A stretch of 64,000 nt of DNA from Panopea generosa (Eukaryota > Mollusca > Bivalvia > Adapedonta > Hiatellidae): positions 15,924,787 through 15,988,786 of the forward strand of contig CM055895.1 of NCBI GenBank assembly GCA_029582155.1, in the 5' to 3' direction. Shown here in pieces: positions 1-64,000 of the stretch (position 1 is its first letter; every line of letters starts with the position of its first letter). The notes beneath the pieces are model-generated. The model saw nothing but the letters and a program-made list of their open reading frames with translations, did no database searches and had not been told where the DNA came from. The position numbers and the translations under genes are program-made.

Positions 1-3000
1 GAACAGACTCATCAGTAACACTCATAAGATGGCTTATACAGAACAGAACAGACTCATCAGTAACACTCATATCATGGCTTATATAGAACAGAACATACTC
101 ATCAGTAACACTCATATGATGGCTTATATAGAACAGAACAGACTCATCAGTAATACTCATATGATGGCTTATATAGAACAGAACAGACTCATCAGTAACA
201 CTCATAAGATGGCTTATATAGAACAGAACAGAATCATCAGTAACACTCATATGATGGCTTATATAGAACAGAACAGAATCATCAGTAACACTCATATGAT
301 GGCTTATATAGAACAGAACAGAACACTCATCAGTAACACTCATATGATGGCTTATATAGAACAGAACAGAAACATCAGTAACACTCATAAGATGGCTTAT
401 ATAGACCAGAACAGACTCATCAGTAACACTCATATGATGGCTTGTATAGAACAGAACAGAATCATCAGTAACACTCATATGATGGCTTGTATAGAACAGA
501 ACAGACTCATCAGTAACACTCATATGATGGCTTATATAGAACAGAACAGATTCATCAGTAACACTCATATGATGGCTTGTATAGAACATAACAGACTCAT
601 CAGTAACACTCATATGATGGCTTATATAGAACATAACAGACTCATCAGTAACACTCATATGATGGCTTATATAGAACAGAACAGACTCATCAGTAACACT
701 CATTTGATGGCTTATATAGAACAGAACAGACTTATCAGTAACACTCATTTGATGGCTTATATAGAACAGAACAGACTCATCAGTAACACTCATTTGATGG
801 CTTATATAGAACAGAACAGACTCATCAGTAACACTCATATGATGGCTAATATATAACAGAACAGAATCATCAGTAACACTCATATGATGGCTTGTATAGA
901 ACAGAACAGACTCATCAGTAACACTCAAATGATGGCTTATATAGAACAGAACAGAACATCAGTAACACTCATATGATGGCTTATATAGAACAGAACAGAA
1001 TCATCAGTAACACTCATATGATGGCTTATATAGAACAGAACAGACTCATCAGTAACACTCATATCATGGCTTATATAGAACAGAACAGACTCATCAGTAA
1101 CACTCATATGATGGCTTATATAGAACAGAACAGAATCATCAGTAACACTCATATGATGGCTTGTATAGAACAGAACAGACTCATCAGTAACACTCATATG
1201 ATGGCTTATATAGAACATAACAGAATCATCAGTAACACTCATATGATGGCTTATATAGAACAGAACAGACTCATCAGTAACACTCATTTGATGGCTTATA
1301 TAGAACAGAACAGACTCATCAGTAACACTCATTTGATGGCTTATATAGAACAGAACAGACTCATCAGTAACACTCATATGATGGCTTGTATAGAACAGCC
1401 AGAATCATCAGTAACACTCATATGATGGCTTATATAGAACATAACAGAATCATCAGTAACACTCATATCATGGCTTATATAGAACAGAACAGACTCATCA
1501 GTAACACTCATATGATGGCTTATATAGAACAGAACAGATTCATCAGTAACACTCATATGATGGCTTATATAGAACAGAACAGACTCATCAGTAACACTCA
1601 TATGATGGCTTATATAGAACAGAACAGACTCATCAGTAACACTCATATGATGGCTTATATAGAACAGAACAGACTCATCAGTAACACTCATATGATGGCT
1701 TATATAGAACAGAACAGACTCATCAGTAACACTCATATGATGGCTTATATAGAACAGAACAGACTCATCAGTAACACTCATATCATGGCTTATATAGAAC
1801 AGAACAGACTCATCAGTAACACTCATATGATGGCTTATAGAGAACAGAACAGACTCATCAGTAACACTCATAAGATGGCTTATATAGAACAGAACAGACT
1901 CATCAGTAACACTCATATGATGGCTTATATAGAACATAACAGAATCATCAGTAACACTCATATGATGGCTTATAGAGAACAGAACAGACTCATCAGTAAC
2001 ACTCATAAGATGGCTTATACAGAACAGAACAGACTCATCAGTAACACTCATATCATGGCTTATATAGAACAGAACATACTCATCAGTAACACTCATATGA
2101 TGGCTTATATAGAACAGAACAGACTCATCAGTAATACTCATATGATGGCTTATATAGAACAGAACAGACTCATCAGTAACACTCATAAGATGGCTTATAT
2201 AGAACAGAACAGAATCATCAGTAACACTCATATGATGGCTTATATAGAACAGAACAGAATCATCAGTAACACTCATATGATGGCTTATATAGAACAGAAC
2301 AGAACACTCATCAGTAACACTCATATGATGGCTTATATAGAACAGAACAGAAACATCAGTAACACTCATAAGATGGCTTATATAGACCAGAACAGACTCA
2401 TCAGTAACACTCATATGATGGCTTATATAGAACATAACAGAATCATCAGTAACACTCATATCATGGCTTATATAGAACATAACAGAATCATCAGTAACAC
2501 TCATATGATGGCTTATATAGAACAGAACAGAATCATCAGTAACACTCATATGATGGCTTATATAGAACAGAACAGAATCATCAGTAACACTCATATCATG
2601 GCTTATATAGAACATAACAGACTCATCAGTAACACTCATATGATGGCTTATATAGAACAGAACAGAATCATCAGTAACACTCATATGATGGCTTGTATAG
2701 AACAGAAGAGACTCATCAGTAACACTCATATGATGGCTTATATAGAACATAACAGACTCATCAGTAACACTCATATGATGGCTTATATAGAACATAACAG
2801 AATCATCAGTAACACTCATATCATGGCTTGTATAAAACAGAACAGACTCGTCAGTAGTGCTCATATGATGGCTTCTATAGAACAATACAGACTCATCAGA
2901 AACACTGGTGTTATGGCTTCTATAAAACAGACCATACTCATCAAAAACACTCATGTGATGGCTTGTATAGAACAGAACAGACTCATCAGTAACACTCATA

Positions 3001-5366
3001 TGATGAATTCTATAGAACAGAACAAAACAGATTAATCAGAAACACTCATGTGATGGCTTGTATAGAACAGAACAGACTCATCAGTAACACTCATGTGATG
3101 GCTTATATAAAACAGAACAGACTTATCAGTAACACTCATATGATGGCTTATATAGAACAGAACAGACTTATCAGTAACACTCATATGATGGCTTATATAG
3201 AACAGAACAGACTTATCAGTAACACTCATATGATGGCTTGTATAGAACAGAACAGACTCATAAGTAGCGCTCATATGATGGCTTCTATAGAACAATACAG
3301 ACTCATCAGAAACACTCATGTTATGGCTTCTATAGAACAGACAAAACTCATCAAAAACACTCATGTGATGGCTTGTATAAAACAGAACAGACTCATCAGT
3401 AACATTCATATGATGAATTCTATAGAACAGAACAGACTTATCAGTAACATTTATATGATGGCTTATATAGAACAGAACAAAACAGACTTATCAGTAACAC
3501 TCATATGATGGCTTGTATAGAACAGAACAAAAGAGACTCACCAGTTACACCCATATGAAAGCTTATATAGAACAGGACAAAACAAACTCATCAGAAACAC
3601 TCATATGATGGCTTATATAGAACAGGACAGAACAGACTCATAAGTAACACTCATATGATGGTTTATTTAGAACAGAACAGAGCAGATGCATCAGTAACAC
3701 TGATATGATGGCTTGTATAGAACAGAACTGAACAGAACAGACTAATCGGTAACATTTATATATGATTGCTTATATAGAACAGAACAGACTCGACTCATCA
3801 GTAACACTCATGTGATGGCTTATATAGAACAGAACAGAATCATCAGGAACACTCATATGATGGCTTGTATAAAACAAAACAGACTCATCAGTAACACTCA
3901 TATGATAACTTGTATAGAACAGAACAGACTCATCAGTAACACTCATATGATGGTTTATTTAGAACAGAACAGAGCAGATGCATCAGTAACACTCATATGA
4001 TGGCTTGTATAGAACAGAACTGAACAGAACAGACTAATCGGTAACATTTATATATGATTGCTTATATAGAACAGAACAGACTCGACTCATCAGTAACACT
4101 CATGTGATGGCTTATATAGACAGAACAGAATCATCAGGAACACTCATATGATGGCTTGTATAAAACAAAACAGACTCATCAGTAACACTCATATGATAAC
4201 TTGTATAGAACAGAACAGACTCATCAGTAACACTCATGTGATGACTTATATAGACAGAACAGAATCATCAGGAACACTCATATGATTGCTTATATAGAAC
4301 AGAACAGACTCATCAGTAACACTCATATGATGGCTTTTATAGAACAGAACAGACTCATCAGTAACACTCATGTGATGGCTTTTATAGACATAACAATATC
4401 ATCAGGAACACTCATATGATGGCTTGTATAGAACAGAACAGACTCATCAGTAACACTCATATGATGGCTTATATAGAACAGAACAGATTCATCAGTAACA
4501 CTCATGTGATGGCTTATATAGAACAGAACAGAATCATCGGTAACACTCATATGATGGCTTGTATAGAACAGAACAGACTCATCAGTAACACTCATATGAT
4601 GGCTTGTATAGAACAGAACAGAATCATCAGTTACATTCATATAATGGCTTGCATAGAACAGAACAGAATCATCGGTAACACTCATATAATGGCTTGTATA
4701 GAACAGAACAGAACAGAACACTCATCAGTAACACTCATATGATGGCTTGCATAGAACAGAACAGAATCATCGGTAACACTCATATAATGGCTTACATAGA
4801 ACAGAACAGAACACTCATCAGTAACACTCATATGATGGCTTGTACAGAACAGAACATAACACTCACCAGTAACACTCATATGATGGCTTGTACAGAACAG
4901 AACAGAACACTCATCAGTAACACTCATATGATGGCTTATATAGAACAGAACAGATTCATCAGTAACACTCATGTGATGGCTTATATAGAACAGAACAGAA
5001 TCATCAGTAACACTCATATGATGGCTTGTATAGAACAGAACAGACTCATCAGTAACACTCATATGATGGCTTGTATAGAACAGAACAGAATCATCAGTAA
5101 CACTCCTATAATGGCTTGCATAGAACAGAACAGAATCATCGGTAACACTCATATAATGGCTTGTATAGAACAGAACAGAACACTCATCAGTAACACTCAT
5201 ATGATGGCTTGCATAGAACAGAACAGAATCATCGGTAACACTCATATAATGGCTTGTATAGAACAGAACAGAACACTCATCAGTAAAACTCATATGATGG
5301 CTTGTACAGAACAGAACAGAACACTCATCAGTAACACTCATATGATGACTTATATAGAACAGAATA
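1..5366. repeat. 45-bp satellite array, about 119 copies
   Basis: Tandem units of 45 bp built around the segment cagtaacactcatatgatgg run from the first base to about 5366, so the array continues beyond the left edge. Units 1-2820 are homogeneous; units after about 2820, and especially 3500-4400, are more diverged and include length variants. Higher-order copies are visible: variant units at 1-430 recur in the same order at about 1982-2410; a block at about 2855-2990 recurs about 405 bp later (nine units); a block at 3660-3790 recurs about 290 bp later; one at 4420-4520 recurs about 470 bp later. The period is 15 codons, so one frame on each strand stays open for hundreds of codons. Unit-to-unit differences mostly change the amino acid on both strands, which argues against a protein. 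Confidence 0.97.
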
Positions 5367-6164
5367 TCCTTTATTTTGTATATAGTACATTGTACAACAT
5401 TATTTGAAATAGGTCATTAAGACATATGATCAAACATTTCAGAATATTGTTGTTACAAATATACATTAAATGACCAATATAATTACTGATTTCGAAGGTA
5501 ATGATTGCATGTTGCAGGATGTACCAGTATGTAGATATTTTGCTAAAAATTAAATCTTAAAACCCGAAAAGATGAACTATTGCTGGGAACAAGAAATGGA
5601 TATTTAGTTTATATGCATCTAAAGTATTGGAAAAAAAGATTATGAGAGCTGAATTACACCTAGATGGCATTTGATATTGGCAAAAAAACACTCTGAAATA
5701 TATATCAATAGTTTTCAATAAACAAGTTATAAAAAATAACTCAACAATCAATTATGAAATTATGGTCACGTAGACACTTCTAGCAGACAAGGTTCGATAT
5801 GGATTTGAACCAAATCCATTTCAAAGACAGTGTGGTCCATTTAAAATGTCAAATACTTACTGAGTGGAACAAAAAAGTGTTTACCTGCAAGATATCGGGA
5901 TATTCAATACTACAATCTGTAATTTGAATACAAGCGATCACATGTGCAACAGTCACTAGTCCTGTACAAATAACTAGCACAACTGGCTCACATTTGTGCA
6001 CTAAATATTTTCAAATATTGCTTCAATTATTGTTGCGAACAATCATAATGTGCAAATAAATGGAAAATGAAAAGTAAACATGATGAGAATTGATTTTTGT
6101 AAAGTTACCATGAAACCGAAATTGGAAATAAGATCTCAGACACTGTAGCCTTTAATTTTGTAAT
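5367..6164. other. AT-rich spacer, no gene seen
   Basis: No splice-flanked coding exon, RNA gene or clear repeat was recognised. A small perfect inverted repeat (atggatttg, 3-base loop, caaatccat) lies near 5799-5819. Confidence 0.5.
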
Positions 6165-6390
6165 CAGTGTATTAGTTGTACTCTATTTGTACAACCCAAT
6201 TGGCTATCAATCAAACAAGTTGATAATCCAATCAGTGATCAATATCGTTTCCAGGTACGCCATTTCTCCTAGCGAGCGGTCTCTAAGTAAACAGTACATT
6301 GTATTAAATTGTATTTACTTGGAGAAACAATGCAACATTGCCAGTGGGCCGTGCGATAGTCACTTTAGCATCAGGTCAATTTGAAACTAG
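6165..6390. repeat. Dispersed repeat of unknown class, copy 1
   Basis: Shares a long block with 10672-10862, including aacaagttgataatccaatc and, further on, ggtctctaagtaaaca and the run into tgtatttactt. A shorter related piece is at about 11935-12045 (aatcagtgatcaatactgtt). No ends, coding remnant or target duplication were identified, so the class is open. Confidence 0.6.
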
Positions 6391-6654
6391 AACTCCCAAA
6401 GGATAGTTACACAGTTGGTCACACCATGGCAGTATATTAAATAATTTTAACATATTTTTAATTAAATATGCATATTTCCTTTTTATGGCCCTTTTGTCAT
6501 TTGAATGCCATTATTGATGTATTTAGTTTATTTTTTGAAGCATTGTCATGTTTTAATTTTGAATTTAACAGAAACTGAACAAACATGGAAATTAGATATT
6601 GGTTTCAAGTTCACTAACAAAGTTTAAATTGTGTCCAAATACATTCATAGTTAG

Positions 6655-6905
6655 CATCATTTTTTATGCCATTGAGGGCTAACTGATGATCAGTTAACCT
6701 AACCACCTGGACCCTGAAAGGTTAACCAGTACTCAAGCACACCTATCTCAGCAAGTATCTGATTACTTTCCCACTTGAATCAGCGGGGAGACAAATTACA
6801 ATGAGACCTAATGTTGTATATCAATCATCACAAAGACTGTGGCAGGGTGAGGATTTGAACTCACGACACCACTGGATTAAAAGGTCACATTATCGTCTAA
6901 GATTA
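6655..6905 (-). mobile_element. tRNA-derived SINE, family 1 (minus strand)
   Basis: The right end carries a tRNA-like B box in reverse (ggatttgaactcacgac). It is followed leftward by a conserved body shared with the copies at 18391, 28418, 54452, 58434 and 59918: gagactaatgt-like block, cacttgaatcagcgg, tactcaagcac, ggttaacc, and the 3' end atgccattgagggctaac. This copy lacks a clear tail repeat. Transcription by RNA polymerase III and movement by a LINE partner are inferred from the SINE class. Confidence 0.8.
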
Positions 6906-7254
6906 CCTATTCCAACTTTTGTTACTTATGATAATCTAAAATAACATTTAAATTTATAGTTGATTTAGGGTTTTCTATGAAACGACAACCATAAACAATG
7001 TTCTATTCTCAAAGAAACAAAAAGGGTTTTTCTATAATTGTAAAGTTTGAATAACAATTTATTTTTAAGTAAATAGTCAGTTTGCACCGACACATTGGAT
7101 CAATGTATTTCTTGTTTTTTTTTATCAACCTCAGACTTTAACCATAGCATTATCATTAGAAAGGATTTTAATAAGAATATATCGATTTAAAGGCAAGCAA
7201 TGTAGACCCTGACTAGGCTGCTTGTTATTCTCTGACCAACCTTGATCTTCATGT
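6906..7254. other. AT-rich spacer
   Basis: No feature recognised in this stretch. Confidence 0.45.
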
Positions 7255-7257
7255 AGC

Positions 7258-7560
7258 AAAAATAGTATCAACAATGGACTGGGTGGTCTGATGGTCCGGA
7301 ATTAGAGGGTTGTGGGTGGTTCAATTTCCCGTCATGCGTTGTGTTTTGTGCAGAAACTTCATCTGTATAGGCTTTGTACCAGTTCTGTACGAGATAATAT
7401 CACCAATGGACTTGAGGGTCTAGTCACTCAGTAAAGGCCCAGGATAGGAGGGTAGTGGGTTCAATCCCCCCCACAAAGACATGTTATGATCTTGTGCTTA
7501 TATTATGTCTGCATAAAAGTATCCTTAGTACCAGTTCTATACACGACAGTATCAAGCAAG
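7258..7560 (+). mobile_element. Two tandem tRNA-like repeat units (probable SINE, family 4)
   Basis: Two related units start near 7262 and 7391. Each begins with a caa(t)ggact-g-g-ggtct stretch and has a tRNA B-box-like motif (ggttcaatttccc; gggttcaatccccc). Each ends with a block containing gtaccagttctgtac or gtaccagttctatac. Tandem arrangement of a tRNA-like head with a non-tRNA body suggests a dimeric SINE or a local duplication. No target-site duplication was found. Confidence 0.55.
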
Positions 7561-7968
7561 TTTTGTAAAAGTTGCAAGAACTTGTACATGTACAATAACT
7601 AACTAAAAGATAAGTTCAGAAAATAAAGGTTAGTCAGTATAGATACTTTGAGGTATTTTTTTTGACAGGAAATAAAGTTAAAACAAATAACTTACCTAAG
7701 AGCAATTCTAGGATAAGCTTGGACGATGTCCCATCTTTACGTTATTGAGGTGTTCTGTCCAGATTATTTCAATGTGACCACGACACTATAGAATTGCAAC
7801 ATTTTCCGCAAGACTAATCATACCAACTTACCTGGGCACGTGCAATACATGTGTTTTTAAAAGTCAATAAAACCAGTTTATATGAATGGCTAGACATGAA
7901 TTGACCAGTGTATTATGAAATAAGCAGGTCAGTTGTATATGAAGATTTCATATGCTAGGTTAAAATTT
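7561..7968. other. AT-rich spacer
   Basis: No gene or repeat recognised. Confidence 0.45.
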
Positions 7969-7981
7969 GAGACTAGATAAA

Positions 7982-8299
7982 TTATTATTATTATTATTAT
8001 TATTATATGGTGTTTAGCATCGCTTTCAACAATTTTTCACTCACAGCAGTCTACTTGAGACAGTATTCTGAGCACTGTCACACTGGAGTATCATGCAGCA
8101 GGCACATGGTACCCCACCCAGTAACATTATACTGACACCGGGCCGACCAGGCTTAGAACTTTCCTCTAAATGCTGAATGCCAGGCAAGAAAGCTTGTAGT
8201 GCCATTTATAGAGTCTTTGGTATGACCTGGCTGGGGATCGAACCCACAACCTTCCACATGAGAGGCGGATGCTCTACCTCTAGACCACACTGTGATCTC
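7982..8299 (-). mobile_element. tRNA-derived SINE, family 2, with target-site duplication
   Basis: The element is flanked by a perfect 13-bp direct repeat, gagactagataaa, at 7969-7981 and 8300-8312, the mark of retrotransposition. Read on the minus strand it begins with a tRNA-like head (A box near ggtctagaggtagagc, B box ggttcgatccccag). It continues with a body shared with 44862-45142 (gatactccagtgtga-like block, cagtgctcagaatactgtct) and ends in a (taa)n tail at 7982-8007. A second copy without the tail lies at 44862. The (taa)n tail matches that of LINE-like 3' ends elsewhere in the window, suggesting the mobilising partner. Confidence 0.9.
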
Positions 8300-8312
8300 G
8301 AGACTAGATAAA

Positions 8313-9174
8313 AAATGCTGACTAAATAGCTTCTAAGTATATTAATGTGAACAAAAATCTTAAGACCTAAGAACATTTCATGGATTTATATTATAATGGT
8401 GTGGTTAAATGGTTAGAGCAGAATATAGGTTTCACTACACAGTTGAAATTTGTTCTTTGTTCTATATTAAATAAGGTTTAGGATTTTTATGATAAAAAAT
8501 AATCTCCAAATAAAAATTTTTTAAAGTATTTTTTCATAGCAGGAATGTATCCACACATAAAATGCATAATAACAGGTGGGTTGACACCTTAGGACTTTTA
8601 AAAAGAAGTCCTCAAATGTCCATAAATACATGCATTGACTGTTAAAATCCTATGTAAATAACACCAGTGATGTCTTATTGCAGTATGTGCTATGCCAGCT
8701 TTTGCTTTACTCATCTGCAGCAAAAAAATCACAGCATTTTGAAAATATTACTTACCAAATTACACAAGATTATATTTAAGTGCAAGAATCATGATACCAT
8801 GGCAAGGGAAACAACTGTGTAATGAGACCTAATATATTTATAGTACTGAGATTTCTGTTGTAGTCTTTCAATATAAATATATATGGTAAAAAGGAAGAAC
8901 AACTCGCTTCAGTTTATATCATTAAATTATATTTATTCTAAATAAAAAGCACTTTAACAGCACAACAAACAATCCAAATAATAAAATAGTCATTGATGAA
9001 AATGTCCAATGTATTGAAAATGAAAACCAATATATCATCATCTGTTTATCCCCTTTATTTGAGGCAGAAAAGCTATATATAATAAAACATACCATTGCCT
9101 ACTTACTTGTCTGATATAAAAGCTTTGCAATCTGTTACAATTCTAGCGCAGATAATTCAGTAAAAAAATAAGCA
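8313..9174. other. AT-rich spacer
   Basis: No exon, RNA gene or repeat family was recognised here. Confidence 0.45.
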
Positions 9175-9745
9175 GTTTAATGAAGGCTAGGATGTTTCCA
9201 GATATTCATGTTTGTGAATTTGATATCTTAAAGGGAATATATCAGGATTTTTCAAAATTTTCAAACTGGCTTAAAACATTTATTTCCAATATAGCATCCC
9301 TATATAAACTTACTGATCCCGCATTGCCTAAAGGATATCTTTTTAAACATGTCAAAATATTATATTGAAAAGGGATTTCACAACTTGGGCTACACGCCTA
9401 GGTTAGACTAAAATAGATTTCCCGCTTAAAATTGCAACATATTTTGTGACATATTAAATGGGTCGAGCAATAACATTTTGATTTCATTATGATCCGTTAT
9501 ACAGGTTTACACGTAACACAATTTATTTCATCTTTGAAATGTCCGAATAATGATATAAAGGTATTTAAGTGCTGTCTATTTTTAGAATTGGGATTTCATT
9601 TCAAGTATTGCACTCCAATTTAAATATTGATAATGTTACGTTTTAGTGAATTTGACATACCAAACCATTTGGATTTTATCTATTAATGATAATGAGATGC
9701 TCTTTATCTATTTTTAAAATAATTTTATATTTTGAGATATTTATA
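9175..9745 (+). repeat. Dispersed repeat, inverted partner of 31140-31690
   Basis: The block around gcctaggttagactaaaat, followed by agatttcccgc, is found in reverse at about 31455-31495. Similarity continues on both sides (aggatttttcaaaattttc; attgggatttcatttcaag; taatgataatgagatgctc). The two copies lie 22 kb apart in opposite orientation and are well diverged. No coding remnant was seen; an old DNA element is a reasonable guess. Confidence 0.6.
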
Positions 9746-10671
9746 GCGCTTTTTTCCTGATATACTCCCTTGAAACCTTTTTTTTTTGTTTTGTTTTTTT
9801 AAGAAACAATTTTTTTGTTGCAGTCTTATGAATTTGGATACATTGATAAATTTTCTGGCATCAAACATGTAAACTTTTCACCAAAAGTTTTTTCAAATTT
9901 TATTTTCAACTTCTGGCATCACTTTCTTATCAAGAAAAACAGGGATTGGGGTGTAGAATATCGAACTTGAACTGTATTTTTATAATTATACAGGTACACA
10001 AAAAATATTAATTAAATACATAGACTTAAACAGCTGTTGATCAAAAACCAATTTATTACCTTAACAGACGGTCAGACGAATGCATGAACATGGGTAACAC
10101 TTAACGCCCCTTAACCGTTCTTCAAATCCCATGGGCATAAAAATACCCTTGTCCCTTTTTTTTCAATTTGTAATTTACACTATTTTAAAAAAAAAGTGAC
10201 AGGTGCCAAATAATAATAAATATCTATTTCTTTATACAATGAATAAACTGTCGACACCAGGCTTGTGATTTAAACACAAGACAATGACCTGTATCCATTG
10301 TATTTTCTCAGAATAAAGCTGTTTTAAAGCTATAAAGCTCTATCCCCTTGTGGAGTTTGGCCAAATATTGGTACAAAACTCGGAAGATCAAAAGTTACGT
10401 TTCCGTTAGAATAGCCAAATAGCTAACATGACTATTTGGGTTGAGAAATAAAAACAATATAAAAAGGCAATATATAAACATAGGCTGTAAGAGGTTCATG
10501 TTAAACAAGGCATCATATCAAATCTGGTCTAAATCTGTCAAAGAAACGTTTTAATAAATAGTTAACAATATCCCAGTGACTGGCACATAGGCTAGATGTA
10601 ACTTCTCTGACAGCAACGGAGCCTCAGCTGATAACAATAACATTTCGTTATTGACAACTGACCTCAGACGC
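9746..10671. other. AT-rich region with one bivalve-type repeat fragment
   Basis: Mostly featureless. Near 10068-10145 lies a fragment with gacggtcagacgaatg, gggtaacacttaacgcccc and catgggcataaaa. The same ending is seen at 32380-32470 and in part at 42300-42345, where it belongs to a 'gggccataactc' repeat common in bivalve DNA. Confidence 0.45.
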
Positions 10672-10862
10672 GGGCTTGTCAATCAAACAAGTTGATAATC
10701 CAATCAGTGATCAATATTGTTTCTAAGGCCCTAATTTTCCTTAGACAAGCAAATGGTCTCTAAGTAAACATTGCATTGTATTACATTGTATTTACTTGAA
10801 CAATGCAATGTGGCCACGGGCGAAGCAATGGTCAAATTTCCCGTCAGGTCAATTGACTAATC
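10672..10862. repeat. Dispersed repeat of unknown class, copy 2
   Basis: Second copy of the repeat at 6165-6390: it shares aacaagttgataatccaatc, ggtctctaagtaaaca and the closing caggtcaattga. Divergence is moderate. Confidence 0.6.
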
Positions 10863-11934
10863 AAGACATGATGATAATTATATTGGATGTTTTATTTATG
10901 TTACGACAATTAATAAGTTGAAACGATAAAGAGAAGAAAAAATGTTTAATGAATAAAATGCATTCCAAAATTAAAATATTTTTATTTGCTGGCACACCTA
11001 CAATTATTGAAATATGAAACACCACACAATGTGCATCTTAATAACAACGAAATACTCTGTAGATAAAAATCTATATAAAATGACCCAAAGTACTAAAAAA
11101 AAATTTAAAAAAAAGATACCAATACATCTATAAAAAAAAATTATCATGTGGTATAATAAATTAAAAGTTCAAGTACTTTGTGAAGCAATTCTAAATGGTC
11201 ACTTAAGTGGAAAGCTTTTAAGCAATTATATTTCCATAGCAATTCATATTACCATATTACCTGAAGATGAAATTCCAACCACAATTTATTAACTACGCCG
11301 CCCATCTTTCTAACCAGTGGGATGTCCTGCAGTTACCTATATTTACTATATACTTAACCTGTTGTATTGACACAACATGTCTATCTATTTTTTTGAAATT
11401 TTTTAAAAAAATATTTAATTTGATCTTGAACAGGAAATTTCAATGCATTATTAATTTCAAAACAGATTATCTTATGTATTACTCTATATCAGTATTACTT
11501 ATTCTCAATTATACATTTTACTTTCCAATTATTGTTAAAAAAAAGTCATTTTTCTGATATGAGATGGATGGTTCATTGTCAAACATATTCCAAATACAAA
11601 ATTCACAAAAGATTGAAACCCTTGAGCTGAAAAACATAAACCCAAAATGTCGCTACTAATACTTTAGAAGAATCTCTGGGAAACCTCCATGCAGGTTTAT
11701 GCAACTTTATTGAGGTTCCAGTCAAAACAAACATTAAAAGTAGTAGTCTGAATATTACACAGGTAGTGAAAACAGAAATCCAACAATTCCCATTCCTTGG
11801 GAAACTTAGATATTTCAAAATCCTATTTCAATTAAGATTGGAATACTTACCCAACAAGTATTAGGCTGAAACATTTTGCTCCAACAATAACAGATTTTTT
11901 AAAAAAGATTATGCGAATAATAACCTGGGCAACT
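10863..11934. other. AT-rich spacer
   Basis: No supported gene. Short open frames here have no splice sites, homology or codon signal that I can see. Confidence 0.45.
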
Positions 11935-12045
11935 GACCCAACATGTGCTGTCAATGGAACAATAATATAATCAGTGATCAATACTGTTAGCTATGTCTAT
12001 CTCACCATTTATAAGCACAGCAAGAGTCGTTCTTGCATCAAATCA
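11935..12045. repeat. Fragment of dispersed repeat, copy 3
   Basis: Contains aatcagtgatcaatactgtt and weak similarity around it to 6230-6390 and 10700-10860. Short and diverged. Confidence 0.4.
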
Positions 12046-12455
12046 ATCATTTTTCATCGTCATTTTTATCCAGTCATTAACATATTTCTTAAATAATGCA
12101 ATTATTTCATAAAAAAACACAGTTTTACTAACAATTCTTAAACTATGAAAAAATACAATTTAAACAATAATATACTCAGAATTCATATTCTGTATATAAA
12201 ACCAATATTATTAAATAATTTAAATCAAATATATACAGATATCACAGGCTTTGTAGTCATTTTTTTTTTCATCATACAATTACAAAATAACATGATAGTC
12301 ACAAAACTTCCAACATACATGTCTATTGAAGTCACACACTAAACAAGATACTGTACTGGAAAACACACAGAGAGAGTAAAAAATACCATAATAATCAATG
12401 ACAATAAGTTTGTCTATTCTTGAACATTCAAAGAGTCACCAACATTATTTAATTA

Positions 12456-12789
12456 ACCTGGTTCCTGTTTCACCAACATTTTACTTAAATACTTAGAAAC
12501 TTAAGTTTTGACTGGTTATTTATCTATTATATAATCAATATCAATTAAACTATATGCATTTTACTGGAGCCAGTCTAAAATCATCTGGCTGCTTTTCTTA
12601 GATTTAAGTTTTGATATATACTTAAATACTTTGTAAGAAAAGCAGCTAGGTGATCATAATTTCAGACTGGTTCCAGTAAAACTACATATGGTTTCATTAA
12701 TATTAATTAAATAATATATAAATAACCAGTCAGTATTTAAGGTAAGTTTTAAGTATTTATGTAAATGTTGGAGAAACAGAAGCCTGGAC
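12456..12789. mobile_element. Foldback (long inverted repeat) element, copy 1
   Basis: Almost the whole element is one inverted repeat. The left arm starts acctggttcctgtttcacc and the right arm ends with the reverse complement (ggagaaacagaagcctgg). The arms meet near 12600-12632 (ggctgcttttcttaga against taagaaaagcagctag). A shortened relative lies at 35134-35337. No coding capacity; a non-autonomous DNA element is likely. Confidence 0.8.
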
Positions 12790-12794
12790 CAAGT

Positions 12795-13215
12795 TCAAAC
12801 TTATAATTTTACTCAATTCAAATTTTTAAAATGCTACAACTTTATTTACATTGATCATGTTTCAAGTTATCCTTAATCTATGAGTAAAGATTTGCTTAAC
12901 CCTTTACTCCATAGATACGCGTTTCCCGCACCAATCACAGAAGGCCTTTGAAAACAGTGCAGGAAGAGTTCAGATTGCTCGTGACGAGCAATCTGAACAC
13001 TTCCTGCACTGTTTTCCACTCTGTCAGTTAATATAAACATAATTCACCCATTGTTGATATATGATGAATTAATGCTTTCAATATTAGAGGTGTCCAAAGG
13101 CGTTTATATGAAGTAAAGGGTTAAAACTCCAATTATTTAATGTGTAATCTGTTCAAGTTATTATTTAGAGATATTAAGCTTGATGAGTTGAAGAAAATCT
13201 GAATTTTAGACGTTC
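12795..13215. mobile_element. Dispersed element split by a MITE (related to 62155-62375)
   Basis: Flanks on both sides of the nested element at 12900-13120 align with one continuous stretch at 62155-62375: acattgatcatgtttcaag, ccttaatctatgagt, then gttcaagttattattt and gttgaagaaaatct. The 62-kb copy has no insertion at the matching place. The class of the outer element is unknown. Confidence 0.6.
12900..13120. mobile_element. piggyBac-like MITE, copy 1 (TTAA flanks)
   Basis: The element begins ccctttactccatagatac and ends in the inverted match ...atgaagtaaaggg, with TTAA on each side (12896-12899 and 13121-13124). TTAA target duplication with CCCT ends is the piggyBac pattern. The centre is a long hairpin (cagtgcaggaag ... 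cttcctgcactg) around gctcgtgacgagc. Further copies are at 37511-37745 and 38129-38332. It has no coding capacity. Confidence 0.8.
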
Positions 13216-13262
13216 AATGAAACCGGCCCCAGAAACTTTATATGTCTTACACTACAAGCATA

Positions 13263-13920
13263 CCGTATATTCCCTAATTAACGCCCCCAGGGGCGTTACA
13301 TTTTACAAGGTGGGGGCATTTATAAAAGATAAAAAAATCAAATTTAACAACAGTTAAAAATACAATAAAACCAATAAAGCCATGGAAAAAACCTTAAATC
13401 CGGTTTAAATCCCCGAAAAAGTGGTTCAGAATTATTTGAGAGTGAATAAAATAATCGACATAGGATGAAAAATAGCTGAAAATCTGTATGAAATTACTAG
13501 TCTGCGTACTGGAATGTCCGAATTTATGGTCAGTTTAACTTCACTTTAAATCACTTGGATGCTTGCTCTTATCAACAGGGAACAATGAACTTTCAGCGTA
13601 CACAGACTAACGGCATTGTCGACGTTTTGTAATGTTTTAATTGGCAGACGGTATTTTTACTAGTATTAAACAGCAAATATGGGGAAGTATTTGTTCAACC
13701 AAAAGTGGTTAAGTGATCACCCAAGATATAAACAATGGGTTTAAGAGTTCAAAGGTAATAAACACTCTGCTAATTGTTGTCTGTGTAACAAAATAATCGA
13801 TCAGGGGAAAGATGGGCGAATACGCACTCAAATCGCATATACGTTTTATTTTTTGATTTTCCAGAAAAATAGGTGGGGGGCGTTTATTAGAGTGGGGGCG
13901 TTTATAAGGGAATATATGGT
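13263..13920. mobile_element. Decayed DNA transposon with terminal inverted repeats
   Basis: The left end reads ccgtatattccctaattaac followed by gcccccagg. The right end is its inverted match, gtgggggcgtttataaggg followed by aatatatgg. Both are flanked by ta, which may be a TA target duplication. The 650-bp interior carries a transposase-like remnant at 13679. Too short to be autonomous. The zinc-finger remnant suggests a hAT-group or related transposase, but the TA flanks do not fit hAT, so the superfamily is unsettled. Confidence 0.7.
13679..13840 (+). pseudogene. Transposase-like zinc-finger N-terminus, remnant
   Basis: From ATG at 13679 the frame reads MGKYLFNQKWLSDHP and then RYKQWV. 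An in-frame TAA at 13742-13744 follows, and the frame continues EFKGNKHSANCCLCNKIID. The pattern 'KY.FN.KWL.D.. ..W', then a CxxC finger and a short basic stretch, is how many transposase-derived BED-like zinc-finger proteins begin. The second half of the finger is not clear and the rest of a transposase is absent. It lies inside the inverted-repeat element at 13263-13920. The resemblance is from memory of the family; a protein search would be decisive. Confidence 0.55.
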
Positions 13921-14542
13921 ATGTGAGTATCTGTATGTTTTAAATTTTTAAGTATTTACTTAGCTGAGTTAATGTTGGTGAAAAGTTATCCCGATATTAT
14001 AAAGTCATATAAAAAAAAGAAGGATAAAACCACAGTGGGCAGACTATCTCACAAGAGACATAGTTACTGCCAGACAGACAAAATTAGGCCACAAAAAAAA
14101 TGATATTCAGGCTTATTAAGAACATCACAGAATCTCAACTGATTTATTTATTTTCAATGGAATTTATTGAATTCAATCCTAAACTGTAGGTTTGCATTTA
14201 TTTGTGAAAATGATTTAAGAACAATATTTTTGAGAAAATATTAGTATCCCTTTATACAACATTAAATATCTAAATACAAAATCTCTAATACTGAAATGCA
14301 GCTTTTGGAATAAGCAACATCATTTTTAAGTCTAGTCATGAGTGCAAATTTATAAAACATATACAAACATTATACAGGGACAGGGTTATGGCACTCTAGC
14401 TACAGATACATATATGGTGCCAATGGAGAACATATCATCAACTACCTTTATAATGTTTAAAGAAGGTTAAGATAACCTTTACACAATTACTTTAAGCAGA
14501 GGAAATGCTAAATTTAAATATACAATTTGTTTCTACATTCTC
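13921..14542. other. AT-rich spacer
   Basis: No gene seen. About 13950-13985 (ttagctgagttaatgttgg, then tgaaa) weakly resembles an end of the foldback family at 12456. Confidence 0.4.
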
Positions 14543-15640
14543 AACAGTTCAAGCTTAATTAACAGTTCTCAACAGTTCATGCTCAAATGACAATTTTCAA
14601 CAGTTCAAGCTTAGTTGACAATTCTCAACAGTTCATACTCAATTGACAATTCTCAACAGTTCAAAGCTATTTGATAATTCTCAACAGTTCATGCTCAATT
14701 AACAATTCTCAACAGTTCAAGCTGAATTGACAATTCTCAACAGTTCATGCTCAACTGACAATTCTCAACAGTTCAAGCTTAATTGACAATTCTCAACAAT
14801 TCATGCTCAATTGACAATTCTCAACAGTTCAAGCTTAACTGACAATTCTCAACAGTTCATGCTAAATTGACAATTCTCAACAGTTCAAGTTTAATTGACA
14901 ATTGTCAACAGTTCATGCTCAATTGACAATTCTCAACAGTTCAAAGTAAATTGATAATTCTCAACAGTTCAAGCTTAATTGATCATTTTAAACAGTTCAA
15001 GCTCAATTGACAATTCTCAACTATTCAAGCTTAGCAGTTCAAACATAATTGACAATTCTCAACAGTTTAAGCTAAATTGACACTTCTCAACAGTTCAAGC
15101 TTAATGAACAATTCTCAACAGTTCAAGCTTAATTAACAATTCTCAATAGTTCAAACTTGAGTGACAATTCTCCAAAGTTTAAGCTTAATTGACAATTCTC
15201 AACAGTTTAAGCTTAATTGACAATTCTCAACAGTTCAAGCTTAATTGACAATGCTCAACAGTTCATGCTCAACTGACTATTCTCAACAGTTGAAAGTAAA
15301 TTGATAATTCTCAACAGTTCAAAGTTAATTGATAATTCTCAACAGTTCATGCTCAATTGACAATTCTCAACAGTTCAAGCTTAAGTGAAAATTCTCAACA
15401 GTTCATGCTCGATTGACAATTCTCAACAGTTCAAGCTTAATTGACAAATCTCAACAGTTCATGCTCAATTGACAATTCTCAACAGTTCAAGCTCAATTAA
15501 CAATTTTCAACAGTTCAAGCTTAATTGACAATTCTCAACAGTTCATGCTCAATTGACAATTCTCAACAGTTCAAGCTCAATTGACAATTTTCAACAGTTC
15601 AAGCTTAATTGACAATTCTCAACAGTTCAAGCTTAATTAA
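14543..15640. repeat. 28-bp minisatellite with a dimeric pattern, about 39 copies
   Basis: Units contain ttgacaattctcaacagttc followed by either aagcttaa or atgctcaa. The two versions often alternate, giving a 56-bp higher-order unit. The junction sequence tcaattga is palindromic. Single-base changes and a few length variants are scattered through the array. No coding potential. Confidence 0.95.
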
Positions 15641-17412
15641 TAATTAACAAATTAACAAACTGAATCAGCACATTGTTATCTCATTAAAATACAGAAACAC
15701 TGACATAATAATCACCTCATAGGGATACACATACACTAACATAACCATTCTACAGAAAAAATGAAAAACAATTATTTTATTGGAATACAGAAACACTGAT
15801 ATTAAAAGTATCCTATGGAAATACATAAATGCTGGTATAGCACTCTTTCTATACAAATACAGAATTACTAGTAAAACAATACAGACTTCAGCCCTGACTC
15901 CATTATATCTCACTCAAATACACCAGCACTGCATGATCCTGAATCTAGGAACAATGCTCCACACCGAGTTTATCTGACAATTTCTAAATCTAGCATTTGA
16001 CTTAAATTGAATACAACATTATTTCATCAAAAAAAAAAATATATATATATGTAGATCACATTCAAAATAAAGGCTGTCTTATCGACAGAATAAAATAGGT
16101 GAATTCTAACAATTCAAGGGCCATAACTCAGACAATAATTATATGTTGTTAGAAAGAAGATTAATACATTTTTCATATTGTAGATTATATAAGAACAAGT
16201 TCTTGTGGTTAGGGAAATATTCAAAATCTAAGCAGAATCACTACCACTCCACATGTAACACGATAACTTTCTCACTTGACATTTTTTGACCGAGTTGGAT
16301 TTGAGTTTTCAACTCTGACAAACTAAAATCCAAAAAACATTTACTCATTATTTCAAACATTTCCTAAATTTTAATTCACAGAAACAAATCAAACCCATAA
16401 TTCATAGATATGTCAACAAATACTGTAGCAGATATTGGTTATAGCATGCTTTTCGATTATAGTATTCTATCACATATATAAACAATAATAACATATTTAA
16501 AATATCAAACCCAATATAGAGGTGTGTTCAATAATGTGAGCACCCGGAGAGATTCTGAGCACTCTGGTTCTGAATGCAGGCATCCACTCGAGTGCTTGCA
16601 AGCATGCTTGACTCTTCTTGATAGGTGATTTTGCCGTATTTGTATATTAAAGAACTCAGTTTTAATTAGAACTATAAACAGAGACAAATATTCTAAACAT
16701 GTTCCAAAGAGAAAAGACAAGGTCCACGAAATTAGGCCTGAAAAATTAAAACTAGACGTAAATTTTTTTGCAAAATTTTAAGTTTTTTATATTAGTTATA
16801 CTTAATGTGAAATGTGAATTTTGATTTTTTGCTTAATACAATATCATCAAAGTGTACATGTATGTAGGAAAAATGTACAATTTTCCTACATTTTAAGCCA
16901 TTTTAGGTAAATATATCAGTTTAACAGTGAAGGCATTCTCGCCACCAGACAATATTTACACATATTATAGTGTACAAAACAAAGATCAGAAATAATATCT
17001 TTGGCAAGAATACCTTCATAATAAAAAAATTATCTAAATACAAAAAATACTGGTAGGACAAAATATGGGAGATAACCAGCATTTCCCTTAATCTTACTCT
17101 CTTTTATAGAAAGAAACTTAAAATTGAAGAGTAAAACATACATATCTCCAAAGAATAAAGTATATTTGATACAAATACACCAAGCTTTGCTGAACAATAA
17201 GTATTTAAAAGAAGTGCATTTTACAGGGCTGATATTTTGGTGAACCAGTTCCTTTATCAAATCAATTTCAGGGGGATATAAATAATTTTGATTCTTTACA
17301 AATTGCACTTAATGTTATTTTTCTTTGATTCATAAACTAACAAAATAATTCAAGTACGAGTAAATGAGTATTATCAGTCAGAGGTACTTGTCCAATGGAC
17401 AATTTTGCGTGA
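15641..17412. other. AT-rich spacer with small repeat traces
   Basis: At 15680-15840 two diverged copies of a block of about 115 bp are in tandem (acagaaacactgacat / acagaaacactgatat). At 16090-16260 lies a fragment with aagggccataactcagac, the bivalve-type dispersed motif also seen at 32248, 42188, 45607, 46377 and 60896. No exon recognised. Confidence 0.45.
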
Positions 17413-17492
17413 GTATGTGGTGGGGGTAGGGGAGTTGGGAAAGGGGCAACGGGGGTGGGGGAAGGGTCAAGTGAGAAGGGGGTTCAGGGTCT
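17413..17492 (+). other. G-rich tract with G-quadruplex potential
   Basis: Seven or more runs of three to five G in about 75 bases (ggtgggggtaggggagttgg, then gaaaggggc, acgggggtgggg, gaaggg) in an otherwise AT-rich region. It lies about 1.7 kb past the BK stop codon, on the strand opposite to the gene. Confidence 0.5.
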
Positions 17493-17913
17493 TTGTACCA
17501 ATACTATTCATTATTGAGAATTCATGCAGATACAGTTATTCATGTATACCAACATAAAGTTATTAAATACCAGAGAGGGCCATTCATCAAATTAATTGAT
17601 AAAACATCACCGAATAATAATAGTCACTTGAATGCATTCGGATAAAATTGTACAGAGGCAAACACAATATTGGGTTAAAGGCCACAACACAAATTAACCA
17701 TAAATGCTTTATAATGTTAACCAGTAAACCAAGATAAAAAACAATTAATATATTTATATGAAATGCAAGTAATTGATAAAAAATAATGCTAGGATCCACG
17801 TTTTCATACATAAACATTCACATACACATATACTTGTGTACCTTGCTAAGTCATCCATATATAGAAAACAAGACAAAGTCAATAAATTGAACAGGTCATC
17901 TCATCTCTATATA

Positions 17914-18091
17914 CAGTAAAACCTGTATAAACGGTCACCTCTATTAAGCAGCCACTTGTCTTAAGCAGCCATATTTGCTATTTCCTTTTTCTATGCTTTT
18001 AAAGCAAATTAACCTGCATTAAGCAACAAACTGTCCTAAGAGGTCACTTTTGCTCCTTCCCTTCACTGGCTGCTTAAGAAAGGTTTGACCG
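17914..18091. mobile_element. Small MITE, 'cagtaaaacctgt' family, copy 1
   Basis: Starts cagtaaaacctgtataaacg and ends ...gaaaggtttgaccg, its inverted match, with TA on both sides. Internal text includes ttaagcagccact and caaattaacctgcattaagc. Relatives lie at 18698, 44127, 44511 and 62574. TA target and CAGT-A-AACCT ends recall the pogo/Tigger branch of Tc1-mariner. Confidence 0.75.
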
Positions 18092-18104
18092 TAAATACTT
18101 AGAT

Positions 18105-18385
18105 AGACTCACCTATAATAACCAAGTAATCTCTATATAAGTTCTTACAGTAGATAAATTTGCCCATAAAAGTCAATTCATGTATTTTAAGATACCGAGA
18201 GTAAGTTATCAATAATAGCCAAAAACATCTCTATATAAGTAATAAGATAGACCCACCAATAATAACCAATTTACCTCTGTATAAGTACTTGGGGTAGATA
18301 GAATCACTCATAAAAAATCAATTCATGTCTGTATAAACACTTAAGAGTAAGTCATCCATAATAACCAAAGACATGTCTATATATA
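18105..18385. repeat. Two diverged tandem copies of a unit of about 141 bp
   Basis: Blocks such as cctataataaccaagtaatc ... aaaagtcaattcatgt ... gagtaagttatc recur about 141 bp later as ccaataataaccaattta ... aaaatcaattcatgt ... gagtaagtcatcc. A third partial unit appears at about 18861-18905. Confidence 0.65.
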
Positions 18386-18390
18386 TATAA

Positions 18391-18630
18391 GTCGGGCCCA
18401 ATTAGATCAGTCGGTTACGCATCTGACTATCAATCCAGGGGTTATGAGTTCGAATCCCCCACTCGGCAACAGTCTCTGTGATGATTGATATACGACATTG
18501 TGTCTCATTATTATTCATCTCTCACCACTGATTCAAGTGGGGTGTGATCGAGTACTGGTTAGTCCCAGGAAACATTGGTTAGGTTAACTGATCGTCTGTT
18601 ACCCTTCGATGGCATTAAAATGACATTTAA

Positions 18631-18671
<41 letters not shown>

Positions 18672-18672
18672 T
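18391..18672 (+). mobile_element. tRNA-derived SINE, family 1
   Basis: Best-preserved copy. It has a tRNA-like head (agatcagtcggttacgcatc, B box gagttcgaatccc) and a conserved body (acattgtgtctcatta, ccactgattcaagtgg, gatcgagtactggtta, ggttaactgatc). The 3' end is cccttcgatggcatt, followed by an (atca)n tail at about 18636-18670. No obvious long target duplication was found. Confidence 0.9.
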
Positions 18673-18697
18673 ATATAAATATATATATATATATACA

Positions 18698-18855
18698 CAG
18701 TTAAACCTGTACTGAAAGCGGTCACCTCTATTAAGCATTCACCTGTATTAAGCAACAATATTTTTTATTTCCCATTTCTATGCTTTCAGAGTAAATCAAC
18801 CTGTATTAAGCAACAACTCATTCCCTTGACTGGTTGCTTAAGATAGGTTTTACTG
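18698..18855. mobile_element. Small MITE, 'cagtaaaacctgt' family, copy 2
   Basis: Begins cagttaaacctgtactgaaa and ends ...gataggttttactg next to TA. It contains ggtcacctctattaagcat as in copy 1. It holds tttatt at 18764-18769, which on the minus strand is an AATAAA about 390 bp past the BK stop codon, so the MITE could supply the gene's poly(A) signal. This is speculative. Confidence 0.7.
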
Positions 18856-19158
18856 TATACTGAAATAAAGTCATCCATAATAATCCCCCAAGTAATCTAT
18901 TATAAAGTAATATGTATAAATATCAACTTGTACAACTAGACTACAATACCCAGTTTTGAGGTAAAGTAAGAGTCTAAGGAAGATGCAGACAACACCAACA
19001 GTTTGTAAGATAACTCCTTCTTAATCTTATTGTGTATTGCATGTGGACCAAGCACGCTTGTGGCCTACACATCTGGCAGAAATATCCATCCCAGAACCTG
19101 TGCCATGTCCTGGAATGCCCAGATGTAATTAAATGACACAGTCACTACTACGGGACAG

Positions 19159-19266
19159 TCAGATCTTGAGCTCTTTATTCGGGCTTATAATGGTCTCACG
19201 TTCGTGCTTGTGAGCACGGGCTCTCTTTTTTGTCTTCGTGGTGGAGAATGGTTGGAGACAGAAAAT
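19159..19266 (-). CDS. slo: BK channel, last coding exon (C-terminal tail and stop)
   Basis: On the minus strand a pyrimidine-rich acceptor (gtttatttcag) precedes the exon at 19266. The phase-0 frame reads IFCLQPFSTTKTKKRARAHK, continues for 15 more residues and ends at TGA (19161-19159). The first four residues, IFCL, equal those that follow 'PTD-' in vertebrate BK channels, and phase 0 matches the end of the preceding exon at 37261. After IFCL the usual MQFD is replaced by QPFS. The tail is basic, with a KTKKRARAHKHER cluster, and ends NKELKI. The 18.0-kb intron before it is unusually long, so other terminal exons in it are possible. The 3' UTR runs toward lower coordinates; its first 120 bases are less AT-rich than the surroundings. 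Confidence is high for the exon, lower that it is the only ending. Confidence 0.82.
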   Translation of the reverse strand: MFCLQPFSTTKTKKRARAHKHERETIISPNKELKI

Positions 19267-19335
19267 CTGAAATAAACAAGCAGATAAGTCAATACATCAT
19301 GCTGATCTATCATTCCAGTGACAACAGTTTATTTT

Positions 19336-19525
19336 CATTTTAAACTTATTTATTTTACATCGATTGTGAAAAAAATTATTACAACTTAGACAAATCACTC
19401 TTTAAATGTTCCTGGGCAGAACCAGTACTAAGTGTAAGTGTTTTGTTCAAAAACATCACACATAGCAGTGATGAGGGACCAAACCCTTGACCCTCTGGTC
19501 CTGGGTCCAATACTCTACTACACCT
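19336..19525 (-). mobile_element. tRNA-derived SINE, family 3, copy 1
   Basis: Read leftward from a degenerate tRNA-like head near 19500 (B box region gaccaaacccttgacc). The body contains cctgggcagaaccagtact and ends near acatcgattgtgaaaa. It matches 35338-35550 and 40913-41131, with a degenerate piece at 59573-59700. Confidence 0.7.
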
Positions 19526-19529
19526 TCAC

Positions 19530-20744
19530 ACAATCCACACAGTTTATTTTGTGATATAAATTATATGCTTGTCTTAAAGAAGATAAATTTTAAGAATCAT
19601 TTAAATATTAAAACATAAATTATATAATTTCTAAATTCAAATCTTAGCAAAAATTGTACATTTATTTCACTGTATAGAAATAATCATTTTGTTCCTGAAG
19701 GGTAGGTAATTATTGTTTTAAACTATAGTGTGTCATAACATCATTCATTGATACAGCGTATCATCAAAGTCTCTATTACAACCTATCGCAACAGCCACTC
19801 GGAACTCAAGCATTAGGCACCTCTATAAAGTGTTTCAATCAAATATACAGCATATATAGAGTGTGAGTATCAGGATAGTATGGTCTAGTTCTTTCATGTG
19901 TTATTTTGTCATGCAATTGCCCTGACATACAGAAGTGCATGGTTAAATGCCATAAAAAAAAACAATGTAATTCAAATTGTATATTTTTCACAAATCCTCC
20001 ATGCAAATTTATTATTCAAATTCAATTAGACACAGAAGAAACTAATGGTAATAGCCTAGAAGATGCTCGGATATATATGGGTAGATTTTAAGCTGAAACT
20101 AAGGTCTTCGTACAATTGATTGAGGCTACAAGGGTTCATTGGTAATTTATCAAAGCAGAGAGTATTATAACTGACACATCTTATATGAAAGAACTATTAA
20201 AATCATAAGTGCAACCAAATATTTCACTTTTAACGACATTTAAAGCCATTTTCACAACATTACAGGTTATATGACATCTAGTTTTACTGATGTTAAAAGA
20301 CGTCACATGTCTTATATCTGATTGAGGCTCAAACCGACAACTTTAACAATGGCAGCGATCCTGAGACAGAGCTTGAGCCTAGTCGACCAAGGGGGATACT
20401 CTCCCCCACTTCCCTGTACAACTAAAATACAAACACACATCTTATATTTACTAGAACTTATCTTAAGATTTAGACTCAAAGTATAAAATAATCATCATTT
20501 TTGTTTATAAAACAAAAGTTTTATGTTCACTGTGAATCAACACATGTCATTTTAATCTAATTTTATTTATTTCATTGATTTAATGAAAAATTTAAATTAG
20601 TGAACATTTCAGTAAATGAATCATTACAATGAAGTGTGTCATCTGTAATATAAAACGTGTGGAGGAATGCCAATATGTAATTATTACAACCTTGTAAATT
20701 ATCCAATATATTAAGTATATTGACTGAAATATACATAAATATGT
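19530..20744. other. AT-rich intron sequence
   Basis: No supported exon or repeat; only short unsupported open frames. Confidence 0.45.
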
Positions 20745-23700
20745 TTGAAGTATAAACATACATACTGTATTGTGATAACTGTGTAAAGTATATTTACTGA
20801 TTAATGAGTGTGTAAAATAAATTTGCTGCATAATATGTGTGTAAAGTATATTTACTGCATAATATGTGTGTAAAGTATATATACTGCCAATTATGTCAAG
20901 TATATTTACTGTATAATGAGTGTGTAAAGTAAATTAACTGCATACTATGTGTGTAAAGTATATTTACTGCATAATATGTGTGTAAGGCATATGTATTGTC
21001 TAATGAGTGTGTGAAGTATATTTACTGTATAATGATAGTGTAAAGTATATTCATCGTATTATAGGTTTATAAAGTATATTTACAGTATAATGAGTGTGTA
21101 AAACACATTTACAGCATAACATGTGTGTGAAGTATACTTACTGTATAATGAGTGTGTAAAGTATATTTACTGTATAATAAGTGTGTAAGCCAAATTTAAT
21201 GCATAATATTCGTGTAAAGTAAATTTACTGCGTAATATGTGTGTAAAGTATATTTACTGTATAATGAGTGTGTAAAGTTTATTTACTGCATAATATGTGA
21301 GTAAAGTATATTTACTGTATAATGAGTGTGTAAAGTTTATTTACTGCATAATGAAAGTGCAAAGTATGTTTACTGCGTATATGTGTGTCAAGTATATTTA
21401 GTATGTAATATTGTGTGTAAAATATATTTACTGTATAATGAGTGTGCAATATATATTGACTGTATGATGAGAGAGCAAAGTATATTTACTGTATAATGAG
21501 TGTGTAAAGCATATTTACTGCATTATATGTGAGTAAAGTATATTTACTGTATAATGAGTGTGTAAAGTATATTTACTTCATAATGAGTGTGTAAGGCATG
21601 TTTACTGCATAATATTCGTGTAAAGTATATTTACTGCGTAATATGTGTGTAAATTATATCAACTGTATAATGAGTGTGTAAAGTATATTTACTGCATAAT
21701 GAATTTGCAAAGTATGTTTACTGTGTGTAAAGTATATTTACTACGTAATATTGTGTGTAAAATATATTTATCGTATTATAGGTTTATAAAGTTTATTTAC
21801 TGTATAATGAGTGTTTAAAGTATATTTACTGTATAATATGTGTGTAAAGTATATTTACTGCATAATGAGTGTGCAAAGCATATTCACTGCATAATGAATT
21901 TGCAAAGTATGTTTACTGTGTATATGTGTGTAAAGCATATTTACTACGTAATATTGTGTGTAACATATATTTATCGTATTATAGGTTTATAAAGTTTATT
22001 TACTGTATAATGAGTGTGTAAAGTATATTTACTGCATAATATGTGTGTAAAGTATATTTACTGTATAATGAGTGAGCAAAGTATACTAACTGTATACTAT
22101 GAGTGTAAAGTATATTTACTGTATAATGAGTGTGCAAAGTATATTTACTGTATAATGAGTGTGCAAAGTATATTTACTGTATAATGAGTATGTAAAATAT
22201 ATTTACTGTATAATGAGTGTGCAAAGTATATTTACTGTATAATGAGTGTGTAAGGTATATTTACTGCATAATATTCGTGTAAAGTATTTTTACTGCATAA
22301 TATGTGTGTAAAGTATATTTACTGCATAATATTCGTGTAAAGTATATTTACTGCATAATATGTGTGTAAAGTATATTAACTGTATAATGAGTGTGTAAGG
22401 CATATTTACTGCATAATATTCGTGTAAAGTATATTTACTGCGTAATATGTGTGTAAAGTATATTTACTGTATAATGAGTGTGTAAAGTATATTTACTGCA
22501 TACTGAGTGTGTAAAGTATATTTACTGTATAATGAGTGTGTAAAGTATATTTACTGCATACTGAGTGTTCAAAGTATGTTTTCTGTGTAATATGTGTGTA
22601 AAGTATATTTACTGTATTATGAGTATGTAAAGTATATTTACTGTATAATGAGTATGTAAAGTATATTTACTGTATAATGATTATGTAAAGTATATTTACT
22701 GTATAATGAGTGTGTAAGGCATATTTACTGCATAATATTCGTGTAAAATATATTTACTGCATAATATGTGTGTAAAGTATATTTACTGTATAATGAGTGT
22801 GTAAGGCATATTTACTGCATAATATTCGTGTAAAGTATATTTACTGCGTAATATGTGTGTAAAGTATATTTACTGTATAATGAGTGTGTAAAGTATATTT
22901 ACTGTATAATGAGTGTGTAAAGTATATTTACTGTATACTGAGTGTTCAAAGTATGTTTTCTGTGTAATATGTGTGTAAAGTATATTTACTGTATTATATG
23001 TATGTAAAGTATATTTACTGTATAATGAGTGTGCAAAGTATATTTACTGTATAATATGTGTGTAAAGTATATTTACTGTATAATGAGTGTGCAAAGTATA
23101 TTAACTGTATAATGAGTGTGCAACATATATTTACTGTATAATGAGTGTGCAAAGTATATTTACTGTATAATATGTGTGTAAAGTATATTTACTGTATAAT
23201 GAGTGTGCAAAGTATATTAACTGTATAATGAGTGTGCAACATATATTTACTGTATAATGAGTGTGCAACATATATTTACTGTATAATGAGTGTGCAAAGT
23301 ATATTAACTGTATAATGAGTGTGCAACATATATTTACTGTATAATGAGTGTGCAACATATATTTACTGTATAATGAGTGTGCAAAGTATTTTTACTGTAT
23401 AATGAGTGTGCATCATATATTTACTGTATAATAAGTGTGTAAAGTATATTTACTGTATAATGAGTGTGCAAAGTATATTTACTGTATAATATGTGTGTAA
23501 AGTATATTTAGTGTATACTGAGTGTGCAAAGTATATTTACTGGATAATGAGTGTGCAAAGTATATTAACTGTATAATGAGTGTGCAAAGTATATTTACTG
23601 CATAATATGTGTGTAAAGTATATTTAGTGTATACTGAGTGTGCAAAGTATATTTACTGTATAATGAGTGTGCAAAGTATATTTACTGCATAATATGTGTG

Positions 23701-23830
23701 TAAAGTATATTTAGTGTATACTGAGTGTGCAAAGTATATTTACTGTATAATGAGAGTGCAAAGTATATGTAATGTGTAATGAGTGTGTAAATATACTTGC
23801 TGAAAATGTTAAGTATATTTAGTGTATAAA
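20745..23830. repeat. 29-bp satellite, about 105 copies
   Basis: Units contain gtgtgtaaagtatatttact followed by gtataatga. Common variants have gtgtgcaaag, gcataatatgtg or attcgtgtaaag. Runs of variant units repeat in order (for example about 22380-22520 and 22800-22930; 23090-23190 and 23190-23290), showing higher-order duplication. The array lies within the last BK intron and resumes as a degraded remnant at 24880-24985 after a mariner insertion. Confidence 0.95.
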
Positions 23831-23887
23831 ATTACAAAGTAAAAACAGTGAACGTGTAATGTATATTTCAAGAGAGCATGACATATA

Positions 23888-24878
23888 CGAGGGGGGAATC
23901 AGAAAGTTTGTAGACTTTTGCCATAACTTATTTATATCAATTATACAATGCACAATAGTGTTATTGTAATTGAAATAAATGTAAATGGGACATATTTTGA
24001 AAATTTCAGCATGATACGTCAACTATTAAGAAAATAATGCACTTTTCAATGCATAGCAGTTAAATATGTCAGGGCAAAATAATGACGTTGTATTCAACAA
24101 AAAAACGACGTCAATATTTTAAACAGGTGCTTTTGTATCAAATTTACTGAGTCACTCCATCTCAAAATACTTTCCTCCATGGTCTATACATTTTTGCCAC
24201 CATTTACACCATTCAGTGAACATGTTAACAAAATCAAAAGATGGTATACTAGACACAAAATTCTGTAAAACATGCTTTGATTCATTTATATTTTCAAATT
24301 GACTTCCCATTTGCTCTTTTTTAATGACTGATTCCCAACCATCTCAAAAACGTTAATTTTGTGACATTTAAACACTAGAAACCTTGAAATATAGGATTCA
24401 CTGTACATACTTTTGTTTCTCTCTTTGAGGAGGTGTATTACCTACCATGGAGCAGAACTTTACAGAACCGCAGTATTTTGCATGCTAATCCATTTTCAAG
24501 TGCCCTGACGTCATTTTGTTTCAAACAAAATTGCATACCATAACATCATAATACTGACGTCATTTTGAGATGCGCATAATTGGTGCCATTTTTTTTAAGG
24601 ATGTAAACAAGCATACAATACAGCACACTTGATATTTTTTATTTAAAAATAAAATGCAACATTTGTTTGAATAATAAAGGTAGGAAAAAAGCAAAAACTG
24701 CTCTGACTACGTAAATCGACGTTTCCATAGTTACTAATAGAATATAATCTAATGATGAACAATTATCATTTTATTGCAAAATTACTACAAGTATATAGCG
24801 GCTCCCTGAGAATTAATAGAATACAATGATAAATAAAATGTTATGGAAAAATGCTACGAACATTCTGATCCTCCCTCT
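23888..24878 (-). mobile_element. mariner-type transposon, internally shortened
   Basis: Inverted ends of about 26 bp flank the element: gaggggggaatcagaaag on the left and ctgatcctccctct on the right (inverted match with one gap). Each end is bordered by TA, the Tc1/mariner target duplication. About 990 bp long against roughly 1.3 kb for full mariner elements. The minus strand carries the end of a transposase (24354-24152). It is inserted into the 29-bp satellite, whose degraded units resume directly afterwards, so it is younger than the array's origin. Confidence 0.85.
24152..24354 (-). pseudogene. mariner transposase, C-terminal fragment
   Basis: The minus-strand frame gives GWESVIKKEQMGSQFENINE, then about 45 further residues including FVNMFTEWCKWWQKCIDHGG and KYFE before a TGA at 24154-24152. 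The 'W-KC---GGKYFE' ending is characteristic of mariner-family transposases, whose final helix region reads like 'RW-KCI---G-YFE'. Only about 68 residues remain open; a TGA lies just upstream in frame, and the catalytic DDD-type core and DNA-binding domain were not recognised. It is therefore a relic unable to make active enzyme by itself. Confidence 0.75.
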
Positions 24879-24879
24879 T

Positions 24880-27800
24880 ATATACTGTATAATAAAACTA
24901 TATTTACACTTTTATTACTGCACAAAGTATATTTACTATATACTGAGTTTGTAAAGGTTATTTACTGCATGCTCTGTTCGTAAATAATATTTATTGTTTA
25001 ATGAGCTTGTAAAATATATATTTCTATAATGAGTGTTTAATGAGTGTGTAAAATATACATTTCTATAATGAGTGTTTAATGAGTGTGTAAAATATAAATT
25101 TCTATAATGAGTGTTTAATGAGTGTGTAAAATATATATTTCCATAATGAGTGTTTAATGAGTGTGTAAAATATATATTTCTATAATGAGCGTGTAAAAAT
25201 ATATATTACTATAACGGTTTGTAAAATATATATTTCTATAGAAAGTGTTTAATGAGAATGTAAAATATATATTTCTATAATGAGTATTTAAAATATATAT
25301 ATTTCTATAATGAGTGTGTAAAATATATATTTCTATAATAAGTGTTTAATGAGTGTGTAGGTTATATATTTCTATAATGAGTGTTTAATGAGTGTGTAAA
25401 ATTTAAATTTCCATAATGAGTGTTAAATGAGTGTGTAAAATATATATTTCTATAATAAGTGTTTAATGAGTGTGTAAAATATATATTTCTATAATGAGTG
25501 TGTAAAATATATATTTCTATAATAAGTATTTAATGAGTGTGTAAAATATAAATTTCCATAATGAGTGTTAAATGAGTGTGTAAAATATATATTTCCATAA
25601 TGTGTGTTAAATGAGTGTGTAAAATATATATTTCCATAATGAGTGTAAAATGAGCGTGTAAAATATATATTTCTATAATGAGTGTTTAATGAGTGTGTAA
25701 AATATATATTTCCATTATGAGTGTTTAATGAGTATGTAAAATATAAATTTCCATAATGAGTGTTAAATGAGCGTGTAAAATATATATTTCTATAATGAGT
25801 GTTTAATAAGTGTGTTAAATATATATTTCTATATTGAGTGTTTAATGAGCGTGTAAAATAAATATTTCTAAAATGAGTGTTTAATGAGCGTGTAAAATAT
25901 ATATTTCCATAATGAGTGTTAAATGAGCGTGTAAAATATATATTTCTATAATTAGTGTTTAATGAGTGTTCTATAATGAGTGTTTAATGAGCGTGTCAAA
26001 AATATTTATATTATGAGTGTTTAATGACCGTGTAAAATATATATTTCCATAATGAGTGTTAAATGAGCGTGTAAAATATATATTTCTATAATTAGTGTTT
26101 AATGAGTGTTCTATAATGAGTGTTTAATGAGCGTGTCAAATATATATTTATATTATGAGTGTTTATTGAGCGTGTAAAATATATATTTCCATAATGAGTG
26201 TTAAATGAGCGTGTAAAGTATATATTTCCATAATGAGTGTTAAGTGAGCATGTAAAGTATATATTTCTATAATGAGTGTTTAATGAGTGTTTAAAATATA
26301 TATTTCTACAATGAGTGTTTAATAAGTGTGTAAAATATATATTTCTATAATGAGTTTTTAATGAGTGTGTAAAATATATTTTTCTATAATGACTGTTAAG
26401 TGAGTGTGAAAAGTATATATTTCTATAATGAGTATGTAAAGTATATATTTCCATAACGAGTGTTAAATGAGTGTGTTAAATATATATTTCTATAATGAGT
26501 GTTTAATGAGTGTGTTAAACATATATTTCTATAATGAGTGTTTAATGAGCGTGTAAAATATAAATTTCTATAATGAGTGTTTAAAATATATATTTCTATA
26601 ATGAGTGTTTAATGAGTGTGTAAAATATATTTTTCTATAATGAATGTTTAGTGAGCATTTAAAGTATATATTTCTATAATGAGTGTTTAAAATATATATT
26701 TCTATAATGAGTGTTTAATGAGCATGTAAAATATATATTTCTATAATGAGTGTTTAATGAGTGTGTAAAATATATTTTTCTATAATGAATGTTTAGTGAG
26801 CATTTAAAGTATATATTTCTATATTGAGTGTATAAAATCTATATTTCTATAATGAGTGTTTAATGAGCATGTAAAATATATATTTCTATAATGAATGTGT
26901 AAAATATATTTTTCTATAATGAATGTTAAGTGAGCATTTAAAGTATATATTTCCATAATGAGTGTGTAAAATATATATTTCTATAATGAGTGTTAAATGA
27001 GTGTGTTAAATATATATTTCTATAATGAGTGTTTAATGAGTGTGTTAAATATATATTTCTATAATGAGTGTTTAATGAGTGTGTTAAATATATATTTCTA
27101 TAATGAAAGTTTAATGAGCGTGTAAAATATATATTTCTATAATGAGTGTTTAAAATATATATTTCTATAATGAGTGATTAATGAGCATGTAAAATATATA
27201 TTTCTATAATGAGTGTGTAAAATATATTTTTCTATAATGAATGTTTAGTGAACATTTAAAGTATATATTTCTATAATGAGTGTATAAAATATATATTTCT
27301 ATAATGAGTGTTTAAAATATATATTTCTATAATGAGTGTTTAATGAGCATGCAAAATATATATTTCTACAATGAGTATTTAATGAGTGTGTAAAATATAT
27401 TTTTGTATAATGAGTGTTAAGTGAGTGTGTTAAATATATATTTCTATAATGAGTGTTTCATGAGTGTGTAAAATATATATTTCTATAATGAGTGTTTCAT
27501 GAGCGTGTAAAATATATATTTCCATAACGAGTGTTAAATGAACTTGTAAAATATATATTTCTATAATGAGTGTTTTATGAGTGTGTTAAATATGTTTTTA
27601 TAATGAGTGTTTAATGAGTATGTAAAATATGTATTTCTATAATGAGTGTTTAATGAGTGTGTTAAATATATTTTTTATAATGAGTGTTTAATGAGTATGT
27701 AAAATATGTATTTCTATAATGAGTGTTTAATGAGTATGTAAAATATATATATTTCTATAATGAGTGTTTAATGAGTGTGTTAAATATATTTTTATAATGA

Positions 27801-27960
27801 GTGTTTAATGAGTATGTAAAATATGTATTTCCATAATGAGTGTTAAATGAGCATGTAAAACATATATTTCTATAATGTAATATAATGTAAAATATTTATT
27901 TCTGTAATGAGTTTTTAAAAAAGTGTGCAGGATATATTTTCTGTATAATGAATGTGTATA
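24880..27960. repeat. About 39-bp satellite related to the 29-bp array
   Basis: 24880-24985 is degraded 29-bp material. From about 24990 the unit is tataatgagtgtttaatgag followed by tgtgtaaaatatatatttc (39 bp), with a shorter 28-bp variant lacking the middle tttaatgagtg. Both share taatgagtgtgtaaa and the TATATTT-like end with the neighbouring 29-bp satellite, so one probably arose from the other. Higher-order copies are visible, for example 25900-25990 and 26045-26130, and 26580-26660 and 26690-26790. Together with 20745-23830 it fills about 40% of the last BK intron. Confidence 0.92.
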
Positions 27961-28417
27961 GAATGTTTTGTCCAATCAGTGCACGGAGAATATTTATTGC
28001 ATTATGATTGAGTGTTTAGCTGCAAAGGAATGACACATCACCACAAAGTGTAAAGACAAGACACACATGACAGTAGACATTTTCATCAAAAGGGATTACA
28101 ATTGTTGCTGTTACAATATAATGGAAACTACAGTTGATATATACAATAATACATCATTATTTTTGTATTATCCAACTGAATGTGTATGGGCAAGAACACT
28201 AAAATACAAATCACACTAAGCCTACTTAGAACAGAAAGATGCTGCTACAGGTCAGACACCATCCTTGTAATTTTGGTGGACTATCATGTTAAAACCTTAC
28301 TGCTACTATTTCTTAGTTTTATAAAACTTAAAATTCATTTTAATAAAATATATCCAAGATTCTTTAAAAAAACACTTGAAGAGTGGGCATATATGTCCCT
28401 TTCTTCCCCTGTTTGCC
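27961..28417. other. AT-rich intron sequence
   Basis: No feature recognised. Confidence 0.45.
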
Positions 28418-28690
28418 CCTAGGGTAATTTAAATGTTAGCCTATCAATGCAAGGGTCAAGAGTTTGAATCCCTGTCCCTCCACAGCATCTGTGAGACATT
28501 GGGTCTCGTTGTCATTCATCTCACCATTGATTCAAGTTATCAGTTACTTGCAAAGATGGGGTGTGCTCGAGTACTGGTTAACCTTCAGCGATTCCAGGAA
28601 AGTGTTGTTAGGTTAACTCATCATCTGTTAACCCTTGATGGCATAAAAATTACGCTAATTATTCAAAAACAAACAAATAAATAAATAAAA
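28418..28690 (+). mobile_element. tRNA-derived SINE, family 1
   Basis: A B-box region gagtttgaatccctg is followed by the family body (acattgggtctcgttgtc, ttgattcaagttatcag, gtgctcgagtactggtta, ccttgatggcataaaaat) and a tail of (caaa)/(ataa) repeats at 28660-28688. The tRNA head is partly eroded. Confidence 0.85.
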
Positions 28691-29044
28691 ACTGAATATG
28701 AAACAAGTTTTTTATGCGCAATATAACGATGTGTCGGCTTACTTTTCACTATGAGATGTGTCCCCCGCTATATAAGACAAAAGACAACAGACAAAGAAAT
28801 ATCTTGGAGTTACAGGCCATACTCCTAAGACGAATTGTACATTGATGTACAAGACCTGGCACCTGATGTTAGGTTGGCAGGATACATGTAAGTAACCTAT
28901 AGTCCTCAGTCACTCTTATCAACTTGTCATATCTAAACATTATGAGTATTACTAATTGGTAGACAACATATGGTATTCTATACACTTTGTATATTCTGAA
29001 AAAGCATGGAGAAAAGAGTGCTACAAGTTAATATACCGGTATAT

Positions 29045-29245
29045 ATATGCCACCAAGATATTGGTAACAAAGCTGCAAAGCTACTGGCAAATAAAGCTGC
29101 TAAGTTAATGGTAAAAAAGCTGCCAAGCAAGTAAAAATAAAAGCTGTAATACTATGATAAATAAAACTACCAATTTATGGCAAATAAAACTTCCAATTTA
29201 TGGCAAATAAAGCTGCCAATTTATGGCAAATAAAACTGCCAATCG
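29045..29245. repeat. Short minisatellite, about 23-bp units
   Basis: Repeats of aatttatggcaaataaaact followed by gcc become less regular toward 29045. About seven to eight units. Confidence 0.75.
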
Positions 29246-30679
29246 ATAAGCTATCAAAAGTCATGCTCAGACAGATATAGACAGAGTACACACGAATCTT
29301 CCAGATGATTTAAATCAATAATTTATTTGAACTTGTCAAATAGATTTAATTAATCCAATCACATGGTGTGTGACAGTGTCGTTACCTTGACTATGATCAT
29401 GTACTGTTAGCATGGAAGTATGTGGAGAGACTGGATGCAAACATGAGACATTCAAATGTTCTTCTAACAACTTGAAGCTTGTAAATATTTAACATTCTTA
29501 TGTATACAGGTGTAAGCCCACCAATGATTTTTGTTCTTTATTCTGTAGTAAATAATAAAAGTTTGAAATTTGTCATTCATAGAGAGACCCAAATGATTAC
29601 ATTCTACTGTTTGTCAACCTCTGCACTACCAAATACGATGAGAAAAGAAGGGTTCATGTGTCATAATTTATAAGATATTTGTTTCTGCTCAGTGTGTTCA
29701 CTGTTGACAGAGTGAATGTTGACCTATGAAATCATGACATTTGTATCCATGCCCCAATTTCCAAGCAACAATTTTTCTTTCTAAATTCACAATTCAAATG
29801 TGATAATGTTTTCAAAATGATCAAGATACATCAATAATTCCATTCAAATAAAAAAATGAGCATTAAAATATAGATATTGCATTTTTAAAGATGAGGAAAC
29901 AAGAATGATTTATAACCGCCATTATGCACCTACCCAACGGTAGCACTTCCTTTTCCAATGGTGGTACTATGCCTATACAGTTAATTATTATTTTTATTTT
30001 ATTTAATTAAAAAAATACTGATAACACTTTCAAAACACTAAGTTTATTATTTTTCTGTTTATAAGAAAAACTGTCAAAATTTCTCAAATAAAACAAAGAG
30101 GTAAGCTTAAACATATTGAGCAATAACTATTTTATAGTATCTTTGATCCAAACCATATTAAAAGGGACAAACAGTAACGTTGAAATAGATTTATGCATTT
30201 TTTTCAGAACAAATTGATTTTAACGTACAACATTGTATAACCGCATCTCAAAATATTTACATTTATACTGCAATCAGCCTAAATTTACTGTAAAGATAAT
30301 CTGCATTCCTTTTAATAAGAGTAAATAAGGACCAGTTTGCATTTCATTGGTTGCACGTTTTTGTTTTGCTGGTAAGACGTCACGTTTTCGTTAGGTTCAT
30401 GTGACATTTGCCGTAAGATGCAACACAAATGTGTGCACTTATTCAGTATATTGACAAAGTCGCCATTACATTCATGACAATGGCTTTGATGTTTAATGCG
30501 TAAAGTTTGCTTTTTAAATATAAAATGCATCAAAAACCTTATAGTTTTATCTAAAATAGTTGGGTGATGGAAAACGTAAGACAAATTTAATGTTGCTGAG
30601 AATCCCTTCAGGCTTCACAAACATTAAACTGGCCTAATGTTTTTCATCACCCGATGAAAACTAAAAATTGCCTTTTAAT
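29246..30679. other. AT-rich intron sequence
   Basis: No supported exon. A slightly less AT-rich stretch near 30340-30480 holds an unsupported minus-strand open frame without good splice sites. Confidence 0.4.
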
Positions 30680-30868
30680 CCTTAAGTATTACCATCAGAA
30701 ATCTCCTATCAAAGAAATTATTAGTTTAGTGGTGTCAGGTCACGCTAGTTTGGAAATGATCTTAATGCACATGAACGTACAACTGTATCTCAAAGTATTA
30801 CTACCAGAAACCTGGTATCAAAATAATGATTAATTTGGTGGTGTCATGTCATGCTGGTTTGGAAATAT
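30680..30868. repeat. Tandem duplication, unit about 115 bp
   Basis: The block with agtttagtggtgtcaggtca and cgctagtttggaaatga recurs as aatttggtggtgtcatgtca and tgctggtttggaaatatga. Two diverged copies. Confidence 0.7.
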
Positions 30869-31139
30869 GAGAAAAAAAACAAACATGCAAATTGGTATTT
30901 TCTATCATGTCAATAAACAATAATTGAATTTAAATAAATATAACACTTTTTGTCACAAATGATATCAAATCTATGAACAAAGATGCTTTAAAGCATTTAT
31001 CAGAGTAAATTTATTAAAATCAAAACAAAATTTAATATTCAGGGTATTTAAATTTCATATTTGCATCATGTGAATGTCACATAATACTTTTCAACAATTT
31101 ATCATAATTGCTATGTGTCACCTTAAAGGCAGTTAATCA

Positions 31140-31690
31140 AGAAAAAATATTAATAAAGTCATAAAAAATAAAATCATTTTTAAAATAGATAAAAAACATC
31201 TCATTACCATTAATTGATAAAATTAAAATGTCAAAATTCACCAAAACGCGACTAAATCAATATTCTAATTAACATGGTAAACTTGAAACGAAATCCCCAT
31301 CCTAAAAATGGTTACCACATAAGTACTGCTTGATGACCTTTACATTGTCACTCAGATTTTTTTGAAAACAAAACAATTCTTATTCGTCATAAACCTGTAG
31401 AATGGATCAAATCTAAATGAAATCATGTGACGCATTTAATATGTTGCGAATTTAGGCGGGAAATCTATTTTAGTCTAACCTAGGCATGTAGCCCAAGTTA
31501 GGCGATCTCTTTTCAATATATTATGTCGACATGTTTAAATATATATCCTTTTGGCAATATAGAGTTAGTCAGTATATATATTAAAGTATGATATATTGGA
31601 AAAAATATTTATAGGTAATTTTAAAATTTTGAAAAATCCTGATAAATTTTCTTTAAAATCAAACTCTATATAATGATCTTCAAGTACTGC
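31140..31690 (-). repeat. Dispersed repeat, inverted partner of 9175-9745
   Basis: Reverse-complement match through ggcgggaaatctattttagt and ctaacctaggcatgtagccc, continuing left (aaaacatctcattaccatta) and right (ttttgaaaaatcctgataaa). Moderately diverged and of unknown class. Confidence 0.6.
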
Positions 31691-31732
31691 CCTGTCAGTT
31701 CATACCATTTATAAATTAACATTTCTATTATA

Positions 31733-31752
31733 TATTAACATTATTATTATTA

Positions 31753-31783
<31 letters not shown>

Positions 31784-31804
31784 CATTATTATTATTATTA
31801 TTAT
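31733..31804. repeat. (ATT)n microsatellite
   Basis: Runs of att with two atc interruptions. Such tails often mark the 3' end of LINEs or SINEs, but no head was recognised to the left. Confidence 0.95.
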
Positions 31805-32164
31805 AACATTACTTATACATGTATGGAAGAAAACTTTCTCATCATTACTATATCATTGCAATTCAGACACTGTCATAAAAAAAACCCCACAAATACATGG
31901 ATGCATTCAGTCTCCTACAATATTTCTTCAAACAAACACACTGACCAGTAGCATTCTTTTATGTATCGTCACATAATACACACAGATAATTATATGTAAT
32001 TGTCCAACACATAACTCTTATAGTTAACTCCTGACTTGCTGCATAAGTTCATTACACCATTAGTAAACGATCTAGACTCGGACCGTTAACTCACGGTCAG
32101 ATAAGGGACTACATTTTGGATCTCAGTCATTTTCTTAAATTAACACCCCTACTCAATGCTCATG

Positions 32165-32480
32165 AAAACAAGAAATGCATCTGTCAACACAGATGCACCC
32201 ATTATTGATAATAACCAATTTTCGACCATAAATTAAGTAAAAAAGGGCCATAACTCCTGTAAAATTTCACTGACATTGACAATAATTGAACCTGACCTGT
32301 ATTGTCTAATTACACAGATACACACAACATATTATTTAATTACATAGACCCCTTCAGAAATTTATTGAAAACTTTTTTTTTAACCTTCTATGCACGAATA
32401 GACGGATGTACGGACAGACGGGGGTAACACTTAATGTCCTGTCACCATTCTTTGAATAGCGTGGGCATAAAAAAAAAACA
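32165..32480. repeat. Bivalve-type dispersed repeat
   Basis: Contains aaaagggccataactcctgt and, at the end, acggatgtacggacagacgg, gggtaacacttaatg and gtgggcataaaa. The same order is seen at 42120-42345, and the end only at 10068-10145. I know similar text as a high-copy repeat in bivalve genomes; its mobilising class is not clear to me. Confidence 0.65.
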
Positions 32481-32984
32481 CGAACAGCAAAATCTATTAC
32501 AGTAATTCAGCAATTAAAGAATTAAGACTATAAAATGTGTGCGTATGATAAGAATGCTGCTGGTCAGACACATGCAGGTCTATATAAACAACCGTGGTTG
32601 GGATATACCAGATTTGACAGCATGCATGGCCAGTCACGTTCTCTTACTTTTGTCATTCCCATTAGGTAAGGGAGTGGAACTTTTAGAGAGATTACAGGGC
32701 ATTAGGCAGAACACCTGGCCAAGAAGGAAAAATAGAAAATAATGTATGTTAATAATAAAGAGATAAAAATATCAAAATTGTATATCAAGCAGAACAAGAT
32801 GGGTGCATGAAATCAATCGTCACGGGACAGAGTGCAACAAAATTGTTTTTTTAGTTGATGCTGAAATTTGAATCATTTAAAATGATTTTAAAAAAAGTCA
32901 CACTATCCATTCCAATTGATTTCATACACTACATGAAATTTCCTAGTTGCAAAGGGCACAATTCAATAACTTTATCTTAATACT
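32481..32984. other. AT-rich intron sequence
   Basis: No feature recognised; short open frames are unsupported. Confidence 0.4.
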
Positions 32985-33565
32985 ATGTGCAACCTTGTTT
33001 GTACAGACACAGAAGTGTCGTCACCACCCCTAGCCTTTTAATTGTATGCGAATTGGAGTTTGTAGACCTGTTGTATGTATCATAGAAGAGATTTCCCCTG
33101 TTGATTGTACATAGACCTGGGCCTAAATTCATCAATAATTTGAGTCTGATAATCTGACTCGGGCTCAAAATTTTACAATGATGAAAAATCTGTGAAGATT
33201 CAATTATGGGTAAAAAATGTGATGATGTGATAATTATAATCTGTTAGTTGTCATTAAAACTGCTTGTTTCAGCAATTTGCTATTTAATATAATGTTATTT
33301 GAATATTAATTTTTTTGAAATTTTGAGTCCGAATCTAAATCTCAGATTCAAAATATTGATGAATTTAGGTCCTAGTTTTTAACAGTAATTTCCCTTTGCT
33401 GATTGTATGTGAGTTGGAAGGTACTAATCAGTATCATAGGAGTTTGTACTGACACCTTGGTTGTATTGTGACAGATTTGATTGTATAAGAAATTTAGTTT
33501 GTACAGACACAATGCTTGTATCAGAGCAGAGATTTCACACTACTGATTATATGAGAACCTGACGA
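32985..33565. repeat. Diverged edge of the 66-bp repeat array
   Basis: Degenerate units (for example gattgtatgtgagttgg, gtttgtacagacac, cttgtatcagagcagagat) lead into the regular array at 33566. They are split by the inverted-repeat element at 33113-33376. Confidence 0.6.
33113..33376. mobile_element. MITE-like element with about 60-bp inverted ends
   Basis: The left end, gacctgggcctaaattcatc and on to gggctcaaaatttt, is mirrored by the right end, aaaattttgagtccgaatct and on to gatgaatttaggtcctag. About 264 bp, no coding capacity, inserted in degenerate 66-bp repeat units. Confidence 0.75.
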
Positions 33566-34430
33566 GAATCTGTGCTGAAATCTTGCTTGTATCTTTGGAG
33601 AGATGTCTCCCTGCTATTTGTATGTGAAGCAGAATCTGTACTGAAACCTTGCTTGTATCTTTGGAGAGATGTCTCCCTGCTGATTGTATGTGAAGCAGAA
33701 TCTGTACTGAAACCTTGCTTGTATGTTTGGAGAGATGTACCCCTGCTGATTGTATGTGAATCAGAATCTGTACTGAAACCTTGCTTGTATGTTTGGAGAG
33801 ATGTCCCCCTGCTGATTGTATGTGAATCAGAATCTGTACTGAAACCTTGCTTGTATGTTTGGAGAGATGTCCCCCTTCTGAATGTATGTGAATCAGAATC
33901 TGTACTGAAACCTTGCTTGTATGTTTGGAGAGATGTCCCCCTGCTGATTGTATGTGAATCAGAATCTGTACTGAAACCTTGCTTGTATGTTTGGAGAGAT
34001 GTCCCCCCTGCTGATTGTATGTGAATCAGAATCTGTACTGAAACCTTGCTTGTATGTTTGGAGAGATGTCCCCCTGCTGATTGTATGTGAATCAGAATCT
34101 GTACTGAAACCTTGCTTGTATGTTTGGAGAGATGTCCCCCTGCTGATTGTATGTGAATCAGAATCTGTACTGAAACCTTGCTTGTATATTTGGAGAGATG
34201 TCTCCCTGCTATTTGTATGTGAATCAGAATCTGTACTAATATCTTGCTTGTATCTTTGACGAGATGTCTCTCTGCTGATTGTATGTGAATCAGAATCTGT
34301 ACTGAAACCTTGCTTGTATCATGGGAGAGATGTCTCCCGCTGATTGTATGTGAATCAGAATCTGTACTGAAACCTTGCTAGATATTTGGAGAGATGTCTC
34401 CCTGCTGTTTGTATGTGAATCATCTGACAT
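33566..34430. repeat. 66-bp minisatellite, about 13 copies
   Basis: Each unit contains gaatctgtactgaaaccttg, cttgtatgtttggagagatg and ctgctgattgtatgtgaat. The period equals 22 codons, so the plus strand stays open for 150 codons, but single-base length changes (for example near 34003) break the frame. The central units are almost identical; the edges are diverged. Confidence 0.95.
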
Positions 34431-35133
34431 TTTGCTTGTATCATATGAGAGACACAGATACTTAAGCCTGTACAGACATTTTTTATAACCTCTGCTAGTT
34501 ATGAAATCCCTCTGTATAAGTAGATACCATGTATTATAGGAAAGTACTATAATTGTATTTCATATTTTATTAATTCATTTCCCTCACAATATTGTAAAAT
34601 TAAACAAAATTCACTTCATTATGACATAGATATATACATTATTGGGCAAAGTAATGATGTAAATATGAGGATAAAAGAAACATGCATCTACTACAGTCTA
34701 CAATTATCATCAGTGAAGAAATGAAGTAAATTGTGCTGAAACATGGAAAAATGTGATAGGATACATCAGATGACAAATGATCAATGATTACCAATGAAGT
34801 AATATACTAAGAAAAAATGTAAAATTTCTTTATAATCACATACTTGCCATACTAAGTTAGGTGGATATTGACTTCTTTTTTTTTTGTACTTTCAGTTAAT
34901 GGTAGGTACATGCACAAATTATAAGGACAATTTTGATTTATACAATTGGTTGTTTATAGGTTATGCTGGAAAGTAATGGGACAACTGTCATGACTTTTAA
35001 ATGGTAAACAAGAATACATAAAACCTTCGCTAGATAAAGAACAAAGTGTTTTCATGAACAGAAAAAAGGACTAAGGTACCATTCAGTACATTTTATGTAC
35101 ATTTACCTTAGTAATGTCATCCACGCTAGAGTG
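34431..35133. other. AT-rich intron sequence
   Basis: No feature recognised. Confidence 0.4.
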
Positions 35134-35337
35134 AGGCTTCAGTTTCACCAACATTTTAGTTAGATACTTGAAAATTAACTAAGTTTTGACTGGTTATTTA
35201 TCTATTATATACCCAATATCAATGAAACAATATGCAGTTTTACTGGAACCAGTCTAAAATCATGATCATCTAGCTGCTTTTCTTAGATTAATTTTTTTTT
35301 GGTTATTTAAGTATATGTTGGTGAAACAAAAGCCTGG
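35134..35337. mobile_element. Foldback element, copy 2 (one arm shortened)
   Basis: Starts aggcttcagtttcaccaaca and ends tgttggtgaaacaaaagcct followed by gg. The left arm closely matches 12470-12600 (tttgactggttatttatcta, ggaaccagtctaaaatcat, tagctgcttttcttaga). Most of the right arm is missing. Confidence 0.75.
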
Positions 35338-35550
35338 TCAATTTAATGTTTTAAAATATTTTTTATTTTACATTGAGTGTGAAATAAGTTCTTACAACTT
35401 AGTCATATCAAGTTTGAAGTCTTTCCAGGCAGGACTGGTGTCAAGCAAGTATAAAATGTCTTGCTCAAGGACACTACACATAGCTTTGGTGGAGGATCGA
35501 ACCCATGACCCTCCGATCCTCTAACACTGATTAGACCACATGCTCCGCTC
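35338..35550 (-). mobile_element. tRNA-derived SINE, family 3, copy 2
   Basis: A reverse B box (ggatcgaacccatgacc) near 35493 is followed leftward by aatgtcttgctcaaggacac, ccaggcaggactggtgtc and ttacattgagtgtgaaata. It abuts the foldback element. Confidence 0.78.
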
Positions 35551-35637
35551 ATATGGACATTTAAAACATTCAGTATTTTGCAAACAAAATGATTTCCATA
35601 AAAAAAATCTGACAGTCATCCTGCTACTTTCTGGGCA

Positions 35638-36145
35638 CCCCTTATATACTGCACACCTAGTCATCCTTTTTATATCGCACACCTAGGCATCCCTTTTATA
35701 GCACACTTAGGCACCCCTTTTATATCACACACCTAGGCACCCCTTTTATATTGCAAACCTAGGAACCCCTTTTATTTCACACACTTAGACACCCCCTTTA
35801 ATATCACACACCTAGGCACCCCTTTTATATCACACACATCTAGGCACCCCTTTTATATTGCACACCTAGGCACCCCTTTTATTTCACACACCTAGACACC
35901 CCTTTTATATCACACACACACACCTAGGCACCCCTTTTATATCACACACACACACACCTAGGCAACCCTTTTATATTGCATACCTAGGCGGCCCTTTTAT
36001 ATCACACACCTAGACACCCCCATTTATATTGCACACCTAGGCACCCCTTTTATATCACACACACCTAGGCACCCCTTTTATAACACACACCTAGGCATCC
36101 CTTTTATATCACACACCTAGGCACCCCATTTATATTGCACATCTA
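35638..36145. repeat. About 25-30-bp minisatellite with CA expansions
   Basis: Units read cacacctaggcacccctttt followed by atatca. Length varies mainly through the number of CA dinucleotides between units. About 18 copies. Confidence 0.93.
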
Positions 36146-36574
36146 ACTTTAAGACAGCTAATTGTTATTCAGTTTAGGCGCTGATATTTGCCACAATAAA
36201 ATTTGTTGTGATTCCAAGTTTCAGTATATGGATATGTGGTATATATGAACCTGTATGTAAAGATTTATGGCTCAATGCAACACTGCTCTTTTTCAGTATT
36301 GTTTATATGTAGATAGAACAGTGTTGTGCTGAACCTTCAAGATGAAAAAAAAAGTGAACTTTGCATCAAGTGCGGTCCATACTAGATATATACCTCAATA
36401 TACCTTCAACAAACCATGTACACATTTTACAACAAATAAGTTGCCAAGGTTTGAAAATAATTTAAACATGTTTATAATGACTATCCATTGGACAAACTTC
36501 TGAGTAATAAATACAACACAATCAAAATTGTTTTTTCTAACCAATGAAAATTTACATTTTTTTATGTCATGGCT

Positions 36575-36850
36575 ATTAGAGACATATAAATTTGAGACAT
36601 TCTAATTTGATTTAAATTCTACCATGTTACATCTTTTGCTAAATTAGAAACATTTTAAGTCGATTTTAAAGTATACCATTATTCCATATTATATCATATA
36701 ACATTATGTCCTTGTTAAAATAGAAACATTTTAAGTTGATTTAGTTTCTACCATATAATGTTCTTGCTAAATTAGAAACATTCTAAATTGACTTTAATTC
36801 TAACATATTTAGAAACATGCCAAGTTGAATTAAATTCTTTTTGTTACAAA
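36575..36850. repeat. Diverged tandem repeat around 'ttagaaacatt'
   Basis: Four loose units share gctaaattagaaacatt, then aagttgattt and attctaccat. Spacing varies from about 50 to 90 bp. Confidence 0.6.
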
Positions 36851-37260
36851 TTAGATCATTTCTCGTCTATGTAAAACGTGAACATAAAAACGGAACTGCT
36901 GTGGGCGTTCTATATGTCCCAGACTTAATGCTTATTGTGGAAAAGTAGCCCTTAAAATTTTACTACTTAGTTGATTTTAATTTTTCTAACAAATCTATGT
37001 ATTTTATTTCAATTACAAGATTCTTCCTCAGTTTAAAACAACTGCAATTAGACAAGAATATTTGTAGACAAAATGTCCCAGAACAAAGAGTGATAAAGCT
37101 TACCATACCAAATAAACACCAGCTTACCGCTGCCAAATTAACACCATGATTAGTAGCGCGGTAATCACAGCCTCGGGGCCGTGTTGGCAGTGACGGAGCC
37201 AATGACACAAACACAAGCCCTTGCAGCGATTGACTGTCCATGTGGAGAATGGATATATAC

Positions 37261-37431
37261 CTGATCAGTTGGCAGCAGCTTGAAGTATTCAGGAGGATTG
37301 GTGATCACGTAGCGTTTAGAAGATGGACTCTTCTCTGATGAGCTGGTATCCCTGAACCTGTACAGTCCAATACACAGTATACCCTGGTTTCTCAAGGCAT
37401 CAACAAACAGGTTACCGTATGTACCACCATC
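37261..37431 (-). CDS. slo: BK channel exon: end of RCK2
   Basis: 57 codons, phase 0 to 0, between acceptor ttatacag (ending 37432) and donor gtatatat (from 37260). It reads [17 protein letters not shown], then [15 protein letters not shown] and [10 protein letters not shown], and ends KLLPTDQ. These are nearly invariant in BK channels: the 'YG-LF--AL' helix, the 'CIGLYR-RD' strand and the 'KRYVITNPP' loop close the RCK2 domain of the cytoplasmic gating ring. RFRDTSSS is closer to insect and mollusc than to vertebrate sequences. The donor reading through would add VYIHS and continue into intron, so splicing to the distant exon at 19266 (IFCL) is the supported path. A very long 18.0-kb intron follows. 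Confidence 0.97.
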
Positions 37432-37510
37432 CTGTATAATAGAGAAATAACCACTATAATACATGTTATAACAAATACACATACCATAACTATATTATGA
37501 GGTGTGTTAA

Positions 37511-37745
37511 CCCTTTACTTCATATAGGCGCCATTAGACACCTCTAATATAGACGCCTTTGGACACCTCTTATATAGAAGGCTTTTGAATTATTGGGTGA
37601 ATTATGTTTATATTAACTGACAGTGTGGAAAACAGTGCAGAAAGTGTTCAGATTGCTCGTTACGAGCAATCTGAACTCTTCCAGCACTGTTTTCAAAGGC
37701 CTTCTGTAATTGGTGTGGGAAAACGCGTATCTATGGAGTAAAGGG
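37511..37745. mobile_element. piggyBac-like MITE, copy 2 (TTAA flanks)
   Basis: Begins ccctttacttcatataggcg and ends tctatggagtaaaggg, with TTAA at 37507-37510 and 37746-37749. It keeps the central hairpin (gattgctcgttacgagcaatc) and contains two to three internal copies of a 'cctttggacacctctt' motif. Located in a BK intron, opposite orientation to copies 1 and 3. Confidence 0.85.
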
Positions 37746-38128
37746 TTAAAAAGAATATGTGGATTATTTCAATAATCCAAACTTGCAGGTTAATTTCGAT
37801 AAAATTGCATAAACACCTATCAGAACAGAAACTGTTGATGCATTTATCTGCATAGGCATAATATGATTTTGATCAATGATGACAACTGTGAACACATTCG
37901 AAGCTGCCAGGTAACATGCATCCAAAACAGTAAAAAAAAAAATACTTGGAAAAGATTGTTCATGTTTTTACAAGATTGCGAGGCCAAAATGATGCCAAAT
38001 TTCACCTGCTGATAATGTGCATTATGGACAATAGACATGTCATCACAATTACAACTCACTCATTAAAGGGCTTTATTCATCACAAGGAAAAACAAAAATT
38101 GCATGAGAACGTGTGTTGTCTGATTTAA

Positions 38129-38332
38129 CCCTTAACTCCATAGATACGCGTTTTCTCACACCAATCACAGAAGGCCTTTGAAAACAGTGAAGGATGAACA
38201 CTTCCTGCACTGTTTTCCACTCTGTCAGTTAATATAAACATAATTCACCAAATAATTCAAAAGCTTTCTATATTAGGTGTCCAAAGGCGTCTATATTAGA
38301 GTTGTCCAAAGGCGTCTATATGAAGTAAAGGG
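38129..38332. mobile_element. piggyBac-like MITE, copy 3, hairpin lost
   Basis: Starts cccttaactccatagatacg and ends tatatgaagtaaaggg, with TTAA at 38125-38128 and 38333-38336. The left arm of the central hairpin is missing: aaaacagtgaaggatg runs directly into aacacttcctgcactg. It lies only 380 bp from copy 2. Confidence 0.85.
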
Positions 38333-38336
38333 TTAA

Positions 38337-39014
38337 TGAAAAATAAAAAATTTCCCTATCATCATCTTTGTCTTTATTTTGTTAAAGTCAATTTTGTAAA
38401 CATGACTGGAAAGTTTTTATTTGGAAAATCCTTTTGAAGCTTTTGAAAGTATAGGCAACAACAGTGTGAAGCAGTCAATATATGCAAATAACTAATAAAA
38501 ATATCATATATCGATTCCATCCATGAAAAGTTCAACCAAATTTCCAAGCTTATCATATCCACAAAGTAAACATCATTTTAAAATATGGTAATAACTTTAT
38601 AACAAATTTGACAATAGTTGTTTGTAGTTGTTGAGCAGGTTTTTAACAGTCAAAACTCTTGTACAGGCAACAACATAAACTCACACTATGAATACGGCAC
38701 CATATTTATAATTTTACATTCTTTGAAAAAAAATCACTGAAAATATTTTGTATTTTTAATAAAACTTGTAGGAAATGAATAAAAATTCTATGCTGGTAAA
38801 TAAAACAAAAAATATAAAAAATCTTTTTTTTTAAATTTGACCTTGACATGTTACCTTTAAAGTAATACTAATCCACCCCTTCAGGTCAAGAAACCTATAT
38901 CAACAAAATTTCATCAATATATTCAATAGGAATCTCAGTTATTGAACAAAAAAATCATTTTTCAGATTTCAAGGTGACTTACTCAAAAGCAACAATGAGT
39001 AGAAGCCTTTCCAC
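38337..39014. other. AT-rich intron sequence
   Basis: No feature recognised between the MITE and the minisatellite. Confidence 0.4.
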
Positions 39015-39524
39015 AACATGATATTATATAAGTAAATATCATATATAAGTATATATCATATACAAGTAAATATCATATATAAGTATATATCATATACAAG
39101 TATATATCTAAATATCATATATAAGTAAATATCATATATAAGTATATATCATATATAAGTATATATCATATATAAGTATATATCATATACAAGTAAATAT
39201 CATATATAAGTATATATCATTTATAAGTATATATCTAAATATCATATACAAGTAAATATCATATATAAGTATATAACATATATAAATATATATCATATAT
39301 AAGTAAATATCATATATATGTATATATCATATATAAGTAAATATCATATATAAGTATATATCATATATAAGTAAAAATCATATATAAGTAAAAATCATAT
39401 ATAAGTATATATCATATATAAGTAAATATCATATATAATATCATTTATAAGTATATATCTAAATATCATATATAAGTAAATATCATATATAAGTAAATAT
39501 CATATATAAGAAAATATCATATAT
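39015..39524. repeat. About 17-bp AT minisatellite, about 30 copies
   Basis: Units of aagtatatatcatatat, with aagtaaatatcatatat as the other main version; occasional short variants such as tatatctaaatatc. Palindrome-rich (atatcatatat). Confidence 0.93.
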
Positions 39525-39525
39525 A

Positions 39526-39935
39526 AAACAACAGGCCCATGGGCCTTAGTGGTCACCTGATTATCCTTGATGACATAAAGTTATATGAATCTGTGACCCA
39601 CCCTGAGACCTCATGGGTGTGGAGACCATGAACTCCACATAGGTATAAACCGTCATGTCAGCAACAACAAATCACACCAAAAATCATTCACATAATGGTT
39701 TTTATCATTTTCTTTTATAATGATTTAGAAGTACAATGTAGTCCCAATGCATAGTAAAAGACCTTGAAATTCACAATTTTGATTCACCCTAAGGTACCAA
39801 AGCTGCATACAACATTTCATTACGAATGAGCTTATAGTATTTGAGAAGAAGTTGAAAATGTCAGTTAGATGACGACAAAAAAGGCGATTGCAAAAGGCCC
39901 CTTGAGACAAAGTCTCAGGTGCTTACAAACATTTT
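39526..39935. repeat. Bivalve-type dispersed repeat ('aggcccatgggcc')
   Basis: Begins aacaggcccatgggccttag followed by tggtcacctga and ends near aaaggccccttgagacaaag, then tctcaggtgctt. I recognise similar text as a frequent repeat in bivalve introns. It abuts the 17-bp minisatellite. Confidence 0.6.
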
Positions 39936-39972
39936 TTTATAAATAAGAATTAAAAGTGCAGTTTATATATAC

Positions 39973-40167
39973 CCCATATTGAGCAAGTATTCCATCAAAG
40001 AGTGATATTTGTGCCACCCTGCACCTGTCCCTGTTGGAGAGAACTGCTGCAGTACAGTATCCCCCTCTCATGCCAGCCCCTTCAGCGAGAATCTGTTCCA
40101 ACTCGGGCGTAGCCCCGCCCGTAATCAACGTACGTATCAATGTTAGTGCATTGTCATTAAAGTAGCT
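39973..40167 (-). CDS. slo: BK channel exon: RCK2 core after the calcium bowl
   Basis: 65 codons, phase 0 to 0, acceptor gtttcag ending at 40168 and donor gtatat from 39972. It reads [20 protein letters not shown], then [17 protein letters not shown] and [13 protein letters not shown], and ends ILAQYG. '[16 protein letters not shown]' and 'NRDRCRVAQ' are strongly conserved across BK channels and form helices and strands on the RCK2 side of the gating ring. Junctions join LMST before it and DGGTYG after it, as in other BK proteins. Symmetric phases do not imply skipping here, because the exon lies inside the folded domain. Confidence 0.98.
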
Positions 40168-40429
40168 CTGAAACAAATAAAAAGTTAAGAGATTAAAGAC
40201 ATGATATTTATTAGTTAGCATCTAGATACTAAAATAATTTTGTTTTCTCCTGATCAATTTACAGATGGGCATGAAATTATAGTGGGCGCATGTATTTGTG
40301 TATGTTTGTGAGTGCTGGCTGCATGTGTGTGTGTGTGTGCATGCATGTGTAAATTTGTTTAGATATTGCTTTTTTTTTGTTATATCTCTTTTTTAATGAT
40401 TAATGTATGTGTGCCTGTATAACAGTTTT

Positions 40430-40560
40430 TGCATTTGGTATTTTACATTTTAAATTGTTTGCATATTTAATACATGTATTTGCATTGTAAATAATAGAGG
40501 GCCTCATGGAAGATTAGTTTGTAACTAAACATGTTACCCTTTGTAAATAAAGACCATAAT
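40430..40560 (+). mobile_element. Possible LINE 3' end
   Basis: Contains gggcctcatggaagattagt and ttgtaaataaagacc just before an (att)n/(atc)n microsatellite. A short AATAAA-bearing 3' UTR leading into a trinucleotide tail is typical of several invertebrate non-LTR retrotransposons. No reverse transcriptase text is visible, so it would be a strongly 5'-truncated copy. Confidence 0.45.
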
Positions 40561-40650
40561 TATCATTATTATTATTATTATCATTATCATTATCTTTATC
40601 ATTATCTTTATCATTATCGTTATCGTTATCGTTATCATTATCGTTATCAT
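40561..40650. repeat. Compound microsatellite (attatt / attatc / gttatc)
   Basis: Starts as (att)n and changes into cattatcattatcttt and then gttatcgttatcgtt hexamers. Probably grown from the tail of the LINE-like element to its left. Confidence 0.9.
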
Positions 40651-40912
40651 TCTCATGTCAAATGGACTAATGGGTTAATCCCATCTCAATATTTCTATAA
40701 TAACCAGTCTCGGTAAGCTTCATGTTACATGTATTCCAACACATTTCCTATTTACCAAGAAAAACTAATGTTGTTCTTGTTTAAGGACTCTTTAAGTGTT
40801 ATTGTTTAAATGAGAATGCCAAATGAAGTTTGATGCAATGCTGTAGTAACAGACACTGATACTGAGAATAAATACAGACTGCCAGGAGTCAACAGAGCTC
40901 ACAGGCTTCTGC

Positions 40913-41131
40913 AAAGTCAATATTTTTTTAACTATTTTTTTTTTACATTGATTGTGAAGCAAGTCTACAACTTAGACAAATCAGGTTTGAAGACTTCCTG
41001 GGAAAAACGAGTACTTAGCACATAAAGTGTCTTGCTCTAAGACACCACACATAGCCATGACGGAGGATCGAAACCATGACCCCCTCGATCTTGAATCCGG
41101 TGCTCTACCACTGTGCTCTACATTTAATTTC
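40913..41131 (-). mobile_element. tRNA-derived SINE, family 3, copy 3
   Basis: A reverse tRNA head (ctctaccactgtgctcta; B box ggatcgaaaccatgacc) is followed leftward by gtgtcttgctctaagacacc, cctgggaaaaacgagtactt and tacattgattgtgaagcaag. A T-rich stretch at its left end (40925-40945) may be the remnant of a tail. Confidence 0.8.
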
Positions 41132-41304
41132 TGCTAAGTCAGTTATTACATCTGCACAAATACACATTTTTTAACACATATTTTACAAATTTACTCAGCA
41201 TTTTTGTGTTTCATACCAACATAAGATATTGTTGCTGCTTTAGTAAAAGGTTTAGTGTAACGAGTTACTTTTACTTACATAATATAGTACAACTTGCATA
41301 TCTA

Positions 41305-43369
<2,065 letters not shown>

Positions 43370-43468
43370 CTAACTCTGTAATAAGCGGAACATTGGAGCC
43401 ACAGGCTGATCCTCGTCTGGATGTTTTTGACGGACTGGCCACTTGCATAAAGCCAGGGGGTAAAAAAT
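43370..43468 (-). CDS. slo: BK channel exon: variable RCK2 loop with PKA-type site
   Basis: 99 bases with phase 1 at both ends (2 + 96 + 1), acceptor attgtag, donor gtaaac. It completes an aspartate codon and reads FLPPGFMQVASPSKT, then SRRGSACGSNVPLITEL. This is the poorly conserved loop before the calcium bowl. It ends with the conserved 'G-NVP-ITEL' seen in insect and vertebrate BK. RRGS fits a cyclic-AMP-dependent kinase site, and insect Slo has RRGS at the same place, where phosphorylation is reported to alter channel activity. Equal phases mean this exon can be skipped without a frame change, joining codon-for-codon to ANDSNVQF. Whether it is skipped is not shown by the sequence. Confidence 0.95.
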   Translation of the reverse strand: MFYPLALCKWPVRQKHPDEDQPVAPMFRLLQS

Positions 43469-43837
43469 CTACAATAAAATGACAACCAATGCAATTTTCA
43501 AATCTTATATGGTTTATTCGTGTTATAAAGAAAAAAATAAACAAGACGCCATCTTAGGCATGAATATAACATGTAGTGTATTTCACCTATGACAACAATT
43601 TATACAAGTTAAGAAATAATGACCCATAATAATCATGACATACATTGTTGTATGGTTTATTATCAGGTTGTGATTTGCTTCCAAATTTTTCACATATAGA
43701 TTAGGTAATCTCCATGCTGAGGAATTCTCAAATATGTTTTTCAACAAGAAAATCAAGAAATGCAAATAACCCAGAATAACAGAAAACTGTGTTTTGTTCC
43801 CTTTGGTTTGATTTTAGAAAGAAATATTTGACCTTAC

Positions 43838-44051
43838 CCATAGCATTTCCTGGATTATTTGGCGAGGAGGACTGTATGAGGCCCACACTATCATCAAATG
43901 TCATTGCTTTGATGTTGAGAGAGCATAATATTGCCTCTTTGTCCACGAGATGGGGATCATCAAGGTTCTTGTCCTTGGCCGAGAGTATTACACACATATC
44001 ACACAGGTTGATGTTCACCGCACGCAGGTTCGCACGGTTTAATGGAGAACC
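43838..44051 (-). CDS. slo: BK channel exon: RCK2, middle part
   Basis: 214 bases, phase 0 in and phase 1 out, acceptor attccag and donor gtaagg. It reads [20 protein letters not shown], then [27 protein letters not shown] and [15 protein letters not shown]. '[16 protein letters not shown]' and '[18 protein letters not shown]' are signature stretches of the Rossmann-like RCK2 core that the calcium bowl is attached to. The end ([10 protein letters not shown]) is the start of the variable loop continued by the next exon after a 369-bp intron. Confidence 0.98.
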
Positions 44052-44126
44052 CTGGAATTCAATTTTTTATATATGCATGTAGTTATTCAAGATGGATAGA
44101 AAACACAAACCTTATTTATATATATA

Positions 44127-44294
44127 CAGTTAAATCTGTGTTAATGGTTATCTCAATTAAGGAACCATTTGTCTTCATTTTTTATTTACCATTTTTATAG
44201 TTTTAGTTTAAATTAATCTGTACTAAGCAGGCACCTGCCTTAAAAGGGTCAGTTTTGCTCTTTTCCTTGAGTGCCTGCTTTGACAGATTTAACA
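44127..44294. mobile_element. Small MITE, 'cagtaaaacctgt' family, copy 3 (diverged)
   Basis: Begins cagttaaatctgtgttaatg next to TA. Its interior includes aaccatttgtcttc and aagcaggcacctgcctt, and it ends in an eroded inverted match near ctttgacagatttaac. Confidence 0.6.
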
Positions 44295-44510
44295 ACTACC
44301 GGTAACAATGGATTTACTATTACTATTTTGACAATATATATAGAAAAGCTAGCCAACCAATGATTATAAAGATAATGCCCTTAACAGACTAAAAACTGTA
44401 TAGTTTCATCACTTCAAGAGTAAAACTCTGATTTTTAGTTATTGCCCCAAATAGGCGGAAGGAAAACACTAAATAGATATCACTCCATCAGCATGGGTTT
44501 ATAAATAATA

Positions 44511-44687
44511 CAGTAAAACCTGTCTTAAGCAACCAGTCAAGGGAAGTGCAAAAGTAACCTTTTAAGACATGTTGTCACTAAATACAGGTTAATACAATCT
44601 GAAAGCATAGAATTGGGAAATAGCAAATTTCGTTGCTTAAGGCAAGTGGCTGCTTAATAAAGGTGACCGCTTCCGCAGGTTTGACTG
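44511..44687. mobile_element. Small MITE, 'cagtaaaacctgt' family, copy 4
   Basis: Begins cagtaaaacctgtcttaagc and ends cttccgcaggtttgactg, with TA on both sides. Opposite internal orientation to copy 1 (gggaagtgcaaaagtaacc; ttaaggcaagtggctgctta). Confidence 0.78.
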
Positions 44688-44861
44688 TAAATACAAATCA
44701 AATGTCTCCAAATACTTTATAAACTTTATAATATACAGACTATATCAATACAAGTATCCTCAAATTACTGTAAAATAGACTTTAATTTCATATTGACAAT
44801 GTACACCATAATGAAGATGCATTCTATACATAATGATTAGTAAGTTGTACAGTGTTAAGAG

Positions 44862-45142
44862 TTGCTTTCAACAAATTTTCAGTTATATATATCGTGATGG
44901 TGTCCACTTGAGACAGTATTCTGAGTGCTGCCACACTGGTGTATCATGCAGCAGACACATGGTATGATACTCCACCCAGTCATATTATACTGACACTGGG
45001 CTGACCAGACCTAAAACTATTCTCTAAATGCTGAGCGCCAAGTGAGGTAGCTTCTAGTACAATTTTTCATGTCTTCGGTATGACCCAGCCGGGGATCAAA
45101 CCAACGACCTTCCACACCCTTAGACCACTGCTGTGTTGCAAT
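44862..45142 (-). mobile_element. tRNA-derived SINE, family 2, copy 2
   Basis: It matches 7982-8299 across cttgagacagtattctgag, ccacactggtgtatcatgca and the B-box region ccggggatcaaaccaacgac. It lacks the (taa)n tail and no target duplication was found, so it is older or truncated at its 3' end. Confidence 0.8.
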
Positions 45143-45236
45143 AAATAAGTTATATGTTGAAAATGGCATAAAACCCTAATTAAATAAATCCTTACAAAAA
45201 TTTAAACATCAATTAAAAATTATGCATATTACTTAC

Positions 45237-45461
45237 TGACAGAATGAGAACTTTGGGGAAGTTCTGTAAAGTTTTCCACTCTCGCTGTAAGTATTCCAAG
45301 TTTCCAACAATCACCACATGCTTGAGTTCGTTGAAGTGAAAGTTACTTGCTCTCAATGGCATGACTAGATTACGAAGTCCTATAAGTGGGGAGGTCCCAT
45401 CAGCAAACAGACATACAACAACATGATTGCATAGAACTGTCATTGCAGCTTTATTACGGTC
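45237..45461 (-). CDS. slo: BK channel exon: start of RCK2
   Basis: 75 codons, phase 0 to 0, acceptor ttatttcag (ending 45462) and donor gtaagt (from 45236). It reads [20 protein letters not shown], then [33 protein letters not shown] and ends [11 protein letters not shown]. 'NHVVVC-FAD' is the first beta strand and nucleotide-fold-like turn of RCK2; '[18 protein letters not shown]' is almost invariant in BK channels. The exon joins directly to '-MLDDAIM' upstream, giving the expected 'D(D/C)-I(L/M)DRN-AAMTVL' junction. Confidence 0.98.
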
Positions 45462-45514
45462 CTGAAATAAAAAAATTAACAAAAGATGGTCAACATTGGT
45501 TTAAACCTCTCATT

Positions 45515-46235
45515 AATGAAAAACAAGAGGACCCTACCTGACAATGGCTTCTAAGTCACTTACCTGTGGCATAATAAAGTGCTTTTTTTTATAATTCATA
45601 ATTAAAGGGCCACAACTCAGATATTTAAACAAATGACAGGCAATGGACAGAGGCTGAAGTTGAACTTAAAATATATGATCTATGCACTTGACTATAAGAA
45701 TCTTGCATGGGTTTCAGGTTCGGATAGAAAATTCCATCCCAGGGATAACTGCTTTCTCAAGGGACGGAATTTTCTACCCGAACTGAAAACTGATTGTTTT
45801 TCTTGCATACCAAACACATTTAATAATTACTGTAACTTAATTTATCATTATAGATTTTTACAAGGATCATATTGAAGATGTTTACCTATATGTTTAACGT
45901 CATATATTTTATAAGTTACATCATAAATGAGTTAACGTCACAGCGTGAGCATTTTATCTCAGCCCTGGGGTGAAATAGAAATATCTAACCCCGGTAAAAA
46001 TGCAGATATCTTTATCCTTATACAGTGTAACAGTCAAATTCTTTCCTGCCTAAAAGTTTCCCCAGGGAAAGAATCAGCTAAAATCATTGCAAGCTGATTC
46101 TGGTCCCTATATCTTTCTATGCAAGAAATAAGTATACACAACAAACTACACAAGATTTTAATACTTCGACAGCAAAAAACTTCCACCAATTGATATTTAG
46201 ATTGAACTAATCACACAACTGGACATAACTCTGTC
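45515..46235. repeat. Intron with repeat fragments and a hairpin
   Basis: Near 45600 lies aaagggccacaactcaga, a member of the dispersed motif set. At 45705-45790 a hairpin-like pair, ggttcggatagaaaattcc followed by atcccaggg against gggacggaattttctaccc followed by gaactg, brackets 17 bases. No exon recognised. Confidence 0.5.
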
Positions 46236-46299
46236 AGTGATTATAAGCAATTTATATCTTTTTATAGTTTGTTTCCAATGTCCAATAGGGACACAGGCC

Positions 46300-46605
46300 C
46301 ATCTAGTACATGCCATGTACAACAAGAGTTGTCAGAAGACCAACAAAGCTCGCCTCTGGGTGTTTAAGTCCAAAAAGGGCCATAACTGTGCCAAAATGCA
46401 ATCCAGAGTTATGGTTCTTGTGTCTGTGTGTTCCATTGATGATGGTGAACACACATGCAAAGTTTCATTCAAGCCAATGAGTGGTTGCATAGATATCTTA
46501 AACTTAAACGCAAAAGTTTAACCTGGGTGTCTACAGCCGCCACCGCCGGGGTCATGACAATAGCTCTCCTTGGACTTCGTCCTTGTGAGCTAAAGACATA
46601 TGATA
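46300..46605. repeat. Bivalve-type dispersed repeat with GC-rich end
   Basis: Reads acaacaagagttgtcagaag, then aaaaagggccataactgtgc, tgttccattgatgatggtga and gcaaagtttcattcaagcc. It ends with a GC-rich block, tctacagccgccaccgccgg followed by ggtcatgac. I recognise this order as a common bivalve repeat. On the minus strand the GC-rich end looks like a small exon between AG and GT, but the repeat explains it better. Confidence 0.7.
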
Positions 46606-46800
46606 GACAGTAATTAACAGATACAATAATTAATATACAAGAAAGATGAACTATTCTTAAAATATCTACCATTTGTTTTGGAGGCAACATTTATTGTAAA
46701 TTACAGTAGAAAATGATGATTTAACGAGAAAAACTATAAGAGTATAGTAAATAAATGTATTGAATAGTTTGTCATTTTGACTTTCTCCAGTAACATTTAC

Positions 46801-46981
46801 CATAATAGCGTCGTCCAGCATCCTCGATGGACACCAATGGAACATCCCCGTGGAGTCAAACTTTCGTGGTTCATCTGATGGTGTAGAATTTTTCTCATTT
46901 GGTACAGACCAAGGGGCGGGTGGAATATCTGAAGCATCCCTTTCCATTGCTGGCATCAGGGCCTTGCTGGGGCTGCTGGGC
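46801..46981 (-). CDS. slo: BK channel exon: RCK1-RCK2 linker into RCK2
   Basis: 181 bases (1 + 180), entered in phase 2 and left in phase 0, acceptor ctttctccag and donor gtaaat. After the split Met codon it reads PSSPSKALMPAMERDASDIP, a Pro/Ser-rich disordered stretch, then KFDSTGMFHWCPSRMLDD and AIM. 'K(F/Y)DSTGMFHWC' is a diagnostic BK motif just before RCK2. The linker sequence itself is variable between species and is where vertebrates insert the STREX exon. Downstream it joins DRNKAAM at 45461. Confidence 0.97.
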
Positions 46982-47124
46982 CTGGAGAAAGCAGAAACAT
47001 TCGTCTCACTCAGTTTTAAGTGATAAAAATAACAATTTAAGTTCAAATTCTTTTTTTTTTTTTTAAGTTCAAATAACAGAAGTTTTAGTTCCTTCACCTG
47101 ATAATGAAATAGAAAAGCTTTGTT

Positions 47125-47380
47125 AGGTCATAATAAATTATTTTCTGAATTTTCATCCAAATTTGTTACAAAGGTGTGCAGGAGGTGTGCAACTTTATTT
47201 TATAAATTCAGATATTTAAATGGACATGTCATATGAGGCAAGAAATTAAAAAAAGTTTTAAAACATAGCGCTGTTTTGGCAAATAAAAGTTTTTAAAAAA
47301 CTTTGTTAGACTATAAAAAAGTAATTCCTAAATTTTCATAAAATTTGTTACAAAATAGGGGTGGAGGGGTGCAATAATGT
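47125..47380. repeat. Two diverged copies of a G-rich dispersed repeat
   Basis: The pattern 'ttgttaggtcataa ... attttcatccaaatttgtta ... ggtgtgcaggaggtgtgc' at 47125-47200 recurs at 47300-47380 as 'ttgttagactataa ... attttcataaaatttgtta ... aggggtggaggggtgc'. Relatives lie at 61940-62040 and 43185-43260. Confidence 0.6.
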
Positions 47381-47693
47381 TAATCATTTTATTATTTCAG
47401 ATATCAAAATAAAAACTATATTTATTTACATATCATCACATACTACATTAAAATTAAAATGTTCCAAAACTTTAATAAAAGATAATAATATAAGTAAAAT
47501 ATCTTTAGACAAAATTGGATATGATTCACTCCCATGTTGCTCTCAAATCAGATCTTGGCAAATTATTTCTTTCTTAAGTTTAGGCCAGTTCTTTTGTTGA
47601 AAAATGTTTGTTTCAATTCAAGCTTTCCCTAAAGAAACAAAACCGTTTCAACTACCAAACTTCAGCTGGTAATTGTCTCAATCCCACTTGCAT

Positions 47694-48122
47694 GGGGTGT
47701 CGTAGTATGTCACAGTGTGAAGTGATTTGTTCACAGACATGCAACAGATTTGCTCACAGTTATGGTCATAAATTGTTTACACAATATTGACAGGAGATAT
47801 ATAAAAGAAACGAAAACAAAGCCGGCACCATGAATCTGAGTTGGGAATTAAGCAGTTGCCTATGGCAACTAATCCATTTCATCTCTGACATGACAAAATG
47901 ACTATATCAAGGCGTCATTAAATACTACACTTTCTTATCATGTTTTCTATTATGTTTGTTTACTCACTGCTTTAACTAATTATTCATTTTGTAACTATTT
48001 TTGAAGTATAATCTATTCTTGGAATATTGCAACCAATCTGCAAGAACCCAGAGCCAAATTTTAACTAATCCGTTGCATTACTGTGAACAAATCACTTCAC
48101 ACTGTGACATACTATACACCCC
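47694..48122 (-). mobile_element. Compound inverted-repeat element family Q, short copy
   Basis: 429 bp with inverted ends of about 55 bp: ggggtgtcgtagtatgtcac, then agtgtgaagtgatttgttca, at 47694, mirrored by gaacaaatcacttcacactg, then tgacatactatacacccc, at 48122. The interior shares, in reverse, the order of the copy at 52494-53994: one unit of caatattgtgtaaaca-type text (47775-47805), ttcatggtgccgg-type text, and gcagttgcctatggcaacta at 47850. No coding remnant. Non-autonomous DNA element; superfamily unknown. Confidence 0.82.
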
Positions 48123-49117
48123 AAGACTTGATTTGCTGTGACATACTATACACCCCGGGACTTGATTTGCTATGACATACTATACACCACAGGACTTGAT
48201 TTGCTGTGACATACTATACACCCCGGGACTTGATTTGCTATGACATACTATACACCCCAGGACTTGATTTGCTATGACATACTATACACCCCAAGACTTG
48301 ATTTGCTGTGACATACTATGAACCCCGGGGCTTGATTTGCTGTGACATACTATACACTCCAGGAATTGATTTGCTGTGACAAACTTTACACCCCAGGACT
48401 TGATTTGCTGTGACATACTATACACCCCAAGACTTGATTTGCTGTGACATACTATACATCCTGGGACTTGATTTGCTGTGACATTCTATACACCCCGGGA
48501 CTTGATTTGCTGTGACATACTATACACTCCAGGAATTGATTTGCTGTGACATATAAAACACTCCGGGACTTGATTTGCTGTGACATACTATACACCCCAA
48601 GACTTGATTTGCTGTGACATACTATATATCCTGGGACTTGATTAGCTGTGACATACTATACACTCCGGGAATTGATTTGCTGTGACATATAAAACACCCC
48701 GGGACTTGATTTGCTGTGACATACTATACACCCCAGGACTTGATTTGCTGTGACATACTATACATCCTGGGACTTGATCTGCTGTGACATATTTTACACC
48801 CCAGGACTTGATTTGCTGTGACATACTATACACCCCGGGACTTGATTTGCTGTGACATACTATGCACCCTGGAACTTGATTTGCTGTGACATACTATACA
48901 CCCTGGGATTTGAATTGCTATGACATACTATACACCCCTGAGACTTGATTTGCTGTGACATACTATACACCCCTGAGACTTGATCTGCTGTGACATACTA
49001 TACATCCAAGGACTTGATTTGCTGTGACATACTATACACCCCAGGACTTGATTTGCTGTGACATACAATACAACCCGGGACTTGATTTGCTGTGACATAC
49101 TATACACCTCGGTCCTT
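48103..49117. repeat. 34-bp minisatellite seeded by the element's end, about 30 copies
   Basis: The unit is tgtgacatactatacacccc followed by gggacttgatttgc. Its first 20 bases are exactly the terminal 20 bases of the element that ends at 48122, and the remaining 14 bases would be the flank. Most variation is at the ccggg/caagg/cctgg position. Confidence 0.95.
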
Positions 49118-49339
49118 AATTTGAATCACTAGAACAGAAGTAAATTTGGCCAAATAATTATGAAAAAATTTGGTTGGCCAGCTCTTGGGAAGAGGAATTT
49201 TGAAAAATCACAATTTTTCCAGAGTCTGACGAAAAACATGGCGAGTACATAACCTGTAGCCTTAGATTCTACCATTATTTTAAAATCCACCTGCATTACT
49301 ATCAATCTCACTAAATACACACACTTCTTAGGTAAAATA

Positions 49340-50790
49340 AGCACAAAGAGTAGACCAAGATTGCTGGGTCACACATCTGATTGCTGGGACACACACATCT
49401 TAGGTAAAACATACACATTAAGTAGGTCAAGATTGCTGGGTCACACATCTGATTGCTGTGACATGCATCTGATTGCTGGGACACACACATCTGAGGTAAA
49501 ACTTAAACACCGAGTATAGAAGAAGATTACCCAGACACATTCATCTGAGGTAAAACTTAAACACTGAGTATAGACGAAGATTACTCACATCTAAGGTATA
49601 TATCTCTATGACGCACGCAGGCACGCACGCACGCACGCACGCACACACATCTGAGGTAAAAATTAAACACTTAGTTTAGACCAAGATTACCTAGACACAC
49701 ACATCTGAGGAATATATATATCTACGACACACACACACATCTGAGGTAAAACTTAAACACTTAGTATAGACCAAGGTTACCCAGACACATACATCTGAGG
49801 TATAAATTTTTTTGACACATACACATTTGAGGTAAAACAATGTACAATGCGTAGAGATTGTTTGGACACACACACACACAAACGCACATTTTAGGTAAAT
49901 TATGCACCATGAGAAGCCCAAGATACCTTCCCCCACCCACCAACACATACACAACTTAGATAACACATGGGTGATTGGACACACATACACATCTGAGGTA
50001 AATTATGCATAATGATTAGCCCAACATACACCCCACCCATCCACATAAACAACTTAGATAACACATGCGTGATTGGACACACAAACACATCTGAGGTAAA
50101 TTATGCATAACGATTAGCCCAAGATACACCCCACCCACCCACATAAACAACTTAGATAACACATGCATGATTGGACACACATACATATCTGAGGTAAATT
50201 ATGCATAATGAGTAGCCTAATATACCCCCCCCCCCCACCCATACCCCAACACACACACACACATACACACATCTTAGGTAAAACATGTATGATTGGACAC
50301 ACATACACATCTGAGGTAAATTATACATAATGAGTAGCCCAAGATACACCCCACATGCAGCAAACAGTACCCAACTTATGTAAAGCATGCATGATTGGAC
50401 ACACATACACATCTGAGGTAAATTAGGAATAATGAGTAGCCCAAGATACCCCCCCCCCCCCCCCATTACACACACACATATCTTAGGTATAACATGCATG
50501 ATTGGACACACATACACATCTGAGGTAAATAATGCATAATGAGTAGCCCAAGATACCCTCGCCCCCACCCACCAAACACACACACATATCTTAGGTAAAA
50601 CATGTATGATTGGACACATATACACATCTGAGGTAAATTATGCATAATAAGTAGCCCAAGATACCCCACCAACCTCACCCCCAACACACACCTTAGGTAA
50701 AACATGCATGATTGGACACACATACACATCTGAGGTAAATTATGCATAATGAGAAACCCTCCACACACACACACACACCTTCAGTAAAAC
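49340..50790. repeat. Complex tandem repeat, about 100-120 bp units, with CA, CACG and C runs
   Basis: From about 49970 to 50770 a unit with gattggacacacatacacat, ctgaggtaaattatgcataa and gagtagcccaagatac recurs eight times at spacings of 98 to 121 bp. Differences come mostly from C runs (for example 50225-50236, 50451-50463) and CA runs. 49340-49970 holds shorter, older relatives (gattgctgggacacacac; catctgaggtaaaacttaaa) and a (cacg)n stretch at 49611-49645. Confidence 0.88.
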
Positions 50791-52493
50791 ATGCACAATT
50801 AAGTTGGCAATTGAGTTGAGCTAAAAGAGATCTAACCACACGCAAATGGTCAGACAAATCAGTCCTATTAAACAAAAGGATAAGAAAATAAACTAATGAA
50901 AATATTAGTAATAATAGAATAAACATTTTTAAGCTGCTGTAACAACCAACTTTTATAATTTCTAGTTTTAAAAAACACACACCAATTAATTAAAGCACTT
51001 TAACTGATGAAGGCTTCAAATGACACAAATCTATTATTAATGCCATCTAAAGTGCATTTGGCTACAGCTACGTTAAATAAGAAAAGGTACATGTAATTGC
51101 AGGATCAAAATGTCACTGGTTTTCCTATTTTCTTAGGTAGAATACATGACTGTGTTGAACAAAGTTGCATGACTTTACAAAGGAGCCATGTTTCACTGAT
51201 AAAAATATTAGTGCAACATAATCTGTAACTGAAGATATTTCTTTTATAAAGAAACAAACAACTTGTTTATGAATGACAAACATTTTTGTAAATCTTTTGG
51301 CCTTGGTGCATTTGTAACAGCCAATACTTCTCTTAAACATGAAAAAATATTGTTTTATATATTGTTTTAAATCTGAATTTAATGATATGTAGTTTTAAAT
51401 GTAAGATAAAGTATTTTATATATGAGGATTTATATTCTAATCTGGCTGGTATAGTTTACCAAAATATTAATCGGCGTCACCTTTAATATATATTGGTTCC
51501 CGGGTGATGTGCACTCAACCAAAATAAAAACAGAATGCGGTTACCAGTTAGTTTCTCAGTTCTGCCCGGATACTAAAGGATAATTTTTTTTTTTATTCTA
51601 GCCTTAGTTTATATATATTTTAGTCAGATTAGAACATACTACCTCTTTTTTGTTTTTATGCTCATTACTTTGTATCTGGCGGTTTTGTATGCCCAGATAT
51701 GTTTTGATGTATATATGTATAAGTAATTTATGCATCTCTTCAGGAAATATATAAGATAATTCCTGGCATTTTTAATTAAAATGCCCATTTCAACTTACAT
51801 CTTGTTTTGTCATTACATCTTTACCATACAAGTGACTTTGGTCTATCCTTTTCATTGTTCATCATTTATTAAATCCGAAGTAACATAACAGTAATTCTAA
51901 TAGGCAAATCAGTTGCTTCACTGATGTCCTTGAGTATTAGAACGGTAGTTAGATATGTGCAAAGATAAAATGCATAACTTTTATATGGACAAAAAAAGTT
52001 TTTTTATTGGATTGAAAGGACATAAATACTGGTTATGCAGCTATAAACTGGACCTGTAATGTGCAAAAAATTTATCATTACAAGGCTACAATTTATCTTT
52101 TAGACGATCGAGCCCATCACTTGGATATATGTGTGGTAAAACCTGACAGATGTTCAAAAACAATCAGGTTTTTGGAACTAAGGTTTTAAAGTTCTGTACA
52201 GTTTGGTTAAGGAATAAAAAGAAGTTATCTGAAGAAATAACATGAAAGCAATTAAAATCCATATGCAATTAGCTAACACTTGAGTCTCTTTTATAGTTCA
52301 CAAATGTCATTAGCATGTCCTGTAAATTCAGAAATAATTAAATAAGCTCTCTCTCTCTTTCTTGGAATATGGTTAATCAATGCCAAGAAAACAAGTATAA
52401 AGCCAAGAAGCAATGTAAGAACGAGACAGGTTTAATGAGTCATTTATACTGAGAAAACCAGGAAGAAGGTTTTGCTTGGTAGTTCTCAGCACA
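50791..52493. other. AT-rich intron sequence
   Basis: No exon or repeat family recognised. 51475-51600 is somewhat less AT-rich, but no splice-flanked frame resembling the BK linker was found. Confidence 0.4.
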
Positions 52494-52888
52494 GGGTGTA
52501 TAGTATGTCACAGTGTGAAGTGATTCATTCACAGTTATGCAATGGATTAGTTAAATATTTGGTACTGGATTCTTGCAGATTGGTTGCCGTGAACACACAG
52601 CAGGATAGATTGCACCTCAAAATGGTTAGAAAAAATAAATACATAGTTAAACAATTATTTAAATAACAAACATAACAGAAAATACGATAAAAAAAGTGTA
52701 GTGAATGTTGCCTTTATATACTGTAGTCATTTTGTCATGTCGGAGATGCAATGGATTAGTTGCCATAGGCAACTGATAACTTCTCAACCCGGTGTTGTAT
52801 AGTATTTTGACCCCTCTGTGAAATGACCCCATGGTCAAATTACTATATAGTAAAATGACCTTGGTCATTTTACCGCTAAAGTAAATTG

Positions 52889-52889
<1 letters not shown>

Positions 52890-52925
<36 letters not shown>
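52890..52925. repeat. C36 homopolymer
   Basis: 36 uninterrupted C in the left arm of the nested palindrome. Confidence 0.9.
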
Positions 52926-52926
<1 letters not shown>

Positions 52927-53204
52927 CCTGATTTATCACCAATAAAGTTATTTTCATCTTAGTTTAAGGACAAATTATTGTTTATAATATAGAATTTAAA
53001 AAAACACACACATTTATTACTGTTTTATTATACCTATATCCCTTTACTTGGAAAGTGAAATTATTTGGTATTTTTAATCTATATTTGTGTGTTTTTTTAT
53101 TTTTTATCAAGAGATGTATCCATAAACAATAATTAGTCCTAAAAACTAAAATGAAAGTAACTTTACTGGTGATAAATCAAGGGGGGAGGGTCAATTTACT
53201 ATAT

Positions 53205-53227
53205 GGGGGGGGGGGGGGGGGGGGGGT

Positions 53228-53285
<58 letters not shown>
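53205..53285. repeat. G homopolymer, 81 bases with one T
   Basis: 81 bases of G with a single T at 53227, at the mirror position of the C tract in the right palindrome arm. The exact length in an assembly is unreliable. Confidence 0.85.
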
Positions 53286-53286
<1 letters not shown>

Positions 53287-53387
53287 CATTTTACTATAGC
53301 GGTAAAGTGACCCCATGGTCATATTACAATGGGGGTCAAAATACTATACGACACCGGATTCATGGTACCAGATTTGTTCTCTTTTCT

Positions 53388-53926
53388 TTTATGTATCTCC
53401 TGTCAATATTGTGTAAACAATTTATGTATCACCTGTCAATATTGTGTATACAATTTATGTATCTGTTGTCAATATTGTGTAAACAATTTATGTTTCACCT
53501 GTCAATATTGTGTAAACAATTTATATATCACCTGTCAATATTTTGTAAACAATTTATGTATCACCTGTCAATATTGTGTAAACAATTTATGTATCACCTT
53601 TCAATATTGTGTAAACAAGTTATGTATCTGCTGTCAATATTGTGTAAACAATTTATCTTCCACGTGTCAATATTGTGTAAACAATTTATGTATCACCTGT
53701 CAATATTGTGTAAACAATTTATGTTCCACCTGTCAATATTGTGCAAACAATTTATGTATCTCCTTTCAATATTAATATGTAAATAATTTATGTATTTCCT
53801 GTCAATATTGTGTAAACAATTTATGTATCACCTGTCAATATTGTGTAAACAATTTATGTATCACCTGTCAATATTGTGTAAACAATTTATGTATTTCCTG
53901 TCAATATTGTGTAAACAATTTATGAC
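53388..53926. repeat. 33-bp minisatellite inside family Q, about 16 copies
   Basis: The unit contains cctgtcaatattgtgtaaac followed by aatttatgtatca. The short family-Q copy has this segment once, in reverse, at 47775-47805, so the array is an expansion of element sequence. The unit is 11 codons, which keeps a plus frame open; not coding. Confidence 0.95.
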
Positions 53927-54170
53927 CAGAACTGTGACCTTATCTGTTGCATCACTGTGAACAAATCACTTCACGCTTAAACATACTATATACCACATGC
54001 TCATATGTAAGAAATACTAAATGATTTGCTTTCTTTCAAATTTTAACTAGTTAATTACTTCTTGTCTCATTTGATTAAAATCATTATGACAGCACATTTA
54101 CATGTACATGTATTCTCAATTCTCATCAATTCCAAATTCTGCAACCAGAATCATTATTGGGTAGTGTGTG

Positions 54171-54199
54171 TGGGGGTGGAGGGGGGGGGGGGGGGGGGA
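54171..54199. repeat. G-rich homopolymer tract
   Basis: tgggggtgga followed by 18 G and ag. Simple sequence; no gene. Confidence 0.85.
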
Positions 54200-54451
54200 G
54201 CAAAACAAGCTCTGTTAATCACACTGAGCATCATGCTGGTCGCTATGATTACATTGATAATCGATTGATCCGACTGGTTGCCATCTTCCATCTTGTTATT
54301 GCAACACCTTCCTCACTGAAATTGGCAGAGTGGGCCCATCTTTATACATGTACTATATGCACGATATCGAGTGTTGAAGTATTTATGCATTTCACTTGTC
54401 TGTTATCAAATGTGGTTCTGTTGCCATTTATATTTATGTTCCACTAACAAT

Positions 54452-54745
54452 GAGCCAGGTTCTGTTAGCTCCATCATTAGCATGTCTAAATATCAATCCA
54501 GGGGTTGTGGGTTCGAATCCTTACCCGACCACGGTCTCTGCGATGATTTTATAATTATGACATTGAATCTCATTGTCATTCATCTTTCAACGCTGATTCA
54601 AGTGCTAAAGTTATTAGTTACTGTCAGAGATGGGTGTGCTTTTGAGTACTGATTAACCTTCCAGGATCCCAGGAAAGAGTAGTTTGGTTAACTGATCATT
54701 TGTTAGCCCTTGATGGCATAAAAATGTTGCTAACAAGTCAAACAA
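54452..54745 (+). mobile_element. tRNA-derived SINE, family 1
   Basis: Head with B box gggttcgaatccttac. The body has cattgaatctcattgtcatt, cgctgattcaagtg, ttttgagtactgattaacc and gttaactgatc, and the 3' end is cccttgatggcataaaaatg. The tail is short (aacaagtcaaacaaaaac). Confidence 0.87.
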
Positions 54746-55579
54746 AAACTAACATTGGGGTCTATAAACAAAACAAAGCAGTCCCCACCGCTAGAAGTAA
54801 TTACTGTGATTGGTATTTCAAGGTGAAATGGTGACTATTTTGTTAGAATGCAAAGGTTGCTATTTAGGGGAATTAGGTGTATATGGAAAATGTGTGTCAT
54901 TCAAGACTGTTTGGGTTGCATCCTTTGGTAAGGCATGAATTAATTATACAATATGACTGAACACTATTCCCATGTTAAAAATAAAGTTCCCTTACAGGAC
55001 CTCTTTGCATTCCACTACTCATAGGGACCTGGTAATGCTTTATTTCTTAAATTGAATTTTTTTTGTACAGATTAATACAACAATAAAAATTTTCCTTTTT
55101 TTTGCCTTAGTATTTCTATGTTAAAGTAAGTTTCCTTACAGAGCCCTAAATATACTTTTCAGCCCCTTGATTTGTAGACTCTACAATCTTTTACAGATGG
55201 TAAGGATAATTTGTGAACATATTTGACTGATCAGTTTTTGGGTGGAAGATTTTTTAATTTTTTCAATTTGAACACTTGCATATAGATTCAAATAGTACAT
55301 AAGAAACATCCATATAAAATTTCAGTATAACTGACCAAATGATTTCAGATAAAGTGCTGTTGACAGAGGAAGGATGGAACACCGTAGCTTCAGTATTTCT
55401 AGCTTATGGCCAACAAAGCTAAACAAAATAGGTTCTACAGTACAGTGAAGGAGACATGCTTTTGGCAAGATTTTACTAGTATGTAGGTCAGTATTCAAGA
55501 TGGTAATCCTAGGTCTAACAGTAAAGGAGATATTTTTTTGGTAAGGCTTCCTAGTATATGGGTTATGAGTAAGTCGATA
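54746..55579. other. AT-rich intron sequence
   Basis: No exon seen. About 55425-55560 weakly resembles the 150-bp repeat at 57357 (gtatgtaggtcagtattcaag). Confidence 0.4.
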
Positions 55580-55690
55580 AGTCATAATAATAATAATAAT
55601 AATAATGATAATAATAATAATAATAAAGTCTTTATTTAAAGAGGAAACACAGTTGGAACAATCTCCAATCTTCCCTGTGGTCCTCTCAGT
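55580..55690 (-). mobile_element. Possible LINE 3' end with (taa)n tail
   Basis: On the minus strand, agaggaccacagggaagatt leads to tcctctttaaataaagactt and then an (att)n tail (plus-strand taa at 55582-55625). An AATAAA just before a trinucleotide tail is usual for some invertebrate LINEs, and the same layout is seen at 40430-40650. No reverse transcriptase remains. Confidence 0.5.
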
Positions 55691-55879
55691 CATGGTGAAC
55701 ATAGTTTTGGTATGCAACACACTGCTTTTCCTGGATGTAATGATAAACCAAATTTGGTATTCCTACAGTAATGAAATATGCTTCAGACAAGGTTTTACTG
55801 ACATGCAAGTCAAAAGTCCAGTTGTAAGCAAAAGTTACTAACTTTCCTCTAAGTATCTATAAACAAAATTTGGAAAGCT

Positions 55880-57320
55880 AGATAAACAAACAAGAAATGT
55901 CACTGGTAAGTGTCGCATCCCCACCCCCCACCCCCAAATGGTCTGTGAAAATAACAATATATGTTATAATAGGTAGCGATATATCCATGAATGTTTCAGA
56001 CTAGACATGAAAATTCATGTTTTTTTTACATTAAAGCATGACCTTGACCTTTGTGAAAGCTTGACCTTGACATCTGATGTAATGGTTTGGGTATTCAAAC
56101 AGGTAAATGCAGGTGACATATCATCATGACTTGCTGATCACTTGTGTCAAGCTATTTTAAAATCCCTCCATGTAAGACAAAGTTAAAGACCAAACTTTCA
56201 GGAAAGGTTCTTGGTCTTACATGCGACACTTAATTATGTCATGTTGATCAACTGAGCCACGTGTTTTTAAAATGTATTCAAAGGTGACAAAGTTACAGAC
56301 CTGACACTAAATCTCAAACGGACTGAAAGTGTTGTCAAACAAAGTTAAATTGTGACCTTGACCTTTGAAGATGGAGTCTGGGTTTAAGTGCGACATATTA
56401 TGTCATGTTATGTTGATCATTTGTAGCAAATATTTATACAATCCATTTATGCATGACAAAGTTACAGGCAGAACACGAAATCTCAAACAGACTCAAAATG
56501 TTATCAAACAAACTCAAAGTGTGACCTTGACCTTTGAAGTATGCCTGTGGGTCTTACGCGTGACATTTCATCATGCCTTACTGATGAATTGAGCAAAGTG
56601 TTTTTGAAATCAATCCATAGGTGACAAAGTTACAGATCGAACACAAAATCTCGATCAGACTAAAAGTGTCATCAAACAAATTTAAATTGTGACCTTGACC
56701 ACTGAAGTGGGAGTCTGGGTGTAACGTGCAACATATTCTCATGTTATGTTGATCATTTGTTGCAAGTATTAACAAATCCATCTAAGCATGACAAAGTTAC
56801 AGGTTGACAAGAAATCTCACACAGACTCAAGTGTTGTCAAACAACCTCAAAGTGTGACCTTGACCTTTGAGGTATGGGTATGGGTCTTACTCATGAAACG
56901 TCGTCATTTTATGTTAATCATATGTAGCAAGTATTTATAAAATCCGTTTATGCATGACAGTTACAGACCGGACACGAAATCTCACACAGACTCATAGTGT
57001 TGTCAAACAAACTCAAAGTGTGACCTTTGAGGTACGGGTATGGGTCTTACTCATGACACATCATCATGTTATGTTAATCATTTGTAGCATGTATTTATAA
57101 AATCCATTTAAGCATGACAAAGTTAGGTTGGACACAAAATCTCACACAGACTCAAAGTGTTACTTGACCTTACCCTCGACAGGTCATCATGTTATGTTGA
57201 TCATTTGTAGCAAGTATTAACAAAATCCATGTATGCATGACAAAGTTACAGGCCAGACACGAAATACTGAACGGATGGACGGACATACGGATGAACTGAG
57301 GGACGCTGCGATTTCTATAT
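55880..57320. repeat. About 167-bp tandem repeat, 'gaccttgacctttg'
   Basis: After a lead-in at 55880-56180, units with gtgaccttgacctttgaag, tgttatgttgatcatttgta, gcatgacaaagttacaggc and gaaatctcacacagactcaa recur at about 56353, 56522, 56691, 56857 and 57022 (spacings 165-169 bp). The end, at 57262-57345, has acggatggacggacatacgg and ggtgggggcataaaaatg, the standard end of bivalve-type dispersed repeats. Unit divergence is moderate. Confidence 0.85.
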
Positions 57321-57356
57321 GCCACCCCAAAAATTTTTGGTGGGGGCATAAAAATG

Positions 57357-57760
57357 AAATATGCTCCAGACGTTTTACTGGTATGTTGGTCAGAGGTCAA
57401 GATGGAGGTCACAGTGACTTACTATTAGTATGTGACACATAGTCTCTTGAGATGTACCAAAAAACAAAATTTGGCAATTCTAGACCCTACAGCATAGGAG
57501 ATATTTTCCAGATGTGTGTTAAATGGTACATGTATGTTGGTCGATGGTCAAGATATAGGTCACAATAACCTTATTTTGGTATGTGACACAAATAATTCCC
57601 TAGAATTACCTTTAAACTGAATATGGTCATCAGAGGGCTCATAGTATAGGAAATATTATCTAGACATGTTTTTCTTAAATGTAAGTCAGAAGTCAGTATA
57701 TTGGTCACACTGGCCTAATTTTGGTATGTTGCACTACCTTCCAGAGATGTATCCATAAAC
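57357..57760. repeat. About 150-bp tandem repeat, three diverged copies
   Basis: Units with tgttggtcagaggtcaagat, ggtcacagtgacttactat and tagtatgtgacacat recur at about 57407, 57558 and 57703. Confidence 0.7.
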
Positions 57761-58433
57761 CATTTAGTCATCCTGGGCATAATAATGAATAAGAGATTCA
57801 CTCCAGACAAAATATCAAACAGAAAGAGGGATGGGCGGGTGTAATCTCTCCTGGAGGATCGATGAGGGACTTAGTCAGTTATATGGAACCAAAACTTAGT
57901 GTTGCATTTGTTGTTAATTTCATAATTTTGGCTCCAAATGAAAGGTTATAAAAGTAGAGCATAACTATTCACTTATATAGAGCAAAGCTTACAATATGTT
58001 ATACAAGAAAACAACTAAGGTTTCTTTTTAATACATAGGTATGCTTCATGTGCCAGGACTATAATCAAGAAAACATAAGGGACTTATTTAAAATAGAAAA
58101 CGAAATTACGCAATGCATACCTACCAACCTGAAAACAACACAATTTAAGCAAAAAGGGTAAAAAAAACTTTTGGTTGAGCCAAATGTGACCTAAAAAGCC
58201 AAAAGTTTACCCAAGGTTAGACAAAAGTGGCTGAAAGGTCTGTCAAATGAAGTAGCACGCAATAACATAGGTATGTATCATGATTATTACCTTTGTATAC
58301 AAAACTTTTTTTTTAAATTCAAAATACAAATTGTACCTACTTGAAGCTTGTTTTTTTATACATTTCGCTATAACACGATGATCTGGTCTTGAAATTTTCA
58401 TCTTTAAATTTGTTTAATATTTAACATCCTTTT
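57761..58433. other. AT-rich intron sequence
   Basis: A weak inverted repeat (acttttggttgagccaaatg against ctaaaaagccaaaagtt) lies near 58167-58212. Otherwise nothing recognised. Confidence 0.4.
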
Positions 58434-58652
58434 TATGCCAAAGAGGGCTTAAAGATGATCAGTTTACCTAACCACTCTTTCCTGCAAGGTACCAGTACTC
58501 GATAACACCCATCTCTGCAAGTAACTCTTGAATCAGTGGTGAGACATGAATGACAATGAGACAAAATGTTGTATATCTATCATCACCATGGAGACTGCAG
58601 TAGTGTCAGGAAAAGAACACACTACTGACTGAGCTAACCAGGCCTGGCATCT
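58434..58652 (-). mobile_element. tRNA-derived SINE, family 1 (eroded head)
   Basis: The 3' end, tatgccaaagagggcttaaa, is on the left. The body has gatgatcagtttacctaacc, ccagtactcgataacaccc, tcttgaatcagtggtgagac and caatgagacaaaatgttgta. The head ends ctgactgagctaaccaggcc. The B box is damaged. Confidence 0.8.
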
Positions 58653-58840
58653 TATGATGGAAAAGCAGTATTATATGAAAATTGCATCATGCAATAGAAG
58701 TTTTAGTGTAGATGAAGCTTGCATTAATTTCACTTCATGATTATAGTATTTTTGAATGCAGATTGAGTATGGAACATACCTCCCTGAGTCATACAACCGT
58801 TTTGTGTTTGTTCTTCCATTTGGACTAAAAAACAGATGAT

Positions 58841-59165
58841 CATGTCATCACCCTTTTTGTATTTGTAAAGAACATTCCAGTTTAATATAAAATAAATAAT
58901 AAAAAAATGTCATCATCTGTTTTATATTTGTAAAGAACATTCCAATTGAATAAAACAAATAATAAAAAAATGTCATCATCTGTTTTATATTTGTAAAGAA
59001 CATTCCAATTCAATAAAACAAATAATAAAAAAATGTCATCACCCATTTTGTATTTGTAAAGAATATTCCAGTTAAATAAAACAAAATAATAAAAAAACAA
59101 ATAATAAAAAAATGTCATCACCCGTTTTGTATTTGTAAAGAACATTCCAGATATATAAAAAAATA
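58841..59165. repeat. About 60-bp minisatellite, five copies
   Basis: Units contain aaaaaatgtcatcatctgtt, ttatatttgtaaagaacatt and ccaattgaataaaacaaat. One longer unit at about 59040-59110 has an extra aataaaaaaac. Confidence 0.9.
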
Positions 59166-59572
59166 AAAAATTGCATGTAATTTTGCCAAATAAAGAAGTC
59201 ATTCAGAAGTAAAACGTTGAAGTAACACAATCGGACAGCACTGTCTACACTTCACCTTTTTAAAGAACAGTAAAATTTTAATACACTTGTCATGTGAACA
59301 GGGCCCTAATTCACTCACCCTATGAATAAATAATAATGTTATAATTGATCGACTTTCAATAAAACTGTGGATATTTGTGTAGATTAACTAGCATGCAATG
59401 TTTTTAACCCAACTCATCCAATGAATTTTAATTCATTGTTGAATGAAGAAAGTGACCCACAAATTATGTGCCTTGACAAGGCCACTAGAAATACAAATAA
59501 ATGCCCCAAAGGGCCTGTAACTGCGGTTGTCCTACAGATTAACATGACACATAACAGAGCTTATAGCAATCA

Positions 59573-59700
59573 TTGTCCAGACCGTTTTCTGGGTAGAACC
59601 AGTACTAGGGGCTTTTTTAAAAGGCATTTGGGTTGAGTCTGCAATCAGACCCTCTACCTCTGGTGTGAGCAATCAACACTTTATCCACTGCACTACCCCT
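59573..59700 (-). mobile_element. Degenerate SINE, probably family 3
   Basis: tctgggtagaaccagtacta matches the family-3 body. The right end (cactttatccactgcacta) resembles a decayed tRNA head. Low identity. Confidence 0.45.
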
Positions 59701-59917
59701 TTGCTCTTGAATATTCAAAAAAGAGATATTAGTGGAACCAATGGACATTTCCTGAAAAAGTGCTTGATCGATGAGTTTGTAAAGGGAAGAGAAGAGAATT
59801 TTGAGAATAGATTTTTGGTTCTTGCACTCTTCTTGCACTTCCAAACATTAACCTCTATCCATGTTCAAAGTCTCATTGCATTTGCTGCCATACTTTTAAA
59901 GATATATTCTGGAAAAA
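59700..59917. repeat. Part of a tandem repeat of about 190 bp, before a SINE
   Basis: Shares cctctatccatgttcaaagt, ctcattgcatttgctgccat and tattctggaaaaacaa with the units at 60232-60540. The family-1 SINE at 59918 lies between this unit and the next ones. Confidence 0.6.
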
Positions 59918-60216
59918 CAATTGATTGATTGATTGATTGAACATTTAGCGTCATTTTTATGCCATCAAGGGTTAACAGACAATCAGTCAACAAAACCACT
60001 GTTTCCTGGAATCCTGAAAGGTAAACCTGTACTCAAGCACCCCCCATCTTCGCAAATAACTGATAACTTCCCCACTTGAATCAGCGGTGAGAGATGAATG
60101 ATAATGATACACAATGTCGTATATCAATCATAAGGAAGACTGATGCAAGGAGGGGATTTGAACTCACGACCCCTGGATTGATAGTCAGATGTGTAACCGA
60201 CTGAACTAACTGGAAA
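59918..60216 (-). mobile_element. tRNA-derived SINE, family 1, complete
   Basis: The (ttga)n tail at about 59921-59940 is on the left. The body has atgccatcaagggttaacag, cctgtactcaagcacc, cacttgaatcagcggtgag and tacacaatgtcgtatatcaa. The head has a reverse B box (ggggatttgaactcacgacc) and A-box region (gtcagatgtgtaaccgac). With 18391-18672 it is the best template for the family consensus. Confidence 0.9.
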
Positions 60217-60231
60217 GCAAATATAACTGAA

Positions 60232-60540
60232 CATAAAGTACAAAAGAGGAGATAACTCTGTCATTATTCGAGATCAGTTTTTTTTCTCTCTGCACTTTCA
60301 CAAATTGCATTCTATCCATGTTCCAATCGTATTGTTGTAGTAGGTTCCACACTTTTGTAGACATGCTCCAGACAAGCAAAAATAACAAAAGATAAAGTAC
60401 AAAAGGGAAGATAACCCTGTCATTATTCTAGATAGAGTTTTTGTCTACACTCTACGCTCCCACACTTTGCCCTCTATCTATGTTCTAAGTCACATTGGAT
60501 TTTCTTCCATATATTTTTGAAGAAATGCTATGGAGAAACA
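60232..60540. repeat. About 165-190-bp tandem repeat, two units
   Basis: The block aaagtacaaaagaggagata, then actctgtcattattc, recurs as aaagtacaaaagggaagata, then accctgtcattattc. Each is followed by ctctatc-atgttc text and a closing gctccagacaagcaaaaa or gctatggagaaacaaaaa. Confidence 0.75.
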
Positions 60541-60589
60541 AAAAGAATAAAAAAACAAGGATTTTATAATGACCATAATGATGTTAGAA

Positions 60590-61020
60590 ATAAATGAATC
60601 GAAACACAAAGACAATAGTTTTATTATACACATCTCTACTTGGCCATGATGCATCCTGGTAAGTTTCATGAATTTCCAACGAGAAGTTGTAGAAAAATAG
60701 CCCAGACAAGGACTCTGTAACAGGTGGAATCAAACGGCAATAACTCTGTGAAAATTTATCAAGCCAAAATACAAAGACAATATGCACATGTCAGCTGTAA
60801 TGCATCCTATCAATTTTCATAAAAATTCCAACCTGAGGTTGTAGAGAAATAGTGCCGCTCTGCAGAAAAGTTAAAATAATGAAGACTTGGTCATTAAAGG
60901 GCCATTACACTGAAAAATCATCATCAAACAAAACCACACAGACTATATGTGCATCTCAACATGGTAGTGAGGGATGCATCCTGGGATGTTTTATCAATTT
61001 CCAACAATAAGCTGCAAAAA
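60590..61020. repeat. About 170-bp tandem repeat, about three units
   Basis: Units share acaaagacaata, gatgcatcctggtaagtttc or atgcatcctatcaatttt, and gagaagttgtagaaaaatag; spacing about 165-190 bp. The third unit includes aaagggccattacactg. Confidence 0.75.
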
Positions 61021-61444
61021 AATTGCACAGAGCTTTGTAAACAATTCATCTGCAATGCGTTCAACTTCAGGAGTTAAATTCATTATCAGACTATTAACAC
61101 ACACATTTTCACTTTTTTTATGAATTAAAATTTGGGTACAAACTTCTATAAACTTTGATGAAAACTCGTAATATGCAAGAAGATTACTTCAAAAGCAAAC
61201 AAAGGATTGACAAGAAATGTACGAGGTACAAACCAATGTACTAGATATAAAACTGTTAGCATTAATGTTGATGTGCAGCATGACGCCAACCTGAAGGTGA
61301 GTACAGTATCTAGCTCTTTTATTCTTTGAGTAGCTGAGCTATAGTTAAATTTTGATTTGCTATTTTATACAACATTTATATTAAATAGAAAACTGTGTCA
61401 TCAGTCATAAATAAAAGCATCCTTATCATTGCAAAATATCTGTA

Positions 61445-61650
61445 CATTAAAACTTCGTTGGCTCAAACACTCATGGCTGGGACACCACTTATAGCTCGAA
61501 CCACTTATTTGGTCCCAGTTGAGTTCCTATTTTGACATATATAAATAAACACATATGGTATGATGTTGAACAATATTTGGCTTGAACAACCGTTGATTAA
61601 AACGATTTTTTGTCCAGTCCTGTCGGGTTTGAGCTATCAAAGTTCTACTG
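61445..61650. mobile_element. pogo/Tigger-like MITE
   Basis: Read in reverse it begins cagtagaactttgatagctc followed by aaaccc, with TA next to it. The other end is a diverged inverted match, cattaaaacttcgttggctc then aaac, also next to TA. CAGTAGAACTTTGAT-type ends with TA duplication fit pogo/Tigger elements. 206 bp, non-coding. Confidence 0.65.
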
Positions 61651-61777
61651 TACATTATATATAGACAAAATAGACTACTAAAATTGAAAATAACTTAAAA
61701 GTAAGAATGACATGACATATATACAAGGTACTACAGCAAGAGATATATAAAATGTGGAGACTGCCAAGTTAACTTAC

Positions 61778-61859
61778 ATATTCCCCCCTCCGGTGGCCCC
61801 AGCCTTCTTCAGCAGGTGCTTCTCCTTGGGAGGGTTGGTGTTATGACTCTGGGTGGCTG
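61778..61859 (-). CDS. slo: BK channel exon: RCK1-RCK2 linker
   Basis: 82 bases (2 + 78 + 2), acceptor catacag ending at 61860 and donor gtaagt from 61777. Only one frame is open: ATQSHNTNPPKEKHLLKKAG, then ATGGGN and a split Met codon. Phases agree with the next exon at 46981 (AT joined to G). The sequence is the end of the poorly conserved, flexible linker between the two calcium-sensing domains, so identity rests on phase, position and strong splice sites more than on homology. The acceptor reads cagcag, a NAGNAG site that could remove or keep one codon. The preceding intron and the exons for the membrane part and RCK1 lie beyond 64000. Confidence 0.85.
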
Positions 61860-62150
61860 CTGTATGAGAGACAATTAGGACCAATTAAATATTGACATTT
61901 TTTTCATTTGTTTATCATACACATGATATAAAAATCACAAGAGCATAATAAATTAATTCCTAGATTTTTAGCCAAATTTCTTTTAAAATTAGGAGGGAAG
62001 GGATGGGGTGGAGGGGGGTGGGTGGGGGCAATTTTTATCATATATTAAAATTGATATGTTGTAATAGGCATTGAATGAAAGGATGAAAATGTAGAATTGA
62101 TTTATATAAGCCATTTTAATGATTAATTATCTGTCCCCAGTTTCTGACTT
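61860..62150. other. Intron with a G-rich dispersed repeat fragment
   Basis: 61940-62040 has attcctagatttttagccaa, then atttcttttaaaattagg, and a G-rich run (ggatggggtggaggggggtg) related to 47125-47380 and 43185-43260. Confidence 0.5.
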
Positions 62151-62154
62151 AGCA

Positions 62155-62375
62155 TCTCAATTTGAAGTTTCCTTCAACTTAAATTTTTGAAATTCTTTAA
62201 CTTTATTAATTTTACATTGAACATTTTGCATGTTTTCCTTAACCAATGAGTTGTGATTTATTCAGACTTCAATTCTGTGTGGTTGCTTAATTTGTAAAAA
62301 GTTCAAGTAATTATTTTGAGAAATTGAGATTTTTAAGTTGAGGAAAATCTCAGCTTAAATAATTAGATGTTAAGG
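62155..62375. mobile_element. Dispersed element related to 12795-13215, without the nested MITE
   Basis: Continuous match to the two flanks of the piggyBac-like MITE at 12900-13120 (acattttgcatgttttcctt, aaccaatgagt, gttcaagtaattattttgag, aagttgaggaaaatct). Its own ends are weakly inverted (tccttcaacttaaattttt against tttttaagttgagga), suggesting a foldback structure. Confidence 0.55.
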
Positions 62376-62573
62376 GAAATCTTCTACACATCCTTAATTT
62401 TGTTTCTATTTTTGGAAGGTGCATTACAAATGGTTGAAAGGTATCCCATTTCTCAGATTTGTGACAAAACTTCACTTTCATTCTTTTTTTTATTTATTAA
62501 CATTTCTGTTGTTTTTTTTTGCTTGCGACTTCAGAACAGTGTGTCAATAATAAAAATAAATTAATTTACATTC

Positions 62574-62626
62574 GCAGGCCACTTTTGCTGCTTACCTTGA
62601 CTGGCTGCTTAATACAGGTTTGACTG
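62574..62626. mobile_element. Fragment of the 'cagtaaaacctgt' MITE, copy 5
   Basis: Only one end remains: gcaggccacttttgctgctt, then accttgactggctgcttaa and tacaggtttgactg next to TA. Confidence 0.7.
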
Positions 62627-63659
62627 TATTGACATTTATTAGGGTTGGAGCAATTATTCAGGTGTATACAGTAGTTATAATAACTGATGCAGATGATGCA
62701 ATCACCACTCCTACAAAGTACCTGGGTTCTGTATCACTAACCATGTGACAACTAAGAACGTTTTATTTGCCCAATATTTTCCAAAATTTTAGAAAGAATA
62801 CTATTTACAAAGGTAACAAAAGTTTGCAAAATTATGTCTTATTTAATAATGTTACCCAATTTTCTTGATGTCTTAATTATTAATGTGATGCAAATGTCTT
62901 GAAACGTGATGAGCATGATATTTTACTTATAAAACTGATACATTTTTCTTGATGTCTTCCTTATGAACGTCTTACCAATATAACACTGACGGCCATATGG
63001 ATTCTGAGAATATTCAAGATATTGATTTTCAGTCAATATCAAAAATGTTGATCATGCATGCAAAGTTTCATATCAATCACCTGAAACCTGCAAAAGATGT
63101 TCACTCCACAAGTTGCTGACAATCCAACCAACAGACTGACAGACTATACTGACAGTTCTGACTATACTATACAACATGGTGACTCCTATATACTCACTCT
63201 CAAATTTTGTTTGGAGGGTTTATAAATGTCATTTAAAATTAAATAAAAATTACATATCTTTTTGTGATTCTTGCATTTTCTTCTCCTCCAATTAAGAATC
63301 AATTTAAAAATGACATATTTACTGAATATTATAATTTAATTCTATCGTACCATTGCCAAATCCATTAGCAAAAATCAAAGACAGTTACCGTGCAGGCATT
63401 CCATTTCTCTTGATAATTAGATATAAATAATAGTTTTAGATTTTAACTTACTTCATTTTTTGATAAGAAAGATGAGACTGATCAGATCTCATGAGAAATT
63501 CTGTCCGTTTTGTTTGTCAAGATTTATGCCTAGCGGCATAATCTTGTTGCTCAGTATATAAACATTGCTTCCAGATCATATCATAGTTTTCAGGGACGTC
63601 ATTATCAATCTCTCATTCTTAATCATGTTGCTAAAATATATCATCCCCTCAAGTATAAA
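62627..63659. other. AT-rich intron sequence
   Basis: No BK exon was recognised on the minus strand here, although the gene must continue to the right. Confidence 0.45.
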
Positions 63660-63985
63660 TGTTTCTAAGAAAAGAATTCAATTCTTTTTTTCCAACTTTT
63701 GGTTAATTGAAGACAGGTTGTATGTTTATATAATTTTCAGTTTAGAGAAAGTAGACATTATCAAAAATATTTTTTTTATGCAAATAGCTCAAATTTGCAG
63801 AGCTGATAAACAAATTGGTTAAAATATACTTTATTTCTAGTATTTACAGATAAACAAGTTCAATATTCAGAATATAAAAGGTTAGAAAGAAAGAATACAA
63901 TTCTTATAGATTAAAAAAAATCCAACTTTTGGTAGATAGGAAACGTGTGATATGTTTATGTAATTTTCAGTTTAGAGAAATAAAA
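63660..63985. repeat. Partial tandem duplication, offset about 240 bp
   Basis: tccaacttttggttaattga, tatgtttatataattttcag and tttagagaaa at 63691-63750 recur at 63921-63980 as tccaacttttggtagatagg, tatgtttatgtaattttcag and tttagagaaa. Confidence 0.7.
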
Positions 63986-64000
63986 GGAAATACATGTATA

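Follow-up and report, generated by a model that had tools for sequence, protein, structure and literature searches.

In the bivalve Panopea generosa, a miniature DNA transposon family very probably spread through the genome first, and single copies then gave birth in place to minisatellites, partly at short direct repeats. The window (the whole stretch of 64,000 nucleotides that was analyzed) holds two copies of this family, each with an array, and is a clear natural example that largely fits accepted views of minisatellite birth.

Two copies and two arrays in the window

As had been predicted from the letters alone, the two copies lie in opposite orientation and share inverted ends and a common order of segments, the ends being about 60 bp rather than about 55 bp long. 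Genome-wide comparison mended the limits of the copies (Table 1), from 429 to 435 bp for the short one and from 1501 to 1510 bp for the long one. A 33-bp segment that is single in the short copy is repeated 16.2 times in the long copy, close to the 16 or so units first counted. The long copy also contains the expected nested element, with ends CCGGTGTTGTATAGTATTTTGACCCC, runs of 36 C and about 81 G, and a length corrected from 565 to 569 bp within approximate limits. Subtraction of the extra 33-bp units (504 bp) and of the nested element (569 bp) from the 1510 bp leaves 437 bp versus 435 bp in the short copy, which therefore represents the ancestral layout, as originally proposed. At the ends of the 33-bp array there is an ancestral TTTAT direct repeat spaced 33 bp. 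Likeness was 90.5% among the first 11 units of this array, and 80.4% among 21 family copies.

The 34-bp satellite that adjoins the short copy has a unit composed of the terminal 24 bp of this copy followed by ACTTG and by ATTTG from the host flank (10 bp of host DNA). It was therefore born at the junction between element and host, after the insertion. This origin had been missed in the original prediction.

Table 1. Positions of the two copies, their parts and the associated arrays in the window
Feature	Position	Strand	Remarks
Short copy	47691..48125	-	435 bp, ancestral layout; from genome-wide comparison, 447-position profile matched at 3-445
Target duplication ACTTG	47686..47690	.	Short copy, side away from the satellite
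Target duplication ACTTG	48126..48130	.	Short copy, other side, absorbed into the 34-bp satellite unit
Single 33-bp segment	47767..47805	-	Short copy; with 6 flanking bases
34-bp satellite	48102..49123	+	30 copies, adjoins the short copy
Long copy	52490..53999	+	1510 bp
Target duplication CTCAG	52485..52489	.	Left of the long copy
Target duplication CTCAT	54000..54004	.	Right of the long copy, 4/5 bases alike
Left inverted end	52490..52550	+	Long copy
Right inverted end	53939..53999	+	Long copy
Nested palindromic element	52789..53357	.	Another family, 569 bp, approximate limits
33-bp minisatellite	53388..53924	+	16.2 copies, inside the long copy

Anatomy and class of the family

In the genome sample, the inverted ends of the family read CACGGGGTGTATAG... 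and give the consensus CACGGGGTG, in which bases 3 and 4 stay below 70% (variants CAT and CACA). The search of the ends that had been suggested showed them to be dispersed: with 3 mismatches allowed, a 39-base piece matched 94 times across 1.47 Gb, whereas its backward reading matched nowhere, so the copies with inverted ends are not due to chance. By the cut-off chosen, both ends were present at 41 of 76 non-redundant places, with a span of 411–467 bp in 29 of these 41 and of 318–1510 bp in the other 12, while one or both ends were absent at the remaining 35 places. This bears out the prediction of a family with true inverted ends. Two patterns had been named beforehand as speaking against it, namely interiors occurring without the ends and ends never paired at a set distance, and neither was found in the form stated.

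The search for target duplications, also proposed at the outset, revealed a duplication of 5 bp. Flank identity in the 41 two-ended copies was 0.707 versus 0.365 (sd 0.032) for permuted flanks, and exact 5-bp pairs occurred in 12 of these copies compared to 0.47 expected. Moreover, 76 of 105 target-duplication positions agreed in 21 copies with flanks unseen before the ends were fixed. Open reading frames in the short copy do not exceed 48 aa, the one exception being a 68-aa frame whose coordinates place most of it beyond the element, and those of at least 130 aa in the long copy fall within its G run and its array. With inverted ends (about 60 bp) at a set distance, a target duplication of fixed length and many short non-coding copies (about 437–450 bp), the family is an ordinary MITE, a non-autonomous DNA transposon, rather than an element of a new kind.

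The 75 places sampled represent only part of the family, because only the best 40 of 187 candidates were scored in the first search, and the best 40 of 186 in another first search. An autonomous partner was sought at the one-ended places L034, L037 and L054, but about 6 kb of extra sequence at each of them contained no second end, and neither such a partner nor a transposase came to light there. Frames were listed at one place, and among them a longer one of non-repeat sequence near L037 maps to the minus strand of L062.

Transib and RAG-like transposons share with the family a 5-bp target duplication and ends that start with CAC (PMC7204232), as in its consensus. The protostome RAG-like end given in the same source, CACTWMCAAACKTYKBB, is unlike the MITE end, in a comparison limited to the RAG-like end.

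Arrays in other copies of the family

Five further copies have formed arrays, with units of 21, 49, 56, 67 and 100 bp. Arrays of the family's own sequence occupy 6 of the 75 places, two of them being those of the window, and each derives from another segment and is private to a single copy. The 33-bp segment is present as one unit in 61 of the 62 sampled places that hold it (among the 75 non-redundant ones), and the 21-bp segment is single in 60 of 61 sampled copies. Variation in the number of 33-bp units, which the original prediction had proposed to follow, was thus confined in the sample to the array of the window's long copy. The exact genome search returned eight tandem pairs of the 33-bp core, all of them within this long copy, and no tandem 33-bp unit outside it; such searches overlook altered units, as with the 100-bp array, which was missed (first spacing of 129 bp, another unit with a changed base), and they also match unrelated arrays with a common 12-base word (3–11 control matches per strand). 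An exact match with 21-bp spacing and a different spacer was observed at C5:2746343.

Junction arrays were detected at four loci, with units of 34, 49, 56 and 100 bp that each contain the tip of the element. As these units also include host flank, the arrays are younger than the insertion. The 100-bp locus shows an additional internal duplication of about 30 bp. The 67-bp array, found in one copy (C11), consists of the inverted end itself. A 30-bp array beside L034, whose unit was not safely tied to the element, was left out, and counting it would add one; a 25-bp array within L090 is part of a different inserted element and was counted only among the arrays touching elements.

Breakpoints of the arrays

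Homology at the modelled pre-array breakpoints was 5 bp for the 33-bp unit, 9 bp for the 21-bp unit, 5 bp for the 49-bp unit, 8 bp for the 100-bp unit, 3 bp for the 56-bp unit and 0 bp for both the 67-bp and the 34-bp units. Hence, a 5–9-bp direct repeat was present at the breakpoints of four of the seven arrays, and 0–3 bp in the other three, which shows that arrays also arise by other routes. Breakpoint homology of at least 5 bp occurs in 0.0095 of position-period pairs, which for four of seven arrays gives a probability of 2.7e-7; the breakpoints were set at unit boundaries after the sequences had been read, later turnover can shift them, and this test, although it addresses the right question, was chosen second, after a cruder one based on the longest run anywhere at the period. 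In the cruder test, the share of other periods with a run as long was 0.39 for the 33-bp, 0.01 for the 21-bp, 1.0 for the 67-bp, 0.51 for the 49-bp, 0 for the 100-bp and 0.39 for the 34-bp array; only the 21- and 100-bp arrays gave a clear result. Near the 34-bp array there is a 7-bp repeat, AATCACT, spaced 46 bp, and an origin there would need a later loss of 12 bp. The pattern described by Haber and Louis, with direct repeats of 5–10 bp on either side of the first unit before the array formed, was thus observed in part, in the same four arrays. In this small sample, the results favor minisatellite birth at 5–9-bp direct repeats in about half of the cases.

The sequence of events that we propose would begin with a cut-and-paste MITE spreading through the genome and leaving 5-bp target duplications. 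After insertion, single copies would start minisatellites in place, as the junction arrays demonstrate and as the privacy of the internal ones suggests. In four of the seven arrays, the sequence that became duplicated, taken from the element alone or from the element together with its host flank, lay between two 5–9-bp direct repeats. The duplication probably arose through replication slippage or unequal exchange at these repeats, and further unequal exchange or slippage within the duplicate may later have raised the number of units to values from 2.6 to about 68. Both sorts are present in the window, an internal array associated with the TTTAT repeat and a junction array with no repeat at its present breakpoints.

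Alternative explanations

An active role of the element is an unlikely alternative, in which the transposase would break the DNA at the inverted ends, by cutting or through hairpins, and repair of the breaks would give rise to tandem copies of the end with its flank, making the ends hot spots. Such a role could account for four junction arrays that have different units and all hold the tip, as well as for the 67-bp array built of the inverted end. However, junction arrays numbered 3 among 75 places (one being the window's) versus about 2.1 expected from the flank rate, and arrays touching elements 7 among 75 versus about 9.9, in a control that leaves out loci L061-L063 and L100-L116, counts arrays whatever their origin and would let array-ruined copies escape. 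On these counts, enrichment of arrays in the elements or at their junctions was dropped. Moreover, two junction arrays have their breakpoints at 5–8-bp direct repeats within the inverted end, away from the cut site, and the fourth junction array came from a search aimed at such arrays, without a denominator. Similarly improbable is the reading that transposon tips are recurrent nurseries of satellites, in which transposase breaks would time and again seed arrays of tip plus host flank. The four loci concerned have units of 34, 49, 56 and 100 bp in arrays of up to about 68 units, and if this reading is true, each insertion could found a new locus-specific satellite. The sample, although small, favors transposon DNA having no special rate of array birth, and the element seems to be not the driver of array growth but well-marked ordinary DNA in a minisatellite-rich genome. 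The original claim that the copies grow minisatellites from their own sequence holds, therefore, for single copies after insertion, and not as a family trait, given the single 33-bp unit of nearly all copies and a rate no higher than that of the flanks.

Much less probable is a tandem-repeat core belonging to the mobile unit itself, which transposition would transmit and vary, in the manner of Pearl and other Helentrons or of tandem-repeat MITEs. The 16 units of one segment in the right-hand part of one copy would agree with it, but the single unit of the other sampled copies and the lack of a second tandem place in the exact genome search largely contradict a tandem core as a shared family feature. 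MITEs such as Xstir, miDNA4 and the TR-MITEs of Donax carry a tandem repeat in many copies. Tandem repeats of their own sequence make Xstir of Xenopus (Hikosaka and Kawahara 2004) and miDNA4, both as presented in PMC9659126, the tandem-repeat MITEs of Donax trunculus (from a title cited in PMC7492417) and BrickBuilt of Porphyromonas (PMC4596501) similar to the present family. According to that source, BrickBuilt includes the repeat as a component of the element itself at 19 places, whereas each array of the present family is confined to a single copy.

A relation to Pearl had been suggested in the original prediction and was not supported. As described in PMC7492417, Pearl is filed as a Helentron with a core of up to six repeats of about 160 bp, the inverted repeats of HINEs are subterminal, and target duplications are lacking in Helitrons. 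These bivalve elements are also short, dispersed and endowed with tandem repeats, but the present family has true inverted ends and no common core, and its 5-bp target duplication together with the lack of a family-wide array led to the rejection of a Pearl or Helentron identity.

It is highly improbable that the likeness between the 34-bp satellite and the MITE end reflects a satellite that existed first, from which the element arose or into which it jumped: array and element do adjoin, but the unit contains the target duplication and the host bases that follow it, the other ACTTG is solitary, and exact pair searches of the genome place this satellite only in the window while the MITE end is dispersed. 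An assembly artefact has equally little in its favor, since tandem arrays and long homopolymers are prone to error but the units differ by about 10%, the order of segments matches that of sister copies, and the contig measures 100 Mb.

Relation to known minisatellites

Birth in place within single MITE copies agrees with minisatellites in copies of human Alu and other transposable elements, where direct repeats of 5–20 bp end some arrays (PMC3389668, PMC6947457), and with birth at short direct repeats as proposed by Haber and Louis (1998) and by Jurka and Gentles (2006), as told in these two sources. Both cases have arrays inside dispersed copies and direct repeats at some array ends; here, the host is instead a DNA transposon, its outer flanks are known, and several arrays straddle the junction between element and host. 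Foldback-type elements, such as Tetris of Drosophila virilis as described in PMC4079207, resemble the 67-bp array in having inverted-end sequence turned tandem, but in the present family this concerns one copy only and the inverted ends are otherwise not tandem.

Sister copies supply the sequence that preceded each array, and therefore unit boundaries, breakpoint homology and the rate of birth can be read directly against the flanks. When both the ancestral sequence and the insertion sites of a dispersed family are known, the family is thus a good instrument for the old question of how minisatellites begin.

A short inverted-end family with 5-bp target duplications

The two elements that the original prediction had described in opposite orientation, in a window corresponding to G000:C2:15924787-15988786 of the 1.47-Gb assembly, proved to be real, with their ends placed as listed in the table. 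The proposal that the short copy represents the ancestral layout also held: once 504 bp in additional 33-bp units and the 569-bp nested element are removed, the long copy measures 437 bp, against 435 bp in the short one. The nested element belongs to another family (186 candidates, of which the best 40 were scored), with CCGGTGTTGTATAGTATTTTGACCCC as its ends. In the window the element aligns with its own reverse complement and looks like a palindromic derivative; the six relatives read have a second end unlike that of the window copy.

Positions of the elements and arrays (L, sampled loci; C, contigs of assembly G000)
Feature	Position	Strand	Details
Short copy	window 47691-48125	minus	
Long copy	window 52490-53999	plus	
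Nested palindromic element, in long copy	window 52789-53357		runs of 36 C and ~81 G; approximate limits
21-bp array	L020		11.6 units
67-bp array	L044		14 units; unit is inverted end plus adjoining interior bases
49-bp array	L042		8 units
100-bp array	L032		2.6 units
56-bp satellite	C9:31939649-31943458 (L114-L116)		~68 units if unbroken
Second family, 25-bp repeat core	window 37507-37749		
Second family, 25-bp repeat core	window 38125-38336		
Second family, 25-bp repeat core	L090 195-512		
Second family, 25-bp repeat core	L004 2456-2696		
Second family, 25-bp repeat core	L053 155-421		

Querying the genome with the left portion of the long copy yielded 187 candidates; the best 40 were scored, and the 39 other body matches among them had 74-80% identity to the query. 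For a 39-base segment of the inverted end, the genome contained 94 matches at up to 3 mismatches, compared to 0 for the reversed sequence. The sample consisted of 96 loci (L001-L060, L064-L099), merged into 83 places and reduced to 75 by leaving out 8 apparent duplicated regions, which we chose from their shared flanks. These loci were annotated with a 447-position family profile derived from 21 copies, which were chosen among L002-L030 and have a mean identity of 80%. Apparent duplicated regions with family copies, recognized by identical end matches or common flanks of copies within one contig, were seen at G000:C4:42651054-42955379, C13:20451487 and 20576836, C5 (three copies), and C18:26786547 and 27129838. 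At L033 (1496-1948), the halves of the copy are opposed between the inverted ends (profile 231-446 minus, 31-238 plus), which would fit an in situ inversion of part of the element.

Both ends (profile start at most 5, end at least 443) were present in 41 of the 76 places left after dropping 7 duplicates; 29 of these copies measured 411-467 bp, and the other 12 spanned 318-1510 bp. The consensus end is CACGGGGTGTATAGTATGTCACAGCGTGAAGTGATTTGTTCACAGTAATGCGACGGATTAG. With the end set at CAC, as we fixed it after inspecting the flanks of L001-L030, the 5-bp outer flanks of the 41 copies showed an identity of 0.707, versus 0.365 (sd 0.032) with right flanks shuffled, and 12 pairs were identical versus 0.47 expected. 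Flank identity at 2-4 and 6-10 bp in the same copies was within 2 sd of the shuffles, with identical 4-mers numbering 4 (0.68 expected, shuffle maximum 5). In those 21 of the 41 copies that come from later loci, the flanks agreed at 76/105 positions. The target duplications are A/T-rich by look.

Inverted ends, target duplication, copy number and the lack of long frames thus identify the family as a MITE. The 5-bp duplication and CAC ends resemble those of Transib/RAG-like transposons, as characterized in PMC7204232, whereas the rest of the end departs from the protostome consensus given there. A relation to the architecture of the bivalve Pearl elements, also suggested originally, was not borne out, and identity with Pearl was rejected: Pearl is filed among the Helentrons (PMC7492417), which make no target duplication, in contrast to the 5-bp duplication found here. 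The family did not appear in titles and abstract openings, searched by topic and covering few subscription journals, on bivalve MITEs, TE minisatellites, Pearl/Helentron, Transib, hAT, or arrays combined with inverted ends and target duplications.

Arrays confined to single copies

Repetition of the 33-bp segment was found in one of the 62 places with a profile match over it, the segment being single in the other 61, and the 21-bp segment was single in 60 of 61 places. An exact genome search for two adjacent 33-bp cores gave 8 matches, all within the long copy. Five other family copies hold arrays of their own sequence, with units of 21, 67, 49, 100 and 56 bp; an exact triple search for the 21-bp array gave 7 matches, one at its own locus and six with other spacers.

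In the 34-bp satellite adjoining the short copy, the unit combines 24 terminal element bases, ACTTG (the target duplication) and ATTTG of host DNA, and the 56-bp unit on C9 joins the family's end to 20 bp of host flank. As the 34-, 49-, 56- and 100-bp units contain host flank, these arrays formed after insertion at the respective site. Both ends of the C9 array were read, and its middle 2.7 kb was covered by pattern matches in 56-bp register alone. When a 12-base tip word was searched for as exact pairs at gaps of 8-100, the only family arrays were those at C2 (window), C6, C9 and C11; unrelated arrays having the word were also matched, and as the reversed control gave 3-11 matches per strand, only flanking bases decide. 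The 100-bp array, on C4, with a spacing of 129 bp and then a changed base, was missed by these searches. At L034 a 30-bp array of 104 copies (from 1701, to 4832 in the joined stretch) begins ~100 bp past the profile-match end of a one-ended copy; its unit bears only a loose resemblance to the 33-bp segment.

In a second family, a tandem core does appear to belong to the element. Its five copies, two of them in opposite orientation in the window, are bounded by TTAACCCTTWACT...AGTAAAGGGTTAA (TTAACCTTTTACT in L090), and in each a 25-bp repeat (TCTATATTAGAGGTGTCCAAAGGCG) is present in ~2 to 5 units. The L090 element sits inside a copy of the MITE family. This second family is closer than the MITE to the original prediction.

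Array frequency and breakpoints

Arrays as such are common in the window, where 17 minisatellite arrays (period at least 15) cover 18.2 of 64 kb. Long ones lie at 1-5364, 20780-23802 and 24924-27877, with periods of 45, 29 and 28-39 bp. The flanks of the same 75 places contained 36 arrays (period at least 15, at least 2.5 copies) in 129.6 kb of non-array DNA, or 0.28 per kb. This rate predicts ~9.9 arrays on or touching the 75 elements, versus 7 seen, and ~2.1 junction arrays, spanning element end and host flank (50 bp at each end), versus 3 seen. The 7 include two from the window (one of them at a junction), which prompted the analysis, and the L090 array, which is part of another inserted element. 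The C9 array and the window-derived cases came to notice as arrays and are unfit for rates. These counts do not mark the element as a special source of arrays.

Pre-array sequences were modelled from sister copies, using the family consensus and, for junction arrays, the outer flank. Direct repeats were present at the modelled breakpoints of the 33-bp (TTTAT, 5 bp) and 21-bp (GATTAGTTC, 9 bp) arrays, and of the 49-bp (GATTT, 5 bp) and 100-bp (TGTGAACA, 8 bp) arrays, in the latter two with one repeat in the host flank and one in the inverted end. Homology was 3 bp for the 56-bp array and 0 bp for the 67- and 34-bp arrays. A 7-bp repeat near the 34-bp array, with copies 46 bp apart, could be the trace of an older unit.

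Repeats of at least 5 bp have a background of 0.95% (all positions, periods 20-100, consensus and two flanks), giving a binomial chance of 2.7e-7 for four of seven arrays, or 1.7e-5 for three of six without the 21-bp case, values that are optimistic because we placed the breakpoints after reading the sequences. A cruder test, which ignored breakpoint position, gave a clear result for just two arrays, those of 21 and 100 bp. In the human genome, according to PMC3389668, the majority of TE-derived arrays lack such repeats, so three exceptions among seven are not odd. The breakpoints fit the published model of Haber and Louis (1998; via PMC3389668, PMC6947457), whereby slippage or unequal crossing-over duplicates a segment lying between 5-10-bp direct repeats.
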